Both the position numbers and the translations under genes were made by a program. A stretch of DNA of 64,000 nucleotides from Nigrospora sphaerica (taxonomy: Eukaryota > Ascomycota > Sordariomycetes > Amphisphaeriales > Apiosporaceae): contig JAGVVL010000015.1 of the NCBI GenBank assembly GCA_018287875.1, forward strand, positions 2,170,001 to 2,234,000. Direction: 5' to 3'. Numbering within the stretch: position 1 is the stretch's first letter; each line of letters opens with the position of its first letter. Positions 1-64,000 of the stretch are shown piece by piece. The notes beneath the pieces were generated by a model, which saw nothing but the letters and a program-made list of their open reading frames with translations, made no database searches and had not been told where the DNA came from.

Positions 1-2560
1 CCTGCTATCATCCGATGAAGAAGAAGACGAGAATCCACAAACGTTCTTGTCATCCAAGCCGCTCCCGTCCAACGTTCATTCAGTGCCCTCTCGTCCTGCA
101 CCCGTCCGTACATCCCCCGAGTACGGCCCGGCGAGTGAAGAGGAGGAGGGCATCGAGGATGAGGATGGGCAAGGAGACGATGACGATGACGATGACCAGG
201 CCAGCAGCGATGGTGAAGATTCTCAAGTAGAGGAGTATATGAGCGAATCGTACCGCGACAGCTCAGGGCCCGAGGATTCTGCCGACGACTCCGATGGCGC
301 TGAGGATTTGCGTGAGGGAGTACCCAGAGTGGCAAGAGAAATCAGGCCCGTTACCCCTACGATACAGGCCATCGAGCCCGAAGAAAAAGCGGGAGGGGAA
401 CAGGAGCTACCGCAGCAGGCGACGTCGCCTGACATACCGGCCGACACCGACGCAACTGCCTTGGAAGCAGTAGATGAGGAGATGCAAGATGTCCAGGCAG
501 AAACCGAGCACAGCAATTCCCCGTCGCCGGCCGATAAAGATGTCGAACTACGGGATTCGAATCCTATCGAGGCTGTGGAGACCAGGGGGCCTCCAGGAGA
601 CAACACGGCCGAGTTAAAGCCAACCAATCCCCTGTCGTCAAAGGAAGCCGAGACCACCGAGCGATCGCAAGAAAACGCCAGTACAGCTGATAAGGTCCAA
701 CTTCAAGCAGACTCACCGGCGCTATTACTCGCGGAACACGTGGAAGAGGATAAGGAAATGGCAGACGCCCCTACCGTACCATCGTCTCCTCTCTTGACCC
801 AGCCATTTACGTCGCATGTTGTGGACGAGAAGCATGAGGTTGTAATGCAAAATGCTCCGACTGGCAATGCAGAAGAAGCCGAGACGCAGCCCCCTACACC
901 TATGGGTACCCAACAACTGGAAGTGTCAATATCCCACGAGTCTATTGCCAGAGCGACCATTTCTACCGGGAAAAATGACGCCTACACCGATACACCAGCC
1001 GAGGCCGGCTCGGAAACTAGTGAGGTGGATCTCAAGGAGTCCGTGGTCATCGATGAAGAGCAAGTGTTCGTAGCCAACGAGTTCCGTTCGACACAACGCG
1101 CCCCGTCTACGGATGAGCAGGTGGACACCACTCTGGAGACCTCCATAACCGTGGCCACGGCGCGTGACCTCGAGACCGGATCGGAACTAGGAAACACCGA
1201 TGCTGTTAAGGTCCCGGTGGCAACACCATCCCAGCTGCAGGGTGGTGCGCAGGATGAGCGCGAGGTGGACGACAGTGGCGCCTCTTCCGTGCCGTCCCCG
1301 TCGGACAACGATGATGCTCTACAAGCGCTCCTTAGGGAAGAGCATTTGAAGATGATCGAGGTGGACGATGGGGAACCGTCGCTGTTTCATCAAGGGGCAC
1401 CGACGCACAGTCCCGATGCAGAGATTGCGGCTGCTTCTTCTCCTTACGGCGACGATGCCTATGCGCAGGAGTTCCAGTCTGCAGCCTCGTCTGTCCACGA
1501 GCATGCGGCGGAGGATCAAGATTTCCGAAGCGAAGCCCCCGACACGAGTACCGAGCAGCCCGAGTTCAGTGACGCGATGGAAGTACAAGAACACTACGAA
1601 GATGCTACGTCATACCACGGAGACCAACAGGGCCCGGCATCGGTGCAAACAAATGACGCATTCTCTGATGCCTCTACAGGCTACACATCCCAACCGCCTC
1701 CCAAGCCGCGAGCCTTTGGACAGAGGGTCAGCACCCGTGAGGATACTGACGACGACCGGGGCGAGGACCCCAGTGTTCAGCTTGCACGGGCAGCTATAGC
1801 GTCAAGGAGAGGCACCCGGAGGCGCGATGCTACACCCGACACTACACACACATCTATCAGGACACGAAGCTCTTATAAGAGCTCGTCTCCCGACTTCGGC
1901 GACGACAGTGTGCAGATTGCTCGAGCGTCTCTCAACACGCCCTCCAAAGTCGTGTCCAAGACGCGTTCGGTGCCGCGTTCGACCTCACCAGCCTCATCCA
2001 AGATGGACGAGGACACCAACTCGGTAAAAGAAGCGAAAATGAAACTGGTACGCCACATTCGCGATCAGCTACCCGACTGTACCAAGCTAGGGGTCCTACG
2101 CCAGCACTATAGGCAATCCGTCGACGTAATGGCGGTCGCGCTGATGGCGCCTCCGGAACCCCGGCGCGCTAAGGGCGGTCCGCGGGAGTACTTAATGTCT
2201 TTCACCATCACAGACTACTCGATTGGGCCCACAAGTGTTGCCGAGGTGCAACTCTACCGCCCTCACAAGGATTCTTTGCCGAAAGTCAAGGCAGGAGACG
2301 TCGTGCTTCTTCGCAGTTTCGCGGTGGCTGCTCTTAGAGGGAAAGGCTACGGGTTGCAAACCAGCGAGGTGTCCAGTTGGGCCGTCTTTGACAAGGAGGG
2401 CGAGCCGCCGCAGATTCGAGGCCCGCCCGTGGAGTATGGGGAGGCCGAAAACACGTACGCTGAGTATCTTCGAGAATGGTTTGGCTTGCTGGATGAGAAG
2501 GCCAAAGAAAAACTGTCCAAGGCAAATCAGAAGATCCTCGATGCCGCCAAGGCCAAGTAG
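1..2560 (+). CDS. Telomere-binding OB-fold (POT1/Cdc13-like) protein, 3' part
   Basis: An open frame runs in from the left edge (first full codon at base 2, no stop before it) and ends at TAG 2558-2560, giving about 852 C-terminal residues; the start lies outside the window. Most of it is acidic, Ser/Thr/Glu-rich and probably disordered. The last ~170 residues (from about base 2025) form an OB-fold module of the telomeric single-strand-binding POT1/Cdc13 family (Telo_bind): a predicted helix leading in, then strands around YLMSFTITDYSIGPTS, VQLYRP and KAGDVVLLRSF. Proteins of this family bind G-rich telomeric single strands in the nucleus. A C-terminal position behind a long acidic tail is unlike classical Pot1, whose OB folds are N-terminal, so this may be a separate telomere or single-strand DNA factor. 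No intron is needed in the visible part. Family assignment is good; exact identity is open. Confidence 0.75.
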   Translation, partial: LLSSDEEEDENPQTFLSSKPLPSNVHSVPSRPAPVRTSPEYGPASEEEEGIEDEDGQGDDDDDDDQASSDGEDSQVEEYMSESYRDSSGPEDSADDSDGAEDLREGVPRVAREIRPVTPTIQAIEPEEKAGGEQELPQQATSPDIPADTDATALEAVDEEMQDVQAETEHSNSPSPADKDVELRDSNPIEAVETRGPPGDNTAELKPTNPLSSKEAETTERSQENASTADKVQLQADSPALLLAEHVEEDKEMADAPTVPSSPLLTQPFTSHVVDEKHEVVMQNAPTGNAEEAETQPPTPMGTQQLEVSISHESIARATISTGKNDAYTDTPAEAGSETSEVDLKESVVIDEEQVFVANEFRSTQRAPSTDEQVDTTLETSITVATARDLETGSELGNTDAVKVPVATPSQLQGGAQDEREVDDSGASSVPSPSDNDDALQALLREEHLKMIEVDDGEPSLFHQGAPTHSPDAEIAAASSPYGDDAYAQEFQSAASSVHEHAAEDQDFRSEAPDTSTEQPEFSDAMEVQEHYEDATSYHGDQQGPASVQTNDAFSDASTGYTSQPPPKPRAFGQRVSTREDTDDDRGEDPSVQLARAAIASRRGTRRRDATPDTTHTSIRTRSSYKSSSPDFGDDSVQIARASLNTPSKVVSKTRSVPRSTSPASSKMDEDTNSVKEAKMKLVRHIRDQLPDCTKLGVLRQHYRQSVDVMAVALMAPPEPRRAKGGPREYLMSFTITDYSIGPTSVAEVQLYRPHKDSLPKVKAGDVVLLRSFAVAALRGKGYGLQTSEVSSWAVFDKEGEPPQIRGPPVEYGEAENTYAEYLREWFGLLDEKAKEKLSKANQKILDAAKAK

Positions 2561-3247
2561 GAGGGTGTTGCTTACCGGCTCAGGGCCAGTTGGCCGGATA
2601 CCAGGAGATTCATATCCAATGTAGTATATGGAACGAGAGCTTGCAGCAAGGGAGGCGCCATAGACAAAGCACTGCCAGTCCCCATTACAAGATAGCAAGA
2701 TGGACGCGGTAGACAAAGCGCCGTCGATGGTGGTATACAGAATACCCATTGTGCCAGTCATAACGACAATCGTTTGTATGTCTTTGTCCTCACCGCCACA
2801 GCGATAGGTGGAGGCTAATAACCTGGATGGTCCGAGTACAAAGAGGACGGACGCCAGGAGACAAGACGCAGTGCAAGGTATCGTGGCTTCCAACCATGAG
2901 GGGCCGTGCTCCTGTACCTCACGGTTGAGGTTCTGTTACTAAAGCGAAGAGCGTTTCCCGCTATTTTCGAGCCAATTCGGCATTCTGTCATCTTGAACCC
3001 AACTACACGACAGCGTGTCGGGCACAGTATGTGGGATCGTCTGTGAAGCTCTTGGCAAATATACAAATCTTGATGCACCCGACTAGGCGAGGTGACATAT
3101 AGTACACGTAGTGCATTGGCCATCACGCACTGCTTTATTTCATGGGCCGTATCGTGGTCCTCCTGTCGGTACCTTCCAGGGCTCCCTCGCCCTGAGGGTG
3201 GGCTCCCGTTTCTTCCCTCGCCTTCCGCTTCTGGCCGACGGAGGGCA
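2561..3247. other. Intergenic strip, convergent
   Basis: This 687-base strip lies between the converging 3' ends of the OB-fold protein and bL34m. I see no conserved reading frame, RNA gene or repeat; it is probably two 3' untranslated regions. Confidence 0.6.
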
Positions 3248-3768
3248 CTACATGGACAGGACGTGGCGCGACTTGGACTTGCGTCTCTGCAGGGTGTTGC
3301 GGCCGTTTCGCGTGCGTATGCGGCTCAGGAACCCGTGACGCCGCTTGCGGATCAGGCGACTCGAGCGCGCCAGGGTCGGCCGGGGGCCGCAGCGGATCTG
3401 GACGCCGCCGAAGAGAGGGCTCGCGCTGATGGCCGCCCGTGGCACGATGTCGACGACCTCGGCGTCCAGCGCGGTGGCCGACAACGGCGCCGGGCCCGGC
3501 GTGTACAGGCCGGCGGGGGTGCTGCTCTGCCCGGATCGGAAAACGGTCGAGACGGGCCGCGGCGCCGCCAGGCTGGGCCGCAGCGTTGGGAGCGATGTGA
3601 AGGTTCTGCACGGCTCTGGGGTCAGCGGGGAGGGGCCACGGCGACGGGCATGGTACCGGGGGCGCCGTACCGTCGGGAGGTGAGGAGAGCCTGCGTCTTC
3701 GTAGTGGTCGCGGGGCGGGCAAGGACAGCCCGGAGGGCGGGCGCCGCCAGACAAAGTGGCCGCGACAT
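3248..3768 (-). CDS. MRPL34: Mitochondrial large-subunit ribosomal protein bL34m
   Basis: Two exons, 3768-3671 and 3605-3248, are joined across a 65-base intron (donor GTACGG, acceptor GTGCAG); phases fit and give 151 residues. The C-terminus carries the full bL34 signature: basic RKRRHGFLSRIRTRNGRN followed by LQRRKSKSRHVLS. This small protein sits in 23S-type rRNA near the exit tunnel. The first ~45 residues (MSRPLCLAAPALRAVLARPATT...) are basic and hydroxylated with no acidic residue, as expected of a mitochondrial targeting peptide. The splice was chosen because it yields the usual fungal TFTSLPTLRPSL just after the presequence; a 41-base intron is also in frame but too short. The start is the only ATG that leaves a targeting sequence. 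Confidence 0.88.
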
Positions 3769-5824
3769 GGTGTGGGTAGTCTGGCGATGGGACTGGGGGC
3801 GCAAACGGCCGTACGAGGCGAGAGAAGACGAGGTGAATGAGTAGTACGACTTCGTGGGGCTCCGACGGTGACTCGTCTGTCGCGTCGTTCCCAATCCCGC
3901 TTCAAACTGCCCAAGATAGCTCGAAGCTACCAAAATTTCAAGTGAGGTTCGGCCGCTGCCGGCTCGTGCCACGTGCATACTCGTTAGCGCACTGTGCTCT
4001 TGCACCGTGTACAGAGCCAGGTTCCACGGCGAGGGCGACACGTCCAGATGAGTGAAGGAATAGGCAGTCGAAAGTCATAATTTCTTGACTACCTCACGAT
4101 GTTGGCATCCGCAGCAGCGTTGTCGGACTTTGGGCTAGTCCGCTTGTACGATGTAGATACCGCCAGACGAGGTAAATGCTTATGGATGTAGATGGGCTTG
4201 ATATTTCCAGCAGTACCGGCTACACATATCGAGCAGGTGACCTACCTTCCCCCAAGTCCGAGCATGAAGCCGCCCACTATCACCATGTTTTTTAAGCATG
4301 CATAGGTTCAGCTGATACAACGTGGATCATTGGACTTAGACCTCTTTAAATTTCGTATCCCGGCGTCACAGGTTCTAAAACGTCACAGCGTTACTCTTCG
4401 TATTTATGATAAAATGAGCCAGCAGCGTGGGAAGCTGAACTTCGATGCACAGGATGACAAAGTGCAGAGAGGCTTCTTCCTCATGGCGATGCCTAAGCAC
4501 CTTCCACAATGAAAAAGAGAATTTGACATCAAAAATTCCGCCAGCTACGACCCCGAAGGATAGTAGAGCACGAGGAACACCACGATGTGCAATGCAGGTT
4601 CCTCGCACTAGGAGGGTGCATGCTTGAGCGCACCCTCCTCTCGCAAGGTAAGTATGAAGAGGAAAAGAAGAATCAGGTAATGGGAGGGAGGGAAGACCGT
4701 TATTTATACTGCTCCCAGCAGGGTAAGCCGGTGGCGGACGTGGGTCGGGGACGGCTGTGGATTCTAGGCATCCACCCAAGTGGAACCGCTGCGGAAGGCA
4801 GTAGCCACCAAGTAACCAATGGTTGGCCGAGAATTTAGTACAGCCAGAGCAATAGCTACCCATATTTGTCTTATCGTCACTACTGGATCGCTGAGGTTCT
4901 TTTGACTTTATTGAGCATCTAGGCTCTTCCACTCTTGGCAGGAACCCAGAAGCAAATACCTCCATAATGTATTTGTACTTCGGGGAAACATTTGATATGC
5001 CAACATGGAATAGGTAGAAAATTCCAGCATCGGGTGTGAATGTAGTGTATATGTCTAGTCGCTACTTCTACAACGTACCAAGGTACCTAGCCGGTAAGAA
5101 GCCTGGAGCCATCTGCGTTAATGAGGCAGCATAGGGGTCCATAAGTAGATGCAGGTGGTGGCTGTGTACCACAGAATACGTTGCTTATTCAGAACTCCAT
5201 TTCCATAGAACAGATACAATTTGTCCATAGAAGGAGAAAGACTTTACACATGCTTGCTCCCTACTCTAAAGGACAATGAGACAGCTGATTTACTGTGAAC
5301 TCGACAAGTAAGCACGGCAGTCACAGACAGGCAGGTGCTGCAGGTACGATTTTCCAGTGTAGTTGTACCTCGACGCACGGGCCGCCTCTTTAGACGCAGA
5401 ACGCGTCCCTTACGCGAGAAATAGACCGCGTTGCCTCTTCCGGCCCCCATTCGCGTCCGCTATAGGAAACCTCTCGGAGCACGACCTCCACTGCACCGCC
5501 AGTTGCTTGTCCAGTGACTCTGGTCCGGCCCGACGTACTCGCGCCGCCCTCTTTGAAGCAGCAGCATTGAGATGCATGTAATGCCCTTGCCGGAGAGAGA
5601 ACGCTCGTGATACCGAACACGTCTGCCCCACGCCTTGGACGTCTACCGAACAAAACCCATTGTCGTCGTCTGCGACGGGCAGTGCGCTCCCAACGCCCCG
5701 CGTAGTCGACATTGCGCGCCAGGTTTCATCCCGAGAGGAGAGGGACCCCAGAGCCAGCATCCGGCTTGCCTTGCCTCCCCTGGGCCCTGCGGCTCTCCCA
5801 AGTCTTCCGATGCCGCTGTTCACC
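3769..5824. other. Intergenic strip between divergent genes
   Basis: About 2 kb separate bL34m and CAF-1. AT-richer stretches (4080-4400, 4960-5240) alternate with GC-rich ones. Open frames are short or uninterpretable, and no known family, tRNA or long repeat was seen. The two promoters must lie at its ends. Confidence 0.55.
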
Positions 5825-7840
5825 ATGTCCGCGAATATCCAAATGCCCGAGGCAGCTGCTCGGAAACGAAACCATGATGAATATGCCGAGGACTCAGTGG
5901 TGCTGCCTGTGGGTAAAGACGTTCCCGACACCGGTCTAGAGAATGCCGCCGCATCGTCACCAACAGACACTCATCTGGCGGCAGTCGAAGCCCCAACAAG
6001 TCGTGAGTACTGGGCGTTTCCAATTACCCAGATCACTGCATGTGGACTGACTGGTGATCCATTGCAGACATTCCCGATGTCACCGTAACTGATGCCGCCT
6101 CTGTCTCTTCTCCCCTCTCATCACCGCGAAGTTGCAGTCCCATTGCCCTCACGGACGTGGCGTCCAGGACGCCTTCACAGTTATCGCCCTCTCCAAAGAA
6201 GGCAACAACCGTCGCCCAACCGTCGAAGCTCGCGGTGCAAACCTTGCCAACCCGCAATGTTGTCTCCCCAGTCAAGAAAAAGGGCAAGTCAGCGGCCGAC
6301 AAGCAGCGGGAGGAGCAGGAACGAGCCGCAAAGCGACAGAGGAAGGAAGAGGAGGCCGCTGAGAAGGAAAAGCAACGAGCCGTCAAAGCCGCTGAGAAGG
6401 AAGCCAAAGCCGCCGAGCGACAAGCCAAAGCCGCCGAAAAGGCCGCGGAGAAGGCTAAGACCGACCGCGAGAAAGAAGAGAAGCGCCTCCAAAAGGAGAG
6501 GGAGGAAGAGAGGAAGAAACGCTCACAGATGACCCTGTTCAATTTCATCAAAAAGCCAGCCCCGCCAGACGACACGAAAGGCACAGCTACAGCCGTAACC
6601 ACCGCAGAGAGGGAGAGCAAGGGCGCGCCAGCGCAGCCGAGCACCGTGACGGAGCAGCCGAAGCCAGAGAAGACGCCGTACGAGCGAATGTTCCAAGGCT
6701 TCTACCGGAAGGAAGGCGTCAAGCTGGCACCAGTCTCCTTGGTGTCGAGCGAAGCCCAAGAGGCCAAATCGCGCATTCTTGAGGAGTATATTTCCGGCAA
6801 GCGCGTAGCCGGCGCGACCAAACCGTTTGACCCCGTGGAGACCTTCCAGTTGATCGGTCGCCAGCCCCCCCGCGGAATCCACCACCCGTCCGTGAAGAGG
6901 ATCATGGCCGATTTACTCGAAGATCCGATCGACCCGACTACGCGGACCGAGTCGCAGCAAGCACGTGTTGTCCATGTCGACAGGCAACTAAGCAAAATTC
7001 CGGTGAAGATTTTGTCCTTCTACCATGACGTGCGGCCGCCGTACGTGGGCACGGTCACGTCTTCCAGCCCCAGTGACCTCCGTCGCTTGTCACGCCGGCC
7101 CAACGGCAGGATCCTCCAGCGCCTGAACTACGACTATGACTCAGAGGCCGAGTGGGAGGAGGAAGAGGGCGAGGATCTCGATGATATAGAGGACGAGGAC
7201 GAGGAGAATGAGCCGGACGAAGAAATGGCCGACTTCCTCGACGACGCTGACGATGTTGTTGTCCGTCCTGCCTACCTGCCCGAGGTCGAGCCAAAGAGCA
7301 CGGGTATCTGTTTCGAGGACCGTAAGCGTCTAGGCCCTTCGCCCACCGTTTACAAATTCCGCATGGAGGTTCTCCTGGGTAAGCTCATGCGCCGTGTCCC
7401 GCCTACCGACGCCTGCGTTTCCGCTGACACCTGCAGACACCGCCCCGCAACACGGCATCAACCCGTTCTCTACCGAGTACTGGCAACCCAAGGCCGCCAA
7501 GCCCGAGGCTGCAGCAGCCCCGGTCCGGGCCTCGCCGTTTGAGAAGCCTATTTCAGCCACCAGCGCCATGGCGCCGCCGCCTGCACCAACCACAACCCAG
7601 CCGAAAGATTTGGTGCCCGCGTCAGAACTCGACGACTTCAAGCGTGCGGTTATTAGTGAGGACATTAGCATGCTGACTAAGGTGGCTTTGGTAGACATGC
7701 TCTCCAAGCGGTTCAAGTCCTGCACAAAAGCCCAAGTCAAGAATACGCTGGAGATGGTAGCTCACCGTGTCCCAACAGCCAACGGCAAGAAGTCGGACAA
7801 GCTTTGGGCCTTGCTGCCTGAACATGAGCTCAGCAAATAA
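5825..7840 (+). CDS. CAC1: Chromatin assembly factor 1 large subunit (p150/Cac1/Rlf2)
   Basis: Three exons, 5825-6002, 6068-7378 and 7437-7840, give 630 residues; introns are 65 and 58 bases, both phase 1. The order of parts is typical of the CAF-1 large subunit. It runs: a low-complexity N-terminus; a long charged Lys/Glu/Arg coiled coil at about residues 133-212 (the KER DNA-binding region); a PCNA-interacting PIP box QMTLFNFI (about 213-220); then the conserved MFQGFYRKEGVKLAP and LSFYHDVRPPYVGT blocks. An acidic stretch (about 414-454) binds H3-H4, and a C-terminal winged-helix-like segment ends in WALLPEHELSK. With Cac2 and Cac3 it deposits new H3-H4 behind the replication fork in the nucleus. 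The ATG at 5825 has the best context (CACC before it); one at 5810 would add five residues. Confidence 0.9.
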
Positions 7841-9026
7841 ACGGCCCTCTGGGGAGGGTTTCAGCTGACTCGAGGCCGACAGCACATGCACTGTGAACCA
7901 TCCAGGAGCATATTGGGCCGTGGCTCTCCCAGTCGAATCCTCTGCGGACAAATTTGCATTGCATTCCGACCATCACGTTGCTACATACTATATGGGTTCA
8001 CTGCCACATGCGGGCGCGCTACACGGCGCAGCGACACGTGTGGGAGGCACGGTATAGTCTTGTACTTACCGCCCAAGGACACATTCCGGCGTTGGAGGGG
8101 AAAGGAGCACTGGGACGGATATGCATGGCTCATCCCAAGCCCGGGCTAGGCGTTCGTGGATGCCGGGGGCCTACGTGCTTGATGACTATAGACTCGGCCC
8201 AGACACGGCTACTCCGCTACCAATGGGGGCCAATTTACGATGTACGATACCCCTATAGATCCATACCGCGTCTGCATTCCGCGTGCTATTGCGCTCGTCG
8301 CCTTGCGCCTGTCCACGTGGGACAGGCCCCTGCGCGAGGGGCCACCACGCGAGTCATCCAGGCGACCAAAGCCTCTGGGCATAAAGGCATCCCCCAGGCC
8401 CGAATGATGCCACGACGGACGCAGCCTAAGCGGGGCGGGCGGGATACCGGCACGATGACGACCCCTGGATCCCACGCAAGCACACAATCACGGAGACGGA
8501 AAGGGGCTGCTTTGCCGTGGTTTCTTCGGGCCGGGTCCCATGCATTCAACTAGCAATAGTAGAAGACCCGAAGCACGTTGGCACGAGGACGCTGGCATCT
8601 TTCCCTCGTGATTTTCCCCACCCCAAGCCATGGAATCGCAAATGCGGAATACGGAATAAATCAAGCCGCCGGGCGCGGGAAACACATACCTGCCCGCCGG
8701 CCTTCGCTTGCCATCCGCCCAGATGTCCGGTCCGTTGGTACATATACATACTACACATACAAGCATCATGAATGTCCATACCCTGCCCTCCCCGCCTGCC
8801 GGGCTTGCCTTCTTGGCACGTAAACCTAAGTAGTGATCGTCCCGTTGGGGCAAGAGCGCCGTCATCCACGGAGTTTGGACATCATGTCGCAGGGGGAGGG
8901 GGCCGGGGCCGGGGCCCCGCGACCTCGTGAGGGATTTCCTCACAAGCTGGATATGGGCGCAAAAAGGGTCAGCACGAATGCCACTGCCACGACGGCTCCG
9001 AGGTGAAGAAGTGAACACGCGCCAGA
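7841..9026. other. Intergenic strip, convergent
   Basis: This 1.19-kb strip lies between the 3' ends of CAF-1 and eIF4E. Frames on both strands look non-conserved and I see no RNA gene or repeat. Confidence 0.55.
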
Positions 9027-10225
9027 CTATGACCGTTGCTCTTCCTGTGACTGCCGCGAGGCGGCGGTGCCGTCGTTGTTCTGTCGCGCTGCGCGCTTGT
9101 TGTCCGGGTGGTTATTGTTGTTGCCGTTGTTGTTGTTGTTATGGTGGTTAGCAGCAGCCTTCTCCCGGCGCTGCTCGTCGATTTGAGCGCGCTGGGTCAA
9201 GCTCTCGTCATGGCTCTTGAACTCAAAGGTGGTGTTGGGAGGGCACTCCAGCCAGCTCTTGATCATATCGCGCACCTTGAGCACGTTGGAACCGGTGCCC
9301 GAGGTCCAGAGACTGAGGATGTCCTCGCCGTTGCGCACGCTCAGTACCATGCCGTTGACGGCGCTGTTCATCTCACTGGTTCCGTCGGTGAGGTGGTCGC
9401 CGATCAGCGCCAGCATGGTCTCGGTCCAGTACAGGTTCGCAATGCCCTTCTTGAGGCGCACCGTCCACTTGCCGCCGCGCTTGTTCTCCTCATCCTCCCA
9501 TATCGGACGAATGCCCTCTTTGAAGAAGTGGTAATCGGTGACGACAGGCAGCTCGGACGGTTTCTTCAGGTGTTTGTAGATTTGCCAGAATTCCTCGACC
9601 GTTTTGACGCGGGCCATGGGGTGCAGCGTCTTCTCGTACTCGACCCGGCCGTTGGCTTTGCTGATGGGCGGCCGTGTCCAGAACACCCAGGCGCACCGAA
9701 GGGGGTGGATTACATCAGGGGCCACCTTCATGGCATCGAATGACGACTTCTCCGCCGCGGGCGTCTTCTTGCCGCTGCCCACCGAACCCATGGCCATCTC
9801 GAAGGGATTGCCGGGCGTCTTGGGCGTCTTGGCCGAGCCGAAGGAGGCAAAGGCCCCCGAGCCCAGGCCGAAGGCGCTCGAGGCCCCGCCGCCCGCCGCA
9901 GCCGTCCCAGCCGTGGGCGAGGTCAGCCCGCCGCCCGGCGTGGTTGCTGAGAAGGGGTTTGGCCGGCCATGGGACGAGGTCGCGCCGCCGTTGCGGCGCG
10001 AGAGGGACGAGTAGTCTCTGGTGCTGTTCGGGGCGGCGTCGTTCTGGCTCGTGGACAAGGACAGCGTGCCGGTGCTACAAGAAAGAGCGCGGGGTCAGCC
10101 GGGTTCGCCGTCACGGCGAAAGAACGGCCGGCAGCCGGCAGCTCGGGACCGGGCCCGCCACGGCACACCACCACGGAGAAAACTTACTTGGGGCGGCGGT
10201 TCCAGATGCTGTTCTTGTTATCCAT
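9027..10225 (-). CDS. Cap-binding protein eIF4E, class II (4EHP/nCBP type)
   Basis: Exons 10225-10188 and 10074-9027 flank a 113-base phase-2 intron (GTAAGT...TTGTAG) and give 361 residues. After ~130 disordered Gly/Ser/Ala residues comes the eIF4E fold (about 135-300), with HPLRCAWVFW, SVEEFW-like VKTVEEFWQIYKHL, HFFKEGIRPIWEDEENKRGGKW and LYWTETMLALIGD. It resembles metazoan 4EHP more than canonical eIF4E: a Tyr (in GRVEYEK) stands where class I has the first cap-stacking Trp, and WEDEENKRGGKW supplies the second. Class II members bind m7G cap weakly and tend to repress translation. The tail is rich in Asn and His, encoded by a (TTG)n/(GTT)n run at 9109-9150. The short first exon, MDNKNSIWNRRPN, reads like the conserved fungal N-terminus. 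Confidence 0.88.
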
Positions 10226-13200
10226 GGGGAACGATGGACACGGGAGAGAGGCGATGCAGGGTTTCGTGTGGGAGAACGGAGATGGCAAGCGAGTGTAGAT
10301 CCTTCTCTTTCCCCAGGTGCTTTCTTGTCAATGTACCGGGCGGCCCTCCAGGGAATCTTCAGTGCAGTTCGGGGGCTCGGGCACCTGCGGGGTGTGGCTC
10401 TGGGTATCCAACACAGGCGTCGTCGGAAGCAGTCGCAGCGGGGCGGGGGACGAGGGGAGGAGGAACGCCAGGCGCAGGCGGCGCAAAGTGTGGCGATGCG
10501 GTTGAGGAGAGGGCGACAGAGGGCGGGTGAGGGCGCAGCGGGTACGTGCAGTGATGTCAGTGACAGAGAAGGTCGAGATGGTATCAAGGGTATCTGGGTC
10601 GGTAGGGTGTGTGCGGCGGGGAGAATTGCGACGGCGGGAGACGGGCAGCGATGATGACGAGAGTGGCAGTAGCAGCGCGCGGGAAGAATTTGGCGGGGAG
10701 GAGAATACGGGGAGCAGTAGAGCTAGGGGGTGGGCGTTTGGGATGGGACAGGAGGTTGAAGAGTTGGCGATGGTTCGATTTGGAGATTTTCCCAATCAAG
10801 TCACCTGGATGCAAGCAGTTCGAGCCGCAGAAGTAGCGGCATCAGCAGCAGCGGCGGCGGCGGCGTACCTGTGTACAACGCATGCGGCGACCGCAAAATG
10901 TTCATTTTTGTCCATGCTGCGCGGCTCCATACAAACTTCTGTCTTTTTAGCCTCCAGCTAGCCTCTTTCTAGCGCCGTCTGCCGGGTCCAGCAAGGCCTA
11001 CAGAACCACACCTGGTTACATGTACATACATATTCTTATAGACTAGGTATATGGAGGGGATATGCGTAACATAGCCCGCGGGTACAAAAGGCTGTGTTTG
11101 TACCTGGCAGCCTGGAGCCTGGGTGAGCCTGGGTAAAAGAGGTACGTACTTTGGGGTTGCAGGTTGAGACCACGATCACGAGTCCTCCTCACTTCGTAAG
11201 TATCCGTCACAAGCAGCAAATCACCACTTCCCTCTGGCCTGCATGCCGCACACTAACCCCATTGGCCTCCAATCCAATGGTAACCCTTTTCCCTATAACT
11301 TCGTAAATTCGGTTTCCCTACCTCAGTGAGTTCCTACCTACTTAACCATCCATGTATGCGAGGACGGGCTGCACTAGACCACAAACGGGGCAGCACCGTG
11401 TTGCTGGAAGGGAAGCTCTCGCGTCCCGACGTGCTGCTGTGGAGCGTGTGACCCTTGGTGCAGCCCAACTCGTGTCATTCCGCCCACCGCGCTCACGGGG
11501 ATCGCCAGCCAGCACAGAGGGCACCAATGCTGGCAAACCAACTGCTACCCGTGGATACGTACATCTTGTCAGGACCGCCTCAGGCTGCACGTCTGCTTTC
11601 TGGGGCTGCTTCGCTACCGGCTTGGGGAAGGAGCCCATGCCATGGGATGGACGCTTTGGGCTCGGCACTTTCTGCAGACACCCCGGCGCGATCCAATCTG
11701 GAAAGTACTTCACCCATACAATAGGGGGACTAATGGCACCTCCTTACTTAATTCTAGAAACCCTCACGAGCAGTTCATCCCGGGGACGATGAGGTCACTG
11801 GGATTGCGGTGCTTTCGCCCCTGTGTTCATTATCAGCCTCGTTCAACGCAAACTACCAAAATACCTACATAGGTACATAAGAGGTAGGTAAGCCTGTACT
11901 CCAGTTACTTACCTACTTCCTAAAGTACCCCCCTGCAGTTGCATCAGCTTTGTCGCCCACCGCTCGTCACTCGCCGCTTCTTCTACCCCCGGCAAATCCG
12001 AGGCTAAAATTTTGCTAGGCAGGACCTCCATATCAACCACGAGCATTCTCTCAGACCCTGGCGGTTTCCTCTTCTTCTTCTTCTTCTTTTCACCCAAGAC
12101 CACCAAACTCAAATCATCGACAGCCTGCCTTTTTGCCTCCTACGCTGCTGCCGATTCCGATGAATGTGGTCGAGAGTGACCTCTTAGAGCCATTGCTTAA
12201 AACCATCGTCACGAGGGCCCCTTAATTGTGGTGCTACCATGAACCGATGATGACCTACTGCAAGACCGGACATTTCTTCCTCTGCCGCAAACACGTGTTT
12301 GTGTATATTGTTTCGCATTCTGTATTTCCCCGTTGGCCTCACTGACCGCTCGGGGCACGCTGGCATGTTTTCTAAGGTAAGGCCGTCTACTTGGATGCCG
12401 CTAAAAGGCCGCTTCGCCGTGATGAATACACCTCTTTTCTGGTAAACCGAGCTGCTCAGCCGGCCTGTTCGGCTCCCTCGCGGCCGAAGACGGCATGGTT
12501 GAGCCTGGGGATAGTGGCAACGTCTGATGCCGGTGGCCTTGTGGTCAAGAATCCAATGCGGACAGTGACGGCCGAGTGCTGACTTTCCCGGGAACGTTTG
12601 CAGGTAATTTCCTATGCGGGGGCCCAACGTCGCGAACGCAAGCACCTTCCCCGACCTGGTTTTGCTATCCGCATTCAGCGAACCAGGCAGCGATGCTGTA
12701 CCGGATGCGCCGTGGCCGTTAGCTCGGGGCTGCTGGAGGGTGTCGCTGAGTGTTGGTGCCGAAATACCCACTGAATAGTACAGCGCCTCAAGTTCCTCTC
12801 AAAAGCGCCCTGGGCCTACGACACACGGGAGCAGAGACGAGACGCGCCATATGGTAACCCAATCAGCGCCCTCACAAAACAGTACGTGAGCGCGTTCACC
12901 AGCAACGGCTTGGGCGTATAGTGCTTGCTGTGGTAAATGTTCCAAGCTGTACCTGGTATAATTGCCCACCTCAATTCCGTCACGGCTTCGGAATGCAAGC
13001 AGTCTGAACGAGCAACAGAGGGTTCGATGTTTCTAGGACCCCGCCCAATGACAAACAGGGCAGCGGGCCGTGTTGGGACATCGTTGCCGTTTACAACGTA
13101 AAAGGTCTCTTGGCTAAAATATGGACGGGATAGAATACTATAGAACCGGGCTCGGAGAACGTCTGGTCCATACTTACATATATGCCTGCTGTATACCTTG

Positions 13201-13510
13201 GGTGCACTGAGATTGCCAACACGAGATCCCATCGTGACTGCGTCGCAGGCCACACGGTACAGTGGTCCTGTACGCCGGCAAGCAGGACCCCACCAACTTC
13301 CTGGGGCGCCTGGGCGATAAGCCCGATAAGCGTCACCCTGGGAGGACCCCCTCGGAATCCCTAGGAGGCGGGCAACAACGTTGACCAATGCGAATCAAAG
13401 TGAACCGGGGAAGTCTTGAGAAAACGAAAAAGCTCACGCGCCGTCCCCGAGCCGCCTCGCACCCTTCGCCTCATTATTCTCCCCGGTCCGACGCCGCCCG
13501 AGCCGCCGCC
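10226..13510. other. Long intergenic strip (3.3 kb)
   Basis: It holds the divergent promoters of the eIF4E and Mis14 genes. The sequence contains scattered TACCTA/TAGGTA motifs, a (CTT)n run near 12070 and a GCG/GCA run near 10845-10867. Minus-strand open frames at 12184-12771 and 12816-13388 (195 and 190 codons) resemble no family and have no supporting splice signals, so they are not called as genes. Confidence 0.5.
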
Positions 13511-14385
13511 ATGGACGCGGGCGATTCGGCGCACCAGCGCAAGATCGAGCTCCAGTCGGCCGATGACCTCGCGTACCTGGTCGCCAACGTGCGACGCGCC
13601 GCCGCCGCGCACCTCGACGAGGCCTTTCCGCCCGTCGAGGGGCAGGAAGAGGACGAGCTCCGGACGCAGATCGAGGCGCTCGTTGAAGAGGTAAGTTGGT
13701 GGTACCGGGAGCCTTCCGAGGGGCCTTCTTTTGCATTGTCCCACCTTTTTCTGACCCTCCCTCGGCGCGTCGCGAAGAGAAATCGACGAGGAGGATAAGG
13801 GAACGAAGAGGAAGAAAACAAAAAGGCCGGACTTGGCTGACGCTTTGGCGCCGCCCGCCCGCGGCGCCCCTCGCCCTCTAGTACATCACCAAGACGTTCG
13901 ACCTCGCGGCGCCCAACCTGTCCATCAACGGCATGGCCGTCGACCCGGCCATCATTACGAACCCCGGCGGCGGCGGCGACCGGACGGAGCCCGAGGTTGT
14001 GTACGCGCCGTTCGACGCGCGCAAGCGGGCGCGGGTCGAGGAGCTGACGCGCGAGGAGGAGGACCTGCTGCGTGACATCGCCAAGCTCAAGAAGAGCACG
14101 CCTGCCCACGCCGCCACCGCCTGGGTCCAGGCCCACCAGGCCGGCGTCCGCGCCGACGAGGAGGCCCTCGAGCGCGCCAAGCAGGCCGCCGGCCAAGAAG
14201 AAGGCAACCCCGAACACCCCGCCGGCGGCCTCGCCGTCCAGGAGCACGAGCGCCAGGCCGAGCTCGAGAAGCGGTACGCCGACGCTGTCGCCGGGTTGGA
14301 GCGCCTCAAGAAGGACATGCCCTCGGTCGTGGCAAGGCTCGAGAGGGCCCGTGGCGCCGGCGGCTACGTGGTTACCGAACGCTGA
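13511..14385 (+). CDS. MIS14: Kinetochore MIS12-complex subunit Mis14/Nsl1
   Basis: Two exons, 13511-13690 and 13882-14385 (191-base phase-0 intron, GTAAGT...CTCTAG), give 227 residues. The N-terminus HQRKIELQSADDLAYLVANVRRAA is the family hallmark. It is followed by the EELVEEYITKTFDLAAPNLSING segment (formed exactly at the splice junction, which supports the intron) and a C-terminal heptad-rich region. Mis14/Nsl1, with Mis12, Nnf1 and Dsn1, links centromeric CENP-C to the Ndc80 complex. The C-terminal half is Ala/Glu-rich coiled coil ending ...GGYVVTER. The ATG follows GCCGCC, a strong context. It converges on SEC14, with 303 bases between the stop codons. Confidence 0.88.
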
Positions 14386-14688
14386 GTTTTGCCCTTTGTA
14401 TACGATACGCGGAGTAGTCAAGGACGGCACGGTCAAGGCGTTGCTAGGCGTTTGTTTTATTCCCTCTCGTTACGAATACCATACCCCATTGAGGTCGCAT
14501 ATGCAGTCTCGTCACGCCCCTGAAAATGGCAGCCCTGGACTGCCGTCGTCGTGGGCTTCTTCTCCATAAGTCGTTCGACGACTTGCGCCGCAAGGCTGGC
14601 GCGCCCCAATCTGAGCATAGGGTCTATATTGTATAGCAATCCCAACTTCCCAGTCATCTTGTTACATGCAATCCACCAACACTCTCCT
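14386..14688. other. Short convergent 3' spacer
   Basis: These 303 bases between two stop codons are presumably 3' untranslated regions; nothing else is visible. Confidence 0.6.
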
Positions 14689-15916
14689 TTAAGCAGCGGC
14701 GGGGGCGGGGGCCGCCACGGGGGCGTCCTCCGAGGCCTCGGCCGCCGGGGCCGGGGCCGGGGCCGCAGCGGGAGCGGCGGGCGTGTCCTTGTTTTTCCAC
14801 TCGGGCTCGTTCCAGGGGCCGGCGTCGCTGAAGTGGCAGTTCTCGAGGTTGTCGGCGGGACCGGGGCACACGCAACCATTCTTCTGCTCCGACGACGGGA
14901 GGACGTCCTTGGGCAGGTTCGCCAGGTCCACCTGCTGGCCGAGCTCCGAGACGAAGCCGGAGCCGAGGATGTGGATCTTCTTGACCGTCACGGGGTCGAG
15001 CCAGCCCTTGACGGCGTTCCAGACACCACTGAAACCCCAGGGGGCGTTGATGAGGTACATCTTGCCGAGACGCTCGGGGTAGTAGTTCTGCGACATGGCC
15101 GAGGCATCCTTGACGTACGAGTACACCTGGGACACCTTGGTGATGCCCACGCCCTTGAGGTCCATGATGGTGCAGCACGTCTCGAGCAGGTGGCCGGCCT
15201 TGCGAGAGGCCGCGGGCAGACGGTCGTCCGCGAGCTTCTCGTATTCGACGGCCAGGTTCGTCAGCATGCGGTCCGCCGTGGTGATCTTGTACATTTCCGT
15301 TAGGTTGATGCCGCCCATTTTCTCAATATAGATCGGCCGTCCATCCTGTGAGAGGGGGAGGGCACGTGTTAGCTGCAAACGGTTTAATCGTGTCCGGGTC
15401 GAAGCTGGAGGCGTACCTTGTCCGTCTTGTGGTAGTATTGCGGGTAGTACTTGAACAGGGCCTCCTTCTCCTTCTTGTAGCCTTCACTCCATGTGTTCAC
15501 GATCTCATCGAGGTTCGTTTCTTTCCGCCACTTCTCGGTGGCGAGGAACCTGAGTGCCAGTGTCAGTGCATACGTGCCGGGTGGTGATGGCGGTGCCCAC
15601 GTACATATCCTTGGCCAGCGTAACATCCCACTTGCGAGCGCGCAGGAAACGCAGCTGTAGACGGTCGCGCGTTAGCAGGGGGAAGGGCGCCGGCATCGTG
15701 TCCGAGCCAGGGGCGTGCAGGACGTACGAGGGTCAGGGTGTCCAGACGCTTGGTGCATCCCGCCGCCTCGAGCTGCTCGCGCAGCTCCTTGACCTTGTTC
15801 TGCTGGTCGGCGTTCAGGAAGCCGGCGAAGCCCTCGCGCTTCTCGGGGTCCGTAACGGGGAAGTCGTACTTGTCGTAGACTGGGTGGAGCTCCATGCCCA
15901 GCTGCTTGTCGGCCAT
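14689..15916 (-). CDS. SEC14: Phosphatidylinositol/phosphatidylcholine transfer protein Sec14
   Basis: Four exons, 15916-15728, 15654-15605, 15549-15417 and 15345-14689, give 342 residues; the three introns (73, 55 and 71 bases) all keep phase. The CRAL-TRIO N-terminal helices carry LLRFLRARKWDV-type sequence (here LTLLRFLRARKWDV across the first junction). They are followed by FLATEKWRKETNLDEI and the lipid-binding CRAL-TRIO domain: DGRPIYIEKMGGINL, CCTIMDLKGVGITKV, YYPERLGKMYLINAPWGFSGVWNAVKGWLDPVTVKKI. Sec14 exchanges PI and PC at the Golgi and keeps diacylglycerol available for vesicle formation. The last ~45 residues are an Ala/Pro-rich tail, longer than in yeast but usual in moulds. Confidence 0.95.
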
Positions 15917-17868
15917 CTTGAATATTGAGGGGTGAGGAGGGCGTACGGAGGAGGGGGGCTGGCGATGAGGAAGCGGAAGCGAGGGTGAGGTTGGTGGTGC
16001 TGGGAAACGGGAGACAACGACCTGGGGGAGTGCAAAGACTTGGGCGGCCGGCGATGATAGATATGCAGCCTCGGGGGACAGGTGGTAGGCGGTAGGTCCA
16101 GGCTGGTCAGGGGTGGGAAAAGGGGATGATCCGAACGGTCTGAAGATCCGGCCGTTGGGAGCCAAGGGTAGTCCCGTAGGGATACTGCTGCTCGTCTGCG
16201 TGTTCTTGCGGTCGCGAGCCGGCCCAAGCCCAATTTGGTTCGCGATGATTAGGGTCGTTGGGGCGTTGCTAGTGCAGCGGAGCCTGGGTCTTGGGTCGTC
16301 TCCTGGCCGAGCGAGCTGGCAGTGGGTGGAAGAGGGCACTGGAGCGGGAAAGTGGGAAGAGACGGTGACGGAGAAGCCCTGCTGCTGTTACCTTAGCTAC
16401 CTCTTACAGGCCAGGGGGGGACGCAAGCAGTACGCAACACGGGTGGGAGAACGAAAGCTGGCGGGGGCCCCAGGCGGCGAACAACTGAACCTCTTTTTCG
16501 TGATTGGCACTTTTAGGGGGCGAGGGACCATACCCAAGTGTGTTTAGGTACTTGACCTTAGTAATGTACCTAGGTTGCCTACCTATCCTACTCAAGTCTC
16601 CTACAGGGACGGCCCTCCTACATAAAACCCTATGTATCCTAACGTCTTCTTTGCCTTCACTGCATGTCCATCTGACGTTCTTTAACCCACCTATCCCCCT
16701 TATGGAGCCAATGACTGTCCAATACAGATACCCAATGATGACGGAGGCGGCGGCGGCGATGGCGGTCTCGACAGTTTCCTAGGTCTCCTTAACATGAGGG
16801 GGGCCTGTTCACGGGTGCACGGGGGACATCGACTCGACAGGACTTGACAGGCTCGCGGCAGCAGCTGTAGGTACATCTATGCTCTATGGTAGGTGCGGTA
16901 TACGTATCGCTTGATATCCGCACGCGCAGTCTGCGCCCCAGCCGCTGGCCCGCCGCCAGGGGTTACGTAACGCAGGGACCTTTGCCCGCTCTCATCGTCG
17001 GCTCCCCTCAATCAGGGCGTTAGGTTCTTACTTTTTGACAGGAGAATATACTTCCGTCTCTACTGAGGGACAGATCCGTACCCACCCGTCGCAGGTCGCC
17101 TCCCCTCAGCCATCTATCTAGCCCGGCTTCCCGTGAGGAGTCCTTACGGTGCAGCTGCTGTCGTGCGCATCTCCTGTTACGAAATACTGTGCCGAGTGTG
17201 TCGGAAGTGTGTGCAATATACGTACGCGTGGGGTACGAGACCAGCGGGCGACTCGCCTGAATTACACCTGCTAATATCCGGACGACTCGACGCCCCCCGG
17301 TCGACTGATTCGTTCACGTGGATGGCTCTTGGTTGCCGGGCAAGACACCACTCCTGACAAGTACAGAACACATGTGCCGGCCATTCTATGGAACGAGACC
17401 TCCCACCCCCGCGTACAACTACCTACTTTCCGCACCCCGTCCCTGACGTCAGCAACTCCAGGCGCCCGCCGCACCAAGCATCTCGCTTCATTCGCAACCG
17501 ACGCCCGATTGTAATTGCGAACTGCACGCGCAGCAGCATCGCATTCCCGCCGACGGGGACTCTAGCCATCCGCCACGTGTTCAGCTGTCCAGACTACCTA
17601 CATTCATGTGTACCGCTGCCTTATCGTGACCGATCCTCATGTCCCGAGCGCTTGGGCCGACGGGCGTCGCGGCTCGACCCCTACAGCACTACCCTGCCAA
17701 TTGTAGCCGTCCGTACCGTGGGAACCGCACGCAACCTTGGGCCCATGCCACCAGCGGGAAGGAAGTGGAGGAGGGGAGGGGGCTTCCCCTGGTGTTCTTT
17801 GGCGCAGGGAGATCCCGTCCTTGGGATTGGGGTGGAAGCGCATGGCATCCCCCCCCGGGGGGGGGGGG
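15917..17868. other. Intergenic strip (2 kb)
   Basis: The SEC14 5' flank is pyrimidine/purine-biased (15917-16200), followed by TACCTA-rich sequence near 16540-16640. No gene or RNA was recognised. A C8G12 homopolymer block at 17849-17868 abuts the prefoldin stop codon. Confidence 0.55.
17849..17868. repeat. C8G12 homopolymer block
   Basis: Eight C (17849-17856) followed by twelve G (17857-17868) on the + strand, directly after the prefoldin stop codon on the minus strand. It can fold on itself and is a likely site of sequencing or replication slippage. Confidence 0.9.
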
Positions 17869-18826
17869 CTATGACTTGTTGTCCTCTGCGCCCTTCCCCT
17901 TACTCTCCTCCTCGGACTTCTCCTTTCGCTTCTGCATAACGTCCCAGTTGTAGACGCGGGCAATGTTGACTTCCATGGTCTGGGGGCTCGGGTCAGTAGT
18001 CGCTTCGTGCCGCGTCCACACGGGGCCCCGACTCACCGTGATCTGCTCGCGTAAAAAGTCCAGGTCCTCCTCGCAGTTGGAACAGCTCTGCTTGGCCGTC
18101 GACAGTTTCGTAGCCAAGAGCTCCTCGGCTTCGTCGATGGGGTACGACAGCATCACGTTGGCCTAGAAGCACCGCACGTTAAACGTGTATTCTCCTCCAG
18201 AGGGACGCCCGCCTGGCGGGTGGGGGGTCTCGGCCTACCCCGAGCCAGAGATATATTTCCTCGGTCGGCGGGATCGACGCCTTGCAGTACAGGGTATCAT
18301 TCAGTTCAAACGTCGTCTCGACAGGGTCCGACTCGGCCTGCGCGGCATTGGGGCGGTTAGCGACCATCCGGAGCCGACGGGGCCGGCGCGCAGCCCTGGC
18401 GTACCGTTCGCGTCTTCAAGAAGCGCACTGTCTCGAGTGTCTTTTGGATGTCGGGCATCTTGTCCTTGAGACCCGCCACGCGGCGCTGAAGGTTGAGTTC
18501 CATGAACTGATATTTCCTGGTGCGACTGCACGTCAGCATGACGGCCCGTACGGCGTGTCTTTCCCCGGCGGTCCCCGGGCCGCGCGGTGTACGCACGAGA
18601 TCAACTCCTGGAAGTTCCGCAGCGTGCCCTCGACATCTTCTCGCGAGGGCACAAAGTCTTCGACCTTGTCGACAAAGGGGGCGACGGGGATGCCTCGCGG
18701 GTTCGTAGATCCGGCCTCTTTGCTGCTAAACGGGCGGGCTCGCGGTCAGTCTGGCGCATGGGGTGCCAACGGGGCGAGGCCGTGCTCCTACCCAGAGGCA
18801 GCGGCTTGGCTGCCTGCTGCCGACAT
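17869..18826 (-). CDS. PAC10: Prefoldin subunit 3 (VBP1/Pac10)
   Basis: Six exons (18826-18792, 18722-18597, 18516-18405, 18337-18239, 18162-18037, 17979-17869) give 202 residues, the usual length. The acceptor of exon 2 could also be three bases earlier (18725), which adds one Ser. Features are TNPRGIPVAPFVDKVEDFV, a first coiled coil (KYQFMELNLQRRVAGLKDKMPDIQKTLETV), the beta hairpins FELNDTLYCKASIPPTEEIYLWLGANVMLSYPIDEAEELL (formed across a junction), and a second coiled coil. This subunit is part of the six-member jellyfish-shaped prefoldin complex, which delivers nascent actin and tubulin to the CCT chaperonin in the cytosol. Six exons in under 1 kb make it the second most intron-dense gene in the window, after the peptide precursor at 28975-30088. 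Confidence 0.92.
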
Positions 18827-19684
18827 TTTGGGGTAAGGGGGAGGGGTTGTTGCCGGTCAACCCTCAAGTCATCGCTTGTCAAAAAATGGAAGGACAGGAT
18901 TGTCAGGACTGCCTGGGCCGTGAGTATCGCCGATGTTCTGCCCCCTGGTGTTGATGGTATCGCAAAATGTTTCCCCTGCCAGGAAGTGGGAGGAGGGGCT
19001 GGCCATAGCTCCTTTCTTGGTGAAGGTGGGGCAGCATCTCGTGGCTGCGACTGCACCAGGTCACCGTCACAACACCAACATAAGACGTACGTATGCACTA
19101 CCGACGCTCTGGGTATTTCACGCCAGCCCTAGGATACCAGGCAGGAGGACCGCGATTATCGGCGGGCAATCCTCCCCTTCTGATCCCGTGGAGAACGGGG
19201 CCCCGGAGAGCCCTGCGCTTCTTCCCTGCTTCCCAGCCACACGTTTCGCCCATTTCCGGGCCCACGGAGGCACAAAGGATTCATCACGCCGGGAAAATCA
19301 CCATGGCTGTTTTACAGGGGTCTTGCGTTCCCAGGATGAGGCGATCGCCACCGGGACATCTGGGCCGGAAGCCCCCCATGTGCTTCCTACCTCACCCGGA
19401 CTCGGACCGCTGCCTCCGCATTCTCCTCCCCACGACATGAAATATAGGGATATGATATTCCATATCGCTGGGACTCATTGGAAGGATGGCCGGCGCCAAT
19501 ATGCATATGACCCTCGACCGTCACTGCCGGCATGGTTCCAATCATCGTGTGCGGGGAAACCCAGTGCATGACGGTGGTCCTGCTGTCTGAACGCCTTTGT
19601 GTACATGAACTGACCCTTTCAGAAGTTCTCGGGCGTTAAGTCCCGCCTTCTTGTACGCTCGCAAATTTACGAGGCTCCGTTTCC
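18827..19684. other. Intergenic strip
   Basis: The 858 bases between prefoldin and the broken transporter show no recognisable coding or RNA feature. Confidence 0.55.
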
Positions 19685-21465
19685 ATGGCGGCCAGTAAAA
19701 AAGATACCATTCTCGCCCATTGGAAGTGTTTCGTGGCGTGCGGCATCGCCGTCCTTGCGCCGTTCCAGTATGGCATCGACTTTGGTATGATAGGAGGTCA
19801 CCAAGCCATGCCGGGATTCCTCAAGGTTCGTCGTTCCCTCTCCCCAGGGTCCCGGCTTGGCTTGGACCTTCCGGCTCCTTACACCGTGTGCAGGTCTACG
19901 GCTATTACTCGCCTGTGATCGGCTGGAACATTGAGACGACGCACCAATAGTTGATCTCGTCGCTCATGACCCTGGGCGCTTTCATCAGCTCCGCGACAGC
20001 CGGCTTCACGGTGAACAAGCTAGGGCGAAAGGCGTGCCTGTGTCTTGCGTCGGTGCTCTTCTGCGCGCCTACCGTCATCATGATGGCCAGGACGAGTATC
20101 GAAGCGCTTTATGCCGATCGTTTCCTCATTGGGCTCGCCAACGGGTACTTCAGGACCAACTCCCAGCTGTACATCCAGGAGACCATTCCAAGCAAGTACC
20201 GCGGTCTTCTCCTAACGGCGTTCCAATTCTGCACGTCGCTTGTAAGTTCGCGCGCACCCGTGCTCCCCTTTCCTTGGCGCGCCCTCTCACCTCCGTCGTT
20301 CAGGGGACCATGACTGGTACCGTTGTCGACTGGGCCACGGCGCCACGACCGGACAGATCTTCCTACCTGATTCCACTCGGACTCGTATATGCGGTGCCGT
20401 TAGTGATGAGCGTCTCTGTACTTCGTTCCTGAGTCCACGGCGCTGGCTGATCTTGAAAGGACGGCGGAAGAGGGCCGTCATCTACCAGGAGAAAGAGATG
20501 GGGAGCGGCGTGGGTGTCCTCAACATGTTTAGGAACCCCATCGATTGCAGGAGAACCATGATCTCCGTGGCCGGTGTCACCACGCAAGCCGCTTCGGGGT
20601 CCATGTTCATCATCGGTGGTTTTCGTGCAACCTGCCTACCCCCCCCCCCCCCCCCCCCAATGGGAAAAGCGTGGGGGGCTGATATGTTGCTCCCGCGGCA
20701 GCGTACAAGGCCTACTTCTTTTCCATGGCCAAGGTGGCCAATCCCTTCGCGATGAGCTGTGTGTTGAGCACCATGGGCATCTGAGCTGTTTTTGTCAATG
20801 CCTTGGTCGTCGTCCGCTACGGCCAGCGTCGCGTAATGCTCATGAGTGGTTTGGTCCTCTGTGGGCTTCTGCAGCTTGTCGTGGCCGTCGTGTATGACAA
20901 GGACCCGGGCGCCCTGGTAACGGGAAAGGTGCTTGTCACCTTGTCGTGCCTCTATCTCATGAGCTACAATGTGAGTTCCCACCCGCCCCTTGGCGCGACC
21001 GCGACTGACGCAGTCCTTGAGGCCATGATTGCTCCCTATGCCTGGGTCACGGGCGGTGAGATTCCTTCTCAGCGCCTCCGAAGCTACACTTTCGGTCTAG
21101 CGGCCGCCGTGGGCTTCATGGGGGCGTGGGTGACGACGTTTACCGCTCCCTACTTCATCAACCCCAGGCGCTGAACTGGAGGCCCCGCTACGGCTACATC
21201 TGGCTTCCTTCGTGCATTGTGGCCACTGTTTGGGTGTGCTTTTGCCTTCCCGAGGTCTTTGGGGGAACACTAGAGGAAATTGACGAAATGGTACGTGTCC
21301 CAGGAAACCCCGAGAGCGGACGGCGCGTGCTGTGGCTGGCTGACCGAGATGCTGCGCATCCAGTTTGCTGCAAGGGTCCCCGCGAGAAAGTTTAGAGGAT
21401 ACCAGTGTGTGGGAACGGGCTCGACTGTCAAGAAAGAGGCTGTCATGGTCGAAGAAAAGGAGTAG
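19685..21465 (+). pseudogene. Broken MFS sugar/maltose transporter
   Basis: The region keeps the layout of a fungal sugar-porter gene, from MAASKKDTILAHWKCF and APFQYGIDFGMIGG, via a first intron (19826-19893), to LGRKACLCLASVLF, RFLIGLANGYFRTNSQLYIQETIPSKYRGLL, TGGEIPSQRLRSYTFGLA and the C-terminal FGGTLEEIDEM...FAARVPARKFRGYQCVG. It is not translatable. There is an in-frame TAG at 19948-19950, a TGA near 20782, and frameshifts around 20430-20450 and at a 20-base C run (20639-20658). Intact members are 12-helix plasma-membrane sugar:H+ symporters. Four separate lesions make one sequencing error an unlikely explanation. The gene is an old but still readable relic on the edge of the accessory region. 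Confidence 0.85.
20639..20658 (+). repeat. Poly-C run (20 bases)
   Basis: Twenty consecutive C interrupt the transporter relic and probably arose by slippage after the gene died; its length may also be mis-read. Confidence 0.9.
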
Positions 21466-23450
21466 CTCCTGCCCAATTGCCCTCCTCGAGTGCACCGTGG
21501 CATAAGACAGGCAGCGGATGCCATGGGTGCAAACGGCCTGAGTAGTTGCCATCACTCAGTTCAGCATTGTTCAGGTCGGCATGGTCTAGGTCGACATGGT
21601 ACAGGTCGTGGAATTTCCGAACGCGTACAAAAGGCCAGCGGGAGAAGTAGGCCGTCGGAGGTGGCGCTGTTGTCAAGTCGCCGTACCAGCTTGAACGTTC
21701 CCAAACTGGTTACTGGGTTACCCGTTATCGGCTTTTTTACAGGTCCGTCATGGCCAAGCGCCCATTCTTTCCCCGGCATCGCCAGCTGCCTCGGTTATGC
21801 GTGCAGTCGGAATGTACCCCAGCACGCAGCGGGCGGCTAGGCTAGGATCCTGCCTCTGAGCTCAATAGTTCGTGCACCTGGCGGCGGGATGCCGGGGGCG
21901 GCACAGACACGGCCAGGCTTGCAACTCGTATCGTCTCGGCTCAGATGTGCTGATGTCTCAGCTGGCGGACAGGAATCACTTCTCTCGGCCAGGGCCCGAC
22001 GCCTCGGGCTGAACGGTTCAGCAATGGCGGCGGATGCTTGGTTTGTTAGCCTCCCAACGGCAGCGACAAAGGGACCGCATTCGAGCATGTCCTGTCGAGG
22101 CTGGGCTTCAGCCGCAGCGCCCGCATTCCCGCTGTCCATGGCCCGCGTTGGCGCCCAAAAAAAACTTCGAGAGCGAGCAGGTATACGGTCACATCGTACG
22201 ACCGGCAGTTGTTTGCTTCCCAGCCCTCTGGACTCGACGCGGAGCTGGGGGCGCGCACGATTTCTCGTATTGCCGAGAACGGCTTGCTCATGCCCGTCCC
22301 TTGCATTGCAGATGTACATCGCGGCTCCTGCTCATGCCGTCCATATTGTCGGTGCATTCCTGGACCGGATCAGCCGGGCCCCGGCAGAGTTCATCTCATC
22401 AACGGCTGGCGCAAAAAAAGAAAAAGCCGTCTTGTCGAGGCGCCCGAGGCGGTCGATCGCCCCAAGCCCATCGGCCTCAGATCGTCTGAGAAGAGCCCGA
22501 GCCGCACCTGCTGTGCACTAGCTTGGCATAGCTGCGTCCTGGGCCCTGTCTCGACTTGGCAAAGTCGTCAGGGTGGCGCCGTATCGCGCATTAGCTGCTG
22601 TCGCCAGTTGCCGCGTCGGGCAGCATCATACGAATAGTTGCGTGGGTCTCGTTCCGTTGCCTGGCGGCCGGCCGTGCCAGAGCTCCTTCCTTCGTGCATT
22701 TGAGGTTCCAAAAGAAAACTGGCATGTGCTTTTCGGGAAGTGATGGGCGGCAGCGCCTTGCAGCAACCTGCGTACCCCAGCGGCCACGTCGAGCTCGGCC
22801 ACTGACGAGCTGAACCCGTCCACTTGTCCCCTGCAAGCCTCGCGGCCCCTCTTCTACCAGTCGGTATAGTCGCTTAGGTAAAGCTCGGCAGCTCTCAACG
22901 TCTCTCTGTGAATATGGAGAGCGAGTACGTCGCTTGCCGCCGTCAGCCTCCGGGCCCGAGGCTCTCAGCGCAACCCTTCTCAACCCGTTACAGCTCGCCC
23001 CCCCGGCCATGACCCACGACCCTGGCGTTGCTCCCGCGGTCGGTGAGAGGACCGTGAAGTATCTGCGATGGATCGTGGCGGCGGCTGGAGGCGACATATG
23101 GAAAGGGGCGTGGTCCGTGGTTATCCACATCCCCGACGGGAAACTCACATCTCGTCTTGCCACCCCAGGCCGCCGCTTCGATCCATAGCAGGAGCCAAAG
23201 TTCCGTCCCAGGTGTGTGGCAGGGACCGGGACGACTAACATCACGGTATTATGGGTGTGCTTGTTGCCTTCTCCCCTCCCTGCTGACGCCGATTCGGGGT
23301 GTCTATAAGAACCATCTTGTTCCACTACCTCATGGCAAGCTGAAGCCCTCATTCCATCCTCACCCTCTTCCCTCGTTTCCTTCCATCCGGCCAGCAGACG
23401 TGCCTCCCTGCCATCTCCACGGTCAAGTTACCCCCAACACCCAAGTTACC
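21466..23450. other. Intergenic strip (2 kb)
   Basis: It contains GC-rich sequence with many spurious open frames and no recognised gene. Only the last ~150 bases, with the TATA box of the peroxidase gene, can be assigned a role. Confidence 0.5.
23304..23309 (+). promoter_or_regulatory. TATA box of the peroxidase gene
   Basis: TATAAG within GTCTATAAGA lies 147 bases before the ATG at 23451. The same TCTATAA core at a similar distance precedes the secreted cysteine-rich gene at 53481. Confidence 0.5.
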
Positions 23451-24847
23451 ATGTTGGGATCCATCCCCGTGCTCGCGGCGGTGCTCCTCGCCACGGCCCC
23501 GGCCGCCCTGGGCTACCCGGGCATGGGCAAGCAACTGGCCGAGATCATGAGTCGGGACGACGACGGCTGGGACTCGACCGAGATGATCGGGGATCTCCTG
23601 ACGCTTAGCGACAGCCAGCTGACGCCGACGGGCAAGGACATCAAGCTGGTCCTATCGGGGGGCGGCGACCCCGAGTCCGCCGCCACCTGGTCTGCCCCTA
23701 GCCTGGGGTCTTCGGCGTGCAAGGCCGACACGTGCTGCGTTTGGCAGTACATTGTCAACGACATGGTCGGCTCTTTCCGCGGTCCGTCCGGCCGTTGCAC
23801 CGGATCGGCACGCCGCGCCGTGCGTCTTGGATTTCACGACGCCGGGGTGTGGTCCAAAGCCACGGCTCAGCAGAAGCTACCCGGTGTACGTACTTGCCTG
23901 GTCAATGTAAGCAAGCGATGGCTGACCTCAGATTGTTGCAGGGCGCCGACGGCTCCATTTGCCTCACCGCCGAAATCCAGCGGAGCGACAACAACGGGCT
24001 CCAGGACGCCTGCGACTTAGCGACCAGTTGGTACAACAAGTGGAACAAGAAGAATGGCTACACATCCGTCACCATGGCCGACTTGATCCAGATGGGCGCT
24101 AACGTGGCCACCGTGGTGTGCCCGCTGGGCCCGCGAGTCAAGAGCTACGTCGGCCGCGTGGACGTTGCCCAACAGAATCCGCCCAATCTTCTGCCGCTCG
24201 CCTCGCAGCTGGCTCCTGAGCTCATCTCCATGTTCCGGGACAAGACGATCGGCCCGCACGCCCTCACGGCGCTGGTGGGTGCCCATACGACGAGCCAGCA
24301 GTTCTTCGTCGACCCCTCGCGCGCCGGCGACCCTCAGGACAGCACGCCCGGCGTTTGGGACACGAAGTTCTATGGTCAGGTCCTGGGGACCACGCCGACG
24401 CCCCCGCGTGTCTTCAAGTTCCAGAGCGACATTTCCCTATCCAATTACTCGGAGACGGCGGCTGAGTGGAGGAAGTTCGCCGCACCGGGTGGCCAGTCAG
24501 ACTGGAATGAGGTGAGATCCGTCTCGCGGCGCACTGTGAAGAGAATATTAACGGTAGTTTAGGATTACGCGCGAGGGTACATTCGGCTGAGTCTCCTCGG
24601 GGTCAACAACATCAACAAGCTTACCGAGTGCTCCAAAGTGCTGCCGCAGCGCACCCCCTCGTACCAGCTTCCGGACCAGAGCAACTTGGACAAGTGGCTC
24701 AACAGCAAGGGCGTGTCGGCGGCGGTGACCAAGGTCTCCAATGCCATTCACGACGGCAAGAGCTTGTCGGGCTGGGTAATCAACACGGCGAACGGAGTTA
24801 TTCAGGGGGTCAAGGATTTGCTTAACGTTGTTGTCGGGATTCTTTGA
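23451..24847 (+). CDS. Secreted class II haem peroxidase (lignin/Mn-peroxidase-like, AA2)
   Basis: Exons 23451-23885, 23942-24511 and 24563-24847 (introns 56 and 51 bases, phase 0) give 429 residues. A signal peptide (MLGSIPVLAAVLLATAPAALG) leads the protein. The distal haem site RRAVRLGFHDAG has the catalytic Arg and His. GADGSICLTAEIQ is the calcium/active-site loop, completed across the first intron. ALVGAHTTSQQ holds the proximal His, and DSTPGVWDTKFY is the class II block after it. Plant-type peroxidases oxidise phenols or Mn2+ with H2O2 outside the cell. Several cysteines (SSACKADTCCVW) form the usual disulphides near the N-terminus. All haem ligands are intact, so the enzyme should work. 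The C-terminal ~70 residues (from LDKWLNSKGVS) are a lineage-specific tail. Substrate class cannot be fixed from sequence. Confidence 0.88.
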
Positions 24848-25028
24848 GGAAGAAGAGGCGTGATGTGTACAGTTGTCATTCTTTTTGGTATTGTTCTTGT
24901 ATATTGCTTCCGCCACTTCGAGCTTTCGTGCTTTAAACTTTTTTAACCGTTCGAAATGCCAAGGAGATATTTAGCATTCAATTATTAGAAATTGCAGAGG
25001 GGCTACAAGTGAGCACACAATAATTTGT

Positions 25029-25883
25029 TCAGTACAGACCAGGCAAGATACGATAAGGCACGTCCTTCTTGAACTGGGTCCACTGTGCGCCATACTTTTC
25101 GCCGCAGTACTCGTCGAGCACGCCGACGGCACGGTGGCTTAGGTCCCAGCCCTGAGCGAAGCCGACCAGCAAGCCGCCGATCCAGCCCGTCGCCACCATG
25201 GTGCAGCCGCCGCGCAAGAGGGAGTAGCCCAGGTAGTTGATGTGGCGGGCATAACACCACAAGCCGACGGTGCAGAGGCGGCCACGGTTGCGGGGATCGG
25301 CCTTGAAGGCCTTGCGCTGGAGCTCGGAGAGGGTCTCGACGACGACGCCGACGGCGACCAAGGCGGCACCGACGACGGCGGCGAGTGGGACGTCGGCGCC
25401 GAACAGCGACACGCGGGGGCCCGGCGAGAAGGCCGACGAGGTGGCGGCGGCGACGAGGAGCAGCGCATTGATCGAGTTGAGCGTCGAGTTGTAGGCCGAC
25501 ACGGCCACGGCAGCCGCCGGCGGGAACTCCTGCGAGTTGAGGAACAGCAGCCAGAAGAGCTGCTTGGCGGCGGGCCCGGCCGCCGCCGCGAGCAGCAGCA
25601 GCCGGGTCGGGGGTAGGTCCAGGCGGTCCAGCAGCGCGAAGCCCGTCTGCGCCGCTGCCGCCGGGCGCGCCAGCGGCGTCAGTCCCAGCCACGCCACCGC
25701 CCGCTCGGCCGCGCCGCTATGCAGGAGGTGGTACTGCAGTGGCAAGTCCAGCAGGCGCAGGCCGATGAAGGTGACGGTCCCCGCAAGCGAGTGCTCGCCA
25801 CTGCCGCGGGAAATGAGGTCGTATCGCCTCCACCCGGTGAGCTTGGACTCGGGCTCGGCCTTGGTAGATTTGGGGGGGGCCAT
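25029..25883 (-). CDS. DUF1295 / steroid 5-alpha-reductase-like membrane protein
   Basis: A single exon of 284 residues starts at MAPPKSTKAEPESKLTGWRRYDL. It has about six hydrophobic segments. The C-terminal KAFKADPRNRGRLCTVGLWCYARHINYLGYSLLRGG ... EKYGAQWTQFKKDVPYRILPGLY is the DUF1295 signature (NADPH-binding region of the 5-alpha-reductase/isoprenylcysteine methyltransferase superfamily). Members are integral ER membrane proteins; some reduce C=C bonds of sterols or lipids, but the substrate of fungal DUF1295 proteins is not known to me. The frame stays open upstream to 26129, adding 82 residues with PPAPSSHP-like repeats encoded by a minisatellite. I chose the internal ATG because the conserved part starts just after it. 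Confidence 0.8.
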   Translation of the reverse strand: MAPPKSTKAEPESKLTGWRRYDLISRGSGEHSLAGTVTFIGLRLLDLPLQYHLLHSGAAERAVAWLGLTPLARPAAAAQTGFALLDRLDLPPTRLLLLAAAAGPAAKQLFWLLFLNSQEFPPAAAVAVSAYNSTLNSINALLLVAAATSSAFSPGPRVSLFGADVPLAAVVGAALVAVGVVVETLSELQRKAFKADPRNRGRLCTVGLWCYARHINYLGYSLLRGGCTMVATGWIGGLLVGFAQGWDLSHRAVGVLDEYCGEKYGAQWTQFKKDVPYRILPGLY

Positions 25884-26660
25884 GATGGGTTGGAGGATGC
25901 GGCGAGGCGAATGATTGGAAGTAGAAGCCGGATGAGAGGAAGGTGCAGGCGGGATGAGGAGAAGGTGCAGGCAGGATGAGAGGAAGTTGCAGGCGGGATG
26001 AGACGAAGGTGCAGGCGGATGAGAGGAAGGTGCCGGCGGACGAATGAAAGATGCAGGTGGACGACAGAAACATATGAGCCAACAAACGAAAGATGCAAGT
26101 GAGCCGACACCAGACGCGCGCTGTTGCAACTAACAGCCTCCCCTCGTCGCCATCCATCCACCCCGACCTCGAAGACGAAGGTGAGATGTAAGCCGATGTG
26201 AGTCCCCTGGCACGATTCGGTATAAGCGAAGGAGAGTCCCCTTATCGAATGCCGCTTGGCATCTGCCGATGAGCTCGGGTGCCCGAGTCATGACACCGTC
26301 CGAAAGCTTATTTCCACGTTGACGCCTCACAGGAACAGCACCCGGTCCCCCCGAATCTCCATCCCTCCTCGACTCGATCAGTCAGGCTCTTGTTTCCACA
26401 ACAGACAAAGAGAAACGCGAACCATATCTCCGGAAACGGGATGCTCTTGTCGCGCGAGTGCACCAACCGTCAGGCGAACAGAGGAGTACCAACACAACCG
26501 CCGGCCAAGACCCTCGCCAGGGCGGCCGCCACGCGTCCTGTGTCGACTACCTAGTCGGAAGGTGGCCGAAATAACCAACCCGCGTTCAGGTATTTAAGGA
26601 TGCATCCCGAGCCGCTTCTTGCGATCCGGCAAGGCGCTCCGCACGACCTGCGCGTGCAAG
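25884..26660. other. Intergenic strip with minisatellite
   Basis: Upstream region of the DUF1295 gene, containing the repeat at 25930-26040; beyond it no feature was recognised. Confidence 0.55.
25930..26040. repeat. Degenerate minisatellite, about five units of 21-25 bases
   Basis: Units resemble GGATGAGAGGAAGGTGCAGGC with small changes. They lie 47 bases 5' of the DUF1295 ATG (which is on the minus strand). Read on the minus strand they encode PPAPSSHP-type repeats in the frame of that gene. Confidence 0.75.
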
Positions 26661-28319
26661 ATGAGAACGCCTCTTCGTGAGCCCCAAGCGCGCTCTCCCT
26701 CGGCCTGTCGCATTTCGCATCAAGAGCCCGGCTGCGATGCACCCAACCCGCGCCTCGGCGCCAAAAGTGGTCACGAAGGAGAGAGATGGCCCTTGGGATT
26801 TGGAGGTATCGACCACGCCATGGACGTGGGGCTGAGCGGCAAGCTGACGAGGGGCGGCTTGCTGGATAATATTTTCCGCGACCCCACCCCTCCCGAAAGC
26901 AACGGCCACGATGCCACCGCTCTCTTTATCCAGTTCGTCAAGGGGCTCAAGAACCAAGACGCCCGCCCGTTCGACCACTGCTATCGGGGGCCGCAGCTGA
27001 TGCCGCCGAGTGGGACCATGTGGCGGTGAATGTTACCTTTCTCATCTACAAGAACCCAAATGGCGACATAGATCGCGGTGATCCTGCGGACCGGTACTGG
27101 GTGACTGAGTACGTGACCAACAGCCGCATCGACGTAACCATCTCGAACAGAACCTTTGCCAGCAGCCCACCCGGACCGGCCGGGGCTGCGCCTTTATGTT
27201 CGCAATGCAAACAGGCGACCTGGATGAACGACCTCAGGGGCCAAGTCCTAGGCAATTTTGGAGTCAATGCCCCAGGCCCCGGGCCATGCTGCCGGGACGC
27301 GAAACCCACGCCACCAGAGAAGACAGCAGGGGTCCAAAAGTTCACAAGGGGCCCCAAAGCTTTGAGCGCCGAAAAGAGAAATACCAAGCGCAAGTCGCGG
27401 CACTTTTCGCGATCGACTCCGGGGCCAAAAGCGGATAAGACCAACGGGACTACTTTGGGCCATGGGCAAAGAACGACCCTGGCATCTTGGCGGAGATCAT
27501 GAATCTGCCACCCGTCGGAGGTGATCGCCCGTCACCGCGGTTTGACCCCATGGGGGTCGGATCTCAAGCCCTAGCCGAGGGGCCTTGGGGAGGGGACGTG
27601 GGAGCGGTTACAGGTTCCGTGGGGAAATTGACTTGTGGGATGACGACTGGTTCCGAGTATCAACCTGGGTTCTGTGGCGAAGGGAGGAGCCCTCGGCATC
27701 CCCTTCTCTACACTTAAAAGCTACCGCAAATATTTCATGGCGATGCGAATAAACCGGGGCCTGCCAATCCTGCCGGGCGAGCCCGCCCCTCCCTTAGATG
27801 CACTTGACAGCTACCCCGGAGTTCCCAGACCGACCCAGAGGGACGGGACTACGAGGTACGAGCCCCTACCGACGTATGGAATGGCGAGCCTAGCCACAGC
27901 TGCCCGTCGTCGCCGTCGGCGGACGGCACCCGCGCGCCGTGCCGTCCGGCTCACGGGCCGGCGACCCACCCCTGGACGCGGCGCTGGCGGAGCCCTCGAA
28001 GCGGCCCCACCCGCGTGGATCCATGACGCTGCTCGGGCGCCCCGACGTGGACCGGGAGGGCCGCGGGCGAGCGGCGCGGGAGAAAAAAAATACGATGCGC
28101 ATGCGCGCCGTCCGCCGCGCCGGGAGGGAAGCAGAAAAGGTACGCGTAAACGTCGGTCATAACGCCAAGGCCGAGGAATCTCGCCCGGCTCTCGATCTAC
28201 CCGGCGACGGCAGGGCCCTCGACGTTATCCCGGACGACGGCTGGGAGCTGCTCTCGTCGCATTCGGAGGAGGATAAGCCTGACCTCGTCACCGAAGATAG
28301 CGACTGGATCTGCTTGTAA
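26661..28319 (+). pseudogene. Degenerate gene of unknown family
   Basis: Several stretches read like real protein but lie in different frames. GIDHAMDVGLSGKLTRGGLLDNIF...GLKNQDARPFDHCYRG (26800-26990) is followed one frame over by AAEWDHVAVNVTFLIYKNPNGDIDRGDPADRYW (27008-27090). The shift sits at a G5 run near 26990. Next come YFGPWAKNDPGILAEIMNLPP (about 27449-27515) behind an in-frame TAA at 27436-27438, then LGIPFSTLKSYRKYFMAMRINRGLPILPGE, and a C-terminal DVIPDDGWELLSSHSEEDKPDLVTEDSDWICL ending at 28319. A run of glycines around GGDVGAVTGSVGK could be a membrane or zipper segment. I recognise no family. It could be a decayed gene, or a real multi-exon gene with a few sequence errors; coordinates are approximate. 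Confidence 0.35.
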
Positions 28320-28974
28320 CCTTGGTGATGGCATCGGATCGGTACGAATGCAAAAAAGCAATGGGTAGCTAGGAATGGTCAAGTTGCTCGGCTCCTGGGA
28401 TACGGGAGGGTTGAGTTGGTCGCATTTCTATGCTTCAAGTGGCCGTAGCACACCAGACACCCTGGTCGCTGGACACACACCTACACTTGGGGATTGGTAG
28501 ATAGCTCAGCCGCAGGAGCTCCCGCCGGCACTGGAGCACCCTAGCACACACCACAACCAATACGTTGGCCTCTTACAGCCCTGCCTCTTTTCCCGTCCAC
28601 TCATCGTGACGCTTGCAGCACCGGGATTTCGTGGAGTCGCCAAGAAAAGGAGTGGCTTACAAGGATGGTCTGCAAGGGAGTTGTTACAGCAATGGTCTGC
28701 AAGGCAGTGGTCTGCAAGGACTGTGTATTATTGTGTGCAAAAGGAATGCCAGATCTAAGAGTCTGTAAAAAAACGCTAATCGCTATCGTGAAGTGTCCCC
28801 AAACGCCGTGATGATGAGCCTGTGTAAGTGGTCGGAACGCTCTTCCCTTCGCTTTCCTCCCAAGATGCCGTCCCCGTGCCCCATTCTATGTGCTCCGAGG
28901 GCCCGGGGACGCCGGGGACTTCCTGACCCCGTCAGCGGCCAGGGGGAGAAAATGCCCGTCACCTTTTGGCCAGC
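28320..28974. other. 3' flank of the peptide precursor gene
   Basis: These 655 bases include the 3' untranslated region of the precursor and three copies of TGGTCTGCAAGG (28666-28677, 28693-28704, 28708-28719). No gene was seen. Confidence 0.6.
28666..28719 (+). repeat. Three copies of TGGTCTGCAAGG
   Basis: Imperfectly spaced 12-base direct repeats lie about 250 bases 3' of the precursor stop codon. No role is inferred. Confidence 0.6.
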
Positions 28975-30088
28975 CTACTCCTCGGCTGCGGCCTCGGGAG
29001 CGGCCTCGCGCTTGTACTTGCCGTAGTCGCCGTAGGTCTTGTAGTCGTACTTGCCTGGGCACGCACGTCAGCACGAAACCGACCGGGAAGCCCAGGAAAG
29101 GGGGGGATGGGGGTGGTCTTACCGTAGTCGGCGTACTTTCCGTACCCCTTGTCGGTGCGGTCCTCAAGCTCGGCGGCCTCGGGAGCGGCCTCGCGCTTGT
29201 ACTTGCCGTAGTCGCCGTAGGTCTTGTAGTTGTACTTGCCTAAAGGGACACCATCAGTGAGGGGCCTCTACCCCGGGTAATTGGGGTGCTTACCGTAGTC
29301 GGAGTACTTGCCGTAGCCGTCGTCGGTCCGGGCCTCGACCTCGGGAGCCGCGTCACGCTTGTACTTGCCGTAGTCGCCGTAGGTCTTGTAGTCGTATTTG
29401 CCTGCAGGCTATGAGTATCTTCATCGAAGCCCAGGAGCCGCGCACCACGTACCGTAGTCGGCGTACTTTCCGTACCCCTTGTCGGTGCGGTCCTGGAGCT
29501 CCGGGGTCTCGGGCGCCGCCTCGCGCTTGTACTTGCCGTAGTCACCGTAGGTCTTGTAGTCATACTTGCCTGCAAGATATGAGCATCTTTGCCGTGGTCG
29601 AAAGGTTCACTAAGCACGTACCGTAGTCCGCGTATTTCCCGTACCCCTTATCGGTGCGGTCCTCGAGCTCGGCAGCCTCGGGAGCGGCCTCGCGCTTGTA
29701 CTTGCCGTAGTCGCCGTAGGTCTTGTAGTTGTACTTGCCTAAGGGGACACCATCAGTGAGGGGCCTCTACCCCGGGTAATTGGGGTGCTTACCGTAGTCG
29801 GAGTACTTGCCGTAGCCGTCGTCGGTCCGGGCCTCGACCTCGGGAGCCGCGTCGCGCTTGTACTTGCCGTAGTCGCCGTAAGTCTTGTAGTTGTATTTGC
29901 CTGCAAGGTATGATTAGCGAATGGGTCTGAGAGCGTCGGGTATGGATTGTAGTACCGTAGTCGGAGTACTTTCCATAGCCATTATCGGTCCTGGCCTCGA
30001 CGGGGGCCTCGTCCGACTGAGCCACGGGAGCGGGCGCCGCAAGCACCGAGGCGGCCGAGGCGAGAATGAGGACGGCGTTGACCTTCAT
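28975..30088 (-). CDS. Repeat-containing secreted RiPP precursor (dikaritin/UstA-like), Kex2-processed
   Basis: Seven exons (30088-29956, 29900-29793, 29738-29622, 29569-29453, 29401-29294, 29239-29123, 29054-28975) give 259 residues. All six introns (51-68 bases) are phase 1 and split the same Gly codon of DYG|KY, so each internal exon is a 36- or 39-residue module. After the signal peptide (MKVNAVLILASAASVLAAPA) the protein is six repeats, each ending KYxYKTYGDYGKYKR (x = N or D) and followed by (D/E)AAPE spacers. KR is a Kex2 site and the following acidic-Ala an STE13-like trim. This is the layout of fungal ustiloxin, phomopsin, asperipin and epichloecyclin precursors, whose tyrosine-containing cores precede KR and are cyclised by UstYa oxidases. 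A UstYa gene lies 2 kb away, divergently. The alternative is a Kex2-cut Tyr/Gly-rich wall peptide. The product is unknown. Confidence 0.85.
29123..29905. repeat. Tandem exon-intron modules; 499-base segmental duplication
   Basis: The block at about 29125-29405 recurs at about 29624-29905, offset 499 bases. It includes intron 5 (29240-29293) and intron 2 (29739-29792), which differ at only one or two positions, whereas the other introns of the gene are unrelated to these. The copied unit equals three exons plus three introns. Confidence 0.85.
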
Positions 30089-32056
30089 GATGGGCGAAGG
30101 GAGGAATACCAGGTAGCGGATCAAGGGGATGGAAGAAGATCAAGGGATAGAGGGAGAATGTGTGTTCAGGAGGCTGGGCTGTTGCGGGAGGCTGCAGATG
30201 AGACTTCCTTTGACCGGTAGAGGAAGCTGTTGCCTCTTATACCCCTCTCACAACAGACAACCATCTCTATCCGACGCTGACGGTCGTCCCAGGTCCGTCC
30301 TGACGGCCATCTCTGCCCGTACGGCTGGATCGCTGGTCACAGAGGCTCTTGTCCCGATCGAGAAGGCGAACTGGCGTACCGGCAAGGAGGTAAAGGTCCA
30401 GTCTTGGCTGTGTTTGTTCTACGACGGCGTGGGCCCGGGGCTATGGCGAACGGGGCCGAGCTCGAGGCCCGAAGAGGATGAGACATGACGCCTCTCTCTC
30501 GCTGGGCAGCTGAGCTGGCGGTGTTGCTGGCCAGTCGTTGCCCATCTTCTCGTACTTCCACCGCCCTTCCCGGAAAAGAAGCACTAGCGGCGTCGGCTGC
30601 TCTCGTCACGGCTGTGTCGGGACGCCAGCGAGCGGGGTTGCAGGTTGATGCTGACTGCGATGCCTTCGACACGAGCGAACTAGGACGTCACCGTGGGAGG
30701 GGACCGGCCTAAAACACTGGCATTCCACCATCACCTATCCTCGACGAAGGAAGTAACGCCCCGACCGGCTCCGCGACTCCCTGACCCGTCACGAGGCTAT
30801 CTCGCGCCAACCACTCGATCTCAGGTCGAAGGCCCGCGTCCCAGGCAGTTGGGAGCCAACGTCTTGAACCCACAATGTTAATTCTACTAGCGCGGCCAGC
30901 TGAGGTTATCGGTATAGCTGCCGGCTACGCCCCGACTAGTGAGGTCCCGAGTCAGTCATTGGTCCCACAGGCGGCCTGGCTAAAAAAAGAACACGGCAGG
31001 AAGGGTGGCCTCGTACCCGGACAGCCCACGATGACAGGGCGAATGCGCGGGGAGAGGGAGAGTCGGACCAGACGGACCAGACGGACAACGACACGCGGTT
31101 CGGCCACTCCAACGGGCGAGGGGAAAGGTCAGTCCCCATCCGCCGCATTTTTCGTATCCGTATGGGAGGGAGGGCTTAAGCTTGATCCGGTAGGGGTCTT
31201 CACTCGGCCACAGGTTGCCGGAGTGGAATGCGGGGAATCCTGGGCCGCCTGTCGCCCCCCCCCCCGCGCGCTCCTCCTCCTACTACACACGCGGTACCGC
31301 CTGAGAACGGCCGTTAGAGCCATGTATGGCGAGGATCTCACGGAGGATTTGGCAAAGCGAAGGGATGGCGACGTGGCCGGCTGCCGTGCGCCCCCAAATC
31401 TGTGGTCAGATAGGACTTTTGTCAATCAGCTTGTAGGCCGGCGGACAGGGAGAGCGCCAAGAGTTTGCCCCTCCAGGCCGGTAGACGGCTCAACTCCACA
31501 GCCCCCCGCCCCCGCATCAGCAACGGTGATGATGAATCTATAGGCGGGCTGTGGTCAGCCTCACGGCGGAGCTGCAGTGACAAGGTTCAGACCCCCGCCG
31601 GAGCCAACGTTGCATCCCGAGCTTTATTATAGGCTGGTAACCTAGCTGGCAAGCCGGTACTGCCGGCTCCACCTGCCACGCTGTGCCAATCCCATGACGC
31701 CCTTTCCCTACGGCGGCATGTTCGCTTGGCCCCGATCGTCCTGGCGTCCTCTCGCGACTACGAGCTGATGCGATGGCGTCGTGTCTAAGCCCCGTAGTAC
31801 GAAGGGCACGACACTTTTCAGCTGGTTTGCGACACTTCTCGCCCTCGCGCGGAATGCCTCGCATGCATCGCCCGGCTCCCCTCATCTTGGGGCCTCAAGG
31901 CCGACCAGCCTTAGATCGATCCCAGGCCCCCCGGGCATCCGACCCGAGTTCCAACATTTGGTCGACAAGTTCCCGAGTCTTCCCCCCTCCCAACTCGCTC
32001 CTGCTCTCTTGTCCCATTCCCCTTCATCATCGACCGGTTGCGTCTTTTCCTTCAAC
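30089..32056. other. Divergent promoter region of the RiPP locus
   Basis: These 1968 bases between the precursor and the UstYa gene contain the precursor TATA box (30233-30241) and pyrimidine-rich leader sequence before the UstYa ATG. No gene was recognised. A C10 run lies at 31256-31265. Confidence 0.55.
30233..30241 (-). promoter_or_regulatory. TATA box of the RiPP precursor gene
   Basis: On the minus strand the sequence reads GGGGTATAAGAGGC, about 150 bases before the ATG at 30088. The position matches the TATA boxes of two other secreted-protein genes in this window, consistent with strong inducible expression. Confidence 0.5.
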
Positions 32057-33115
32057 ATGCCTCATCACTACCAGAAAGCCGAGCAAGAGCACCAGGCCTT
32101 GACGGGTACCTACGACGACTCGACCGACGACTGCGAGTCGGTCAACCTGGACCGCCCGCCGGTTCCACGGCGAACCGGATGGCGGCCGGGTTGCTACTGT
32201 CTGGCCTTCCTCTTCGTGCTGACGGCCGTCTTGTCGGGCATCGTGGGTGCCGCCTGGACCTACCACGCCATCAACCTGGACAAGCTATGCTCGGCCTACA
32301 CGACGCAGTATTGTACGTGCCCGCCGGAGAGGGGTAGAGAGTGTGATTACTCGACTAACTAACCCGCGCACGTAGCCCCCTTGCTCAAGGACGTCGACGT
32401 CCAGTATAAAATGCAGACTTTCAACGGCTCCTTCAAGGCCGAGAATGTCTACCGCCAGGCCGCGGGGCCCGAGGTGGACGCCGCCTGGGAGGCCCTCGGC
32501 GTTGACTGTAAGTGGCACTCCTGATATATGGGGGTACAGGTCTAGCCCTCGGCCAGCTGTCCACAGAGCCCATCTGCCGGCTCTCGGCGCGAAAGGCGCC
32601 CCCCCCCCGGCCAAAAGAATGCGGCTAATTTCTCTCCAGCCCGCGCCGGCATCATCCCGCTCGCCGAGGGCGCGGCCTCGGGCCTCACGCGGCACCACGT
32701 GCAGGTGGCCGAGAAGCACGGCGGCGGCTACTTTGTCAACGTCGAGGCCATGCACCACCTGCACTGCCTGAACCTCGTGCGCAAGGGCCTGTACTACAAC
32801 TACGACTACTACAAGGCGCAGGGCGAGCACGCCTTCCAGAACGAGGACGTCATCATCCGCCTGCACGTCTCGCACTGCCTCGACACCATCCGCCAGGTCC
32901 TCATGTGCAACGCCGACACGGGTGTGCTGGGCCAGGTCTGGCACAACTCCAAGGAGCCCGAAGCCTTTCCCGACTTCCACTCCCGCCACAAGTGTAAGAA
33001 CTTTGACGCCATCCGCGACTGGGCCGTCCGGCTGCAGGCGCCGCCAGCCGACAGCCTGCCGGCCGACTTTCTGAAGGCGCCCGCTGCCGACGATGTTTTG
33101 GACCAGGAGATGTAG
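32057..33115 (+). CDS. UstYa-family (DUF3328) oxidative cyclase
   Basis: Exons 32057-32312, 32376-32507 and 32640-33115 (introns 63 and 132 bases, both phase 1) give 287 residues. A cytosolic Asp/Tyr-rich N-terminus precedes one membrane span (about residues 46-68, CYCLAFLFVLTAVLSGIVGAAW), then the DUF3328 domain. Both diagnostic HxxHC motifs are present: HHLHC (168-172) and HVSHC (205-209), separated by the typical GLYYNYDYYK...NEDVIIRL sequence. In ustiloxin, asperipin and phomopsin pathways these type II membrane proteins make ether or C-C crosslinks at Tyr of the peptide core. The gene faces away from the repeat precursor at 28975-30088, which supports a shared pathway. No second UstY, tyrosinase, S41 protease or transporter is visible nearby, so the locus is small. 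The start ATG at 32057 follows CTTCAAC. Confidence 0.9.
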
Positions 33116-33627
33116 AGAGGGGGGTGTGCCGTCCACCGAGTTTTTCTATACCCCCGTTAGTAATAAGCATACCGGCGTTTTGTCACTGATGACATTGTTT
33201 GGCTTTCGAGGCCGTCCTGGAAAGGCGGGCGCAAAGTGGGCGTGGCCCCGTCTGCCATACGACCAATTCACGCCCATTCTATGCGTATCATGTGTGACAC
33301 ACAGCCAAGGCTATTAAAACGCATTGCTGCCGCGCAGGACTTTGACTCGGCTCGGCCTTTCGCGCCTAACTCAGCCAGGTCCATAGACGGCGCGACGTCA
33401 CCTCGCCGTCAACTTGCGTCCAGTCGGTTACAGTCCGCTGGGCCGGCTCGGTCCCCGGTGATGGAACGAGGTGACAGGCGCCACAGCGCGGGAACGCACC
33501 CACGGTCTCAGCCCTGAGGCTGCCAGCGCCACGTGTGACTGCTTGTTGGGAGGGAGACAAAAAAAAGGAAATTAGAGAAAGAAAAGCAAAAAGAAAGTAT
33601 CACCTGAGGTGATTGAGAGTATAAGCG
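33116..33627. other. Spacer between UstYa gene and tRNA
   Basis: 512 bases with an A-rich stretch at 33556-33600; nothing coding was recognised. Confidence 0.6.
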
Positions 33628-33713
33628 TCTCCCGAGCCGGATTTGAACCGGCGACCTGTGGATATTCTAGTAACAATTACAGTCCATCGCTCTGCCAACT
33701 GAGCTATCAGGAG
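33628..33713 (-). tRNA. tRNA-Tyr (GTA) with intron
   Basis: The minus strand folds as a full cloverleaf. The acceptor stem is CTCCTGA paired with TCGGGAG, the D arm GCTC/GAGC, and the T arm GCCGG-TTCAAAT-CCGGC. The anticodon loop is CTGTAA, with GTA at 33680-33678. A 13-base intron (33676-33664) lies one base 3' of the anticodon, as in nearly all eukaryotic tRNA-Tyr genes. The discriminator base is A. Confidence 0.93.
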
Positions 33714-34471
33714 AGACAGTTGTGTTGTGATGGGAAAGGCGCTTATTGTGGTATTGATAGGGGTTAGGGATTGCCGCGGGGTTGCTGGCAACAAGACATT
33801 TCCTGAGGCTCCACTCACACTCAGCCGGACAGGGATGGGTATCTGCTGGAGGAAAAAGTCTCCAGCGACGCACCATTTCTTTATCGGTCCCCGAGTCTTT
33901 CCTTTCCAGCCGCGTGCTCAAGTCATTGGTCAGGGCCGTCGTACGGCAGAACACACTTGTTGGTGGGTCTTTTCCGTCGTACGGTGGAATACAATGTTGA
34001 CGCGTTTCTCCCCCACGAACCGCCGAGTACGGCGAGAGAAAAGGCTCAAAACTGCTTGACGATGTTGCCGATTACACGAATTGCCGGAATCAGGTCTCAA
34101 CGGCGGCCAGTCGAAGCCTCAGCGTGGACATGATACGCAAAAAGCAAACATGCTGGCGGATCCATCCTTGCGTCCATGGCATCTGTATGCAGTTGATGGT
34201 ATCTATGGTGCGAGATGTTGAAGGGACCGCGGTCCCGCTTTTTCCAAGCCAGAGCCTCCCCTCGATGCTTTTGGTCCGCGAGGGCGGCGTTGAGCCGTTC
34301 CTGTTTCATGCCCCCCCGGTCCGGAAATCATAAAAAGGCACGCCCGCACCCCCATGCATGGCTCTGAGCCGATGTTGAAATCTCATGCTCCGCGCCCCAA
34401 CTCCGAACCCCGAATGCAGTGATCCAAATCAAGAAAATGCACGAAACCCCCGAAGTCCGCAACCCCGCGCC
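33714..34471. other. Intergenic strip
   Basis: 758 bases upstream of the tRNA and downstream of GTP cyclohydrolase; no feature recognised. Confidence 0.6.
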
Positions 34472-35596
34472 TCACCTCCGGTTGAAGCCGATGAGGCTCA
34501 GGAACTCGTTGCGCGTCTTCTCCTTCTTCTCGAAGCAGCCCAGCACGCAGCTGGTAATGGTCGACGCCGTCGTCTTCTGCACGCCGCGCATCACCATGCA
34601 GAGGTGGCTCGACTCCATGACCACCTGTACGCCCTGCGGCTTCAGCACCTCCATGATGGCGTTGGCCACCTCCTTAGTCAGGCGCTCTTGCACCTGCAAC
34701 CGGCGGCTGAACATGTCGGCAATGCGCGGCAGCTTTGACAGGCCGATCACGTTGTCCTTGGGAATGTAGCCGATATGCATCTGTGCCGTGTTTTAGTCGG
34801 GTCTCGTCCTCCCGGAACGCACGGGGGCGGGCGGGTGGGCGGCCTACCTTGCCGGTGAACGGCACCAAGTGGTGCTCGCAGAGGCTAAAGACCTCGATGT
34901 CCTTGATGGTGACCATCTCGTTGTGCCCCTCGTGGAAGATGGCGTTGTTGACAATGTCCTTGACGTTGCACTGATAGCCCTCGGTAAAGGACAGCATCGC
35001 CTTGGCGTACCGGTCGGGCGTGGCCAGCAGGCCCTCGCGGTCGGGGTCCTCGCCTACGCACTCGAGCAGCGTCCGGACGGCCGCGCGCATCTTGTCGAGC
35101 CGCGCCGCCCGCTGCTCAGCGCTCTCCTCGAGTCGTTCGCGCGTTCCGCGGCCTGGGACACACGCCGTCAGCCATCCGAAGACGGTAGTCAATAGGTCCA
35201 CTGGGGAAGAAGGGTGCGCCTACTTGGGCGGCTGAGACCGTCAAAGTCGATGACGGGACTCGGCGAGCGCGTGACTACCTGGCCCTCGGCCAACTTGGCC
35301 TTCCTGCGCTTCTTGCCGCCCTCGGGTTCGTCGCGCGGGTCCCGGGCCGCCTTGCTCATGCTGGTTCTGCGCTTGGCCTCGCCGTCGCGGTCCGGGGTCT
35401 CGTCGGCCTCGCCCTCCTTGGCGCGTCGCTTGCGCTTCTTGTTCTTCTTCTTCTCCGAACCGTCGCCCGAAGCCGGAAGGCCGCCATTGACCGAGACCTC
35501 GGCGTCCGAGAGCACGGAATCCGAGCTGTCGGAGCCCGTCGAGCGGTGCTGTTTCGACTTTTTCGCCTCGCGGCTTGCGTCGGCAACGTGGGCCAT
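34472..35596 (-). CDS. FOL2: GTP cyclohydrolase I
   Basis: Three exons, 35596-35224, 35152-34848 and 34780-34472 (introns 71 and 67 bases), give 328 residues. The first ~125 residues are a fungal extension: disordered, Lys-rich ([19 protein letters not shown]) and Ser-rich. The catalytic domain follows with [22 protein letters not shown], the zinc motif [13 protein letters not shown] (Cys plus His), [35 protein letters not shown] and [13 protein letters not shown] (second zinc Cys). The enzyme opens GTP to dihydroneopterin triphosphate, the first step toward folate and tetrahydrobiopterin. The splice between exons 2 and 3 falls exactly between FTGK and MHIGY, as needed. The 5' flank carries a (GT)n run near 35640-35665. 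Confidence 0.96.
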
Positions 35597-36602
35597 GGTA
35601 GCGACGGAACACGCACGAGTCGACGCGCAGCGACAGAGGGTGTGCGTGTCTGTGTGTGTGTGTGTGACACGTGTGAGTACGAGACGTTCGCTCGGGGAAC
35701 GGCGTGCGACCTGAAAGTTGGAGGCGATCGCTCGCGCGCGGGGTGAGCAGTTTTATGCTCGGCGGGTAGGGGAACTTGTCTGGCTTTCGTGACTCCGATC
35801 CGTGGTGGGCAGCAACCACGGCGAACAATCACCTATCAAGCAATGCAGTGTGCCAGAGGGGGCGAGAGAGGCTTTACAATAGCGCGGGCAAAACGGCTCG
35901 CAAAACTCCCGCAGTCAGCCGGGACCGAACAGTGCAGGAACCAAAGATTACACCCTTCACGTCTTTTAACTTTCCGAATTCCGCAGAAATGGCCCGACTC
36001 ATGCCCATCCCCGCTATCGGAATTTCCTGGGCTAACGCCAAAGAAGCAGATGAGAAGCTGGGATATCGAGACCCTGCGCTACTGCACGGTGGAATTCGAC
36101 GTCAAGGGTACTCCCATCCTTACACAGGCCATACCTTGTACTCCGTACTTTTTTTTTTTGGTCTTGGGCCACGACCCCACGTCGACCCTCCTGTCCCGCA
36201 CCGGTGGGCCCCCCACAGCAAGCGGCAAGTCAGCCACACTCGCCGCATACTAGCCACATCAGCCACATATACCCCTACCCAACTAAACAGGCGGTGAGAG
36301 CCCTAGGTGTGCAGGGGCAGCGGCAGAATCCAAGCTCAACTTCAACGGCCTTGGGCTAACACTGCGTGCCGTCACCACCACGTCCTCCAAACCACTGTCG
36401 CCATTTATCCCGTGGGAACGACTGCCCGCGTCCTCGAAGACTACGCAAAGCAAAGACAACACAAGCGCGCGCTCTAATTAACGCCTCAAGATACGGATAG
36501 GACGCGCCCGTCGCGACTTCCCATCTCTTCCACGTTGCTACAACACCCCGGATCAAGACCCATCCATCCACCCTTCCCGACCGGATCCCTGTCCACCTCG
36601 AG
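35597..36602. other. Divergent promoter region
   Basis: 1006 bases between GTP cyclohydrolase and TAF11. They contain a (GT)n dinucleotide run near 35640-35665 and a T-run near 36150; no further feature. Confidence 0.6.
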
Positions 36603-37634
36603 ATGGCCTCGTCGCCGCCGGCCCACTCGCCCGCGGGCTCGCCCCCGTACCCCGCCAACTCGCCCTTGCCCTCCAAGAAGCGCGGCTCGGGGGCCGCCGA
36701 CCTGGGCTCGGGTCACTCGTCCATCAAGCGGCGGAAGCACTCGGTCATGTCCATCGCTTCGACCTCGTCCACGCACCCCCTCCGGCAGACGTCCTTTCCG
36801 CCCGACGAGTCGCAGACCCAGGCCTTCTCGCCCTCGTTCCGCCGGTCGCCCAGCATTGATAACATGAGCCTCGTGAGCGGCAGCCAGGTTAGCGCCGCGC
36901 CTGTCAAGAAGAAGCGCGGCCGCAAGTCCAAGGCCGAGCGCGCCCGCGAGGCCGCTGAAGAGGCCGCCCGCGGCGCCACGCCTAGCGGCGCTGCCGGCGG
37001 CGCCGCCGCGAGTGTCGTCAGTAACGGCAGCGGCGCTGTCAAGCCCGGCGGTGACGAGGACGGCGAGGCCAACCGCGACGACGGCGGCGCCGGCGCCTTC
37101 GATATTCCCGAGAACATGGCCAGTAAGGCTGCTGCGCGCTCCAAGGAACAGATCAAGGAGGACGATCGGCTTCGTGCCCTGCTCAAGCAGCGCATGACGG
37201 ATCATCAGTTCCACCGCTACGAGGTCTGGCACCAGTCCAAGTTGACCCTGGGTAGCATAAGAAAATACATCAACTCGGTCACGTCGCAGTCGGTCCAGCC
37301 CTCCATTCCCCAGGCCATGCAGGTCGTCTGCAAGCTGTTCGTGGGCGACATTGTCGAGGAGGCCCGCCGCGTCCAGCAGGAGTGGATCGCCGCCGGCGAG
37401 AAGCAGACCGACCTGCCCGACGAAAAGGAGAACGAGGAGAACCTCAGCGAGGAGTCCAAGAACCGGCGCCAGGCCCCGCTACGCCCGGATCATTTGCAGG
37501 AAGCCTACCGACGATGGCGTGTTTCCAACCCGGGCGGCGGCTCCGGCGGCAGCCTGATGGTGTGGAATCAACAGACGCGCAACGGGGCTGAGAGATTTGC
37601 GCCGAGGGCTGGTGGACGCCGCCTCTTCAAATAA
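36603..37634 (+). CDS. TAF11: TFIID subunit TAF11
   Basis: A single exon of 343 residues. The N-terminal ~190 residues are Ser/Pro/Ala-rich with a basic KKKRGRKSK patch. From about residue 195 the TAFII28 histone-fold runs: LRALLKQRMTDHQFHRYEVWHQSKLTLGSIRKYINSVTSQSVQPSIPQAMQVVCKLFVGDIVEEARRVQ, and after a charged insert the C-terminal helix PLRPDHLQEAYRRWR. TAF11 pairs with TAF13 through these folds and helps position TBP in TFIID. The insert between helices 2-3 and the last helix (GEKQTDLPDEKENEENLSEESKNRRQ) is acidic and typical of filamentous fungi. The ATG is the first of the frame and lies in good context. Confidence 0.92.
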   Translation: MASSPPAHSPAGSPPYPANSPLPSKKRGSGAADLGSGHSSIKRRKHSVMSIASTSSTHPLRQTSFPPDESQTQAFSPSFRRSPSIDNMSLVSGSQVSAAPVKKKRGRKSKAERAREAAEEAARGATPSGAAGGAAASVVSNGSGAVKPGGDEDGEANRDDGGAGAFDIPENMASKAAARSKEQIKEDDRLRALLKQRMTDHQFHRYEVWHQSKLTLGSIRKYINSVTSQSVQPSIPQAMQVVCKLFVGDIVEEARRVQQEWIAAGEKQTDLPDEKENEENLSEESKNRRQAPLRPDHLQEAYRRWRVSNPGGGSGGSLMVWNQQTRNGAERFAPRAGGRRLFK

Positions 37635-38219
37635 CGGGAAGGCTGTGAGATGGTACGGGTGGACGAGGTAATGATGCAGAATGCGATGGCTCGGAATGAC
37701 GGCGATGCGTTTCGTCCACGCCGCACCGGTAAGGCGTTTTACGGTTACGGGGCGAACACAGGGTATGACTTAGTGGGCATGGCCAAGCCATGCCAGGCGT
37801 TTGCGGGGCTGTTTTCAAGGTTGTGTGTGATACCCAGTACAGAATAATTCAGGAGCATGTCTGCATCCTGACCGGCGGGTTTCCACTTGGTGAGGGCCCG
37901 CCCGTCCGTATTTATCTCGGGGGCGGCATTCACCCCTCAACTCGTCTTTGGGTATGTGATTGCTGACGGAGGGGCCACTTCTAGTCATGCTCTTTGGTTT
38001 CCCAAGATCTTCATTTACTACGAAGCAAGAATGAGGACCAGTCCTTGGTGTACATAAAAGGGGTATAATCCGCCGCCCGTGGTGTGTCCAGCACCACTTT
38101 CAGTGCGCCTCTTCAGACCCGCCGTGCCTTTCTCTGCATTCCAAGCAGTGCCTCTCCGCCATGTTCGTCGAGAACATTCTGCGTCATTTTCGAAGTAGTC
38201 CGCTATCCGGTCATTTTCA
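37635..38219. other. Convergent spacer
   Basis: 585 bases between TAF11 and the Ppo-like gene. A 21-23 base direct repeat (ATTCTGCGTC...) is visible at 38175-38240 (AGAACATTCTGCGTC twice); otherwise nothing. Confidence 0.55.
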
Positions 38220-41200
38220 TCAAGAACATTCTGCGTCCCACACCAGAGGCAAGCTCCTGGGCACGGCGCACACCTCGCCCTCGTCGTCCGTCAGATACAT
38301 TGTGGCCCCCCTCTTCCCGTCGGCCCTGTTGTCGTCGTCCCAGACCACCATCCAGTCCGAGTCAACGTCGGCTCGCACGTCTTCGACCAGATCGAATGCC
38401 TCCACCCCGAGCCCGCCGTCTCCCATCAGTTCGCTACTCCTCGCATCCGTGCCCGGAGGAAATGGCAGGGTGACGCGTCGCGGAGACCGCTGTGCCGCTT
38501 CGCACCGCAGCCCTGGCAAGCGCAGTACGGCCAGAAAAAGCCCGAGGGTGGTCTGGACGATGGGACACGTGGTGGCCAGGTCGCCGATACCGAGGGCGTC
38601 GTAAGTGGCAAGTGGGCGGTCGGGCTGAAAACGAGTCGCGTGGGGAAAGACGGACGGATGCGAGGCCGTCTTGGATACGTCAATCAGAGCTGGGGCTGTG
38701 GCTTGACGTCTGCGCCAATACGACCGACCGTTCTGCATGGCGGCCAGGCGGAAACCTTCCAACATGTATCCGAGGGCGCCGTCAGGTGTCTGCGGCTGGG
38801 CGAGCCCCCCGCGACCCGGGGGCATAACAATATCGTCCCGAGTTGCCGAGGGCCGTGGCGCCACGCGGTGCGTGAGAAAGTACTCAACACTCTCCACGAG
38901 GACGTGGCACATGGAGCCCACTTGGACGGCCATGGCCCGGATCAAGGGGCACATGCTGTGGTCGACGTCGCCCGAGTCCGCCCACCGATCCCAGGCCCTT
39001 TCCATCCACGATGCTTCCCGCCGGTTCCTTTGTGCTTCCAGAACCCGGGATCGAAGGAGCTCGACGGCGTCATGCGCCCCTTTCTCTCGCCCGAAAGCGC
39101 CACCGGGCTCGTGATGGGCCTCGGCATCGTATATGGCCGACAGCGCATCCCAAACGTCCGTCTCGGTCATGGATCCGCTCTGTGGCCGGGTGCACTCGGC
39201 GACATCGATGCGGAAAAGACGGCAGTACAGACGGGAGAGTACTGTGTGTGCCACGTCGCGGACGAGGTCGACAGTCCCAGCGCCCCGTCGCTGGGCTAGA
39301 TCCTGCATTAGGTTCGGAACGAGGCTCTGGGTCTCATGGTAGGGACTCCCGGAGAGCCGGTTGATCAGCTGCGCGTGCTGTCTCTCCAAGCAGTACTTTC
39401 CGGGCCGGAGGGGTGGGAGCAAGGCGGCGCCAAAGGGCGTGAGGGCCGGTGGAGCGGGGGCGGCGAGGCCGTAGGACCCGTCTTCAGCCAGCCGGGCCAG
39501 AATCGCGCGGCTGCGGGCCGGCACGACGAGCGGGAAGTGGGCGTAGATGCTGGTGGGTGCCAAGCTCCTCGGGAGGGCCCGGAGGATAAGCTTGTGCATG
39601 ACGCCGCCGTGGGCGACCTGGCGGTCCGAGGCGATTTCGCGGGACCTGGCAACACACCGCCTGTCAGCTTTTTATCCATCTCTCTCTTTCGCGTGGCACA
39701 GAGGTCCCGTGACTGACGTACCCCCAGCGCGTGACTACGGCGGGATCGAGGGCGTCGGCCAGGGCCGGGCTCCCCCTGAGCAGCGCCACCATGTCACGCA
39801 GCAGCGCGCGCGTTATCGTGGGCCCGCCGGCGAGCCCTCCCGTATACGCGCTGGCACGGCGCCGCGGCCCCTGCTGCTCGGCCAGCAACCCTGCCTGGAG
39901 ATCGACGGCCGCGGGCTCGGCGTACAGCACCCGTAGCCTGCACACCACGCTGGCGGAGGCGCCGAGCGCTGCCCACGTTGTGTGGCATGTGAGCCCCAGC
40001 CCGGCGCGGTGCCCGTTTAGCGTCGCGGGGCGGTCGCGTCCCAGGGCGCGCGCTTCTGTCGCACGAAACGCCCAGGGGGTTCGGCAGCTGCCGTACGCGC
40101 TGGCAACGGCCCCGATCGACGCCGTCAGCTCCGCAGCTAGCGCCTCCTCGGACAGGGCGCCGTCCTCGCCGCGTTCTCGTTCTCCAAATAGCCACCCCTC
40201 CGGTTGGCCGGTGCTGTCTTTCCCGTGAGCCCGCGCCGAAGCCGTCGTCGCGGCTTCCGCCTCTTCTGCGGCCGCACAGAAGTTGCGCTCGATCCATTGG
40301 TTGTCCCTTTCCGATACCATGGCCTTCCAGAAGCCAAGAACGCAGGGCTGAATGAGCGAGGCCGGCGAGGCCGGCGCTCCGCTGGCGGACCCCTGCACTC
40401 GTGGGTCCACGGTATAGTCCGAGCCCGACTCGTTGAGCCCCAGCAGGGTCTTGAGGTAGTCGTGCACAATGATATTACCATAGAGGCCGCAGGTAATGCG
40501 CCGGGCGGTCTGAAAGAGCGCCTCGTCGTGCCTGGCCCGGGCGTCGGCCCCGGGCGTATCCGGCCGTGACACCTCGGGAACGGCAAAGCGGCCCGATTCG
40601 TTGATCCTGCCCCGAATAAGCACCGCCTCCAATCTCGGGAGCCTCCGGCACTGCTTACACTTGCAGGCGGGTGGCAACGTAGTTGTGGTACCGGCCGAAC
40701 ATGACCAGCAGCACACCGACCCCCGGCGGCAACCGCGCCGCCTGTTGGGAGGCAAAACGGTCCGTCTTGAGCAGACCGTCTCGAAATAGCCTCATGGAGG
40801 ACCGGGAGGCCTCATCACGGCCATACAGGGGCGAGAGGTCGAGCGAAGGCTGGGCAGCCGCGTCAGGGGCGTCCGGATGTTCCTGGTATGATGAGCGAGG
40901 CTGCGAACGAGTTGAGAGGTTTCCGTCTTACAGTCTCGAAGGTATCCAATTCGATCACGCTCGCCAAATGCACCAGAATGCTGGAAAGTTGGCTTGGATG
41001 ATCCCGCTGCATCGCGTCCCGAGCCATCAGTAGGTCGAAAACTCGTTCGGCGGGGGGCAAATTGGCTTGATGCAAGGACAAAAGCTCCCTCTGGCAAAAC
41101 GATAGATGATGAATCCCAGCAAGAGAAGGAGCGGTTTTGTCCGCTTCTACCTGGGGAGGGTTTGATCCGTTGTCCAACATCTGTAGGATGACCTGCTGAA

Positions 41201-41549
41201 GAACTCCGTTGGGGGGGGAGCATCTGGTTATTCGGCCGGCTATATTGATTAGGTGCTCCACCAGATCATCCGAGGTCTGGACACCGCCGGTTATTCGATA
41301 ATACAGAGAGGCCCTGAGCACCTCCAGATCTTCGATGGTTAGATGATACAACGTCGTGGCCATGTTACCCCATCCTCGCCCGCGGAAGGGTCGACACAAA
41401 AGCCAGAGTATATGGCAAAGCACCCGCCATCGACAGAGGTGGATTTTTTTCGTCACCGCATCCATGTCTGCCGCCTGCTCGTTCGTCTGGGTGAGTTGGA
41501 ATAAGGATGATGCTCGTTGCCCAAGCCGCTCTAGGGGATTTACGGACAC
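38220..41549 (-). CDS. Ppo-type fatty-acid dioxygenase/P450 fusion with altered active sites
   Basis: Exons 41549-40932, 40882-40659, 40606-39722 and 39645-38220 join in phase to 1050 residues, the usual size of psi-factor oxygenases (linoleate diol synthases). Diagnostic blocks are FDLLMARD, LDLSPLYG, PPGVGVLLVMFGRYHNYVAT, INESGRF, DEALFQTARRITCGLYGNIIVHDYLK, SERDNQW, MHKLILRALP, SIYAHFP and an EGFR (ExxR) helix. Key residues look lost. Where the family has IIIH at the distal haem site, this protein has VIEL. The catalytic YRWH (Tyr and proximal His) is GFWK. The P450 Cys loop reads LGIGDLATTCPI, two residues too long and without the Gly after Cys. Normal members convert oleate and linoleate to hydroperoxides and diols that steer sporulation. 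This one is probably a pseudoenzyme or has a new job. The first ~150 residues do not match the family, so the start is uncertain. Confidence 0.8.
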
Positions 41550-43898
41550 CTAGGAATATAGACACCCTGGGATATGGGCACCGGGGTCTTGGCGGCGCCA
41601 AAAGGGGTAATTCACCTGACCCTTCATCCTTCGCCCCCAAACGGGCTCCTCGCGTATGCAGTGTCTTTACAGGCAAATAAATGGATGGAAGCTGACGATG
41701 GGGGCGTACGGAACAAGTTGCCGAGTCGCAATAGCCACAGATATCACCATCATGATCGATTTTTATATCCACCCCAAGACCATCTTTTGTACCCCTGGTG
41801 GCCCCGCATCGAACCAAGGCGCCGTAGCTCTCCATATCATTCCTCCGTTGGGCTGTCTCACTCGGTGGGCCAGAAGCAGTCCGGTGCCCCTAAACACGAA
41901 AAGCTTCGCCCAGGGCAGAGTATCGGTGATGCGTTGTCCACTTGGAGGCTGGTGGGGCGTAGATGACCTCGAGTATAATTAGTTTGTTGCACAGAGTCCA
42001 TCCGCACTCGGCAAGGCTATTTATACCCCGGCTCAGCCGAAGGCCCCCTTCCCGACTGCGTCACGGTTGGCCCTATCTCCCTACGATCAAGGCCGCCGGA
42101 GGTGCCTTTTATCGGAACGGCATCTTCCCAGGACATCGAGGGACGCCATGCGTCGATACATGCCAGTAACACGAACGTGTAGGACTGAGTCCCCTGAAAG
42201 TGGTGCGCATTATCCGGTTTTGGTACCATACCCGACCCAGAACCGACGCTGCCCCGAGTTTCGGGGCCAGCCTCAGCTCCAAAGTACCAAGGCGGAGGAT
42301 AGTTGACCGAGCAAGTTTTTCGATGCCCTTGTTGCCGCCGCGGGTGATGCACGATTTGCAGCCCGGCCTTGTTCGCATTGCTCCCCCAAAACGGGGGGTG
42401 TTGGCATCCCGGCATACTCGATGATGCGGCACAGCAGCCCCTAGGCTTAGTTGACTTGCAGCACGGCATGGTTCTTTTGGGGGCTGCGCAGGAAAGGGTG
42501 TTTACAAGTATCGTCGATGCGGCTGACACGTCATCGTGACCCCCCCCTCCCCAGGAGCGGCAACACGGGGGCAATACAGGTAAGGCTGGCCACCCGGACT
42601 CGTGTGGTTCGCAACCAAGGCTCGCGTGGCTTTGCACTCCGACGAGCTAGATAATGAACGAAGCCACCCAGTCAGGAACAGACGACTCTGTACGACGTGG
42701 GCCGACGGCGGCCGGGCTGGCTCCACGGCGCCGACACGCGCATGCCAGACGCATGCCAGGCGCCAGGGGAGGGCCATGGGACTCGTGGGATCGGGTCGTG
42801 AGGCCCCGTGGTGCTACGGCGACGGCGGAGAAAGGGCAGATACGGAAGGCTGGGCCAGGTGGGTAGCACCGGGGCGCAGTAGCGCAGAGCCGACAAGGCC
42901 CCCAAGACCCAACGCATCGTTGACCCGCAGCGTCGATCCCCTCATTGGTCGCCAAGCCGTCATCCTCAGCTTGCAGGCCCGATGGCCGGATAGGCGACCG
43001 GGCGGCCACCACTGCAGGGCTGTCGATAGTCGGTCGGCTCCAGCCCTGGCCTGGATGGGTGGGTGCATACTGGGCGGCGGGAACCTCGCGGATTGGCTAG
43101 GGATCAATATCGGCCCTCGGCCGCGTCTTCCGCTTTGGATCGGGGCCAAGCAGCCTGTCAAGGTCGCCCCTCCAAAGCGAGGCCCGGGGCCAATGGGGAG
43201 CGCTCTGCTACCGAGCCGAGGCGCCCTGCCCGAGCGTCGTCAACACGAGACAGCTGGAAGAACCGCTCCGTGGCGCCGACGCTGGCGAGCTCGATCCGCT
43301 TCATGAAGCTGAAACTGCCATCCTCCACGCGCCCGCCCTGCTGTGTTCCGCGCGTCTTCTAGCGGCCGCCGACAGTCTTCTCGCCGACTTTGCCAACCGC
43401 CACGGGCCATACAAGGCAACCAGATGGGCGTTATGGCCGTGCCACAAAGCCTCCGAGACTTCTTGGTCGCCATAGAGCACCCTGGGGCCTCCATACGACA
43501 ATGGCATCGAGAAACCTGCTCGTGGCACCTTGCATCCCCGCCGTCGATCCCAACATGGGGGTCTTGGTGTGGCTGGCTCTGCCCGGCCGAGCCTGCTCTT
43601 CTGCGGACGGATACTCCCCGTCGTATCTTGGTAATGGTCCTCTCTTAGCCTGATCCGAAGCAGGTGTGGTCTGGGATGGCGGCAAGGACTGAGCTGGTGG
43701 GCCTGCCGCCCGCGCGTGAGCGAACCGCTGGTGCGGCGCCTCGTCTGCTGGACTGGAAGCTGCCCACCTGTCTGGTCTTGATCCTGCACAAGCGTGGCGA
43801 GTTCGGTTGGAGAGGAATTCGTAGCTACAATGCGGAGTCTTGTCGCATGGCGGGCTCTATCTCTATATTCAGGCCTTCCTCGTTCGCCCCGTCGGCGT
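41550..43898. other. Long intergenic strip (2.3 kb)
   Basis: Frames of up to 234 codons occur (for example + strand 42602-43306), but none resembles a family or has splice support. A fragment around 43300-43440 reads like protein (ETAILHAPALLCSARLLAA...) but is interrupted; it may be a relic. No RNA gene was seen. Confidence 0.45.
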
Positions 43899-44641
43899 CT
43901 ACATGTTCATCAGGGCGTCGTTAACCTCCATCTCCGTGCTGGTGGGCCCGTAGCCGCCCGCCGCGGCGACGTCCTCCTTCTGGTACAGGAAGCACTCGTC
44001 CTTGTCGACGTATTCGGGGTCGAACTCGAAGATGCGAACCTCGGCGTTCTTCCACTGCCATGCGCTGGGGCCTCGGGGCGAGGCCGTGATCTGGCGCAGG
44101 ATGTCGCCGTGGGCCACGAGCACGATGTTGCGCTCGGGGCGCTCGCGCAGCCACCGGCGCACCCACTTTGCGCGGTTCGCAATGGACGCGCGGTCGTCGG
44201 CCCAGAAGCCCTTCTTGCTGGTCCAGTCGGGCGTCAGCGGCCCAAAGTCGAAGCCGGCGAGCTCGGCGTCGGCCTCGAGCGTCTCGCGCGACGAGCCCGT
44301 GTCGCAGGGCAGCGCGTTGCACTCTTGGGCCTGCGGCAGGAGCACGACGTCCTTGAGGCCGAGGCGCTCCACGGCCGGGGCCCATCCGAGCTTGGTCGTC
44401 TGCAGCGTGCGTTTTAGGGGCGACGAGACCACGAGCTCGGCCTGCTGCTGGAGCTCGGGGATGAGCCGCGCCAACGAGGCTGCCTGCTTCTTCCCCAGGG
44501 GTGTCAAGGGGGCATCGGGTACTGGACGACGGTCAGCTCCGCCCGATCAGACGGACACTCATACATACTGCTGTAGTCGAGGTCCACGTTGTGCTCAGCC
44601 TGGGCGTGCCGGGTGAGGATAATGCGGGAGTTGGGAGCCAT
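43899..44641 (-). CDS. Histidine phosphatase (phosphoglycerate-mutase family) protein
   Basis: Two exons, 44641-44569 and 44521-43899 (47-base phase-1 intron), give 231 residues. The catalytic phospho-acceptor motif is LTRHAQAEHN (RHG variant RHA) at residues 9-18. Next come PLTPLGKKQAASLA with the Gly-Lys-Gln typical of the family, VVSSPLKRTLQTT (second Arg), and a late VLVAHGDILRQI carrying the second active-site His. The order matches the cytosolic branch of small fungal phosphatases of the YOR283W type, which remove phosphate from small molecules; the true substrate is not predictable. The splice restores DYSIPDAPLTPLG, the usual sequence between the RHG motif and the first helix. Confidence 0.9.
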
Positions 44642-45979
44642 TTTGCGATGACGTCAGCGGTGGGGGGTCAAAATGCGAAAGAGACGGACGGCGGGAACAC
44701 TTCTAATACCCTGAACAGTGCAAAAGAATCACGGAACCGGCGACGACGAAACGGTGACTGCCTAAAGCCTCGACTTCGATTCTGTACGAGGATGATACGG
44801 AGAGGAAACCGGCCGAAACCACAGCACCCGCGCCGGGAAATGACGCAGACAGGCGGTCCTCGTAAGCAAGGCACCCACCGCGTGTGGACGACGAATGGCC
44901 GGCAAGACCCACCCGGGGAAGACGGTGCGGTTGGTCTCGCCCCACGGGCATCGTGTCGCCATCGCGAGTTACGACGAAAGGCGCCGCGAGGATGTTTCTC
45001 ACGCCACAGCGCTGTCCGTCTCGGCCTCCACCGGGTCTCCGCGGGACTGCGCAGAGGCCATGCTGGCTCCGGGGCACAGAAGCTATGCTGGCTCTGGGGG
45101 CGGTCCAGGTCTCCACAACCACGGGCTCATGTCCATCGGATTTGGCCCCATAGGCGAATTGGTCAGCCAAGGGTGTTGGACGCACCAGGTCGAGATTGTT
45201 CAGGAAATTCAAGGCCACGGCAAGGACGCGTGCGACATCGTGAAACCCTCGCAATGGGAAGAAGACAAGGCACATCGAGCATTACTCCCAAGCAAGGCCC
45301 CTTCACATATCCCTACACCGTATCCAACCCCCCTCAAGGACCATCGCTATTCGCCACCCCTGGCCAGGGGCACCCTAAGGCAAGGTGTCCCGGTTGTTTG
45401 TTCCAGCGTGGCATTCGTCGCCTGGTTCCGACAGAAACCCACCCCCCCGGGTTTCCTCTGTCTGCTACTACGTTATCTCTCTGTTTTGTTTGAGAATGTT
45501 GCCGACGCCAGCGAACACGACCACATCCATGGACGGCCAGCTAGTGAGCGCCATGCAGGGCGTTCCGTCGTTCATCAGACCGGCGATGAGCACAAACACC
45601 TGGGCGGGCTCGTATTTACTTCCCCGTCATTACGTGATCGTGCAGGCCACTCGGGGAGTGGTGTATTGCGCTGCCGGCGACCACCGTTCGCACGAAAGAG
45701 TTCTTCGGGCCAAACCCCCAAGGTCCTGGATGTAGGGATATGAAGCGTCTCGTCTCGGCCCCCGAGTTATTCTGGTCTGGAAGCTTCCGACCGGCTCCAT
45801 CCGTCGTGTTCCCTATTTCGCGGGGGCTCTATCGGGAAGCCGGTAGTGACCATGTTTGGCCCGCCCCCAGGCAGCCGGCTTGCGTAGCCCGACCGAGAAG
45901 CGGTGCAGACTTAAGGGGTCACTGGAAGAGATGGCGCTGATGCGTGGGGGCCGATCTGTATCAGGACCCCACCCTCGCG
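44642..45979. other. Intergenic strip
   Basis: 1.34 kb upstream of both the phosphatase and the broken rhodopsin gene; no recognisable gene, RNA or repeat. Confidence 0.5.
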
Positions 45980-46752
45980 ATGTCCCGGCCCCTTCAGGCA
46001 CTGGCTCACGTCCCTGGGATCAGAGGTGTGCTGATCACCAACATCAAGAAAATGGCGGCGCGGACTCGGAAACCGTGGGAAAGTGTGGAGGACTACGGCC
46101 AAACTGTCCTCACCACGGCGTGGTCCATGTTTGGCATTACAACTTGTAAGTCCGCCCTCCCGCCGGCACACCCGCTCCGCCTGACCGCCGGCGCCCAGTC
46201 TTTGTGATGCTCAGCGTCTACTGCCGTGCCGTCTTCGGCCGCAACCTTCTCGTAGTCGACGAAATCGTCGCCATATTCTGCCTCGGCTTCTTTTTGGCCT
46301 TGGCCGTCCTCACGAGCGTCGCCTGCTACTTCGGCATGGGGGGGAAGCACGAGATGCGCATCGCCCTGCCGACATGCCGCCAATGAGGCAATGGAGCATC
46401 TTCCTGAGCGCCGTGTCCATCTGGACCTTCTCACTGCCCAAGTTCTCCATCGTCGCCATGCTGCAGCGTATCCTCCACCCCAGCACCCCAACCACCGTCC
46501 TCTTCTGGGTCCTTGTCGGCAGCTCGCAGGCCCAGATCCTCACCACCTCTGTCTGGTGGCTCTGTCGGTGCCAGCCCGTCAGCTACCTCTGGGACTGGAA
46601 CACGACTGGCCGCTGCGCCGGTTTCAAAAGATTGAAAGGCCTCTACTACTTCAGCACGGCGTACTCGGGTTTTCTCGACCTCTTCCTCGCCCTTTCCGAT
46701 CCCCAAAATCATGCCATCTGCGCACGATGCGGTGGTGGCGTCTTATAGATAA
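45980..46752 (+). pseudogene. Broken PTH11-type rhodopsin-domain membrane protein
   Basis: Exon 1 (45980-46145) and exon 2 (from 46199; 53-base phase-1 intron) give TAWSMFGITTFFVMLSVYCRAVFG, LLVVDEIVAIFCLGFFLALAVL and YFGMGGKHEMRI, then QWSIFLSAVSIWTFSLPKFSIVAMLQRI, the SQAQILTTSVWWLCRCQPVSYLWDW block and CAGF...YYFSTAYSGFLDLFLAL. These are the conserved parts of the fungal rhodopsin domain (seven-helix, PTH11-like). The frame breaks near 46370-46385, just before PPMRQWSIF, and again near 46695, where the FPIPKIM helix continues in another frame for about 18 codons before a stop. The last two or three helices are missing. Intact relatives are plasma-membrane proteins, some acting as receptors in appressorium formation. 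Two frameshifts plus truncation favour true decay. Confidence 0.8.
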
Positions 46753-46865
46753 CCCTGTCCCAGATAGACACTAGTCGTATAGATTAACCATAGAAGCGAG
46801 ATGGCCCTTCCAGCCTCATAACAGTCCTTATTGTCTCGCTGGAAGAACGACTGGTACCGAGCACA

Positions 46866-49800
46866 CTACGTGGATCCCCGGCCCTCGCCACGACGCCGGC
46901 TGGCCGCCCTCCGGTTCAGCTCGGGGACCTGGTGGCGGTCAGTCTCCTGCCGCTCCGTTCGGACCGCCTCCCAAAAGTCGTAGCCTTTTTCCCGCTGCCG
47001 CCGCCGGCTGCGCTCGCGCTCCTCCTTGGCCTGCCGCCGCCGCCGCCGGGCTTCCTGCGCCGCCCGCGGTCGCAGGCGCGCTGCTTGGCGCTTGGCGTGG
47101 TCGACGGCGGCGCGCGCCTGCTGGAATATGTACTTGAAACACGCCTGGACGCGGCTGCTGAAGGCGGCGACGAGACTCGCGGCGATGAGGCACGCGCTTG
47201 CCGGCAGCGAGATGGCCCCGATGGTGCCCAACGGCACGCTGTCCTCGCTGCCCCACTCGCGCGTGTTCATGCCGAAGACGGACGTGAAGAAGGACAGCGG
47301 CAGGAAGATGACGGTGAATGTCGTAAAGATCATGACGGACATGTTCTGCGTGCTGGCCAGCTCTGTTTGGAGCCGGCTCCAGCGCACCTCGTCGACCTGG
47401 GCCTGGCGCTGCACCATCTCGAGCAGCTTCTCGTAGTCGTTGCGCGTGTTCTCGATGCGCTGCAGCATATCCGTCACCTGCTTCGTGTACTCTTCGAGGC
47501 GCTGCATGGCCTCGTCCAGGTACGCCCGCCCGTACTTGGTGCCGTCCCGGAGCTCGGGCCGGTCGTAGATATTGCGCATGGCCGCGATCGCGGTGCCTTG
47601 CTCGGCGAAGAGGTTCTTCATGGTGCTGAGCTCGTCGTCCATGTCGCGTAACTCCAAGAGGGCCGACGTGTTCTCGCGGTTTTCCCGCTCGGCGCGCTCC
47701 ATCTCCCGCCGATGGCGCCGCTTGATTGTCTCGGAGCGGTTGTCCTCGAGGTCTAACGAACCGGACTCGTCGCTGATCCTGTCACGGTACGTCTGCATAC
47801 GAAAATTCTTGAGAGACAGCGTCATGCGTTCAGTCTGTCCCGGGTTAGTGGCGGGCCCCAACACCGGTCTCCGACACTTACCAGAACGCCGATGGCCTCT
47901 TCCAGTATCCGAAATATTTCGAGGTCGCGATGCGACGACCGGTCGAGGAGAACGGTTACGGCATGCAGGGCTGTAAAGGCGGCAAGGTCCAGGGCGCTCT
48001 CGCAGCGCCCCGTCAGGTCGCCATTCAATTCGTTGAACACGCTGTTACGAAGATCGGCCTGCTGGAACATGGAGCCCTCGGTGGCGTGCGACTCGCGCTT
48101 GGGGAAAAAGGTCGCGAGGGTCGTGTTATCGACGGCCCACAGCCAAAGTTGATCGACCATCAGGACATTGCCGTCGAGAATGCCGTCGTCTTCCGTGGCG
48201 TCTGGCGGCCCCTCCGTGGGAAGTATGTCCGACTTGACGAGGTGGTTGGCCAAAGACATCAGGCGGCTCGCGGGTGACGTGACCGTAGACGGCTCTTCTG
48301 ATGCCAGGGGCTGCTTTTCCTGATGGTCCGATGCGCCGCGCCTTTTAGTGAGCTTGTAGAGCATCTGGTCGTCGTCACGGTCCGAGGTGTCGAGCAACGA
48401 GGGATAGCCGTACTGATCCAACGACCTTCGGGCATGGAGAGGGGGGTCGTAGGCGATAAACTCCCATATCACGCGGGAGTCGAGCGACTCTTCGTCGGCA
48501 ATCTCTTTCGGCACGGGCCTGGCTCTGCCATGCTCGAGGCGTCTGCGTATGATGTTGCGCCGCTTAACCAGGTTCTTGTACGTGTCATAGTGAAGATAAG
48601 GCAGGTAGAGGTACAAGTGGGCAGGGGAGGGCGCCGGGCTACTGCGTCCGCTCAATGAGGGCGATGACGAGCGAGGCGCTTCTGCGTGGTCAGTACGTGT
48701 CTAAGAGTTCCGGACGTCAAGCTTACGGGGGTTCGCCGGCACGAAACCGCAGCCCGGCCGGATATAGGAGGCGTGGCTCTGCGCGTGTCTGCCTCGTACC
48801 TGTCGGTTGACCCAGTTATCATTTCGGAGGAGACTCGAGGACGTCTGGTGGTTGGTCTCAGCCACTTTATTCAGGACGCTCTGCCGATACATTAGCGATC
48901 AGGGTAACGGTCACGGCGTACTAAGGCGCACCTTGACCCAATGAGGGTTGTTGAAGGGAACATGAATCCACATGAATTTCCGTTCTGCCGCTTCGGGTCG
49001 GGAGAACCCGGCCGAAAAGTCCTCGAGAGCCACCGCCCGACCTAATGGGTCCTGTACGCCGGTACTTGCGGAGGCGCGGTGCTGGTAGCCCTCACCTGGT
49101 AAGGCCGCCGCGTGCGCCGAGGTTGCAGGCGAATCGGTCGCCGTAGGCGGTGTCCGGGACGAAAATGCAACGGGGTCCGTGAAGGACCGGGTCACTTCGT
49201 CGTCGCCGAGCGGGTCCGGCTGACGGATGTTGCTATTCCGACTCGAGGGTCGATGGAAACCTGGAGTCGCCAGGGCCGGAACCGTGAGTCTTCTCGCACG
49301 ACTGGAAACGGCTGGAAACAGGTACGGGGCAGGGGGATTCGGTGGCGAAGACCCAAGGGACGCGTGCGTGGTGACTACAATGTCTGGCGACGTTCGACCC
49401 TGTCCGGCCTCCGCCTCCGGTTGGCTGCTAGCTCGGGGCAAGCGACCCGATAGGCTCTGGCCCACGTCTTGCACATTGCTCCAGATGCCGAGGCCGCCCG
49501 AAGCCCGATGGTGCAGATGAGAACCTCGGCGCGGCCTCGCCGCCACCATGTTCAGTCGCTCCTGGAGGCAGTGTTCGGGGCCTTTCTCGAAAAATTCGTG
49601 TAAAAAGTGTTTCGACACGTAGAGCCGAATGTCGGTGCTCGTCTCGGGATCGGGGTCGTTATAAAAACCGATGGTTTCCATCTTGACCTTTTCCACCAAC
49701 CTCATGGGGTGGTGTGTGTACGTGGCGTTGAGTTTCTCGGCCTTGGCGACGGCCTTGGACAGGTCGCCAAGGTACGAATGCATGATGCGCAGGTTGTTCT

Positions 49801-50978
49801 CCCCAAAGGAGGCGCAACCTGCGTGATCGCTCTCCAACGAGTACACCTGCTCATGCCGGCTCGCGAGCAGGCTGGACTTGATGGACGTTAGAGGCGCGCT
49901 GAAGTGCACTTCGCCACTGTCGGCGTGGCCCCAACCGGACAATTGGGAGTCATGGGTCTCGTAGAAGGTCCAGAGGTGCATCTCGCTCGCAATGTCCATG
50001 AAGGAATCATGCATGCTCAAGAGCGACTTGTTGTTCACACGCAGCTGGTCCATCACGGAGCGCGGCAAAGGCTCGTCCAAGTACAAGAGGTGCTGAATGC
50101 TGTAGCGGAGATTGGGCATGGAGAGATAGCTCGAGCCGCGATGCGGTGTCGCTGTCGACGTCAGCCGGGGGCTCGTCCCCTCGCGGGATTGGGTACCTAC
50201 AAAAGAACGTCATGCCGTGGCAGTTGTAAATGAGCCAGCGGAGGTTCTCGCGCTCCCGTGCCTTGACCAGAGCGGCCTTGGCCACCAAGCCGCCGATACT
50301 GTGGCATATGAAAAACAGGGGGCGCGGCTGGGCCGGGTCGCGGTGCTGGATGATCTGTTCGAGGAGGTCCTCGGCCAACTCCTCCAGCGTGACGCCCTCA
50401 CGCAACTGGCGGTGCCTGTAGAGCATCACGCGGGCGGTGCTCACCTCCCCCCGGATGCCTTGCCGGACCCATAGGTGCTGGGCCGCAGGCAGGTGGCGGT
50501 CGATGGCCGGCGAGAGGATACTTCCACCGGGGAGCGCTTTGACCGTGGCGTACTCCTCGCCGGTCAAATTCCGTTCGCCGACCAAATTCCGGGAGCGGCT
50601 GAAATAGCCGTCGGGGAGGGCATCCCTCGTCCATGTATCCACGGGTGACGCCCCTGGGCAGGGGATGGTGATGATATCCACAAGCGTCTCGTTATAGCCA
50701 GGGCCGTTGATGTCCCCGTCGATGTGCGCAAACCCCGGCTCCGGATTCTGGTAGGAGACGCTGCTGCGGGTGCTTTTGTCGGTCTCGTACCGCCAGTCAT
50801 CCGAATTGGCAGTACGTATGTCGTGCGACGATGTTGCCCTCGGCCCAGGCTGCGCGGTCTTTTCATTGGAGTCCATCCCGCCGCGCTGATAACCATCGGC
50901 ATGCGAAAGTTGGCGTGGGCTTCTCAAAAATGCAGGCTCGTCGTTTCCCGTAACTGTGCCACTCTTGTGATGTTTCAT
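46866..50978 (-). CDS. SesB-like alpha/beta hydrolase fused to a CorA-type membrane domain
   Basis: Five exons (50978-50201, 50151-48932, 48880-48727, 48681-47882, 47834-46866; introns 47-51 bases) give 1306 residues. The N-terminal ~400 residues are a SesB/DUF676-like serine hydrolase: VDIITIPCPGASPVDTWTRDALP, RVMLYRHRQL, the nucleophile elbow FFICHSIGGLVAKAAL, then FFSTPHRGSSYLSMPN across the first splice, and SLESDHAGCASFG with a likely catalytic His. A disordered middle follows. The C-terminal part is a CorA-type domain: LYLYLPYLHYDTYK, a long coiled coil, TM1 ending SVFGMNT (the GMN signature) and TM2 (TIGAISLPASACLIAASLVAAF), then a basic tail. CorA proteins form pentameric Mg2+ channels. 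SesB domains are effector heads of fungal NLR immune proteins. The combination suggests a membrane-anchored lipase with a sensing or signalling role; this is inference. Confidence 0.85.
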
Positions 50979-52220
50979 GCCCCCTCAATCCCGGTGAGAG
51001 GCAAGAGAGTGTGGGAAAGGGAAGAAAGACACAGTCGCCATCCCCCAAGCAAGACGTGGGCTGCGCAAGAGCCGCATCAGACCGAATCGCATCGATGAGG
51101 CTGTACCTCCATCGGTTCGGTGCAACGCCCGTTAGGCTGTTGCGTGAGACGCAGTCTTACCTGCATGGGGTCATCTGACGCCTCGCAGCCGCAGCGCGTA
51201 TTCACATTTGCAAGGAGGAGCTCAGCGGAACCGAGAAGGATCCCGGTGGCCAGGATCGTCCTAGCGGTTCCCAAGGAAGCGAACGAGCTGGTGATCAACC
51301 GTTATCCTGGGCGATCGGCGCAGCTGACGGTTCCTCATCCGAACGAGACGTTCCTTGGCACATACCCTTTGGGGACGGAAGAAGGACTTGCCAATCGCGT
51401 GATGGGAAGACGACCGCGTTCGCTGGGTCAGAGTTGACATCATTTGAGTAATTCGAATACAAAACAGCCCAAGCGAGCCAAGCCTTGAGGTGAAGATTGG
51501 GTCAGCAATGGTGGATTGCAGATGAGCCCCGTGGGGCAGGCAGAAACCTGTGTGGGCCAAGGGCTTTTTTAAGGCTACATCCACTGTACATCATAAGGTA
51601 GCCTGAGCCATCCAGTACTTACCTGACTTGTACCTTCCATAAAAATGGAGTATTGATGCTTTACTCGCCGGGTGACTGTACATATTGCATACAGTTATCT
51701 TCACTGAATCAGTGAGCAGTGGACAAAGGCTTTATGTGCTCGCTTCATTGAGATGGAACGTTAGCCAACTGCACTTACAGCATCAAGTAATGCAAGATCC
51801 ATAATTGGTACGATGTACTTGTCTAAGGGTCCACCCCCGCCTTCCCCAGACTCGATGAACGTCGGTCCGTACCCTAATGGGGAACGTTCGGTAGCACAAC
51901 CCTCCTAGACGTGGTGATCTTCCCTTCATATCCGGCTCGCCTCGGAGAATAAGGCTCCCGGAGGGACGTGCCATGAGCGCTGGTGATGGCATCAAGTATG
52001 TCCCAAAGGGTCTCTACCGATAAGTCACCGCCGCCCTCGTCATTGCGTATGACGACGCTTTGGAGATCTACGAGAGCGTAGAAGTTGGTGCAAGTTATTT
52101 TGTTCCTGCCGGATGCGACGCCTGCTGCGGCAAGCCCCGGAAATGTGGTCTTTCTTCAATGCCTTCCCCTTAGGACGAGATGCCACCCGTGGGGAAGTGT
52201 CTCCCCGTCCCTGGGCTGGT

Positions 52221-52285
52221 GAAAGTGTTGGTTGAAAGCGTTGGCTGAAAGCGTTGGCTGAAAGCGTTGGCTGAAAGCGTTGCCA
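52221..52285 (+). repeat. 13-base tandem repeat, five units
   Basis: Units of GAAAGCGTTGGCT; the first (GAAAGTGTTGGTT) and last (GAAAGCGTTGCCA) are diverged and the middle three identical. It lies in non-coding sequence. Confidence 0.9.
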
Positions 52286-53339
52286 AAGTTTTCGCATGCC
52301 CAGAGGCAAGCACTCGATCGTGTGTGCACTCAAGGCTGCCACTAGCTGCTGTGCTTCCCTTTCCGGCGCCCCTTTCCACGCCCCTTTCCACGCCCCAATT
52401 TTCTTTTCGCTTCTCGTCGGGCTAGCTGTTTTTATACGAAGTAGGGGACAAAATGAGCGTGGTCTCTCAGCCTTCCGTCCGTCACGTAAGTAGCTTACCG
52501 ACCGTCCAACTTACTTTTAAGTCTGCATCAGTACTTCTTCGAATGCCTGTATGTGGCCTTACGATTCAGTACCCTCTATCCTAGTCTCACGGCCACCTGA
52601 CTGTCTTTAGGGGGTCACGGGCCCGTGAAACTGGACGCCTGCCGCTCGCTCACATAATTATAGGGGAGTATTGGTCTTCCTTCTACTTCGTGCGGCTAAT
52701 GGACTAGCAGGTCCAGCCACGCTCGTATGGCCTCGCCATGCCACCATTACCATTCCGGCTACGCACGAATCACGAGTGCGCAAGGGGGTCGAAAACTACG
52801 ACCCTGCCCCCACAAGATACGTTCGACACAACAATAGTATAAGGTGTCTACAACAAAGGCAAACGCCCCCAAAGCCTAGGCCCGAGAGCCGGTGTGCCCT
52901 GCGAATGACTACAACCAGTCTACGGTGGGAATAGGGGCTTCCACACACCCTACCGTAGTCAGCTAGTTGGTAATAAACGAGGGGCATGAAAAAGAACCAA
53001 GATGGTCTAGCCTTCATGGCTAGACGGCAATACCCTTGATATGGCGGAGGCTGAGGGACGAAAAAGCAAAGGGCGGCTGGTTGCTCCAAGCCAAGCGTTC
53101 CGACCGGGTGGTTCGCGATGCATTGGACTGCATATTCAGCTGCTATCCAGTGGAAGCTAGGGGGCAACTCCGCAAGCCAGCTGAATAGACAATGGTCTGG
53201 ACCTTCGAGGGGACGAAAGATGTTCGCCCAGGCACGAATCAGCTGAGTGTTGCTAGCTGATCGTGGGCGGCGGCCACCAGGGCAACCATTGCGAGGGCAT
53301 GGCCAGCCTCATCTTGATACTGCGCGCGGTGACCCCGTC

Positions 53340-53346
53340 TATAAAG
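53340..53346 (+). promoter_or_regulatory. TATA box of the secreted cysteine-rich gene
   Basis: TATAAAG within GTCTATAAAGAGAG lies 141 bases before the ATG at 53481. Confidence 0.5.
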
Positions 53347-53480
53347 AGAGAGTCGAGGCCTGTGTTGGTCCATCTGTTTCTCGACACCACCATCCAACAC
53401 ACTCAGAGCCGTCCTTCGCTATCATCTCTTTCTTTCCTCTTCAAGTCCTCGTTTCCCCCGGACCACCACCCACCGCCACC

Positions 53481-54335
53481 ATGAAGACTACCGCCGTTTT
53501 CTCTCTGCTCCTCGCGCCCCTGGCGATGGCCGCCGACAAGCCGGCCAAGTGCAACGCCGACAACTGTGCGCGCGCCGTCACGGGGACCAACATCAAGCAG
53601 CCCCTGACGGCCCGCCAGAGCGACTGCTCCAAGTACATGACGACGACGGTCACGCCCCCTGCGGTGTAAGTGCTCCTTTTTCTGGTGTCGGGCCAAACCG
53701 AGACAGCGACTGACACGACCCGCCCCGGCAGGACCGTGACCAGCACGGTGCAGCCCGTCATCACGCCCGAGCCCGCGGTGCAGCGCCGGCGCGGGCTGGT
53801 GCGGGCGCGCGACGACGGCGCGGCGACGGTGCCGGCGTACGCGGCGACATGCGAGGCCAACGGGGCGACGACGCGGTACTCGAGCGCGTGCGCGTGCTGG
53901 GGCATCACGGCGGCGACGGTGACGGCGGCGACGCCGACGACGACGACGACGGTGACGGCGGCGCCGGCGCCGACGGGGTGCGCCGGCCCCCCCGGCACCT
54001 GCGCCAACGGCTACCTCAACGGCCAGGGCTTCTTCACCTGCGAAGACGGCGGCCAGTGCTCGTGCTCGCCCGGTGACGGCCGCAACGTGTGCTACCATCA
54101 CGGCAGCTGCGGCCCCGTCTGCGCCACCGACGCCGACTGCGCCGCCGACGGCCGCGTCTGCGTCTCCGAGACTTGCTGTGGCACCCCCGTCTGCCTCGTG
54201 CCCGCTAACGTCTGCCCCAACGCCGTGGCGGCGCGCAGCCTGTTCCGTGCCGCCCGCCGCGCTCCTGCGGCTCCCCGGGACCTGGCGGAGGGCGATTGCA
54301 CGTCCCTCAGCTGCCCCTCTCACCAGAAGGAATGA
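53481..54335 (+). CDS. Secreted cysteine-rich protein
   Basis: Exons 53481-53665 and 53732-54335 (66-base phase-2 intron) give 262 residues. A clear signal peptide, MKTTAVFSLLLAPLAMA, is followed by a Thr/Pro/Val-rich linker (TTTVTPPAVTVTSTVQPVITPEP, likely O-glycosylated) and a dibasic stretch QRRRGLVRAR that could be cleaved. A second Thr-rich linker (TAATPTTTTTVTAAPAPT) leads to a compact domain with about 20 cysteines (GTCANGY...CEDGGQCSCSPGDG...CGPVCATDADCAADGRVCVSETCCGTPVC). The spacing recalls EGF-like or four-disulphide-core modules but I cannot assign a family. It is probably extracellular or wall-bound. The ATG has a perfect context (CCACCGCCACC before it). A TATA box lies 141 bases upstream. 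Confidence 0.82.
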
Positions 54336-55116
54336 AAGGCCTGAAGAGGGGGTGAAAGCGTCATCCTTCATGTTCATGGCCGAGGCCGCGGATAGGGACC
54401 AGGATAGGGGCGGGAGGGGAAGAATAGGCCGGGGCCAGATAGGGACGCTGGCATGGATAGGGTTGGGGAAAGGAGTTTTGCCGCTCAGAGGTTGGGCACT
54501 GGGTTGTAGCCGAGTAATTAATAGATGCGTGGGCGTCATCAAACAGTTAATGGTAGCACAGAGAAAGCACCGACGAGTCCATCCCATTGCTCCTAAAACA
54601 TCAAGCAGTTCACGACTTCCTTTGGGGTTGGGGGTGAGGGAGGCTGGTTGGCACACCAAGTTCGGCCTCAGCCATCGCGGCCACTGGCCCGGCGCGCCTA
54701 TCACCGAGTACTCATCCAGCTTAGCACATGGGGAAGGAGCTGGTAGACCTTGAAGCGTGGCGGGAGGGGGAAGGGCGTAAGCAATAACCAGAAGAGACAG
54801 CTCCATGGATTAATTGGTCAACGGGAAAAGAGAGCAGGGCCGCCAGAATGAAGCATAGCGTCACGTAGGAAAGCTGGGACCAGACAAAAGGCGGTAGATG
54901 TTGCGTAATTTCTATGCTCTCCAACGTACATGGTGTATAGTACAGTCCATCGGGGTATTGCCGGCCTGGGAACATGTAGCGTCTGGGCTCGGAACCGAGG
55001 GAATTTCGTAGACCGGTATCTCCGAGCCGTGGGTGCCGCTCCTCCCGCCTCTTGGGGGGGGCTCCCGTCCCGCCTTGGGGCGCCCATCTCGTCTTCATCC
55101 ACGGGCACTCAACCGC
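54336..55116. other. Convergent spacer
   Basis: 781 bases between the secreted protein and bL27m; nothing recognised. Confidence 0.6.
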
Positions 55117-56081
55117 TCAAGCGGTCTTGGGCGGGCCCGGCTCGGCGCCCTTGGGCGAGCCGGCCGCGGCGTGGTTCTGGGCCTCGGCGGCCTTGCGGCG
55201 TGCGTGGTACTCGCGCATCTTCTTCTGGCGGGCGGCGCGCTGGGCGTCGAGGGCCTCCTTGCGGCGGGCGATCTTGTCGACGCGCACCAGCTTCTTCTCG
55301 GCCAGAACCTCGAGGATGCGGGCGCGGCGGTGGCGCATGGCAACGCGGCGACTGCCCATCTTGCGCTTCTCGGTGCGGATCAGAGTGCCCAGTCGCCAGT
55401 TCTCCTCCTGGTAGCTGTAGCCCGTCTTGGCCAGCTTGAAGACGCGCTCGTCGCGCGGGTCCGGCTTGCGGCCCTCGCCCTTGCGCACGACCGTCGTCGG
55501 GATGCCCGAGGCCGAGATGGCCGGCAGCACCTCGGGCGGCTTGATGACCGAGGCCGTCATGCCGAGCTTCCGGCGGCGCATGGCGTGGCGCGGGTACGGC
55601 AGCTTGTCCTCCTTGTTGAACACGACGCCGATGTATTGCCGGTCGGGGTGTTTCGCTGGGTCCTTGTAGTACTTGACGTAGCCCGTCGCGCGGCTGAAGA
55701 GGGTGTGATCGCGGCCCATGCCGACGTTCTCGCCGGGAAACCATTTGGTGCCCCGCTGCTTGTAGATGATGTTACCGGGGATGACATACGAGTCTGCGGC
55801 ACCCCCCAAAGTCAGCCTTGGCCTCGCCCGCCCCGCCCGACTGACCTACCGCCCGTCTTCTTGGCCCCCAGCTTCTTGGGGATGGTGCTTGAGTCCCGCA
55901 GCTTGTAGGCGCCCTGACTCTTGACCGAGGCGTGTCGGCGGCCCTCCGCCACGGCCCCGTGGCCCCCGATCCGCAGCTGGGCCAGGGCCGCCTGCAGTCC
56001 CGTCACGGGGCCGGGCGCGCACTGGGCGAGACCGTTCGAAGCGGCTGCCGCCAGGGGCCGCCGCAGTTGAGTGAGTCGCAT
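55117..56081 (-). CDS. MRP7: Mitochondrial large-subunit ribosomal protein bL27m
   Basis: Exons 56081-55850 and 55793-55117 (56-base phase-1 intron) give 302 residues. The N-terminal ~50 residues are a mitochondrial presequence ([20 protein letters not shown]...). The bL27 core follows: [73 protein letters not shown], which is nearly invariant and is restored exactly by the splice. The remaining ~170 residues are the long C-terminal extension found in fungal mitochondrial L27 (Mrp7), here ending in a basic coiled coil ([40 protein letters not shown]). bL27 touches the peptidyl-transferase centre. It is divergent from LCL2, with 369 bases between start codons. Confidence 0.95.
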
Positions 56082-56450
56082 GGTGTGTCGCGTGCCGGGT
56101 CGGGAATGGACTACTCTCTCGCTCGCTGGGAGGACTCGCGAGATACGCCGATGGGAGGCACGACGCGGGATGGGGAAGCTCTCGGCCAGACCCGCGAAAA
56201 CTTTCGGCTTACCTAAGCCCGCCCCGCGATAACGATAAGCACCCCTCAGCGCATCTGGACAGCGTGGGCAGACGCGCCTACGCCATTCAAAGCGAGCGCC
56301 TGGGGACCGGCGAGAGAACCTGGCCCAATATCGAGCGCTGCACCGCACCGTCCGTCGCCTTTTTGCTATCTTGCCTCTTTCGATGCGTGCGCGACCGACG
56401 CTGCCCCCCCGCCGCTTCTCCTCGTGACTTTTTCCCCCTGCTTGCCCACC
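56082..56450. promoter_or_regulatory. Divergent promoter of bL27m and LCL2
   Basis: Only 369 bases separate the two start codons. They must hold both promoters, and a pyrimidine-rich tract (56400-56445) precedes the LCL2 start. No TATA box is evident, in keeping with constitutive genes. Confidence 0.6.
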
Positions 56451-56981
56451 ATGCAATCCCTACTCGCCCTCGTCCTCCTCTGCCTCTTCTCCACCGCGTC
56501 CGCCCAGTTCGGCTTCTTCGACCAGATGTTCGGCGGCGGAGGCGGCGACGGCGGGGCGCAGCAGCAGCAGCGCGCCCGGCAGCAGCAGAGGAACCAGAAC
56601 GTCCCGAGCGATTCTAGTCTTTATCAACAGAACTTTGACAACTACCCTTGCGAGAACTACCTATGCCCCGATACTCTGGGTGAGTGAAGTGTCTTTTGGA
56701 GGCCGATGCGTTCGGGCGACTATGCTAGAGCCCGTGCCAGTGGGACGACGAGACAGCGCACGCGCACCCGGGGGCGTCTGCACAAGAGGGCGATGACGGA
56801 CCGCTGCTAACACAGTCTTCCAGCTTGTGTTCACTTTCCCCATCACTGCCCTTGCGCCTTCCCGGCCAACGAGGACAAGTTCGAGACGGGCGAAGGCCAT
56901 CGCCTCTGCGTATCCAAGAGCGGTTTCAAGGCCGGCGAGGCCGCACGCAAGCTCGAGCTGGCCCGTAAGGGAATGCTGTAA
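56451..56981 (+). CDS. LCL2: Long chronological lifespan protein 2 (Lcl2)
   Basis: Exons 56451-56679 and 56824-56981 (144-base phase-1 intron) give 128 residues, the normal length. A signal peptide ([18 protein letters not shown]) is followed by [17 protein letters not shown], a Gln-rich stretch, the conserved [27 protein letters not shown] and, after the splice, [52 protein letters not shown]. Six conserved cysteines are present. Lcl2 is a small secretory-pathway protein whose deletion shortens yeast chronological lifespan and which has been linked to ER-associated degradation; its molecular activity is unknown. Confidence 0.95.
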
Positions 56982-57542
56982 ATCCAGTCGCCTCTCTGGC
57001 CTGGCCTGGCCCCTGACGGCTAGCGGCCCCCACGTCAGATCGCCTTCGACGTTCAGTCATACCACCCGAGACAGATGCCATTCACAGACAATGCCCACGC
57101 GACATGCGGAAAGAATGTTTTGCGAGTGATACAAAGCGCCCTGCCCCATTTCCCGCCGGGGGGCGTACGCCGAACAAACCTCGGTCTCCATAGTACATAG
57201 GCACCGGGGAATGCCCTAGTTGAAATCAGAGAAGCTTCCTAACGCATACCTACTTACATACGCTATTGACGCTTCGACGACCCCACCACCGTGAGGACTG
57301 TAAAAAGCACACGGCAGGGCCCCGACGGCCCCTCGACCCCTACCACGGTAGGCGGTTCCCCTTCTCTGTTGCGTGTCGCGGCCGGCGACTCCGGCCTCCC
57401 GTGCTCTCCGTGCCACCCATGCGGGAATATACCTTAAAAACTCCATAGCCCAATGCATCTGATACGGTTTCGTAACTGGTGTTTTCTGTTCACTATCCCC
57501 GCCCCTTCCGGCAGGGGCGGGCGCCGACGAGACCGGGCGCGG
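56982..57542. other. Convergent spacer
   Basis: 561 bases, presumably two 3' untranslated regions; nothing recognised. Confidence 0.6.
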
Positions 57543-58379
57543 CTATGAGGTGCCGTTGACGCCGGCTGGCAGCTTGGGCACGGGCGGAGCGGGGCGCGCC
57601 TCGTCGTCGTCCTCGTCCTCGACCTCATCCACGACCTCGGGGTGGCCGAGCAGGCCCACGGCCTCGCGCATCTCGTAATGCTTCTTCCGGAGCTCCTCGA
57701 AGCGGCGGTGCTTCTCGCGCTCCTCGGGGGTCATGCCCAACAGGTCGCCGTCGGCATCGTGCAGCGGCGTCGCGTCGTCGTCGCTAACGTGCACCTTGCT
57801 CGTCTTGCGGCTGCTGCCGAACTCGTCCTCAGGAATCTCCTCCTCGGGCTCGCCAAGGCTCAGGCCGGGAATATCCTCGCCGCGGCCGTCGGCCATATCC
57901 TCGTCGTCTTCGGGGTCCTCGGCGGGGTTGTACTGCTTGGCGTAGGGCGTCTTGGGCTCCGTGATCTTCATGGTCGAGGTGCGCTCCTGCTCCGTCAGGT
58001 AGAGGTTGGCCTCGTCCCACTTCAGGCGCTGTTGGTTCTCGTCGCTCGCTTCCTCGGCCGACAGCGAGGGCGTGCGAGAGGACTGGCGGCGGGACCCGGC
58101 CGGGCGCGAGGCGGTGCTCGACGAACGGCGGTGGCCGGCATTGGCCTGCGTGTTTTGCAACGTGATTTCCTTCTCCGTCATATCCTGCTCCTTGGTGGGC
58201 GACATGGGCGGTGACTTCTGAAATGAGTTCTTGAGGATGCCTGCTCTGGCCGTTAGCTATACGCACCGTAGCAATGCCTCCGTCCCGGCCGGTGGGAGCA
58301 ACGAACCTCGTGGGCGCTTGGCGACGCCGGAGTTGGGCGGTGAGTGAATCACCTTGGGGCTGGTTTCCACGGCGGCCAT
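57543..58379 (-). CDS. GLC8: Protein phosphatase 1 inhibitor-2 homologue (Glc8)
   Basis: Exons 58379-58307 and 58240-57543 (66-base phase-1 intron, donor GTTCGT) give 256 residues. The splice restores the KGILK-type motif (RPRGILKNSFQK) that docks on PP1. Next come LKWDEANLYLTEQERTSTMKITEPKTPYAKQY, the second conserved motif containing the KWDE core and the regulatory TP site phosphorylated by GSK3-type kinases, and a C-terminal helix EREKHRRFEELRKKHYEMREAVGLL, which covers the PP1 active site. The rest is acidic and disordered. IPP-2/Glc8 proteins inhibit or assist maturation of PP1 in nucleus and cytosol. The less common GTTCGT donor is supported by the motif it completes. Confidence 0.92.
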
Positions 58380-61300
58380 GGTGTGCACAAGACGGGGGTT
58401 CGCGGTACAGCGGTGGTGTTGGGCTGGTGTAAGCGGGGCAGTCAAGACCCGACGGGGACGACGGTGTTTGGGTATTGCGCGTGGCCCGAGAGGCGTGGAA
58501 GGGGCGGCGATCGGTTTGATAAGGAGAAGGACTGCGTGGGTATGTGGTGGTCGGATGACGAAAAGGGTAGGAAGGAGGATGTTGGGATGGCGGTCGGTTT
58601 GAGGCGATATTTGGGGGGGAGGGGTGTGGACAGCAGCTGAAAGCTTAAGCTTTAGACGATGAGGGAAACCCAAAGCAATGATGGCCGCTGTCAGGTCTTA
58701 GGTTAGTGGTAAGATGTGGTACTCCGGTAGTACGTAGGGTCACCATTGGTGGAGATGGGGGTTGGGGCCGATTGTTCGTTTGCTTTGCGGGGAAGCACCT
58801 GGTCCCCTGCCTCGGGAAGCCCTGGGATTCCCTCTTGTGTTTTTCTTTCCCTCTCTGGTTGGCCTGAGCAGTCAGTTCCGGCTGCAGGGAAACCGAGTCG
58901 GGCAAATCACGACGTCTGCAGCGACGGGGAAGTCAAGGCGGGCGTGGGATGGTATAGAACGGCCGGGTTACGCGCGAGGCGTCGCGAGAGATACCGTGCC
59001 ACGGGAGAGAAAGCCGGAGGGGACGGTACGACAGAGCTGTTTTCTGGCCTCGGGCGGCGGCCCCCAGGACGGACAGCCACGGGCGACAACGCGCGAATTA
59101 TCACACAGCGAGGGGCCGCTGGTGAGAAACAGGCTGGACGAGGGGTGGGTGGCAGGGCACAATGGGGGAGGGATCGTCACACCTCTCTTACCCTCTCCTG
59201 ACCTGGCTTGCCCATCACACGAATGCAAGCGGGATCTACGAATACATGGACGGTACTTGGTTTATTCGTGTCGGCTCGTAGGGCTTTGCAAGAATGAGGT
59301 CCTCGTGTCCCTCAGTAGAAGCGACTGGTCAGTCGGGTGAGCTAGCCTGGGGGGGGCGCTATCAGAGGGGTCGGTCGTGAGATCAGCCATGCCACGCCCT
59401 CGCTCGCCTGCCGTATGCGTGCCACACGCGCGCATCCCACCCGGGCTGTCACCGACTCTCACCACCGCCTCTTGCGATCGCGATTCGCCGGCCAGTAACT
59501 GTTTACCTGCCCGTCGGATGCCTTTCCCACGGTGCCATGACCAGCTGCCGCCACATGGCCATGTGGCGACGTGCTCCTGTGTCCCCGGCTGTCATCTGCA
59601 TTGTCCGCATCGTCCGGTGTTATCGTCTCTCTGCAAACGCCGACGACCCTCATCGGGACGGACGCGACGGGTAATGCCCAACCTCTTGACCACCCCCTGT
59701 CCGCCCCGTCAAGATGTACCATGTAGCGACTGCTGCTCATAGGCACGCCCGTTGGCGGCATGTGAGACTTTGAACACACCACACTCGCACACACGCACAC
59801 ACGCGCGCGCCCGTCCTCCCTACGCAGCAAAGGCCCGCTCCGGGAGTTTAGGTCGCCCACCTGCACGCTTCCCAGACGGGCTGGGATTGACATCATTGCC
59901 AAAGGCGACCGTGGGTGCGCCGGCGTCTGACTAAACCGTGACCTCATTTTACATGATGGCAAAGCCCGCCCTCGCGCGCACCTGACATCTCTGCGAACGC
60001 GATCACCATCGTGGCTGTGGATGGCGGCGTCCGATCGAAAAGCCACTGCAGGTTTCGCCGGCTTGTGTCGCGGGGGGAGGGTGTACCAGTCTCGCCGGTC
60101 CAGAGGAGAGGGCGTACCCGGCGTGGTTTTGGGGCGCCTACCGCGCCAGGCGCTTTTTACCTTACAGGGAACCTCTGTACCTCAATGAACCCGGGCTATC
60201 TTGGAAGAGCACAGAGAGTGAGACCCGGCCGGCCCTCTGGTGTATCCCAAGGTTCCTTGATGTAGGTATCCTATTTTGGCTACATGTAGAAAGGTAGGGT
60301 TCCATAGCCTCGTTGGACACGCACCCGACACCATCAGCCCGTCCGGTTTGGGCACATAGAGGGCCGCGTCGCACGCGATCAGGCCATGTCGCCTCGCGCA
60401 GGCCGAGGCTGCACAAGAGGGAGGGGGTGGGCCAGAATGTCAATGGGCAAAAGAGGTAGATTGCTGGCCATGGCCCCGTCCCATCACCACGCTCCACGAC
60501 AGCAGCGCCAGAGCATCGCCAGCGCCCGCGATTGCTTTTTGGCCGCCCGGGGGCCCGGCGTAGCGAGAGGGACTCGTCATTGAACCGGACGGGACCAGGC
60601 GCGCCCTCCCCGCCTGGGCCTTCACGACGTTTGCCGTTTATCGCCCTATGCTAGAGGACCCCGACGCAATTGGGGGAGAGAACGAGAGAGGGCATTGGGC
60701 GCGTCGGGCCTTGGCCCGTTGCGGCCTCCTGCTGCGTGCTCGCATGCAGATGCCACTTCGCCCTGCCCCCGGGTCCAGAAACGCCGGATAACGTGTTTCC
60801 AGACCCGTGCGAACACACGGCCACCGCAGGGAGTCCCCGCGCCAGTTCCGTCCCTGGCCCTTGTCCTGGGTGGCCCGGCAAAGAGGATCCCCCCCCAGCG
60901 GCGAAGTCTTGCAGCGAAGAGGGGTATCGTGCAGCACCATCCAGATCATCCACCGTATGGGCACTCGGATGCCGATTGGCTCCCTCCGAGATCCGCGTAC
61001 CGAAAAGGGGAACGAACACCCCCGCCATGGTTCAGGGATGACGAGCCCGTGTGTCTGCGTGTCATGGAAATCCCGCTCGCCCGCGCCCGCGGGGCATCGG
61101 TAACTGATACTCATGTTGTTGGCCTTCCTGATCTGGCGGCTTTCTTCGCAATGTAGCTCTTCGGGGCGCCTGATGGCCCTAACCCAGGGGCGTCGGCGCA
61201 ACCATGCATCAAACTCTAACTACGATGTACATCGGCTGCTTGTTACATACCCAGATCCCGCCGCACCTGTGTCGACAGGGACGGGTGGCCCGCCGACCAC

Positions 61301-61542
61301 GGGGTTCCATGGGTATTGCTTTTGGGTATCAAACTGTACTGGTACGGGCCCAATCCGCCAATCATACTCGCCCACCCGAAGTGCAATACGGAGAAACTTC
61401 ACCACCCTAGAGTTGTACATGTCCCAACTATTCGCAATCGTGTACATGCCGGGCGCATTTACGCCAAGCCGTTGGGCTCCTGGGAATCCCAGAAGTGGAG
61501 CTCGCCCGCCTGCGAAGGCTCGCCCGCACCGAGACGAATCGT
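58380..61542. other. Long intergenic strip (3.2 kb)
   Basis: Upstream of Glc8 and downstream of UvdE. It contains a CA/CG dinucleotide run at about 59775-59815 and purine-rich leader sequence next to the Glc8 start. Open frames of up to 245 codons show no family resemblance. No RNA gene was recognised. Confidence 0.5.
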
Positions 61543-63763
61543 CTAACACTCGTCTAGCTCCTCCTCCTCCTCGTCCTTGTCTTTCTTCTGCTTCACTTCT
61601 CTCTTCTTGGGCCGCAGCCACTCTTCCATGCCCATGGGCCAATAAACGCGGTTCAGGGGCCCGCCCATGCCCACCTCTGCGTCCGGCACAACTGTGGCCT
61701 GCGGTGGCCCTTCCTTGGCCGTCTCGACCTCGTCGGCGTTGCCCTCGTCATTGGCGGCCGCCTTTTTGGACTTTGGCTTCTTCTTGGGCGCCTTGGGTTT
61801 GGGTGCCGGGCGGTTCTCGTCGTCTCTCTCGTAGGGGACAATGTCGTTGAACAGGTCCCAGCCGGGCAGACGGTACGTCCGCATGAGCTCAAATACGGCC
61901 TGCTCCTTGTCCTTGGCCTCGATCATCAGGTCCATCGTGTCGGCGCACGGTGGCAGTGTTAGGACCCGGGGCCGGTGCTTGCGCCGCTGCCGGGCCGTAA
62001 TGGCCTCAGGGCACGGCTCGCTGTAGTGCATCTTCTGTGTGATGCCTTTGCGATCCCAGGTCGCTTTGATGCGCGGGAACAGCTGCATGATGTCCTTGGT
62101 ACCCTCGCGGAGCTGGTCCTTGTCGAACATGATGTTGTGGTGGTGGAAGTCGAGCACCATGGGAATGTTCAGCTCCTCGCACACGGGCAGCAGATCGTGC
62201 ACCGTCCACGACACATCATCATTCTCGAGGACCAGACGGGCCTTGATGCTGGGCGACAGCTGGGCATAGTTAGCGCGGAAACGGTCCAGAGTCGCCGCCT
62301 TATCGCCGAACACGCCGCCCATGTGTAGAATCATAACGGCGTCCTTGTTGGCCTGCTCGGGGAGGCGCAGGAGGGAGAGCATCTCGTCATGGTACTCGAG
62401 GTCGCGGACGGCGTTCCTCACCACCTCGGCGCGCGGCGAGCCGAGTTGGGTGAACTGCGAAGGTCAGCATCGTGGGCCTGGGGAAAGGGGGGGGGAGGGG
62501 GCGTTGTACCTGGCCCGGGTGGGTGGTCAACCGATGCCCCAGCTCGCCGGCCACCTTGCCGGCCTCGGCGAGAACTTCGGAGGCGAAAGGCGCCAATTTG
62601 TAGCCGTACTCGTCGTGACTGGCAAAGGGGAACATCTCGGAACTCAGTCGCATGAACTTGATACCATACTTGTCGTTCCACCGAACCATTTTGACGATGT
62701 CCCGCGCGTTGGCGAGGCCGAGCTCCTGCACAAACTTGTGTCCTAATGCCAGCTCGGCCGGTTGGTCCTGGTCGGGCCGGTTCTTGGTCGCATGCTCGGG
62801 CTGGGACACGTCCTTCAGGGGGTGCCGGTGCTCCAGTATGGAGTTGATGCGGCACGTCCGCGAGCTGAAGACGGGAGGGTTGGAGGAGCGCAGGTAGGTG
62901 TTGAGACAAGCCTAAAATATCGCGTTAGACGGCGGTCGGACAGCCACGAAGAAGGTGCAACTTACATAACCTAGTCTTCCTTTCCACGGGAGGGGGAGGT
63001 AGTCGCTGTTGACGGGAGGGGGGCGCGCTCCGTCCGACTTGAGCTCGCTGATGTCCTTGCTGCCAGGCGCGGCCTCGGGGTCTTCGGCCTTCTCCTCCAC
63101 CAACAGCGCCGAGCCCGGATTGGGAAAGCTCGACAGCTCGCCGTGGCGGTTGGGCCCCTTCTTCTCCACCACAGGCTTGCCCTTGACTTTGGGCGGTACC
63201 ACGCTGGGCTCCGTCCGGATGGGCCGCGGCAGGAAGGCGGCATCTTCGGGGTTCCGCTCTTTCACGTCGGTCATGACGGAACTGGACTTGACGGCCAATT
63301 TCTGCCTTTTGACGGCGCCGCGCAGCTGCTCCTCCATGTCCTGCAACTCATGCATGGCGTCCTCGACGACCTCGCGCCTGCGACCCTTGTCCTTGGTGGT
63401 CCGGGCGGAGCGGCGGGCCGGCGGCGAGGGCGTACGGGACCCGGATCGGCCGCCATTGGGATAGTCGCCCAGGCCGGTGACAGCCTGGCCGCTACGGACA
63501 CGGCAGGACCGGCGCGGGCTAGGGGCAGGGGCGTAGTCTGCGTATTGGAGGCCATCGAGCTGGCCGCGGGTCGGGACATCTTCCTGTAGCAAGGCCATGT
63601 CGGCTTTCTTGCGTTTCGGGACCATCGTGACAAAGGGGGCGGCGTCGGAAGCCCAAAGTATATATTCCACCAGTGGGGCCGGAGCAAAAAGGCCGGGACC
63701 GCTGGCCGTGGTTCGCAGCACCGACTTGGGGGAGGCGACCCGGCGTCGTATGAGGGTGAGCAT
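61543..63763 (-). CDS. UVE1: UV-damage endonuclease UvdE/Uve1
   Basis: Exons 63763-62966, 62911-62510 and 62454-61543 (introns 54 and 55 bases, phase 0) give 703 residues. The N-terminal ~250 residues are disordered and basic, with possible mitochondrial targeting at the very start (MLTLIRRRVASPKSVLRTTASG) and nuclear-type basic clusters (PKRKKAD, TKDKGRRRE). The UvdE TIM barrel spans about residues 260-570: GRLGYACLNTYLR, RTCRINSI, LARPSS-like ELGLANARDIVKMVRWNDKYGIKFMRLSSEMFPFASHDEYGY, GHRLTTHPGQFTQLGSPR, MILHMGGVFGDK, RLVLENDDVSWTVHDLLPVCEELNIPMVLDFHHHNI and KMHYSEP. The His/Glu/Asp metal ligands are in place. The enzyme nicks DNA 5' of pyrimidine dimers, 6-4 photoproducts and other lesions, and starts a repair path independent of nucleotide excision. 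A charged C-terminal tail is present. Confidence 0.95.
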
Positions 63764-64000
63764 GCAACCCTGAAGTGGGGCAACAAATGCCGGGCAAGAA
63801 CGCTGACGGTCACGGGGAGGTGGAAACTATGAAGGTACACACGGCCCTGCTGGTCCGATGAAGTGCATGCGAGCCTCAAGTGGCGGGTGGTCGTACTGTC
63901 CGTGTAGTAAAGGGCTCCCCACGGTACGTGGGCGTTTGGTGCGCACGACAGCCCCAACGTTGGCGAAAGGAAGGCCTGTTGCGGAGCGATGCGGCCGGCC
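63764..64000. other. Right-edge flank
   Basis: 237 bases upstream of UvdE to the window edge; nothing recognised. Confidence 0.6.

Follow-up and report, generated by a model that had tools for sequence, protein, structure and literature searches.

A six-unit, tyrosine-rich repeat precursor beside a UstYa-family gene in Nigrospora sphaerica: a probable dikaritin-type RiPP pair

Enzymes of the DUF3328 (UstYa) family are described as membrane-anchored, dimeric, dicopper and O2-dependent, with pairs of HxxHC motifs forming the copper site (CctR, PMC12435403). A 2022 review counted only five reported dikaritins, though by its account genes for UstYa and for a Kex2-processed repeat protein (KEP) are commonly paired (PMC10512285). 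In the compared parts of a survey of 1,461 strains, 1,758 of 7,878 KEP genes have DUF3328 neighbours, and in KEP type G-6, which includes Hypoxylon and Monosporascus, a DUF3328 gene lies beside 46 of 49 (PMC7329392). One further paper names UstYa once in its searchable text and has other genes as its subject (PMC13278821). In asperipin-2a of Aspergillus flavus, the core FYYTGY is described as being closed through Tyr ethers by the cyclase AprY (PMC6514808, PMC12186524).

The pair reported here comes from a 64,000-nucleotide stretch of the N. sphaerica genome (the window). It resembles asperipin-2a (AprA, AprY) in having one UstYa-type enzyme, a KEP precursor and a Tyr-rich core (PMC6514808, PMC7329392, PMC12186524). 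However, the asperipin-2a core as described has six residues with three Tyr, whereas the window unit has about 25 residues with eight. The two rings of asperipin-2a have 14 and 17 members, and the larger one spans YxxY. The asperipin cluster of four genes, as described, also holds a transporter and a reductase, neither of which lies beside the window pair among the scanned ORFs. With the ustiloxins and phomopsins (UstA, PhomA) the likeness extends to repeats, KR sites, UstYa homologues and, as counterpart of their signal peptide, a signal-like start, but their described cores are YAIG, YVIG or YVIP, with Tyr linked to Ile, and come with a tyrosinase and further tailoring genes. The window has no YxI-type core, and Pfam searches of 30 window ORF translations, in which introns may hide some genes, gave no tyrosinase, S41 peptidase, tailoring methyltransferase or other tailoring gene. 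The epichloecyclins (GigA) are similar in their imperfect 27-aa repeats and in a small cluster that includes kexB and a DUF3328 gene, but their products are cyclic octa- and nonapeptides, and a Tyr ladder is absent from their description as compared here (PMC7317419). KEP types G-5/P-1 and G-6 are described with Tyr-containing repeats, as in the window precursor, and its family may be one of these types (PMC7329392). The features of the locus, in window positions, are these:

30088-28975, minus strand: precursor gene in 7 exons, product of 259 aa with six Tyr-rich units and their KR sites
30088-29956, 29900-29793, 29738-29622, 29569-29453, 29401-29294, 29239-29123 and 29054-28975, minus strand: precursor exons
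30026..30088, minus strand: N-terminus of some 20 residues (MKVNAVLILASAASVLAAPAP), hydrophobic and signal-like, from hydropathy only
29901..29955, minus strand: intron 1, 55 nt, phase 1, after Y-S-D-Y-G
29739..29792, minus strand: intron 2, 54 nt, phase 1, 53 of 54 nt the same as in intron 5
29570..29621, minus strand: intron 3, 52 nt, phase 1
29402..29452, minus strand: intron 4, 51 nt, phase 1
29240..29293, minus strand: intron 5, 54 nt, phase 1
29055..29122, minus strand: intron 6, 68 nt, phase 1
30089..32056: intergenic stretch, 1,968 bp between the divergent start codons of the precursor and UstYa genes
30875-31543, plus strand: ORF of 222 aa between precursor and UstYa, no Pfam match
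32057..33115, plus strand: UstYa gene, exons 32057-32312, 32376-32507 and 32640-33115, 287 aa

The first-pass annotation had placed the precursor at 28975-30088, and these limits are exact: the ATG is at 30088 on the minus strand and the stop codon ends at 28975. It gave neither strand nor introns. The gene lies on the minus strand, and its frame is open throughout only once six GT-AG introns are removed. These are 51-68 nt long, all in phase 1 and all at one codon of the unit, Y-x-D-Y-G^K. The internal exons are 108 or 117 nt long, divisible by 3 and in phase 1 at both ends, so that gain, loss or skipping of a unit would keep the frame. A recent block duplication is seen inside the gene (298 nt at 96%, spacing 499). 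Intron pairs other than 2 and 5 have diverged, with 29-40 positions identical over the 57-76 columns of a gapped alignment, and exons 2-6 are well kept (93-111 identical positions in 117 columns, or 105 in 108). With E allowed up to 10, two queries found no second copy of the family in the genome outside the gene, and against Pfam the precursor gave one match only, sub-threshold (SVIP, E 0.045).

The precursor protein has 48 Tyr in 259 aa (18.5%) and no Cys. It carries six near-identical copies of the unit TDxGYGKYxDYGKYxYKTYGDYGKY-KR, with DAAPEVEAR, EAAPEAAELEDR or EAAPETPELQDR as spacers and EAAPEAAAEE as C-terminal tail. The Tyr-rich repeats with KR and D/EAAPE noted at the outset are present in all six copies: KTYGDYGKY precedes KR at every site, followed by DAAPE at two and EAAPE at four. 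The protein has no dibasic pair other than these six KR, which separate its repeats as the Kex2 sites of a KEP would. In each unit the eight Tyr stand at positions 5, 8, 11, 14, 16, 19, 22 and 25, making two YxxYxxYxxY tetrads, and over the protein 36 of 47 successive Tyr gaps are of three residues. The 25-residue segment lying between R-(TD) and KR has its full set of eight Tyr in 6/6 units. Over 27 aligned codons, amino-acid differences among the six units occur only at positions 3, 9 and 15, and no Tyr, Gly or Lys in a tetrad varies. Pooled over the 15 pairs, pS between units is 0.324 and pN 0.035 (pN/pS 0.11). A chance repeat was rejected on this difference and on the absence of arrays in Markov copies (below). 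Also rejected was TYGDYGKY, the core first suggested, as the whole core, the unit having no internal dibasic site. Since in addition all eight Tyr over 25 residues are kept in every copy, the core is likely longer, and TYGDYGKY probably too short.

The first-pass annotation had also claimed a UstYa gene next door, and a PF11807 match (E 1.3e-41, for the ORF of the last exon) together with the gene model establishes that it is real. Its protein has HHLHC at 168 and HVSHC at 205, and a hydrophobic membrane stretch within residues 44-69 by hydropathy, that is, the two HxxHC motifs behind one membrane helix that characterize the UstYa (DUF3328) family. By sequence, nothing significant was found for it in the PDB (best E 0.76). 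An AlphaFold model of the UstYa relative P0021 (mean pLDDT 70, pTM 0.56) has helices at 168-180 and 199-220 over the two motifs; Foldseek matched it to no solved structure (18 hits, best E 1.5). The genome has one match to a Kex2-type P domain. Elsewhere in the window, an ORF at 39664-40791 (minus) matches the animal-type haem peroxidases (PF03098, E 1.8e-9) and is probably one exon of a larger gene.

A signal-like start, repeats, Kex2-type sites, a core with eight Tyr in 6/6 units and a UstYa homologue 1,968 bp away support the dikaritin-type class originally proposed. The precursor is probably a KEP whose peptide is modified by UstYa, as in a dikaritin-type RiPP, and whose core extends beyond TYGDYGKY. 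The six units stand on one chain behind the signal-like start, and this chain would be secreted. Kex2 would cut after each KR, the KR would be trimmed and the D/EAAPE...R spacer removed, possibly with an extra cut at the R preceding TD. In the secretory lumen, the membrane-anchored, dicopper, O2-dependent UstYa protein would link tyrosines within the YxxYxxYxxY tetrads, with loss of 2 H per link, and the constant i/i+3 spacing would fix the ring size. The presumed product, which would then be secreted, is a peptide of some 25 residues with several links, or a shorter one after further cutting. For the 25-mers in linear form the calculated [M+H]+ is 2984.29 (TDDGY unit), 2983.31 (TDNGY) and 2982.35 (TDKGY).

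Three other readings were weighed. The KEP might release linear, unmodified peptides, signal or pheromone-like, with UstYa acting on another substrate. Indeed 6,120 of the 7,878 KEP genes in the compared parts of the survey have no DUF3328 neighbour (PMC7329392). However, here UstYa is the next recognisable gene to the precursor, and stretches no farther than 2.2 kb from a UstYa match make up only about 0.35% of the genome. The unit is also Tyr-rich, as are 65.6% of the repeats with DUF3328 neighbours compared to 38.2% of those without, as given in that survey (PMC7329392). We therefore regard linear peptides as unlikely. The 48 Tyr of the protein would also suit a secreted wall or matrix protein cross-linked by a peroxidase, whose KR sites merely serve trimming, and the window does contain a haem peroxidase ORF (PF00141, E 3.7e-21, 23702-24562, plus). 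This reading appears slightly less probable again: exactly one KR closes each unit in a constant context, and the peroxidase ORF lies over 4 kb off, with a DUF1295/ERG4-ERG24-like gene (25029-25883, minus) standing between it and the precursor. Action of UstYa on the units by hydroxylation or desaturation rather than Tyr linking is the least probable, for although the family is described as holding the hydroxylase CctR, the halogenase ApnU and desaturating members (PMC12435403, PMC10512285), the eight Tyr are invariant and regularly spaced, and Tyr ethers are made by the UstYa-type enzymes of ustiloxin, phomopsin and asperipin as described.

Relatives of the precursor number at least 20 proteins at E up to 1e-3, from two database searches (at least three and at least 20, the latter including those three). 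Those named among the matches listed are from Amylocarpus encephaloides (Leotiomycetes), Venturia inaequalis (two) and Rachicladosporium (both Dothideomycetes), and Colletotrichum asianum. The last belongs to the Sordariomycetes, so that the named relatives span three classes of Pezizomycotina. Seven relatives (P0001, P0003, P0004, P0005, P0007, P0008 and P0009) leave the pattern right after the YG of a YGKYA-x-YG block. This is the break that an unspliced intron at the position seen in the window precursor would give; in these protein translations it does not occur in every unit. Tyr gaps of three make up 230 of 315 in the relatives (20 pieces from 19 of the at least 20 proteins, with P0017 left out, P0001 taken as two pieces and six others trimmed by hand). 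The relatives were picked by shared words, and the figure describes the family rather than providing an independent test. In P0010, P0011 and P0020 a short tail follows Tyr-KR (ALDWIKSNL, AIDFVKRLWS and FIDVLKR), which is absent from the window protein.

The genome has 52 matches to the UstYa family, merged into 38 gene-like loci at 25 places. Beside other UstYa genes, 20 regions were read, representing 18 distinct places of 23 (L035 is a copy of L032, and L025 and L026 are one place); two of the five remaining places, L002 and L008, were covered in part and have no arrays there. An array was scored by script when, within 1.5 kb, at least three KR sites had similar residues in the nine places before them; four of the 20 regions have one (L017, L019, L021 and L030) and 16 have none. 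One of these 16, L018, is sub-threshold for the script yet has a His-His repeat array in translation; the remaining 15 have none. In first-order Markov copies of the 20 regions, 0 of 100 had even two similar KR sites, a small control and a weak one in that some real stretches reach two, and six 10-kb pieces of the window without the precursor, a small control, had at most two.

The arrays at the other UstYa genes are unlike the Tyr ladder. At L030 (7849-8429, plus), a signal-like start and repeats VYQG / SWI[IV]PAGAEGE..KAKR lie beside the UstYa gene, with a short intron apparently between each repeat when read by eye, which means that the window precursor is not alone in having an intron per repeat. 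At L017 (about 6820-7220, plus), three DADLQYFPT-KR repeats follow a signal-like start, and at L018 (8427-9170, plus) there are His-His repeats (PHHKTKGGKGRKQQR), each beside a UstYa gene. At L019 (3114-4133, minus), units AYLVSYPEEDDKVA and SNPEEDDKVA form a KR array next to the UstYa gene. The 93-nt repeat of L021 (6946-7851, plus), which lies near a UstYa gene and has units like LGPPPTRSLKRPRKT, is a doubtful array, its reading frame being uncertain and no signal-like start being in view. L032 and L035 are 99.8% identical over 7,394 nt, and contig C4 (110 kb) resembles a copy of part of C18; the likeness looks like either a real duplication or a redundant contig.

Relatives of the window UstYa protein were taken from the best 120 of 510 matches, the top named ones being from Pseudomassariella vexata (63%) and Apiospora species (54-68%), both genera of the Amphisphaeriales, subclass Xylariomycetidae (NCBI). 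A tree was made of 48 of these 120, hand-picked to span orders, and the window protein. It needs 13 changes of group label compared to a minimum of 10, while shuffles average 30.9. The labels are our own assignment, and the one reading 'Xylariales' stands for Xylariomycetidae. Identity to the window protein is 47-64% for 32 aligned relatives and 26-39% for the compared paralogues of its own genome (alignments of at least 85 aa). With the tree near its minimum and relatives closer than own-genome paralogues, the gene looks like an old, mostly vertically inherited one, as judged from these comparisons. Rows of Xylariomycetidae need 4 changes and Sordariales-like rows 5, which indicates that UstYa duplications or losses have occurred.

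The overall architecture, a KEP with a DUF3328 neighbour, is of a kind already known in the literature compared. In relation to the characterised dikaritins as described, the window precursor differs in core length, core regularity and the use of one exon per unit. The precursor family may be among the unnamed KEP types of the survey, which were compared by description (PMC7329392). In literature text searches, short unit strings gave no title on a fungal precursor among the matches listed, longer family strings gave no match, and the phrase 'intron in each repeat' was absent among the matches listed. The original remark that no described family has this core holds only within these searches and the compared parts of two survey papers.

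A more extended proposal, which we put forward tentatively and consider doubtful as a whole, is that of an old, physiologically conserved Pezizomycotina pair in which one dicopper UstYa would turn every unit, with its 25 residues and eight Tyr, into a polycyclic 'tyrosine ladder' through a series of i/i+3 links, exceeding the characterised fungal RiPPs, as described, in links per peptide. Its symmetric exons would let the number of units vary in frame by splicing or recombination. The age of the UstYa lineage suggests, speculatively, a conserved physiological role rather than that of a sporadic toxin. The pair is a minimal one with an unusually regular substrate, and the UstYa lineage broadly tracks fungal orders. 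The pair could reveal a physiological role for the UstYa family, and could be a clean system for studying what determines ring size when a UstYa enzyme works along a run of YxxY repeats.
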